A DNA stretch of 20,835 nucleotides from a virus. The notes below the pieces were generated by a model, which saw only the letters and a program-made list of their open reading frames with translations, made no database searches and was not told the origin of the DNA. Shown one piece after another: positions 1 through 20,835 of the stretch. Made by a program: the position numbers and the translations under genes. The stretch spans positions 1-20,835 of IMG/VR virus record IMGVR_UViG_3300024520_003924; one strand, 5' to 3'. Each line of letters opens with the position of its first letter. Position 1 is the first letter of the stretch.

Positions 1-2
1 TG

Positions 3-98
3 TGGGAAGCTAAATTAGGGGACGTTATAGACTTTGAGGTCAGCGTGGGCGGGACCCTGTTCCTCACAGTCTCTATCGTCAAGGGCGGCGTGATCTAG
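3..98 (+). CDS. C-terminal end of an upstream gene (partial)
   Basis: Reading frame 3 is open from the left edge to a TAG at 96-98 and gives 31 residues, ending in a beta-prone stretch (LFLTVSIVKGGVI). The other two plus-strand frames stop within the first 20 bases. Too little is present to name the product. In Mu-like head clusters the genes before the protease are portal and minor head proteins, so a head or portal-region protein is possible, but this rests on position only. Confidence 0.5.
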   Translation, partial: WEAKLGDVIDFEVSVGGTLFLTVSIVKGGVI

Positions 99-124
99 CG
101 TCATACCCTGGTGGCACTCTAGCA

Positions 125-150
125 ATGCCTGCCGGGATACCTCCCGGGGC
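125..150 (+). other. Strong GC-rich hairpin between genes
   Basis: TGCC and GCCGGGA pair with TCCCGG and GGCA around a TACC loop: six pairs, a two-base bulge, then four more pairs. It lies 27 bases after the upstream stop codon. No T-tract follows (the next bases are TTCAAAG), so it is not a classical intrinsic terminator. It could be a weak terminator, an mRNA-stabilising 3' end or a leader structure. Confidence 0.35.
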
Positions 151-255
151 ATTCAAAGCCAGCGGGTGTCGTCTTCTCTGGTTCCCACTCTCTCGGTTTG
201 GGCTCAGAGAATCGTCGCCGACGCCCGCTGGTCAACCCCTCCGCGCGCGCTAGCT

Positions 256-558
256 ATGACCGATTGGGGAAAACTACTCGAGCAAGCCCGTAAGAACTAC
301 GCCGAAGAGCGGCGGCGCAGAATGCAGGCCGAGGAGAACGCGCAGAAGATACAGGCGTCTCTCCTGCAGCTGACCGACGCTTCAGCCCGGCTGGTAGCTC
401 GAGTAAAGCCCAAGTGCCCAGACTGCCAGTGTGAGCGCTGGGACGCCTACGGGGGCTGCACGAACTGCGGAATGGGCATGGCCTGCGAGCACTGCGGTGT
501 GAGAGAGGCCCCGCTAGACCACAAGAGCGACTGCCCGACCCTAGAGAAGGAGGGCTAG
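256..558 (+). CDS. Small Cys-rich, zinc-ribbon-like protein with a basic helical N-terminus
   Basis: This 100-residue protein has a charged, probably coiled-coil N-terminal half (residues 8-35, rich in Glu, Arg and Gln) and a Cys-rich C-terminal half. C54PDC57, C68TNC71 and C77EHC80 form three CXXC pairs, with C59, H89 and C93 as further possible ligands, which suggests one or two bound zinc ions. I do not recognise the family; a nucleic-acid- or protein-binding accessory role is possible. An in-frame GTG at 166 would add 30 residues; I prefer the ATG because the extension shows no conserved character, but neither start has a good Shine-Dalgarno. Its TAG overlaps the TAG of the opposing gene in a shared CTAG at 555-558. 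Confidence 0.6.
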   Translation: MTDWGKLLEQARKNYAEERRRRMQAEENAQKIQASLLQLTDASARLVARVKPKCPDCQCERWDAYGGCTNCGMGMACEHCGVREAPLDHKSDCPTLEKEG

Positions 559-749
559 GCTCCGCGGTGGCCTCGAGGCTTCGGCGGATCAATTGGCGGC
601 TCAGCCTCTAGCACGCGCTCCATTCGGAGGCGGATCCACTCGCTGACTGACCTGCGCTCGTGGTTGGCGCGGTACCTGATCTCTCGCTCTTGTGTCGGGG
701 TCGCTCGAAAACAGACCCGGGCGGTGGCTTTTTCCTCGCCAATGTTCAC
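555..749 (-). CDS. Ribbon-helix-helix DNA-binding protein, divergent to the capsid operon
   Basis: A 64-residue minus-strand gene starting at GTG 749. Residues 8-42 fit the ribbon-helix-helix (Arc/MetJ/CopG-type) pattern: a strand (TARVCFRATP), helix A (TQEREIRYRANHE), a turn (RRSVSE) and helix B (WIRLRMERVLE); SVSEWIR is typical of the second helix. These proteins bind DNA as dimers and usually repress their own and neighbouring promoters. Transcription is divergent from the protease-scaffold gene across a 52-base gap containing promoter-like sequences for both genes, so control of the capsid operon or of itself is a reasonable inference. There is no Shine-Dalgarno; TACTAT stands exactly six bases before the start codon. 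The C-terminus is a Pro/Arg-rich tail. A minus-strand gene is unusual inside a late operon. Confidence 0.72.
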   Translation of the reverse strand: MNIGEEKATARVCFRATPTQEREIRYRANHERRSVSEWIRLRMERVLEAEPPIDPPKPRGHRGA

Positions 750-755
750 GCCGAC

Positions 756-784
756 ATAGTAGACATGGACACTGACGTAGTCTA
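756..784 (-). promoter_or_regulatory. Candidate leaderless promoter of the ribbon-helix-helix gene
   Basis: On the minus strand, TAGACT (779-784, four of six bases of TTGACA) is followed after 17 bases by TACTAT (756-761). The GTG start codon at 749 begins six bases after the hexamer, so the transcript would start at or beside the start codon. It lies back-to-back with the promoter candidate of the next gene. Confidence 0.45.
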
Positions 785-795
785 GGCCCTACGGT
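766..795 (+). promoter_or_regulatory. Candidate leaderless promoter of the protease-scaffold operon
   Basis: TGGACA (766-771, five of six bases of TTGACA) is followed after 18 bases by TACGGT (790-795). The ATG at 802 begins six bases later and no Shine-Dalgarno is present, as expected for a leaderless mRNA. It overlaps the promoter candidate on the other strand, so a dimeric repressor bound here could affect both. Confidence 0.45.
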
Positions 796-801
796 TCGGA
801 C

Positions 802-2139
802 ATGGGACCTACCGCAGGCAGTCCGCCCGTTTATCGCCACGCCAAGGGGCTTGACGGGACCTTCACAATCTTTGACGTCCCAATCTTCTCGGTTAACACT
901 CGAGGGAATGACAAAGAACTAGAGTTCGGCGTCGATTGGCTCCACGGCGCGCTGGCCACAGCGCAGCAACGGCAGGCAGAGGGCTACCTAGCTCCGCTTC
1001 ACGTCCGGCACCACGGCGACGCTCAAGTAGCAGAGGCCGCGGGCAAGTTTCGCCTAACGAGAATCGGTTCGATTATGCACGGCGGCGAGGAGGTCCCCAC
1101 GGTCTTCGCTGATCTGGTGGGCGTCAGGCCTGCAGTGTTCGAGCGGATCCAGCGTGGCGAGCTCTCCTACCGCAGCGTGGAGATCCTCGACGTTAACGAG
1201 AAGGAGATTGATTCTCTGGCTCTGCTCGACGACGAGGTCCCGTTCTTCAGATTCCCCCTGCTGCGTGTCGCAGAGGCGAAGGCGCCAATCGACAGCGGCA
1301 CCAGGATCACCACACTTGCCAAAGGTGGACCGATCCTGGCCTATTCTCAGACCGGCGATCGTGTCCGGTCACTTGCTCGTTACGTCACGGAGGCCCCTAT
1401 GACTACGCCTAATACGGCTACTGGAAAAGCCGACACCGACGCTAAGGCCACCTTCGCGGCCAATGCGGAACAGGTCCTCATGCAGATCTTCCAGCTGCTC
1501 AAGCAGGTGATTGAGCCGCAGCAGGAGGGCATGCCTAACCCGCAGGCTCCCGCAGAGCAACCCGCGCCAGCTATGCAGCAGCAGGGTATGGGTCAGGGCA
1601 TGGGCCAGCGAATGGGCCTCTTCTCAGCAGAGGCAGCGCCAGCCGAGGCCAAGCCCGAGCAGCAGGCCTCGACAGCTACAGAGCTAGCAGCCCAAGGCGC
1701 GCAAGACGCGCTCGTGGCCCGCATGGACCGCATGGAGCGGACTTTTAGCGAGTTCTTGGCGGGCCAGCAGATCGAGGCCAAAGCAAGCCAGCTGCAGGCG
1801 GCGGGCTTCGGTGTCGATCATGTCAACACCTTCCGTGCAGCGGCTGCTAAGGGCGGCCTCGACGCCGCGCTGAGCTATGCGCAGGGAATGGAGCGGATTG
1901 GCCCGAGCGATCCGCCTACCCACTGGACTGGCGAAATCAACCCGCACACGAGCTCAATGGATCCGCCAGAGGTCGCGGCCTTCGCGGCCCAGGGCCCGGA
2001 GGCGCTCTCGACCGCTCGAGACCTGTTCGGCTCGTGGAGCCGCAGCGAGTCGCCGGTCAAATTTAACGACTACGTCGCGGCCAACAGCAACCCTGACGCC
2101 TTTCTGGGCGTGAAGACTACACCCGCGCTGACGCGCTAG
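802..2139 (+). CDS. Prohead protease-scaffold fusion (Mu gpI-like / S78-like)
   Basis: This 445-residue protein combines a head-maturation protease (residues about 1-160) with a scaffold-like C-terminus (about 200-445). The protease part has a His-rich segment (HVRHHGD, 67-73) and, about 50 residues on, the ELSYRSVEI segment (120-128) with Ser125; a His followed by a Ser in an S-x-E context is the recurrent pattern of phage prohead proteases, so H67/H70/H71 and S125 are candidate catalytic residues. The C-terminus is helical and rich in Gln, Ala and Met (GMGQGMGQRMG near 262-272), with a heptad-like stretch around 305-345, typical of a scaffold. An internal in-frame start is listed separately. 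The gene precedes decoration and capsid genes, the usual order. It has no Shine-Dalgarno and is probably read from a leaderless mRNA. Confidence 0.72.
   Translation: MGPTAGSPPVYRHAKGLDGTFTIFDVPIFSVNTRGNDKELEFGVDWLHGALATAQQRQAEGYLAPLHVRHHGDAQVAEAAGKFRLTRIGSIMHGGEEVPTVFADLVGVRPAVFERIQRGELSYRSVEILDVNEKEIDSLALLDDEVPFFRFPLLRVAEAKAPIDSGTRITTLAKGGPILAYSQTGDRVRSLARYVTEAPMTTPNTATGKADTDAKATFAANAEQVLMQIFQLLKQVIEPQQEGMPNPQAPAEQPAPAMQQQGMGQGMGQRMGLFSAEAAPAEAKPEQQASTATELAAQGAQDALVARMDRMERTFSEFLAGQQIEAKASQLQAAGFGVDHVNTFRAAAAKGGLDAALSYAQGMERIGPSDPPTHWTGEINPHTSSMDPPEVAAFAAQGPEALSTARDLFGSWSRSESPVKFNDYVAANSNPDAFLGVKTTPALTR
1399..2139 (+). CDS. Nested in-frame scaffold protein (internal start)
   Basis: An ATG at 1399, in frame with the protease gene (its Met200), is preceded by a perfect GGAGG at 1389-1393 with five bases between. 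It would give a 246-residue protein containing only the scaffold half and starting exactly after the protease domain. Phage Mu (I/Z) and lambda (C/Nu3) make their free scaffold this way from the same frame. The Shine-Dalgarno here is stronger than anything at the full-length start, so the scaffold may be made in excess. The arrangement is seen in the sequence; the product is inferred. Confidence 0.6.
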   Translation: MTTPNTATGKADTDAKATFAANAEQVLMQIFQLLKQVIEPQQEGMPNPQAPAEQPAPAMQQQGMGQGMGQRMGLFSAEAAPAEAKPEQQASTATELAAQGAQDALVARMDRMERTFSEFLAGQQIEAKASQLQAAGFGVDHVNTFRAAAAKGGLDAALSYAQGMERIGPSDPPTHWTGEINPHTSSMDPPEVAAFAAQGPEALSTARDLFGSWSRSESPVKFNDYVAANSNPDAFLGVKTTPALTR

Positions 2140-2151
2140 GCAGAGGACACT

Positions 2152-2676
2152 ATGACTGATCCCACCCGAAGTGATCCGCTCCCTGAGTCTCCAGGCCCTG
2201 ACGTTCGTCTAGGCCACCCGATCCTGAGCACGGTTCAGACCTTCGCCGGTCAGTTTGCTGCAGCTGCAACAGCCGCGGCAGCAGCGGGCGACGGCTTCCT
2301 GATCACATATGCCGCGCTCCAGGGCCAGGTGCTCATGGGCGGGCAGTACTCCGACGAAGCCCTGGGCGACGGCACGGTTGAAAACAACTTCAACGGGGCT
2401 GGCCGAGTCCTGAAGCGGATCGCCGTCACTGGCGCTACCACAACGGCTGCGGACTTCGGCAAGCTCGTATGGGCCGCGGACTCCGGCCCGCCGCTCGTCC
2501 TGACCGACCCGGGGACCACGCCGCCTATGGGCGTCGTGCTCGACGTCACCGCAGCGGCTGAGGCTGACGTCTGGCAGTTCGGAATGGAAGCGCAGTTCCT
2601 CCTTGGAATCCTCGCCAATGCAACGATCGCCGGTGGCGCTACGACCGCCTTCGGAACTCGGGTAGGTATCGCCTAA
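2152..2676 (+). CDS. Capsid decoration-like protein (DUF2190-like)
   Basis: This 174-residue protein lies between the scaffold and the major capsid protein, the standard place for a head-stabilising protein. After an acidic, Pro-rich start and an Ala-rich segment (near 38-50), the body has the alternating pattern of DUF2190/gpD-like proteins: KRIAVTGA, DFGKLVWAADSG, LVLTDPG, then PMGVVLDVTA and DVWQFGMEA. Such proteins form a small beta-barrel that binds the capsid lattice at three-fold sites after expansion. The start has a modest AGAGG. The DUF2190 assignment is from pattern memory and not from a search. Confidence 0.6.
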   Translation: MTDPTRSDPLPESPGPDVRLGHPILSTVQTFAGQFAAAATAAAAAGDGFLITYAALQGQVLMGGQYSDEALGDGTVENNFNGAGRVLKRIAVTGATTTAADFGKLVWAADSGPPLVLTDPGTTPPMGVVLDVTAAAEADVWQFGMEAQFLLGILANATIAGGATTAFGTRVGIA

Positions 2677-2716
2677 CGGCGGGCCAGTCCACTAGAACCC
2701 AGCAGCAGGAGACGAC

Positions 2717-3700
2717 ATGCCCGAAGTAGTTATTACCTCTGACGACCTGTTCAGAGATATCAACGCGACCTTCCTCTCGACCTACCGAGACACGGTAGGC
2801 CGTCACCCGAGCCTCGCTAGTGCTATGCGGCTGGGGATCTCCTCAAGCAAGCGCCGCGAGCGGTTCGGCTACCTAGAGTCGCCGCCCGTCATTGAGCGGA
2901 TTGACCGTGGCGAGGCCGTTGTAGAGGACGCATTCCGCGCGATTGCATACAGCGTCGAGAACCTGACCTGGGGGAAAGCGATTGGCTTCCACGAGGAAGA
3001 TATCGAAGATATCCAGCTGGGCGATATCCGAGAGGTCGCACGCAAGCTGGCGATCAGAGCGGCGCAACTTCCCGAGCAGGTCTTCTTCCAGATCCTCCAA
3101 GGCACGGCGGACGCCAGGCTGCTGAAGGCTATCCCGACGGCGCCCGACGGCGCAGCGCTCTACGCTACGACTGCAGGCGCAAACCCGCGCTTCGGCGTGG
3201 TCAACGGGAACCTGATCACAGGGACGGGCGTGGCAACGTCTGGCGCGGTGCGCTCTGACTTCTGGTCAGCGTGCGAGCAAGCCAAGCAGTTCCAAGACAC
3301 CGAGGGCGAGCCGCTCTTGAACGACGCAGACCTCGACCAGGGCGCGCTGGTAATTTATGGCGTGCAGAACGAAGAGGTGTTCCGCGAGGCATTCATTCAG
3401 GGCAGGACGGTCGATAGAGGCGGCGGCGGCCAGGCCGTCACGAACACGATTCTAGAGTCTGGAATGTCCATGACGCTCTGGTCTACCCAGCGGATCACGG
3501 ACAACGACTACTATATCTTCTTCCCCGGCGTGGACCCCAAGCCCGTCTTCGAAACCATGCGGCGCGCACCGCGCATGATCGACGAGACCCGCGAGAACAG
3601 CGAGCGAGCTCGCCGGTACCGGATCCTCGCGACCCTGCTGGACATGCGTGCCGGATACGGCGTTAACACTGCCTACGGCACGGTCAAAGTAAACAACTAG
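2717..3700 (+). CDS. Major capsid protein, Mu gpT-like
   Basis: This 327-residue protein has the layout of Mu gpT-type major head proteins (HK97-like fold). An N-terminal helix (DLFRDINATFLSTYRD) is followed by KRRERFGYLESPPVIERI, the E-loop-like RAIAYSVENLTWGKAIGFHEEDIED, and the helix REVARKLAIRAAQLPEQVFFQIL, which parallels gpT's GISRDDFEDDN and DELIFKLL segments. The C-terminus (KPVFETMRRAPRMIDETREN, then LDMRAGYGVNTAYG) parallels gpT's KPIIFQNRKAPE and RGRWGVGY. It has a good Shine-Dalgarno (AGGAG) and a strong intrinsic terminator just after its stop, consistent with a highly expressed gene whose message ends here for part of the transcripts. It polymerises into the procapsid shell around the scaffold. 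Confidence 0.85.
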   Translation: MPEVVITSDDLFRDINATFLSTYRDTVGRHPSLASAMRLGISSSKRRERFGYLESPPVIERIDRGEAVVEDAFRAIAYSVENLTWGKAIGFHEEDIEDIQLGDIREVARKLAIRAAQLPEQVFFQILQGTADARLLKAIPTAPDGAALYATTAGANPRFGVVNGNLITGTGVATSGAVRSDFWSACEQAKQFQDTEGEPLLNDADLDQGALVIYGVQNEEVFREAFIQGRTVDRGGGGQAVTNTILESGMSMTLWSTQRITDNDYYIFFPGVDPKPVFETMRRAPRMIDETRENSERARRYRILATLLDMRAGYGVNTAYGTVKVNN

Positions 3701-3726
3701 ACTTGTTGGTTATGCGGAGACAGAGG

Positions 3727-3759
3727 GGGCCCGTCCGCTGTGGGCGGGCCCTTCTTTTT
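3727..3759 (+). terminator. Intrinsic terminator after the major capsid gene
   Basis: GGGCCCGTCC (3727-3736) pairs with GGGCGGGCCC (3742-3751) over ten pairs, one of them G-U, around a GCTGT loop. TTCTTTTT follows directly at 3752-3759. This is a textbook Rho-independent terminator. Genes downstream are on the same strand with no clear promoter, so it probably terminates only partly and lowers tail-gene expression relative to the capsid gene. Confidence 0.9.
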
Positions 3760-3777
3760 AACGACTAGGAGAAGCCA

Positions 3778-4311
3778 ATGGCCCCAGTAGTAACACTTCA
3801 GAAGGGCGAGAAGCTCTACCGTATCGGCGTCAACGACGACTGCCCTGTTCACCAGATCTTCGCAGGCGGCCAATGCTTCCCGCGAAACTCTGAGAAGGTG
3901 ACCGGCTACGGGTCAGAGACCGAACGAACAAAGGTCCGCGGAGCAGTTGTCCGCATGGGACCGGGCCAGCTAGAGAAGTGCTTTGAGGCCGCGTCTCATA
4001 AGGTCGTGCGCTCTACGAAGGGACGCAAGAGCCGCTCGAGGATCCACGACACACGCGCGCGGAACTACCGCAAAATGGACAACGACCGCCCTATCATTGG
4101 GCTCATGTATGCGGTCCCTCTAGACACCCTGGAGAACCCATACGAGAAGGCCGGATACCCGAGCCTGTCTGACACCATGGGCCAGTCGACGGAAGACGTT
4201 CAGGAGGTCGAGGCTGCCACCAAGAAGGAAGCCGCGGGCTTTGAGCCAGCGGCACCTGTCAAGCTGAAGCCCAAGCGACGGCGGTCTAAGCAGGTCGACA
4301 ACCTAAACTAG
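3778..4311 (+). CDS. Basic head-region protein of unknown function
   Basis: A 177-residue protein with a strong Shine-Dalgarno (AGGAG, 3767-3771). I do not recognise the family. The first 100 residues contain a small globular part with three Cys (C23, C33, C68) and a basic patch (STKGRKSRSRIHDTRARNYR); the last 40 residues are low-complexity, first acidic (STEDVQEVEAATKKE), then Pro/Lys/Arg-rich (VKLKPKRRRSKQ). Its position right after the capsid gene corresponds to Mu gp35, a small protein of the same neighbourhood, but no sequence link is visible to me. A capsid-associated or DNA-contacting role is possible from its charge and place. Confidence 0.65.
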   Translation: MAPVVTLQKGEKLYRIGVNDDCPVHQIFAGGQCFPRNSEKVTGYGSETERTKVRGAVVRMGPGQLEKCFEAASHKVVRSTKGRKSRSRIHDTRARNYRKMDNDRPIIGLMYAVPLDTLENPYEKAGYPSLSDTMGQSTEDVQEVEAATKKEAAGFEPAAPVKLKPKRRRSKQVDNLN

Positions 4312-4320
4312 AGGTAGCCC

Positions 4321-5859
4321 GTGGCGTCACCGACCGAAGGAGAAATGGACAACCAGCTTAGGGCTGGTGTCTTGCTGATTGACAACCTGCTAGCGCAGCA
4401 GACGGTCGCGACGGACGAAGACGCCTACGTGCAGATCCTGGAGTCAGATTTTGCTGCCGCACAAGCAGCAGGGGCTCGACTCTTCCGGTCTCGGATAGCT
4501 TCAGGTGTAGGCGCTGGACCCTCAGTCCTCAGCCCGATCCTGACGGCCTACACCCACCACATAGTTAACGCCCCAGAGCGCGCGGCCCAGGCTGCACTGG
4601 ATCGAATATACGCATACTTTGAGGCCAATTCGAAGACGGTAAAGAGCCGCGGGATCACCTATGGTGCTATCCCTTCGTTCGGCGCGAGCAAGGGCGTGCT
4701 GGTGCGTCTGTCCAAGGACGAGAACGCATACGACCTTGAAAACGAGTTCGTAGAGACCAAGACGCTCCGCTGTATCCAAGACGAGAACACAGGAGCCGAG
4801 AGGTTCCGCGAGGTCTTCGAACTCCGAGGCGGTAACGCTGGCGTTGACTCGCTCGAGGCTGATTCGTCTGGCGCTATCCGCCGGAACTTCTTCGCTAAAG
4901 ACTCTTCGTCGTCGTTGCTTCGGAACTCCTCTTTCAGCCAATTTGCAATTGCAGGGCAGTTCGCAGCTGGCCGATATCCGCTGATCGTGACTGACACGAT
5001 TACCGGCTGGACCCTCGACGATCCTACGGGCTACGAACTGGACCGGAACCTGTTCGCGCGGGACGCCGTTGGCGACCCAAATCCTACGAGTCTGGCTGTC
5101 CAGACGGGAGCCGTCCGAACGGTCACACAGGCCTTCTCGGTCAACCGGCTCCAGCTGGCGGCAGACGTCCCATATCTGACAGAGGTCTGGGTGAGACCAG
5201 ACGCTGCCTTGACCGCTGGCACCCTAACGATCAAGTGGGGCTCGGTTACGCAGGCCGTCACGCTCTCCGGGCTCGTGGCTGGCGCATGGAACTCTGTGAT
5301 TGTCGACAGGGACGAGGATCTCTGGGCTGCCAGCTTCAACCAGGCTAACGCTGAGTTTGAGTTCTCGTTCTCCGGCCATGACGCGGAGGTGCTGATAGAC
5401 GAGGTCTACTTTGGGACCATGGAGCCCTTCGACGGGACCTGGTGGCACCTCTCAGGATCGCTCGCGAGCAAGTTCCTGCTTGACGATCAGATCCAGGTAA
5501 CAGACGCGTTCGCTGGCAGCGACTCCAAGATCCAGAAGTGGCTATGGCGCGCCTATGGGCGCTATCTCCCGCACGTTCCTGCTGCCACCCAGGTGGTAGC
5601 CTCCGGCGGTCGCACGCTGACCTTTGCTGACGTCAACCCGGACACGATCACAGCGAGTTCGGGGTCGTTCGTCGCCGACGGCTACCTAGCAGGCCAGCAA
5701 CTCACAGTGGCAGGCACTATCCTAAACGACGGGACCTATACACTGGCCACCGTCGCTGCAACGGTCCTGACGCTGATCCTGTCGGATACCCTTGTGGCTG
5801 AAGGGCCCTTGTCTGGCGGCGAGACCTTGGACGCTGGGCCAAGCGTAACGGACCCGTAG
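4321..5859 (+). CDS. Virion structural protein with beta-sandwich C-terminus
   Basis: A 512-residue protein starting at GTG 4321 behind GAGGT. Residues 1-115 are mostly helical. From about 225 on, the sequence alternates beta-strands resembling a carbohydrate-binding-module or jelly-roll domain (VDRDEDLWAASFN, AEVLIDEVYFGTMEPFDG). Residues about 430-500 (LTFADVNPDTITASSGSF, then AGQQLTVAGTILNDGTYT and LVAEGP) form a small beta domain that I know as a recurrent module in phage structural proteins. It sits between capsid and connector genes. It may be a head decoration, head fibre or neck protein; the exact role cannot be read from the sequence. Three bases separate it from the next gene, so the two are probably translated together. 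Confidence 0.65.
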   Translation: MASPTEGEMDNQLRAGVLLIDNLLAQQTVATDEDAYVQILESDFAAAQAAGARLFRSRIASGVGAGPSVLSPILTAYTHHIVNAPERAAQAALDRIYAYFEANSKTVKSRGITYGAIPSFGASKGVLVRLSKDENAYDLENEFVETKTLRCIQDENTGAERFREVFELRGGNAGVDSLEADSSGAIRRNFFAKDSSSSLLRNSSFSQFAIAGQFAAGRYPLIVTDTITGWTLDDPTGYELDRNLFARDAVGDPNPTSLAVQTGAVRTVTQAFSVNRLQLAADVPYLTEVWVRPDAALTAGTLTIKWGSVTQAVTLSGLVAGAWNSVIVDRDEDLWAASFNQANAEFEFSFSGHDAEVLIDEVYFGTMEPFDGTWWHLSGSLASKFLLDDQIQVTDAFAGSDSKIQKWLWRAYGRYLPHVPAATQVVASGGRTLTFADVNPDTITASSGSFVADGYLAGQQLTVAGTILNDGTYTLATVAATVLTLILSDTLVAEGPLSGGETLDAGPSVTDP

Positions 5860-5862
5860 AGC

Positions 5863-6312
5863 ATGACGCTCCAGGTCAATGCGACGCTGCGCCTCTCGAC
5901 GCAACTCCTGGTCGAGCTTACGAACCCTGGAGAACCTTCAGAGACCACGGTCAACACGAGCGTCCTGGACGCTGCCGTAGCAGACACGCAGGCCGTCTTC
6001 CTTATAGAGACCGGGATAGCCTACGACGACACAGACGCGCTCCATGTGGCCATTGCCGTGCAAGGTGTGCTCGTATTCCTTATGCAGTACTCCGGGATAA
6101 CCGGCAGGAATACGCAGCAGGTCACCGAGCGCTGGAACCGAGGCCTTATCCAGATCGCTACCACCCGCGGCTCCGAGCAGCGGATCAGCCCGACCTCGAG
6201 CTCTACGCTGGATCCTTCCACCGAGCGCGCGGGCTCGCGGCCTGACCAGGACCGCTCCCGGTGGAGAGGCTTCGTGCCCAATGCGGTCGGCGGCGGGGAC
6301 GAGGACGAGTGA
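5863..6312 (+). CDS. Head-tail connector protein, Mu gp36-like (DUF1320-like)
   Basis: A 149-residue protein. The N-terminal 85 residues fit gp36/DUF1320-type adaptors: LSTQLLVELTNPGEP, then a helix in which TSVLDAAVADTQAVFLIETG parallels the VLDAAIADA-type helix of the family, followed by a hydrophobic helix (HVAIAVQGVLVFLMQYSG). The C-terminal third is polar and probably disordered (Ser/Thr/Arg-rich, ending GGGDEDE). Such proteins bind below the portal and start the neck. The stop TGA overlaps the GTG start of the next gene (GTGA), so translation is coupled. It directly precedes the gpG-like gene. Confidence 0.6.
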   Translation: MTLQVNATLRLSTQLLVELTNPGEPSETTVNTSVLDAAVADTQAVFLIETGIAYDDTDALHVAIAVQGVLVFLMQYSGITGRNTQQVTERWNRGLIQIATTRGSEQRISPTSSSTLDPSTERAGSRPDQDRSRWRGFVPNAVGGGDEDE

Positions 6313-6887
6313 CGGTAGAGGTTCGGGTGTCGCCGGATCAGATCGACCTCCTAACCGATTCCTTGTCAGCCCAGGCCGTAGAAGAGGTGCTGGACGGTAT
6401 CGGCGCGCTGCTGACCTCGAGGTTCCAGCGGTCTTGGAGGCTGCAGCGGTCTCCGTCAGGCGACGCCTGGGCGCCACGGCTGACGCCTAACGTGGCTGGG
6501 ATCGTGAAGGATCTCAACGCGGGCGGCTTCCCCAAGGGGCGCAGGTTCCAGCCGCGGCCAGCAGTGGAGGACACGGGCCGCCTGAAGGGATCGCTGACAT
6601 GGGAGGTGCGCGGGTCTGAATTGGTGGTCGGGACGAGCGTAAGCTACGCCTCGATCCAGAACGAGGGCGGGGCCGTGACGCTCACGCTCAACGCGACCGG
6701 GCGGCGGCAGCTGGCTATCTGGCTGCGGCAGGATCGGTCTCGCCGAGAGTTTGGGCTGGGCTGGCTCTTTTCAAAACCGACGTTTACTCTAAACGTAAGA
6801 GAGCGCAGGTTTATAGAGATTGGCGACGACGAGAGGAGCCTGGTGGTTAAAGAGATCGAGCAGGAGATCGCCAGGCGGGCCACGTGA
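6309..6887 (+). CDS. Virion morphogenesis protein, Mu gpG / HK97 gp10-like
   Basis: A 192-residue protein. The signature of the phage virion morphogenesis family (Phage_tail_S, Mu gpG) is clear: RFQRSWRLQRSPSGDAWAPR early on, then DTGRLKGSLTWEV, then VVGTSVSYASIQNEGG. These correspond to the 'sP-G-W-L', 'tG-L--Si' and 'g-YA--h--G' blocks of the family. The protein acts at the neck, in joining or completing head and tail. I place the start at GTG 6309, overlapping the previous stop; a longer frame from ATG 6261 would run through the end of that gene and lacks family-like sequence. Its own stop overlaps the next start in another GTGA. Confidence 0.75.
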   Translation: MTVEVRVSPDQIDLLTDSLSAQAVEEVLDGIGALLTSRFQRSWRLQRSPSGDAWAPRLTPNVAGIVKDLNAGGFPKGRRFQPRPAVEDTGRLKGSLTWEVRGSELVVGTSVSYASIQNEGGAVTLTLNATGRRQLAIWLRQDRSRREFGLGWLFSKPTFTLNVRERRFIEIGDDERSLVVKEIEQEIARRAT

Positions 6888-7363
6888 GCGCTCTGGACGC
6901 GCTCAGAGTCCCTGGTTCTGTGTCGTTCGGTGGAACTGACCTAGGGCTCATTCGGGACGTTCAGCTTCTCCGCACAGCGTCTCAGACGCCAATAGAGGCC
7001 GAGGAGTTCGGCATTGAGATCGTAGACGAGCTATTTGTAGGCGCGGTCTATCGGGTCGGTCTCGCGCTGCGTGGGTTCCTGTCAACGTCTATCGCCGCGG
7101 TCTTCCCGAATGTATCGGCGGGCTTTGTCCAGTTCCCAGGAGCCAAGAAGGCTGGCTGGTTCCGATCCCAAGACGCCGCAGCGCTGGTCTTTACTCCCAA
7201 GGATTCCAACTATCCAGGCTTCACGTTTGCAATGGCGATACCGCGCGCGGCTGAGGAGATCGAGGTAAGCATGGCGGCACGCACCGAGCACCTGATCCTC
7301 TGCGAGTTCCTGGCTATCCGAGAGGGCGCAGCGCCCACAGGAAGTGTCTCATGGGGGCTCTAG
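6884..7363 (+). CDS. Tail tube-like protein
   Basis: A 159-residue, beta-rich protein starting at GTG 6884, coupled to the previous stop. It begins PGSVSFGGTDLGLIRDVQL, the usual opening of siphophage tail tube proteins (a strand pair with G-x-D-L-G), followed by a loop with an acidic stretch (IEAEEFGIEIVDELF) and strands matching a tube-protein barrel (YRVGLALRGF, FTFAMAIPR, EHLILCEFLAI). Tube monomers form stacked hexameric rings. It stands between neck genes and the short tape-measure candidate, the expected place. The family call rests on fold pattern and position and not on close identity. Confidence 0.55.
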   Translation: MSALDALRVPGSVSFGGTDLGLIRDVQLLRTASQTPIEAEEFGIEIVDELFVGAVYRVGLALRGFLSTSIAAVFPNVSAGFVQFPGAKKAGWFRSQDAAALVFTPKDSNYPGFTFAMAIPRAAEEIEVSMAARTEHLILCEFLAIREGAAPTGSVSWGL

Positions 7364-7689
7364 CCGAAGCCCTGGGCGTCTATGGGGACGTAGAAGCCGC
7401 CACAGAAGGCCAGGCGGCAGAGGACCGGCTGCAGCGGCTAACGCAGGGCTGCGAGCAGTTCCTGCGCGGAGGCGGCTCAATCTCCATTCAAGAATTCGCG
7501 GGCCTCTCAGAGATCGAGCGCTCGTCATTGGCTGTAGCAGGAGACCGTGTGGCGACCCGCCAGGCCGTGCGCTTCGCGCATGCCGCGCGGACGGAACTGG
7601 GCGAGGCTGCCGTGCTTGCGGTCCTCGACGGTGGAGACGCGCTGGTTTCAAAGACCTTGGCAGCGTTCATGGATCGTGCCCGTGGCTAG
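7351..7689 (+). CDS. Small helical protein, possible tail assembly chaperone
   Basis: A 112-residue, mostly helical protein starting at ATG 7351 behind AGGAAG, overlapping the tail tube gene by 13 bases. Residues 1-40 and 60-110 form amphipathic helices rich in Ala, Glu and Arg, with the segment ISIQEFAGLSEIERSSLAVAG between them. Tail assembly chaperones are small helical proteins encoded between tube and tape measure, so position supports this guess, but I see no programmed frameshift product. The next gene starts inside its last codons. Confidence 0.4.
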   Translation: MGALAEALGVYGDVEAATEGQAAEDRLQRLTQGCEQFLRGGGSISIQEFAGLSEIERSSLAVAGDRVATRQAVRFAHAARTELGEAAVLAVLDGGDALVSKTLAAFMDRARG

Positions 7690-8182
7690 TACCTTTGTCA
7701 TAGCAGGGCTGATCAAGACCGCGCTGGCTACGGCTGTCTGGCCAGGTCTTGGCGGCGAGCGGGTCTTCGGGAAGGTGATCGTATCCGCCGGGATCGACGG
7801 TGAGCGCTACCGATCCCAGGTGCGGTGGCCCTATTGCCTGATCCTGCCTGCAGGAATGGAGGTAGACGACGAGGAGCCAGACCTGGTCACCCAAAAGTTT
7901 ACGATCCTGATTGCTCATGCCGTAGCAGGCGACACATGGGGCGAGACTGTGATCATGGGCGGGGCAGGGCCAGGGACTGGCCTAACTTCCAAAGGGCGCG
8001 GTTTGCTCGAGCTCGAGCAGGTCCTGTTTGACGCCATAGCGCTACTCTCAGAGCAGGACGGTGTCCGAATCCAACTGATCTCAGCTTCAGCGGTCGCGGC
8101 TGAGCTAGACGCCGAGGTCGGCTATGTAGCCCAGCGACAATACACCTGGTCTGCCTGGACAGGGGCTGGGAGCTCGCCATAG
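7682..8182 (+). CDS. Tail terminator / tail completion-like protein
   Basis: A 166-residue protein. I take GTG 7682 as start (GTG 7676 is an alternative), overlapping the previous gene by eight bases; a longer open frame from 7547 lies within the previous gene and is not credible. The sequence fits small alpha/beta tail terminators: an N-terminal helix (FVIAGLIKTALATAVW), then a strand (QVRWPYCLILPAGME), an acidic loop (VDDEEPD), a strand (QKFTILIAHAVAG), a long helix (GLLELEQVLFDAIALLSEQ) and late strands (VGYVAQRQYTWSAWTG). Such proteins cap the finished tube. Usually they are encoded before the tube gene; here the gene lies after it. Confidence 0.45.
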   Translation: MASTFVIAGLIKTALATAVWPGLGGERVFGKVIVSAGIDGERYRSQVRWPYCLILPAGMEVDDEEPDLVTQKFTILIAHAVAGDTWGETVIMGGAGPGTGLTSKGRGLLELEQVLFDAIALLSEQDGVRIQLISASAVAAELDAEVGYVAQRQYTWSAWTGAGSSP

Positions 8183-8187
8183 GCGAC

Positions 8188-8196
8188 TGCTACACT
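8188..8196 (+). promoter_or_regulatory. Extended -10 promoter candidate, leaderless, before the tape-measure candidate
   Basis: TGCTACACT contains TG-n-TACACT, an extended -10 element. TACACT ends six bases before the ATG at 8203, and there is no clear Shine-Dalgarno. No good -35 hexamer stands at 16-19 bases. The same TANNNT-to-start spacing occurs at three other genes in the window. Confidence 0.45.
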
Positions 8197-8202
8197 CAGA
8201 GC

Positions 8203-8952
8203 ATGGCAGAACGCGCTGAAATCAAGGTTGTCTTAAACACCAAGGAGGCTGAGAAAAAGGCCCGCGAACTCCGGTCTAAGTCTGAGCGGTCTGAACAACG
8301 CGTCCGAGAATCGCAGGCTGGCGGCGGCGGCAACCAGGCCCGCGGGCAACCACCGGGCGCGCCCACGAGGCCGACGGGCAAGCGAGCGCCTGCTGGGAAG
8401 AAGGGCCCTGGGTTCGGCGGCGGCCTGATAGCTGGCGCGCTCAAAAAAGAGTCGATCAAGGAGCGCATGCGTGGAATCGCGAAGGGCGGGCGCGCAGGTC
8501 TGACAGCTGCCGCGGCAGGCTTCGCCGCCGTCAAGGTCGTTGGAGCAGTTAGCAGCTTCGTCGCGGAGAATTTCGAGCAGCCTAGAATTGACACGATCCC
8601 TAGGGGCGTCACTCGAGAGGAGTTCGCTAAGCTGGAGGGCGAAATCCGCGCGCAGACTGACCAGATCGCGTTCATATCAGACCCGCTACGAGTTCTGCGG
8701 GCTTCGTTTGGCGTGGGTCGCCTGCGGGCCCGAGGGATCGAGGACGCCTTCGCGGCTGGCGGAGACACGGGCGCGGGTGGCCTGGTCTTTACACCTGTCG
8801 GCGAGGCATTCGAGGCCGCGCGGGTGCGTGACGAAATCCTCAAGAGCCGCGAGGAGCGGCGGCTGATCGCTGGTCGTAACCGGCTGGGCCTGGCGAAGCG
8901 AGGAGCCGTCAACGTCCTTGAGATCCTGGCCAAAGGTATCGGAGGCCCCTAG
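8203..8952 (+). CDS. Short tape measure-like tail protein
   Basis: A 249-residue protein. It opens with AEIKVVLNTKEAEKKARELR (residues 5-24), the kind of strand-plus-heptad-helix start seen in tape measure proteins. A Gly/Pro/Arg-rich disordered segment follows (39-75), then a hydrophobic helix long enough to cross a membrane (about 97-120, rich in Ala and Val), a helical middle and a basic amphipathic C-terminus (RDEILKSREERRLIAG). Position after tube genes and before large tip proteins supports the role. If so it is very short: at about 0.15 nm per helical residue it specifies a tail of about 37 nm at most. Gene transfer agents also carry unusually short tape measures. It could instead be a minor tail protein, in which case the window has no tape measure. 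Confidence 0.5.
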   Translation: MAERAEIKVVLNTKEAEKKARELRSKSERSEQRVRESQAGGGGNQARGQPPGAPTRPTGKRAPAGKKGPGFGGGLIAGALKKESIKERMRGIAKGGRAGLTAAAAGFAAVKVVGAVSSFVAENFEQPRIDTIPRGVTREEFAKLEGEIRAQTDQIAFISDPLRVLRASFGVGRLRARGIEDAFAAGGDTGAGGLVFTPVGEAFEAARVRDEILKSREERRLIAGRNRLGLAKRGAVNVLEILAKGIGGP

Positions 8953-10424
8953 TGGCAGTCGTTCGCGAAATGTCGGTTGTCTACGCGGGCCAGGTTATCC
9001 CGGGATCCCGCGCGGGTGCTGATCTCCACCTGACAGGGATACACAGGATTAGAAAAGGGCCCGTAGACGCTACCGTGGTCTTTCGGTTCGTCGTGCAGGC
9101 TTCGTCTGAGTCCATTCTGGCCGCCGCCTGCGTATCCCTGGAGGAGCTGTTTACCCGCCGAAGAGAGGCGCTAAGGGTCAACCTGTTGTCTTCTGAATCC
9201 CTCGAGCTCAGCGACGCGGACGCTACAGGGTTCGACGTCACGCCCGAGATCGTCAAGGTGGGCGAGTCTGATCCGCGCTTCGACACCAACACCTCGAGGC
9301 TCTACGAGGTAACGATCCAGGCTGGCATTCCAGCCCGAACCGTTGACGACGACTTCCTACAGGACTTTGAGTATGACGTGGTCTACACCCCGTCTAGGCG
9401 TGGCGGCCTGACAGTGCGTGGCGCATACACCGCGGACCCAGGGCTGCCGGTGGTCAAGGCCAGCGCTATCTATCTGTCGGAGATCACCGCACGCGTAGCC
9501 ACGATCATTACGGCTCTGGGCTGGTCAGCAGAGCTCGTGACCGAGCGATATACGCCAAACGTCACAGACACCACCGTTGAGTTCGAGCGCTCCTATAGGC
9601 AGGTCTTCTTTAACCAGGACGCAGGCCAGCTAGATAACCCAGGGATTGTTGACCCCTCGCTGATCGTCAAGGTGGTAGACGAGGGCACCGACGGCGACCC
9701 GACCGCACGACCGCTCAAGCGGATCGTCGCCGAGTACACCGCTGCCGTAGACCAGACGGTAGAGGAAGACATGGTCAGCCTGTTTGATACGACCATTCTT
9801 CCGTGGATCACCCAGAACATGGAGACCGTAGCGGGCGGGTCTGTGATTCTTGAGACGGTAGAGCCAGGCTACAACTTCGACGAGCATACGATCCAAGCGA
9901 CGCTGACCGGGCTTGGAACGGCTGGCGGCTCGCTCTTGGAGCGGAAGGTGGAGTTCACGGACTCAATCGACTTCGGGAAGATTATCCGGTACACATGGCC
10001 CGAAATCGTCCCAGACGACGAGACAGACGACGAGCCGAACCCTACCGAGGCATTCAAGTACCAGGCCAACCGCAAGCTAAACCGCCAGGTGATTACGACC
10101 ACGACCACGCTGGGCGACATAGCCTCGCCTGCGCTGGGTGGCGCGGGTGGGGTCCGCGGCTCGCCACGCATTGTGCTCCTAGAAGGTCAGGGCGCGACCG
10201 TGCTGGGCGAGCTCGCGACTCCAACGACAGAGGCAGGGACTGAGGCCGTGCGGTTGTCGCGCAGGAGCCGCAACCAGCCAGGGTTCCGCGGGATCCAGGG
10301 CACCCAGCAACTCGTAACGATAAAGACCGTCACAGAGGAGTTCGAGATCATAGCAGCGAGCGCGCAAGGATCAGGCGGGAGCACAAACCAGCCCAAGACC
10401 AGGACCAGAGGTCAAAGCAGGTGA
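8952..10424 (+). CDS. Tail tip / baseplate-like structural protein
   Basis: A 490-residue protein starting at GTG 8952 with a perfect GGAGG at 8941-8945; the G of the previous TAG is the first base of this start codon. It is rich in beta-strands through about residue 400, beginning MSVVYAGQVIPGSRAGAD and HLTGIHRIRKGPVDATVVFRF, with repeats of strand-turn-strand such as YDVVYTPSRRGGLTVRGAYT. Residues 380-490 are Gly/Thr/Arg-rich and end in a disordered basic tail. I do not recognise the family. Place between tape measure and hub suggests a distal tail or baseplate component. The stop TGA overlaps the next start (GTGA). Confidence 0.55.
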   Translation: MAVVREMSVVYAGQVIPGSRAGADLHLTGIHRIRKGPVDATVVFRFVVQASSESILAAACVSLEELFTRRREALRVNLLSSESLELSDADATGFDVTPEIVKVGESDPRFDTNTSRLYEVTIQAGIPARTVDDDFLQDFEYDVVYTPSRRGGLTVRGAYTADPGLPVVKASAIYLSEITARVATIITALGWSAELVTERYTPNVTDTTVEFERSYRQVFFNQDAGQLDNPGIVDPSLIVKVVDEGTDGDPTARPLKRIVAEYTAAVDQTVEEDMVSLFDTTILPWITQNMETVAGGSVILETVEPGYNFDEHTIQATLTGLGTAGGSLLERKVEFTDSIDFGKIIRYTWPEIVPDDETDDEPNPTEAFKYQANRKLNRQVITTTTTLGDIASPALGGAGGVRGSPRIVLLEGQGATVLGELATPTTEAGTEAVRLSRRSRNQPGFRGIQGTQQLVTIKTVTEEFEIIAASAQGSGGSTNQPKTRTRGQSR

Positions 10425-12601
10425 TCGCCCGGCTAGACGGTGTCCCGCTTGAGGTCCAGTCTGGCTCCCGGTGGATCGAGGTCCCCGGCGTTGCTCCGTC
10501 AATCGTCCAACTCGAGGTAGACCGCGAGACAGCACAGGGTTTATTCGCTGTAGGCACAGCCCTAGGCTCCGTCTTGGAATTGGAGAACGAGGGAGACTCA
10601 AAGGAGATTGCCCAACTCACGATCTTAGGCCTAGGACCCAGCAGCAACCCCAGCACAACCATTCTGACCTTGGTAGACCGCCGATTCCAATGGGCGTATG
10701 TGTTCGTCCCGCGCTATTACAACGTTCGCAGGAAGACGCCAAACCGCAGACGGTCAGACCCAGTCGGGAACCTGCCGCCTGACGCGCGGACGCAGCAGAC
10801 CGTCGTCAGCGACGACGTCTCCTATGCGCCCTGGTCTATCAACAACGGAGTGGCCTGGAGCGGCGAAGAGGTGGCGAGAGATATTCTGGACACCGTGGCT
10901 GGCGCTGGCAATTGGACCGACCGTGACCACGTCCTGGTCGCGTCAACAGTTCCGGTAGAAAACTGGGAATTCAATATGCAAGGGGACGCCGCGGTGGCGA
11001 AGCTCCTGGCGTATCTAGGCGGCGGAGCGAACGTCTATGTTGACGGGACCGGGCAGGTCGTTCTCTACGACACCCAAGGAGACGGTGAGGCGCAGGCCCT
11101 AGGCCTCCCGAATCTGCGCGAGACTACGACACACCAAGGGCTCGTAGAACTGCGACCTATCGTCGGGTTCCCGTTGTTCGAGCGCCAAGACAGACGGAAG
11201 GAACGGCCCGCCAAGATCAGGATCCTGTATGAGCGGCAGGTGGAGGCGAGGATAGACACGAAGGAGTCTGACCCGCTCGGAGACAAGGAGACGAGGCCTA
11301 GAGACGCTGGCGAGCTCCTGCGCTGCTCTAACGTGATTCCTGTCCCGGAAGACGGGACCTTTACCGTGGGCGACGCTACCAGGAAGGTAGTCCGCGGGAC
11401 ATGGCTCACGCTGGACGACTACATAGAGTTCTGCAACCAGAACCCAGGGCCTAACCCGCTCGCGGCCCAGTACCCGCTCTCGCGCTCGCGCCTCAGAGAG
11501 AACTGGTTCGGCAACGCGCTGAACTCCTACGGCGCGCCGGAAGTTGACCGTGGCGGCGTCTGGCGGAAGCGTATCGCGCTACTCCGCGAACACTACCGGC
11601 GGACCTTTCTAATCGGCAAGATATGGCGAGACCGAGTAAAGCGGATCTATCCCTACCGAGTGGGAATCGAAGACCCAGAGACAGGCTCCCGCGCGCCAGC
11701 GCTGGCCTACCAGGACTATTGCGTAGTCCATGCCTGGACGCCATTAAACCAGTCTGATTCGGTGGAGCAGGCCCTGTTCCAGCTGACGCAGAACCGCTTC
11801 TCAAACACGCTGGCCAAGGAGGACGTCGGGAATCAGATCATTGGGACCCGCCTGGACAAGCTCGAGCCAGCGCCTGCTATCGTCCGTGTCCTTGATCAAG
11901 ACCTAGGGATTCTACAGGTCGTCTTGCAGGAGGATTTCAAAGGGCTGGTAGACGCCTATGAGCGATCAGCAGCGGTCGCGAGGTCTGGTGGGCTCGCTCG
12001 GTTCGATCAGCGGAAGATCTTCATTGAGGACACGTTCTTGACGCCGGATATGGAACTCTCGTTCCTGGTGACCTTGAGCCTGGGCGCGCCCAATAACCGC
12101 CGCCGGTTCTATCCTGTGGAGGTCACATTGAGCGAGGCTGAGAGCCTCCTGCCGGGCGCTACGCCCCGCTCGCAGCAGGGCGAGGGTCCCGTGCTCGAGC
12201 TCCGGGTCGGGCTCCCGCGCGCTGTAGCACGGTTCGCTTGGAATGACGACCTGGCCCCGCAGTTCTTCGCCGCGTTTACTGAGGGCGGATCGGACTTTGA
12301 GTTTCCAGCCCTAGGGGACCCAGTAAATCTGGGACAGCTAAAGGACATTGCCAAGGCCTTCGCGCTCCGTGAGTTCATGCGCTACAGGGACCACCCAGAA
12401 GGCCAACTGACGACGACGTTCCGACCAGACGCCACCATTGGCGGGACAGTAACGCGGGTCGTGCATAATTTCGCGAGCGGCGAAGAGGGCGGCGCGCTTA
12501 CCACCGTAGAGCTCGCGCCCTCGCCTCCTGCCGTAGACGCTCAGGCGCTGCTGCCACCAGACGTGCGCAGGATTGTAGAGGGCTTCGTTGACAGAGAGTA
12601 A
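10421..12601 (+). CDS. Large tail hub / tip protein
   Basis: A 726-residue protein coupled to the preceding gene by GTGA. The first 100 residues (ARLDGVPLEVQ, IEVPGVAPSIVQLEVDR, SVLELENEG, QLTILGLGPS, TTILTLVDRR) look like the beta-barrel that opens hub proteins of the gp27/gpD type. A mixed alpha/beta part follows, with SGEEVARDILDTVAGAG near 145 and a GGGANVYVDGTGQVVLYD strand pair near 210. The central part is rich in Arg and aromatic residues, and the C-terminus returns to strands (GGTVTRVVHNF, LTTVELAPS). It is likely the central tip component that closes the tube and anchors the fibre. The hub assignment is from order and fold pattern only. Confidence 0.5.
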   Translation: MIARLDGVPLEVQSGSRWIEVPGVAPSIVQLEVDRETAQGLFAVGTALGSVLELENEGDSKEIAQLTILGLGPSSNPSTTILTLVDRRFQWAYVFVPRYYNVRRKTPNRRRSDPVGNLPPDARTQQTVVSDDVSYAPWSINNGVAWSGEEVARDILDTVAGAGNWTDRDHVLVASTVPVENWEFNMQGDAAVAKLLAYLGGGANVYVDGTGQVVLYDTQGDGEAQALGLPNLRETTTHQGLVELRPIVGFPLFERQDRRKERPAKIRILYERQVEARIDTKESDPLGDKETRPRDAGELLRCSNVIPVPEDGTFTVGDATRKVVRGTWLTLDDYIEFCNQNPGPNPLAAQYPLSRSRLRENWFGNALNSYGAPEVDRGGVWRKRIALLREHYRRTFLIGKIWRDRVKRIYPYRVGIEDPETGSRAPALAYQDYCVVHAWTPLNQSDSVEQALFQLTQNRFSNTLAKEDVGNQIIGTRLDKLEPAPAIVRVLDQDLGILQVVLQEDFKGLVDAYERSAAVARSGGLARFDQRKIFIEDTFLTPDMELSFLVTLSLGAPNNRRRFYPVEVTLSEAESLLPGATPRSQQGEGPVLELRVGLPRAVARFAWNDDLAPQFFAAFTEGGSDFEFPALGDPVNLGQLKDIAKAFALREFMRYRDHPEGQLTTTFRPDATIGGTVTRVVHNFASGEEGGALTTVELAPSPPAVDAQALLPPDVRRIVEGFVDRE

Positions 12602-13445
12602 GCACCTCGTGGTGATCTCTTGTGAGAATTGGTACTACCACGGCTGGCAGGCTCAGGTCGCGACCTATTCCTGCCTGAAGCGGCAGAAGGTAGCACCTAT
12701 GATCGTTGTTCATGGCGGCTACGAAGAAGGCCTGACAGGCGAGTTCCTTGCATGTCGCGAGGCTGGCGCGCTTGTCGTTCCCAGCAAGAACTACCGAGGC
12801 GAGGGCAGCAGAGAATGGGCCGCGCGGAACACTGCAGCGTCTTTGCTCGACGGATACCACAAAGGCAAGCAGCTGGGCGCCACTCATATAGTGCTCATGG
12901 ATCCTGATATGGTCTGGACTCGCAGGATCTCGTGGCCCACCACGCTGGCTGTCGACAGGTGCCCGAACGACCTTCGCGGAGGGCTCGCGGCGAAGATCGC
13001 TGAAGATCTCGGTCTGGACCTGGGCGACGACCCGAACCACACATGGGGCGCCAGGGTTCCCTATGTGATCCCAATAGAGATCGCGAAGGATCTCGGCGAG
13101 GTCTGGTGGCAGATCATGGACCTGTTCTGCGAGCTCCCGGGCTGGGAGTGGTCTGACCAAATGCGGGCCTTCGCGCTGGCGCTCGCTGTCGTGGGCAGGA
13201 AGCCGCAGCGGCTGAAGCTGACGCAGACGAACTGGGAATACGAGGCACCAGTCGAGGCCCCCCTGATCCACTATGCCTACGAATACCGCACCTGGTACAA
13301 AAAGTGGTTCACAGATCCAGCAGACGCTTCTGTGCTCTGGAACCCCGCCAGGATCCCACCGAACTATGTACAAGGCTGGATACACAGAGAGATCGTGTGT
13401 GCCCACGCGTTTTTTACCGCATTAGAGAAGGCCGCGGCCGCATGA
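12588..13445 (+). CDS. GT-A-type glycosyltransferase, hydroxyproline arabinosyltransferase-like
   Basis: A 285-residue protein with no signal peptide or membrane segment, so cytoplasmic. It starts with a strand (HLVVISCENW) and carries THIVLMDPDMVW with D105-P-D107, a DXD metal and nucleotide-sugar site after a hydrophobic strand, as in GT-A enzymes. Other motifs, compared from memory with plant hydroxyproline O-arabinosyltransferases (GT95), occur in the same order: YYHGWQAQV (16-24), the REWAARNTAASLL helix, GARVPYVI (154-161), a long helix with WSDQMRAFALALAVVG (188-203), and LIHYAYEYR (226-234). TTG 12588 overlaps the hub gene by 14 bases behind GAGGG, and the stop overlaps the fibre ATG, so it is made together with the tail tip. 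Modification of a virion protein, most simply the next gene product, is inferred. The general glycosyltransferase call is firmer than the arabinosyltransferase-like one. Confidence 0.6.
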   Translation: MTESKHLVVISCENWYYHGWQAQVATYSCLKRQKVAPMIVVHGGYEEGLTGEFLACREAGALVVPSKNYRGEGSREWAARNTAASLLDGYHKGKQLGATHIVLMDPDMVWTRRISWPTTLAVDRCPNDLRGGLAAKIAEDLGLDLGDDPNHTWGARVPYVIPIEIAKDLGEVWWQIMDLFCELPGWEWSDQMRAFALALAVVGRKPQRLKLTQTNWEYEAPVEAPLIHYAYEYRTWYKKWFTDPADASVLWNPARIPPNYVQGWIHREIVCAHAFFTALEKAAAA

Positions 13446-16400
13446 AACTTGCCGACTTCAGAGTCCTGGGCATGCTCCCGCTTCAGGACCACCGCGGGAT
13501 CCTTCCGCAGAACCGAGAGAAGGTCATGTGTGGCCGGGTCGAGGGTCGGCGAGACCTTGGCCAGTGGGTCATTGAGGGCCATGAAGGATCTCAGTCGGCA
13601 GTAATGACGTCAGGTGACCTTATCGGCGGAATGCACTTCCCGACCGCCAGCACCGCGCTACGTCAGCACGGGTCTTGGTTGTTCGCGGCTCCAGGCGTCG
13701 CGCTGTCGAACTCCAAGAAGGAGACCACGACCAAGTCTGATAATTCGGTCACTCGCACCCGCGCTCAGGACAAGAAGAAGAAGAGCGATAGCCGCACCGT
13801 CAGCGTGGGCCTGGCTGGAAACTCACGCTGGGCCGCGGACCCGAGATATCGCGCGCAGGTCGCAGGCCTTCACCCAGACGCGGCAGACGTCTCTGTAGGT
13901 CAGCCGCTGATCGTCCTGGCCTCGACGAACGAGAACAGCCAAGAACTGCTGGCATTCGCGACCGGCGGCGCGCCATTGGTGGCGGTCAACAAGGCAGGAG
14001 ATCCCAAGCTGGGAACCCTGGTCTACGACCTCGACAAAGACGACAAGCCAGACAAGGATCGGGCAGCCCGACTGCATACCTTCTGGCGGGTGGCAAAGCT
14101 GGCGGGCGGCAAGTGTCTAGGCGGGAATGACACACTGGCTTGGCAACTGACCCTGTCCGGTAAAGACGGGCTGGACGGGCGAGGCCTCGTCTATGACACG
14201 CCGGGCGCCTCCAGCGGCGCCAGCGGCGAAGCTCGAGAAGAGGGAGGGGTCCCCAAGCAGGGCGAGGAGGGCGACCCAGAGGGCCAGTACGGGAAGGTCA
14301 CTAACACCCAGGAGCACATGAAGAAGCTCCTCGAGAACTACCAGGAGCGGACCCAGGGAAAGACGCCGAACCAGCCAGAGGCCCCAGAGCGGAGGCCAGG
14401 CGACGAGACGCAGACCCGACCGCCGCCCGAGAAGACCGAAACGCGGCCCAAGGAGGAGCCGCCAAAAGAGAAAGAAGAGCCGCCCAAAGACAAACCGCCG
14501 GAACCATTGGCCGCTGGCTTCGTCCTCGCGTCGATCACCGCGCGCGCGGGTGGGTTCCTCGAGGTTGGCGATCAGGGGGACGTCCACAGGATCGGGACCA
14601 CCGTTGACGGCGAGCCCGTCAACGCGGCACATATCTCCTGCGACGCGCTCTATAAGAACTCCATGGGCGACGGGCCGCTGGACTTTGAAACTCAACCATG
14701 GGAGGACCCAACTCTTGGTGGCCCCTTCCTGAGCCCAGTCCACCTTCGCTGGGACGGTGGCGTAGCCCACGGCTGGTGCGGCGGAACCGCTCCAGGCAAG
14801 TGGCGGTGGGCTGCTGAGACTTTCTTTTTTATTCCACAGGACGAGACCAAGACAGTCACAGGCCGCAGGCGAGACCCGAAGAAGAAGAAGGTCACGCCCA
14901 AGGGTCCGAAGAAACCGCCCAAGTCAGACACAGGACCACCGAAGGAGTGCCAGACCACTCCAGGCGGTGGCGGGACTGGGGCGGGGACGACATATGACCC
15001 AGGCCCAGTCACCCGCGGAGACGGCTCGATCTCAGGCACGGGCTTACCGACGTCAGGCGGGACGACTGGCGATATAGGCCCTTTCTCAGACATGGGAGGG
15101 AACTGGGTTCCGCAGACCTACCCAGGCGGCACTGGGCAGTATGCACCCAGTGGCTCTGAGCCGACGGATCTGGGCACAGACGGTGGCCCAAATTCAAACT
15201 CTGGGGCCGGTCAAACGACTGTCGGCGGCCAGCTTGAGAACTGGGACCCGCCCGAAGAATGGGTGGACCCTCCGGCGGGCTGGGGCGCATGGGACAAGGT
15301 TGACGGCTGGGACACTGGGCCCGGCTATCCAGGCGGGCAGCTCCCGCTAGACCCGGGGGGACTAGAGCCTACGAGGCCCGATCAGAAAGCAGGCGGCGGC
15401 GGCGGCAGTGGTCTAACAGGAGTCGGCCCCGGCGGGGCTTCAGGGACTGGATACCCGCCACCAAGCCGCGGCAACGGTTCAATCTCGGGGGGAGGTTTGC
15501 CAATTGGCGGCCTGTCTGTGTTTGGCGGCGGCACAATGACGCCAAGCACCTATTGGGCTCTAAACGGCGCTGGCGTTATTGACGAATACGGACGCCCAGC
15601 ACAGACGCCACCCCCCCGAGTAGGCGACTCAGACGCCGTGCGCAAAGCTCGAGGAGGGGGCGAGTCGAGCCGCACGCCGACAGCGCTGCAAAGTATGGGA
15701 TTCAATGGCGGGATTATCCTTGGCGGATATGCGACAGCCCAGGGGCAAACGGACTTCACCAACGGAGGCTGGATACAAGACCTGGTGAGCGTGCCTGCCA
15801 ATGCTGGGAATGTCGCGGCAATTACCGTCGTCGCTCAAGGAGACGGGACCTGGGAGTCATTTACCGCAGCTGGAGGAGGAGGCCAGGCGACCGCTGGCGG
15901 TATCGTGTTCGGGCCGCCAGAGTTCGTAGAGCCTAGCGTGCTCTACGCGCTCCAAAGCGGAGACTATAACCCAGGAGAGACAGCCTCTGGATCGGTCGGC
16001 GCTGGGCCGGTCGACCTCTTCCTGCCAGGCGGCGGGGCTAGCATGGTCTTCGGGACGCCTGGGTTCTCCGGCGTGCAGGGCGGCGGCGGCGTACGCCTTA
16101 CCCATACCCAGGTAGGCCTAGAGTTCGACGTCCTTACTTCGGCTGGGGTCTCGTCAGGCACCAGTCTGCTAGTCGGCGAGGGAGGCGTGCTTATCACGGG
16201 CCCGGTCCATGCGACAGGAAAGGCTACCTTCGACGACATAATAGACCCCACAGGGATCGCCTTCGCAGAGCAGGCCGCGCGACCTGCAAACTGGCCGAGC
16301 CCTGGCGCTGGCGTATTCCTCCCCGGGCTCTATGCAGGAGACACTGCAGGGTCCAACGAAGCCTGGTGGGTTCGCGACGACGGGACAGAGGTAGACCTTT

Positions 16401-16870
16401 CGCTTGCTAGCGGGACGTCGGTACTCGTGGCCGACGCTACGCACGTGTCAACGGTAGGCGCTGCAGAGCAGACGCTAAAGAGCTACCAGTTCAGCGCTGC
16501 CCAGCTGTCTATCGGTGACCAAGTCAAGATCACGGCGTGGGGCACCTTCGACGACGGATCGCAGACAGGTTCGGCGTTCCTGCGCTGGGGCGGGGCCGGT
16601 GGATTAAAGATCGGAACAGGGCAGGGTGACGGGGGCGACCCGTGGAGGATCGACGCGATAGTTTCTATAACCGCCGCGACTGAGCAGGAGGCGGCCGGGG
16701 TCACGATCTACACGAGCACAGGAACCACGTTCGTAGATCACACTTCGCACACGGAGGCGATCTCAGGCACGATCGACCTACTGCTGCGTGGAGACAACAC
16801 GGTAGGCTCAAACAACGACGCGGCAAGCGTCCGCGGCTGGAAGGTCGAGCTTATCCCGGCTGTGCCCTAG
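13442..16870 (+). CDS. Large Pro/Gly-rich tail fibre / receptor-binding protein
   Basis: This 1142-residue protein starts at ATG 13442, overlapping the glycosyltransferase stop (ATGA). Parts: a globular N-terminus (1-85), probably the tail anchor; a Lys/Ser/Thr-rich linker (88-118); a second globular part (119-250); a Gly/Glu linker and a Pro/Glu/Lys hinge (308-356, with RPPPEK and two EEPPK units); a beta domain with Trp and Gly (357-465); a Lys/Pro linker (466-502); a long Gly/Pro/Trp-rich low-complexity region (503-740) with a duplicated 12-residue motif; and a C-terminal beta part. Residues 930-985 (DPTGIAFAEQAARPANWP, then AWWVRDDGTEVDLS) match the stretch that often precedes receptor-binding heads, and 990-1142 look like a jelly-roll head. 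It probably recognises the host surface. Confidence 0.65.
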   Translation: MKLADFRVLGMLPLQDHRGILPQNREKVMCGRVEGRRDLGQWVIEGHEGSQSAVMTSGDLIGGMHFPTASTALRQHGSWLFAAPGVALSNSKKETTTKSDNSVTRTRAQDKKKKSDSRTVSVGLAGNSRWAADPRYRAQVAGLHPDAADVSVGQPLIVLASTNENSQELLAFATGGAPLVAVNKAGDPKLGTLVYDLDKDDKPDKDRAARLHTFWRVAKLAGGKCLGGNDTLAWQLTLSGKDGLDGRGLVYDTPGASSGASGEAREEGGVPKQGEEGDPEGQYGKVTNTQEHMKKLLENYQERTQGKTPNQPEAPERRPGDETQTRPPPEKTETRPKEEPPKEKEEPPKDKPPEPLAAGFVLASITARAGGFLEVGDQGDVHRIGTTVDGEPVNAAHISCDALYKNSMGDGPLDFETQPWEDPTLGGPFLSPVHLRWDGGVAHGWCGGTAPGKWRWAAETFFFIPQDETKTVTGRRRDPKKKKVTPKGPKKPPKSDTGPPKECQTTPGGGGTGAGTTYDPGPVTRGDGSISGTGLPTSGGTTGDIGPFSDMGGNWVPQTYPGGTGQYAPSGSEPTDLGTDGGPNSNSGAGQTTVGGQLENWDPPEEWVDPPAGWGAWDKVDGWDTGPGYPGGQLPLDPGGLEPTRPDQKAGGGGGSGLTGVGPGGASGTGYPPPSRGNGSISGGGLPIGGLSVFGGGTMTPSTYWALNGAGVIDEYGRPAQTPPPRVGDSDAVRKARGGGESSRTPTALQSMGFNGGIILGGYATAQGQTDFTNGGWIQDLVSVPANAGNVAAITVVAQGDGTWESFTAAGGGGQATAGGIVFGPPEFVEPSVLYALQSGDYNPGETASGSVGAGPVDLFLPGGGASMVFGTPGFSGVQGGGGVRLTHTQVGLEFDVLTSAGVSSGTSLLVGEGGVLITGPVHATGKATFDDIIDPTGIAFAEQAARPANWPSPGAGVFLPGLYAGDTAGSNEAWWVRDDGTEVDLSLASGTSVLVADATHVSTVGAAEQTLKSYQFSAAQLSIGDQVKITAWGTFDDGSQTGSAFLRWGGAGGLKIGTGQGDGGDPWRIDAIVSITAATEQEAAGVTIYTSTGTTFVDHTSHTEAISGTIDLLLRGDNTVGSNNDAASVRGWKVELIPAVP
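14363..14509 (+). repeat. Proline-rich hinge with EEPPK repeats in the fibre
   Basis: Residues 308-356 of the fibre contain about one Pro in three or four, including RPPPEK and consecutive EEPPKEK and EEPPKDK units. This is a protein-level low-complexity repeat, probably an extended, rigid hinge between two folded parts. Its make-up recalls the Pro-rich targets of hydroxyproline glycosyltransferases. Confidence 0.6.
15014..15049 (+). repeat. Copy 1 of a duplicated fibre motif (RGDGSISGTGLP)
   Basis: Residues 525-536 of the fibre. Ten of twelve residues equal those of copy 2, which lies 151 residues downstream. It marks the start of one Gly-rich module, and copy 2 marks another, so the low-complexity region probably arose by duplication. 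Copy 1 contains an RGD triplet. Confidence 0.6.
15467..15502 (+). repeat. Copy 2 of the duplicated fibre motif (RGNGSISGGGLP)
   Basis: Residues 676-687 of the fibre. It matches copy 1 except for Asn instead of Asp and Gly instead of Thr. At the DNA level the copies differ at many third positions, so the duplication is old or under protein-level selection. Confidence 0.6.
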
Positions 16871-16877
16871 TGGCTTT

Positions 16878-16886
16878 TGTTACACT
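16878..16886 (+). promoter_or_regulatory. Extended -10 promoter candidate before the coiled-coil gene
   Basis: TGTTACACT is an extended -10 element (TG-n-TACACT), nearly identical to the one before the tape-measure candidate. A start site near 16893 would leave a leader of about 19 bases containing AAGGAGC. No clear -35 hexamer is visible. Confidence 0.4.
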
Positions 16887-16911
16887 CTGCTCCCGAACCC
16901 AAGGAGCACGC

Positions 16912-17397
16912 ATGGCCCAAGCTGAAACACTGGCAGAGTCTGATCCCTTCGCGCACATGGAGCCGATCTCAATCGAACTGACGCCGCTCCAGGCCCGTGC
17001 GTTCGAGCTTGTCAGAGCCCGAAGCGAAGAGCGCATGGCAGAGATCGCACGCCTTCAGTCTCAGATCAAGACTATCCAGGGACAGATTCAGAAGATCGCC
17101 CAGGACGCGGATACGACCTACACGGGGACCCTGGGACAGATCGCGATCGAGCATGGGCGCGAGTCGATCCCTACGCAGGCAGAACTATCAGTTGTTGACG
17201 GTGTGCCGCGGTTCTCGTGGCGTGAGGACATGGGGCAGCCGCCACCCCAGTCTTCGGCGCGGAAGGTGCTCCAGCGAGCCAAGAAGAGAAAAGCACACAA
17301 CGGGACCACCCGATCCGTTGACGTCAACGGGAAGAGAGTCCCAGCGGCCAGGGCAAAGGCCGCGAAGAAGAGCAAGAAGAAGACAGCGAAGGCCTAG
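16912..17397 (+). CDS. Coiled-coil protein with Lys-rich C-terminus, function unknown
   Basis: A 161-residue protein. I choose ATG 16912 because AAGGAG stands at the right distance; a GTG at 16870 would couple to the fibre stop but has no Shine-Dalgarno. Residues 23-64 are a predicted coiled coil (LQARAFELVRARSEERMAE, then ARLQSQIKTIQGQIQKIA). The centre has FSWREDMGQPPPQ, and the last 50 residues are strongly basic (AKKRKAH, then KKSKKKTAKA), like histone tails. It may bind DNA or the acidic surface of a virion protein; the family is not recognised. It may have its own promoter inside the end of the fibre gene. The stop shares a CTAG with the opposing gene. Confidence 0.65.
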   Translation: MAQAETLAESDPFAHMEPISIELTPLQARAFELVRARSEERMAEIARLQSQIKTIQGQIQKIAQDADTTYTGTLGQIAIEHGRESIPTQAELSVVDGVPRFSWREDMGQPPPQSSARKVLQRAKKRKAHNGTTRSVDVNGKRVPAARAKAAKKSKKKTAKA

Positions 17398-17546
17398 CCG
17401 TCAGTCCAGACCGCGAGTATGCGCCGGGTTACTTCCCTAGCCCGGTGCAGTTCGAGCTCGAGCAGGGCGAGTGCTAGCGCCTCTGCCTCCTCCGGAGTCA
17501 GGGTCTCTGTTTTTGTTTTCTGAACCAGGCCTTCTAATTTGGTCAT
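17394..17546 (-). CDS. Small acidic helical protein (50 residues)
   Basis: An ATG at 17546 on the minus strand opens 50 codons to TAG (17394-17396). The product starts MTKLEGLVQKTKTETL, continues with a Leu/Glu-rich helix (PEEAEALALALLELELHRAR) and ends in REVTRRILAVWTDG: an amphipathic, well-formed helical protein and not the random composition of a chance frame. No Shine-Dalgarno is present, but TAGCCT stands exactly six bases before the ATG, as at three other genes here. It fills an otherwise empty 170-base gap between two plus-strand genes. Function unknown; a small regulator or inhibitor is possible. Confidence 0.5.
   Translation of the reverse strand: MTKLEGLVQKTKTETLTPEEAEALALALLELELHRAREVTRRILAVWTDG
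17513..17540 (+). promoter_or_regulatory. Weak promoter candidate for the resolvase gene
   Basis: TTGTTT (17513-17518) and TAATTT (17535-17540) are 16 bases apart in a locally AT-rich stretch. They would start a transcript near 17547, about 22 bases before the resolvase start. The resolvase gene lacks a coupled upstream neighbour and needs some promoter. The hexamers are poor. Confidence 0.25.
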
Positions 17547-17552
17547 ACAGGC

Positions 17553-17558
17553 AGGCTA
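17553..17558 (-). promoter_or_regulatory. Leaderless -10 candidate of the 50-residue gene
   Basis: TAGCCT on the minus strand ends six bases before the ATG at 17546. It has the same TANNNT and spacing as the elements before 749, 802 and 8203. No convincing -35 hexamer is present. Confidence 0.35.
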
Positions 17559-17568
17559 CAACCACCCT

Positions 17569-18105
17569 GTGACGCCGATAGAGTTCTTCTTACCCGGGCC
17601 CACCTTTTCCTGGCGGGAGAAGAAAAAGAAGAGGACAGGCCAGCACCCAGCGGTCAAAGGGAACAGCATGGCGCTGTTCCGGGTCAATGGGCAGCCTAGG
17701 ATATCCCCCTCGGGCCGCACCCGCGCGGCCCAGGCTGCGCTCGTTAAGGCCCTGCTGGAGGTGCCTGAGAGGCCGCTGGTGCCCTGGGCAGCGGACATTC
17801 GACTAGACGTGCTGTTCGTCTTGGGCGTGCCTGCCAGCTGGCCGCGTTGGAAGCGAGAGGCGGCGCTGGACGGAGCCATTAGACCTACTGCGACAGGCAG
17901 AGGTGATCGCGGAAACTATCTCAAAATGTTTGAAGACGGGCTGGAGGGCGCGGGCTTTCTCGCTGACGACGGGCAGATCTGCGCTGGCGAGGTCGGCAAG
18001 GCCTACGGGCCCCTGCCTGGGTTCAGGATCCGGCTCGAGGCGCTGCCAGCGGGCCCGACCTCAGCAGCAGAGGCCCGCGAGCTCTCAGCCACGGAGCTAT
18101 TCTAG
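17569..18105 (+). CDS. RusA-like Holliday junction resolvase
   Basis: From GTG 17569 the protein has 178 residues and opens IEFFLPGPTFSW, the typical RusA start (a TTG at 17539 would add ten residues). RusA enzymes cut four-way DNA junctions as dimers and clear branched phage DNA. Family blocks seen: GVPASWPRWKREAAL (86-100), IRPTATGRGDRGNYLKMFED (104-123) and FLADDGQICAGEVGKAYG (130-147), matching 'P-SW--K', 'kPD-DN--K---D-L' and 'dD-qi--l---K-y'. The family's D-x-D-N reads D113-R-G115-N116 here, so the second catalytic Asp is replaced by Gly, while D113 and D133/D134 remain. Lys/Arg-rich insertions (17-50) make it longer than E. coli RusA. The end overlaps the convergent zinc-module gene by nine bases. 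Confidence 0.7.
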   Translation: MTPIEFFLPGPTFSWREKKKKRTGQHPAVKGNSMALFRVNGQPRISPSGRTRAAQAALVKALLEVPERPLVPWAADIRLDVLFVLGVPASWPRWKREAALDGAIRPTATGRGDRGNYLKMFEDGLEGAGFLADDGQICAGEVGKAYGPLPGFRIRLEALPAGPTSAAEARELSATELF

Positions 18106-18594
18106 GCTCTCGAGCCTGCAATCAGTCCCGTAGGGCGCGCGCCACCGGACCAGGCAGGCTGGCTCTCGTTGGTATGACGGGCCACCGCAGCGCTCGCAGG
18201 CCTGGCGGCGGAGGGCCCGGTCGCAGCGGGTGCATACTGTCCGCGTCGCGAACTGCCTATCGCCGTCTTGGACCTGGCACCAGCGGCAGACCCTGCCTAT
18301 CGCCGCGCGGCGGCGGCGCTTGATCCCGGCGGCGTGCCTGGCCCGAGCTCCAGGTCTCTGCCGGTAGGCCCGCCCAGCACACTCGCGGTTGCAGTGCCGC
18401 GCGGTGGCTAGGCGGCTCGCGATCACCCACGACCCGCTGCAGGGCTGGTAGGCGCAGGTCCTGCTCGCTGGCGGGCGCCGGTGGTAGTCGCGGTTCCCGC
18501 AGTACTTGGTGCAGTACCGCTTAGAGGCCCGGTGCTTGGCAGGGTCCCACGAGCGCTCGCAGCCCTGCGAGACGCATGCTACGAGCACAGCCAC
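18097..18594 (-). CDS. Protein with three or more tandem Cys-rich zinc modules
   Basis: A 165-residue, Arg-rich protein starting at GTG 18594 (GTG 18588 is possible), overlapping the membrane-peptide gene. Modules 1 and 2 have the same form: C7-X4-C12-X15-C28-X3-C32 and C47-X4-C52-X15-C68-X3-C72, each followed by a Tyr-x-Arg-Arg/Gln-Arg end. All ligands are exactly 40 residues apart. Module 3 is C103-X2-C106-X14-C121-X2-C124, and a last knuckle holds C133-X2-C136 and C147. The CX4C...CX3C module with a YRRR-like end is known in small actinobacterial and phage zinc proteins. DNA or RNA binding is likely from the charge; no catalytic motif is visible. It is the last gene of the minus-strand operon. 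Confidence 0.65.
   Translation of the reverse strand: MAVLVACVSQGCERSWDPAKHRASKRYCTKYCGNRDYHRRPPASRTCAYQPCSGSWVIASRLATARHCNRECAGRAYRQRPGARARHAAGIKRRRRAAIGRVCRWCQVQDGDRQFATRTVCTRCDRALRRQACERCGGPSYQREPACLVRWRAPYGTDCRLESLE
18104..18117. terminator. Small hairpin at a convergent gene junction
   Basis: AGGCT (18104-18108) and AGCCT (18113-18117) pair around a CTCG loop, at the point where the resolvase and zinc-module genes meet end to end. It could slow transcription from both sides, but it has only five pairs and no T-tract, so it is a weak candidate. Confidence 0.2.
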
Positions 18595-18668
18595 GCGATC
18601 AGCGCCGCGGAGAGAACGAGCGCTAAGAAGCCGCCTATGGCGGTCAGATACTCATTCTGGAGGCTCAT
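18579..18668 (-). CDS. Single-helix membrane peptide (29 residues)
   Basis: ATG 18668 is coupled to the upstream gene by ATGA and has GAGG 11 bases before it. After a polar start (MSLQNEY), residues 8-27 form one hydrophobic helix (LTAIGGFLALVLSAALIAWL), ending LCS. It is therefore a one-pass membrane peptide with the N-terminus short and polar. Small holin-like or regulatory membrane peptides have this form, but no lysis gene lies beside it. The 16-base overlap with the next start supports translation. Confidence 0.5.
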   Translation of the reverse strand: MSLQNEYLTAIGGFLALVLSAALIAWLCS

Positions 18669-18868
18669 GGCGCATGTGCCTCGTTCGGGAGCAGTCCTCC
18701 AGGCGCGCTGTACCGGGCCTGGAGTTCCTCCCATACCTTCGGGAACGCGCCCTTGAGCCTCTCCGCGTTGTCCGAGTCGGCCTGGCGCATTGCGCCCATG
18801 ACCAGGCTGTAGAATGGGAACCCGTGGCGCTCGACCGCGCGGCTCTGCTGATACTCGTGGAGGCTCAT
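18665..18868 (-). CDS. Small protein of unknown function (67 residues)
   Basis: Starts MSLHEYQQSRAVERHGFPFY and continues with helices (LVMGAMRQADSDNAERLKGA, FPKVWEELQARYSAPG). ATG 18868 and the stop at 18665-18667 are both in ATGA overlaps with their neighbours. It resembles small phage proteins of about this size that carry a 'F-LV--AMR-AD--N---L' pattern, with no assigned role that I can recall. No Cys and no membrane segment. Confidence 0.6.
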   Translation of the reverse strand: MSLHEYQQSRAVERHGFPFYSLVMGAMRQADSDNAERLKGAFPKVWEELQARYSAPGGLLPNEAHAP

Positions 18869-19068
18869 TGGGTCGCTCCGTGGTGCAGGACCATAGACCG
18901 CAGCCCAGCCGCCCGGTCAGGCCTGCCAGCACGTAGGGCGCAATGCTTCGCTGCATATTCGTCCAGCTTCGCCAGCGCCCGCAGCCCGAGCTTGACCCGG
19001 ACCTCTGCCGAATCAGGCCCGACAATGGGCGGGCGGCCTGCGCCCCTCCGCTTGCCTCCGCGGCTCAT
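18865..19068 (-). CDS. Ribbon-helix-helix-like DNA-binding protein with basic N-terminal arm
   Basis: A 67-residue protein. It starts SRGGKRRGAGRPPIV, a basic GRP arm similar to an AT-hook and common at the start of small phage DNA-binding proteins. Next come a short strand (EVRVKLG), a helix (LRALAKLDEYAAKHCAL), a turn with RPDRA, and a second helix (AAGLRSMVLHHGA), which fits a ribbon-helix-helix fold. A transcription regulator is the likeliest role. Both ends are in ATGA overlaps. It is distinct in sequence from the regulator at the left end of the window. Confidence 0.6.
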   Translation of the reverse strand: MSRGGKRRGAGRPPIVGPDSAEVRVKLGLRALAKLDEYAAKHCALRAGRPDRAAGLRSMVLHHGATQ

Positions 19069-19346
19069 GAAGCCGGCCCGAACGCCGGCCCGCCCGACGG
19101 AAGGTCTTCGACGTTCGTCTCGGCGTGGTCTTCGGGGTCGTCGCCGCTCGTGGACTCGTCGTGCGTCTCGCCGTCGTCGGTCGGGCTCAATTCTTCGACC
19201 TGGGTAAAATACTTGTCCCAGGTCACGAGCGGGATCCAGACGGTCTCACCTTCAGGCCCGACGGCTTCGACGGTCGGCCCGAAGGTGCCAGCGCGCATAC
19301 CGACCTTGGAGAACCGCGCGCCATGCTCGTTTTCGTATGTGCTCAT
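19065..19346 (-). CDS. Small protein with acidic tail (93 residues)
   Basis: I start it at ATG 19346 (MSTYENEHGARF) because this ATG overlaps the previous stop; an upstream in-frame start would run into the previous gene. Residues 1-50 form strands (ARFSKVGMRAGTFG, then ETVWIPLVTWDKYF), and residues 52-80 are strongly acidic (DDGETHDES, then GDDPEDHAETNVED). The family is not recognised. Acidic tails of this kind occur in DNA-mimic or anti-restriction proteins, but that is speculation. Confidence 0.6.
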   Translation of the reverse strand: MSTYENEHGARFSKVGMRAGTFGPTVEAVGPEGETVWIPLVTWDKYFTQVEELSPTDDGETHDESTSGDDPEDHAETNVEDLPSGGPAFGPAS

Positions 19347-19525
19347 GCGTAGTCCCGCCACACCCCTAGGCTCGGCTCCGATTCACAGATCCGCACGACC
19401 TCGCTGGCCGGATCCGCGCTCTGCCCCAGTCCCACGCTGGGGCCTGGCCACCACCTACCACCGTCTGGGTCGATCACAGACCACCCGTAGTCGTTCTTCT
19501 CCGCGCGTAGGTTGCTCTCGCTCAT
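19343..19525 (-). CDS. Small protein of unknown function (60 residues)
   Basis: Starts MSESNLRAEKNDYGWSVIDP and continues DGGRWWPGPSVGLGQSADPA, then SEVVRICESEPSLGVWRDYA. The first 25 residues suggest a two-strand hairpin with Trp residues. ATGA overlaps on both sides support expression within the operon. I recognise no family. Confidence 0.55.
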   Translation of the reverse strand: MSESNLRAEKNDYGWSVIDPDGGRWWPGPSVGLGQSADPASEVVRICESEPSLGVWRDYA

Positions 19526-19668
19526 GCTTCCAGTTCCTTTGATTTTGCGGCCTGGAGCTCAGCGCCGAGCCGCGCCCAGAAAACGTCTTCGTTGCTCTCG
19601 CCCGTTCCGCTGCCGACTATGGCAGCGTTGAGGGCCTGGTTTATGGCGGACTTGATTGGGTCGTTCAT
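19522..19668 (-). CDS. Small helical protein (48 residues)
   Basis: ATG 19668 to TGA 19522-19524 gives a protein starting MNDPIKSAINQALNAAIVGS, followed by GTGESNEDVFWARLGAELQA and AKSKELEA. It forms two helices with a Gly/Ser turn. It fills exactly the space between its neighbours, with ATGA overlaps at both ends, which is the main evidence that it is real. No family recognised. Confidence 0.55.
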   Translation of the reverse strand: MNDPIKSAINQALNAAIVGSGTGESNEDVFWARLGAELQAAKSKELEA

Positions 19669-19838
19669 GCCTCGACCTCGACGACGAACAGCATGACGCC
19701 GTCAGCGGTGTAGACGTGGACGTCGGCGCCTTCGTCCGCGGCGCGCTCGCGAATCTCGCAGCGCAGTTCGTCGCGGGCTGCGTCGTCGTCACCGTCCCAA
19801 GTCGCGGTCTCGTCCGTGGTCATGGTGTAGCTGGCCAT
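19665..19838 (-). CDS. Small acidic protein (57 residues)
   Basis: Starts MASYTMTTDETATWDGDDDA and continues with a helix (RDELRCEIRERAADE) and a strand pair (ADVHVYTADGVMLFVVEVE). ATG 19838 follows AGAGG in the minus-strand leader; a second Met lies five codons on. Two bases separate it from the previous gene, and its stop overlaps the next start. A small alpha/beta fold is likely; function unknown. Confidence 0.6.
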   Translation of the reverse strand: MASYTMTTDETATWDGDDDAARDELRCEIRERAADEGADVHVYTADGVMLFVVEVEA

Positions 19839-19840
19839 TC

Positions 19841-20062
19841 CTAGCCACCTCTCCGCATATCGCGCGCTGCCTTGAAGATCGCGGCAGCCTCTGCGCTGAC
19901 GGGTTTGCACCAGTCGACGCGGTAAGGGCTTCCGCCCACGGGCTTCTCGCAGACGAAGCCTGCGGGGAATCTTACGGACGTTACACCCGTGTAAGTCGTG
20001 TCGACGTTCCAGCCGCCGGTGAAGGTCTTGCGGATCAGGTAGAGTTGCTGGTCGTTGCTCAT
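19841..20062 (-). CDS. First gene of the small-gene operon, unknown function (73 residues)
   Basis: Starts MSNDQQLYLIRKTFTGGWNV, then strands (TTYTGVTSVRFPAGFVCEKP), WCKPVSAEAA and a C-terminal helix (AIFKAARDMRRGG). It is mainly beta with a helix at the end. ATG 20062 has an AAAGG about nine bases before it and lies about 26 bases downstream of a good promoter. As the first gene of the operon it may be strongly expressed early. No family recognised. Confidence 0.6.
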   Translation of the reverse strand: MSNDQQLYLIRKTFTGGWNVDTTYTGVTSVRFPAGFVCEKPVGGSPYRVDWCKPVSAEAAAIFKAARDMRRGG

Positions 20063-20094
20063 GTCGGTAAGCCTTTCGTTGTTGCTATGCCTAG

Positions 20095-20123
20095 ATAATA
20101 GCGGCGGAGATTCAAAGGCGCAA
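20095..20123 (-). promoter_or_regulatory. Sigma-70-type promoter of the small-gene operon
   Basis: On the minus strand TTGCGC (20118-20123) is followed after exactly 17 bases by TATTAT (20095-20100, five of six consensus bases). A start near 20088 leaves a leader of about 26 bases with a Shine-Dalgarno. Directly upstream lies an inverted repeat, GAATA at 20126-20130 and TATTC at 20138-20142, which could be an operator or part of the end of the preceding gene. Confidence 0.55.
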
Positions 20124-20136
20124 GGGAATACCGGGA

Positions 20137-20415
20137 TTATTCTAGGTTCTCAGCTGTTGGAGTTACGGGTCCCATGGCCCTGTCCAGGTGGGCAGCCTGC
20201 CGCGATACCCAGGGCTCGAGCGAGACCGACAGGAGCTCAGCGAGTTCGAGCGCCTGGTATGGCCGGATCTTCCCGCGCTCTATCGCCACCTCCAGGGCGG
20301 CCTTTACTGTCCTGCGCTGCTCTCGGTCCAGCAGCGGCGGCGGATCGCCCGGCACCGCGGAACATGGCGTCATTAGGATATGCGACGTATGGCACAGCCC
20401 GCACAGCGGTCCCAT
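20137..20415 (-). CDS. Small protein with N-terminal Cys/His motif (92 residues)
   Basis: Starts MGPLCGLCHTSHILMTPCS, with C5-X2-C8-H9 and H12, a possible metal site (a CXXCH could also suggest haem, but there is no export signal). After a Pro-rich linker come two helices (DREQRRTVKAALEVAIERG, then YQALELAELLSVSLEPWVS). ATG 20415 is one base after the previous stop, with GGAGGG at a suitable distance. A later Met15 could also start it. Function unknown. Confidence 0.55.
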   Translation of the reverse strand: MGPLCGLCHTSHILMTPCSAVPGDPPPLLDREQRRTVKAALEVAIERGKIRPYQALELAELLSVSLEPWVSRQAAHLDRAMGPVTPTAENLE

Positions 20416-20416
20416 T

Positions 20417-20835
20417 TTAGAACAGCCCTCCGCGAGCCTTGACGGTCAAAAAGGCCGCGCCAGGCTCTACCGAGGCGTGCAGGTCTAGGACCTTCTTGGC
20501 TTCGTCGTCACCTTTTGCTAGCGCCTTGACCTTCGTGTTGCTTATCTTGCAGGTCTTCCGCACCAGATCGAGCAGCGGCACGCCCAGCTGCTGGCTCAAT
20601 TGCGGAAGAACCGTCGGCGAATATGTGGTGGTCTTCCGCCGGGTCGTGCGCACCGTGTGGTCCTCGTCTTCGTAGCGACCGTCTTCGATCTGGTCCTTAA
20701 TTACGACGTCCAGGTCTTTGCGCGCGAGCTCGAGCAGGCGCATGTCCTGGCTCACCTGATACCGCTTGGCCACCAGGTCACCCAAGGGTAGGCCTACGGT
20801 CCACGCCGGAGGGCTGGCGGGCTTCTCTACCACCC
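20417..20835 (-). CDS. C-terminal part of a gene running off the right edge
   Basis: The minus-strand frame is open from the right edge to TAA at 20417-20419, giving about 138 residues. The visible part is alpha-rich: RLLELARKDLDVVIKDQIED, then LPQLSQQLGVPLLDLVRKTC, then KVKALAKGDDEAKKVL and a final strand (AAFLTVKARGGLF). A GTG at 20831-20833 could be the start, but the frame continues to the edge, so I treat it as partial. The family is not recognised; early-region phage proteins often lie in such a place. Confidence 0.55.
   Translation of the reverse strand, partial: VVEKPASPPAWTVGLPLGDLVAKRYQVSQDMRLLELARKDLDVVIKDQIEDGRYEDEDHTVRTTRRKTTTYSPTVLPQLSQQLGVPLLDLVRKTCKISNTKVKALAKGDDEAKKVLDLHASVEPGAAFLTVKARGGLF

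What the first reader, a model, noticed from the sequence alone, without database searches (positions are those of the whole stretch)
12588..13445. Glycosyltransferase with a hydroxyproline-arabinosyltransferase-like layout inside the tail-tip operon
The protein shows a GT-A core with D105-P-D107 after a hydrophobic strand. The order of W-Q-x-x-V, an N/W helix, (E/D)PD, a G-x-x-P-V/Y-V-I strand, a long W...M-x-A-x-A-x-A helix and a I-H-Y-x-Y motif is that of plant hydroxyproline O-arabinosyltransferases (GT95) as I remember them. Its start and stop overlap the hub and fibre genes, so it is made with them. A peptidyl glycosyltransferase of this type in a phage late operon would be a virion-modifying system of unfamiliar kind. 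Mycobacteriophages are known to glycosylate virion proteins with their own enzymes, so the general idea has precedent.
Basis: partly seen in the sequence, partly recalled or inferred. Interest (0 to 1): 0.82.

Follow-up and report, generated by a model that had tools for sequence, protein, structure and literature searches.

The report
Phage tail-operon GT-A glycosyltransferase
An uncultured tailed phage carries, squeezed between two of its tail genes, an enzyme that very probably attaches sugars and that distantly resembles the plant enzymes that put arabinose on proteins; related phages keep a shortened copy that has lost the catalytic residues, so it may be a sugar-coating tool for the phage's own tail.

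Summary
The ORF at 12588-13445 (285 aa, TTG start) is a real gene. It overlaps the upstream gene by 14 nt and the downstream gene by 4 nt, and it is under purifying selection (dN/dS 0.07-0.20 between long relatives). Five relatives sit at the same place in phage contigs that share the head genes. A six-sequence AlphaFold2 model (pTM 0.71) has only GT-A glycosyltransferases among its listed PDB matches (best E 1.6e-4), so the GT-A call holds. The four long members keep D105-P-D107, D190 and H228.

The plant link is suggestive only. Pfam HPAT (GT95) is the first or second hit for two relatives at E 0.03-0.07, below the curated cut-off, and gives nothing for the window protein itself. A profile comparison with a validated HPAT sequence gives E 0.002-0.004 (0 of 300 shuffles as good); GT2, GT6 and GT8 controls score lower. 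True hydroxyproline arabinosylation is unlikely: no prolyl hydroxylase was found, and the sugar donor is a plant one.

New: two relatives are 215-234 aa and have lost or altered all three catalytic motifs, yet stay open in the same slot.

Best reading: a glycosyltransferase acting on the phage's own tail protein, with non-catalytic relatives. The substrate is unproven.

The parts
12588..13445 (+). GT-A fold glycosyltransferase gene, 285 aa, TTG start
   Evidence: ORF; dN/dS 0.07-0.20 with and among long relatives; AF2 pTM 0.71 and GT-A matches
12645..12659 (+). W20-Q-A-Q-V24 motif (W20 invariant in all six members)
   Evidence: alignment A4; aligned with WQCRI of HPAT
12900..12908 (+). D105-P-D107, metal/nucleotide-binding DXD, at the end of a predicted strand (100-104)
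   Evidence: invariant in four long members, PPD or DVN in the two short ones; model
13047..13070 (+). G154-A-R-V-P-Y-V-I161, predicted strand
   Evidence: aligned with GNSPVII of HPAT
13155..13157 (+). D190, candidate catalytic base (xED-like) at the start of predicted helix 189-201
   Evidence: invariant in long members, segment absent from short ones; model; role inferred from the GT-A core in PMC7185993
13161..13187 (+). M192-x-A-x-A-x-A-x-A200 helix
   Evidence: part of the stretch matched by Pfam HPAT in relatives
13266..13280 (+). I227-H-Y-A-Y231; H228 is the candidate C-His metal ligand
   Evidence: invariant in long members, H to R or D in short ones; aligned with IIHYTY of HPAT
10421..12601 (+). 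upstream tail gene (hub candidate, 726 aa), overlaps the GT start by 14 nt
   Evidence: no family hit
13442..16870 (+). downstream tail gene (fibre candidate, 1142 aa), ATGA overlap with the GT stop; most likely acceptor (inferred)
   Evidence: no family hit
14366..14515 (+). Pro-rich linker of the fibre candidate (15 Pro in 50 residues, includes PPP)
   Evidence: possible acceptor segment, untested

Best explanation
The gene encodes a soluble, metal-dependent, nucleotide-sugar glycosyltransferase of the GT-A fold. D105/D107 and H228 would hold the metal and the nucleotide diphosphate, and D190 would be the catalytic base. It is made together with the tail gene before it and the fibre-like gene after it, and most likely adds a host-supplied sugar to one of these tail-tip proteins (the fibre first), changing receptor contact, stability or recognition. 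Shown or well supported: gene reality, GT-A fold, conserved motif set, conserved slot. Inferred: catalytic activity, protein acceptor, which protein, which sugar. In a related lineage the protein has lost the catalytic motifs and is either decaying or kept as a non-catalytic tail-assembly or binding protein.
For: GT-A matches fill the PDB list and many viral matches are glycosyltransferases. DXD, D190 and H228 are invariant in four long members that are as little as 56% identical, with dN/dS 0.07-0.20. The gene lies between the same two tail genes, with overlaps at both ends, in 6 of 6 records. G008 and G012 share 99-100% identical head genes, yet differ from the 512-aa-gene homologue onwards; the GT type changes together with hub and fibre N-terminus, so the gene travels with the tail-tip genes. 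The only plausible sequence relative, HPAT, is a protein O-glycosyltransferase. No membrane-enzyme or DNA-modification context was seen next to it.
Against: No acceptor, donor or activity is known. TM-scores are low and the model is uncertain at 208-249, which contains H228. The two short relatives lack the motifs, so catalysis is not always needed. The fibre's Pro-rich segment does not track with the long GT type: G014, with a short GT, has one too. Operon position alone does not prove that the product acts on its neighbours.
Confidence: 0.55

Rival explanations
1. The enzyme modifies a host surface glycan or lipid-linked sugar (receptor masking, superinfection exclusion) rather than a virion protein.
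For: GT-A enzymes with DXD commonly build lipopolysaccharide and wall glycans, and the fold matches do not fix the acceptor.
Against: The gene is locked by overlaps between two virion-type genes in 6 of 6 records and co-varies with the tail module. Receptor-modifying genes usually sit outside the structural operon (general knowledge).
Confidence: 0.2
2. The protein is mainly a structural or chaperone part of the tail tip that descends from a glycosyltransferase; catalysis is lost or secondary.
For: Two relatives lost the DXD, the D190 segment and the H228 histidine together, yet keep an open frame, the same overlaps, coding-type GC by codon position, and the N-terminal part and C-terminal tail.
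Against: The four long members keep every motif under strong purifying selection. The short ones are very divergent (dN/dS 0.59 between them), which also fits decay.
Confidence: 0.17
3. It is a true hydroxyproline O-arabinosyltransferase (GT95) acting on a hydroxylated Pro-rich fibre.
For: Colinear motifs, Pfam HPAT as best or second hit for two relatives, hhalign E 0.0023-0.0038, Pro-rich linker in the adjacent fibre gene.
Against: Below the Pfam cut-off; no PF13640 hydroxylase in the six partial records; the donor UDP-L-arabinofuranose is characteristic of plants (general knowledge); D190 does not align with an acidic residue of HPAT.
Confidence: 0.03
4. It glycosylates phage DNA bases.
For: Phages do encode DNA glucosyltransferases.
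Against: No base-hypermodification gene nearby; the slot is in the tail module; no resemblance to known DNA glucosyltransferase families in PHROGs or Pfam.
Confidence: 0.03

Closest known systems
GT95 hydroxyproline O-arabinosyltransferases (Pfam PF23452 HPAT)
   Same: Colinear W-Q, (E/D)PD, P-V/Y-V/I-I, W...M-x-A-x-A-x-A, Q-x-x-W and IHYxY; 198 aligned columns by hhalign. GT95 is predicted GT-A-like (PMC8476585).
   Different: About 23-26% identity and below the Pfam cut-off; no signal anchor; D190 not matched by an HPAT acid; phage context; no prolyl hydroxylase found.
GT25 collagen hydroxylysine galactosyltransferase (COLGALT1, PDB 9evj)
   Same: Best Foldseek match by E-value (1.6e-4); GT-A fold, Mn-dependent, protein acceptor.
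   Different: 12% identity, TM 0.35/0.22: fold level only.
GT6 ABO enzymes and GT8 glycogenin
   Same: GT-A fold; GTB aligns in sequence across the DXD region (A4 positions 89-117).
   Different: No significant sequence similarity (hhalign E 0.025-0.47).
Mycobacteriophage virion-glycosylating enzymes
   Same: Phage glycosyltransferases proposed to modify virion proteins (for Maravista, PMC11256854).
   Different: No sequence relation was detected: tblastn of the 50,697 phage records found nothing at E <= 1.

Membership tests
GT-A fold glycosyltransferases | Rossmann-like alternating fold that matches solved GT-A enzymes | tested here: met
   AF2 pTM 0.71, pLDDT 65; all 50 listed PDB matches are GT-A enzymes, 56 matches at E <= 0.001. 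TM-scores are low.
GT-A fold glycosyltransferases | DXD after a core strand | tested here: met
   D105-P-D107 after strand 100-104, invariant in four long members
GT-A fold glycosyltransferases | xED-type base and C-terminal metal-binding His | tested here: inconclusive
   D190 and H228 are conserved in long members, but H228 lies in a low-confidence part of the model
GT-A fold glycosyltransferases | Sugar-nucleotide transferase activity | not testable with these tools
   needs protein
GT95 / Pfam PF23452 HPAT | Score above the curated cut-off (23.9 bits) | tested here: not met
   best 14.1 bits (L028); 13.0 (L027); no hit for the window protein, L002 or the short members; no match in the six-frame search
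GT95 / Pfam PF23452 HPAT | Colinear family motifs and profile similarity above chance | tested here: inconclusive
   hhalign E 0.0023/0.0038 with 0 of 300 shuffles as good, 0 of 123 phage ORFs at that E; hmmsearch 0-1 of 20,000 shuffles as good; marginal in absolute terms
GT95 / Pfam PF23452 HPAT | Hydroxyproline acceptor and UDP-L-arabinofuranose donor | not testable with these tools
   no PF13640 prolyl hydroxylase in the six partial records
GT95 / Pfam PF23452 HPAT | Shared solved fold | not testable with these tools
   no HPAT structure in the PDB copy

The most novel reading that the evidence does not exclude
A previously unnamed phage family of protein O-glycosyltransferases, remotely homologous to the plant GT95 enzymes, that is translated with and modifies the tail fibre or hub, and that has a sister lineage of catalytically dead copies kept in the same slot for a structural or lectin-like role.
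Probability: 0.2. Interest if true: 0.7.

Novelty: new variant of a known kind. Interest (0 to 1): 0.45.

Why it matters
If true, it gives phages a tail-tip protein glycosylation gene fixed in the structural operon, a possible prokaryotic-virus relative of the plant GT95 fold family (for which no structure was found in the PDB), and a natural pair of catalytic and motif-less versions in phages with nearly identical heads, so the role of tail glycosylation could be tested by comparison.

Tried and rejected
AF2 with two sequences was useless (pLDDT 35). Direct look-ups with the window protein found only a 97% relative, nothing in genome contigs, nothing in phages; its 56% relative found nothing in plasmids and only E 4 matches in phages. 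A net alignment with invented substitutions (A2) served only to make degenerate patterns, gave no new relative and is not evidence. Relatives were reached through the major head protein. No viral HPAT was found with that probe. Plain BLASTP of the window protein against HPAT is insignificant (E 0.10) and pairwise z-scores were -0.3 to 3.1 depending on matrix and mode. A FAD_binding_2 hit on L027 (E 0.031), aldolase-type NCBIfam hits (E >= 0.05) and a PHROG hit (E 0.22) were judged chance. The idea that long GT types go with Pro-rich fibres failed: G014, with a short type, has one as well.

Full report
Observation. Its first 14 nt overlap the end of the 726-aa ORF 10421-12601 and its stop shares ATGA with the start of a 1142-aa ORF. 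The motifs named are there, with one residue more between G154 and P158 than stated. The window is a 20.8-kb IMG/VR virus record with a head protein that matches the PHROG 'major head protein' and a neck/tail-completion protein. The 726-aa and 1142-aa genes have no family hit, so 'hub' and 'fibre' remain names by position.

First searches were blank. The protein has no match in Pfam, PHROGs or NCBIfam, none of note in PDB sequences, and none in 50,697 phage records. Direct search of viral contigs gave only a 97% identical copy.

Relatives. Searching with the major head protein brought 19 contigs, and a search of 18 of those records found the gene in G001 (96%), G012 (57%), G006 (56%), G008 and G014 (about 31-39% in pieces). 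All lie between the homologues of the 726-aa and 1142-aa genes, with an 8-23 nt overlap at the start and a 4-nt overlap at the stop. dN/dS is 0.171 for window/G001, 0.148 for window/G012, 0.204 for window/G006 and 0.067 for G012/G006; this is a constrained gene.

Anatomy. In the four long members D105, P106, D107, D190, H228, W20 and many others are invariant. The two short members (215 and 234 aa) have PPD and DVN in place of DPD, lack much of the 118-157 stretch and the segment with D190, and have R or D in place of H228. They are open frames with the same overlaps and GC-rich third codon positions, so they look like genes, but their mutual dN/dS of 0.59 is compatible with relaxed constraint. 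Among GT-A enzymes the DXD, the xED aspartate, a G-loop glycine and a C-terminal histidine are core residues, although individual families have lost some of them (PMC7185993); loss of the DXD alone would therefore not prove a dead enzyme, but loss of all three together makes it likely. The assignment of D190 and H228 to these roles is inference.

Fold. With six sequences AlphaFold2 gave pLDDT 64.7 and pTM 0.71, with strand 100-104 leading into the DPD, a strand at 159-162 and a helix starting at 189. All 50 listed PDB matches are GT-A glycosyltransferases: COLGALT1, GT6 blood-group enzymes, glycogenin, GnT-I; 56 matches have E <= 0.001. TM-scores are 0.28-0.41 and residues 208-249 are poorly modelled, so this is a fold-class assignment and does not choose a family. 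Viral matches include many glycosyltransferases and unnamed Caudovirales proteins.

The HPAT question. BLASTP of the single pair is insignificant. With the family profile, hhalign gives E 0.0023 (long members) and 0.0038 (all six, columns 13-236 of the profile to 6-235 of HPAT), and none of 300 shuffles is as good. hmmsearch scores 10.1 and 11.6 bits; 1 and 0 of 20,000 shuffles are as good. GT8, GT6 and GT2 controls, each confirmed by Pfam, give E 0.47, 0.26 and 0.16 against the long profile and 0.13, 0.025 and 0.23 against the full one; none of 123 other phage ORFs reaches E 0.0038. Independently, Pfam HPAT is the only family hit for L028 (E 0.031, 14.1 bits) and the second for L027 (E 0.065), in the right register. 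Against this, the curated cut-off is 23.9 bits, the window protein has no hit, and the six-frame PF23452 search reported no match at E <= 10 in any record. In the joint alignment D190 does not face an acidic residue of HPAT. I conclude that remote homology to GT95 is plausible (about even odds) but membership is not shown. GT95 has itself been predicted to have a GT-A-like fold (PMC8476585), and no HPAT structure is in the PDB copy.

Function. The partner argument is genomic. G008 and G012 are 99-100% identical through their head genes; from the homologue of the 512-aa gene onwards they fall to about 40-60% identity, including the hub gene, and one has the long GT while the other has the short form. 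So the GT type belongs to the tail module. The most economical reading is an enzyme that acts on a tail-tip protein, most likely the product translated right after it. Hydroxyproline arabinosylation itself is improbable: no PF13640 hydroxylase was found in the six partial records (the control genomes did ring) and the donor sugar is a plant one. No sugar-nucleotide enzyme was among the ten G008 proteins scanned, so a host nucleotide sugar is presumed. The Pro-rich linker of the fibre candidate (15 Pro in 50 residues) is a possible acceptor but does not track with GT type.

Verdict. Ordinary in fold, unusual in place and in its motif-less relatives; acceptor and activity open. Interest 0.45. 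Records are partial metagenome contigs, so absence statements are weak.

Noticed in passing
G008 (IMGVR_UViG_3300033146_001765) and G012 (IMGVR_UViG_3300033148_002946): 99-100% identical head modules joined to tail modules of only about 40-60% identity: a sharp recombination joint after the 224-aa gene.
   Followed up: partly
L029:1174-1821 and L030:1123-1827 (minus strand): Shortened GT relatives that have lost or altered all three catalytic motifs but remain open frames in the same slot.
   Followed up: yes
L046:9281-11101 (minus strand): A 607-aa protein with YadA head repeats lies upstream of the portal-like gene in G008/G012, an adhesin-type domain outside the tail-fibre slot.
   Followed up: no
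window 17539-18105: RusA-like Holliday junction resolvase directly after the tail genes (Pfam E 2.3e-11; PHROG E 2.7e-18).
   Followed up: no
window 8203-8952: The ORF at the position of a tape-measure protein is only 249 aa, which would mean a very short tail if it is one; identity weak between relatives.
   Followed up: no
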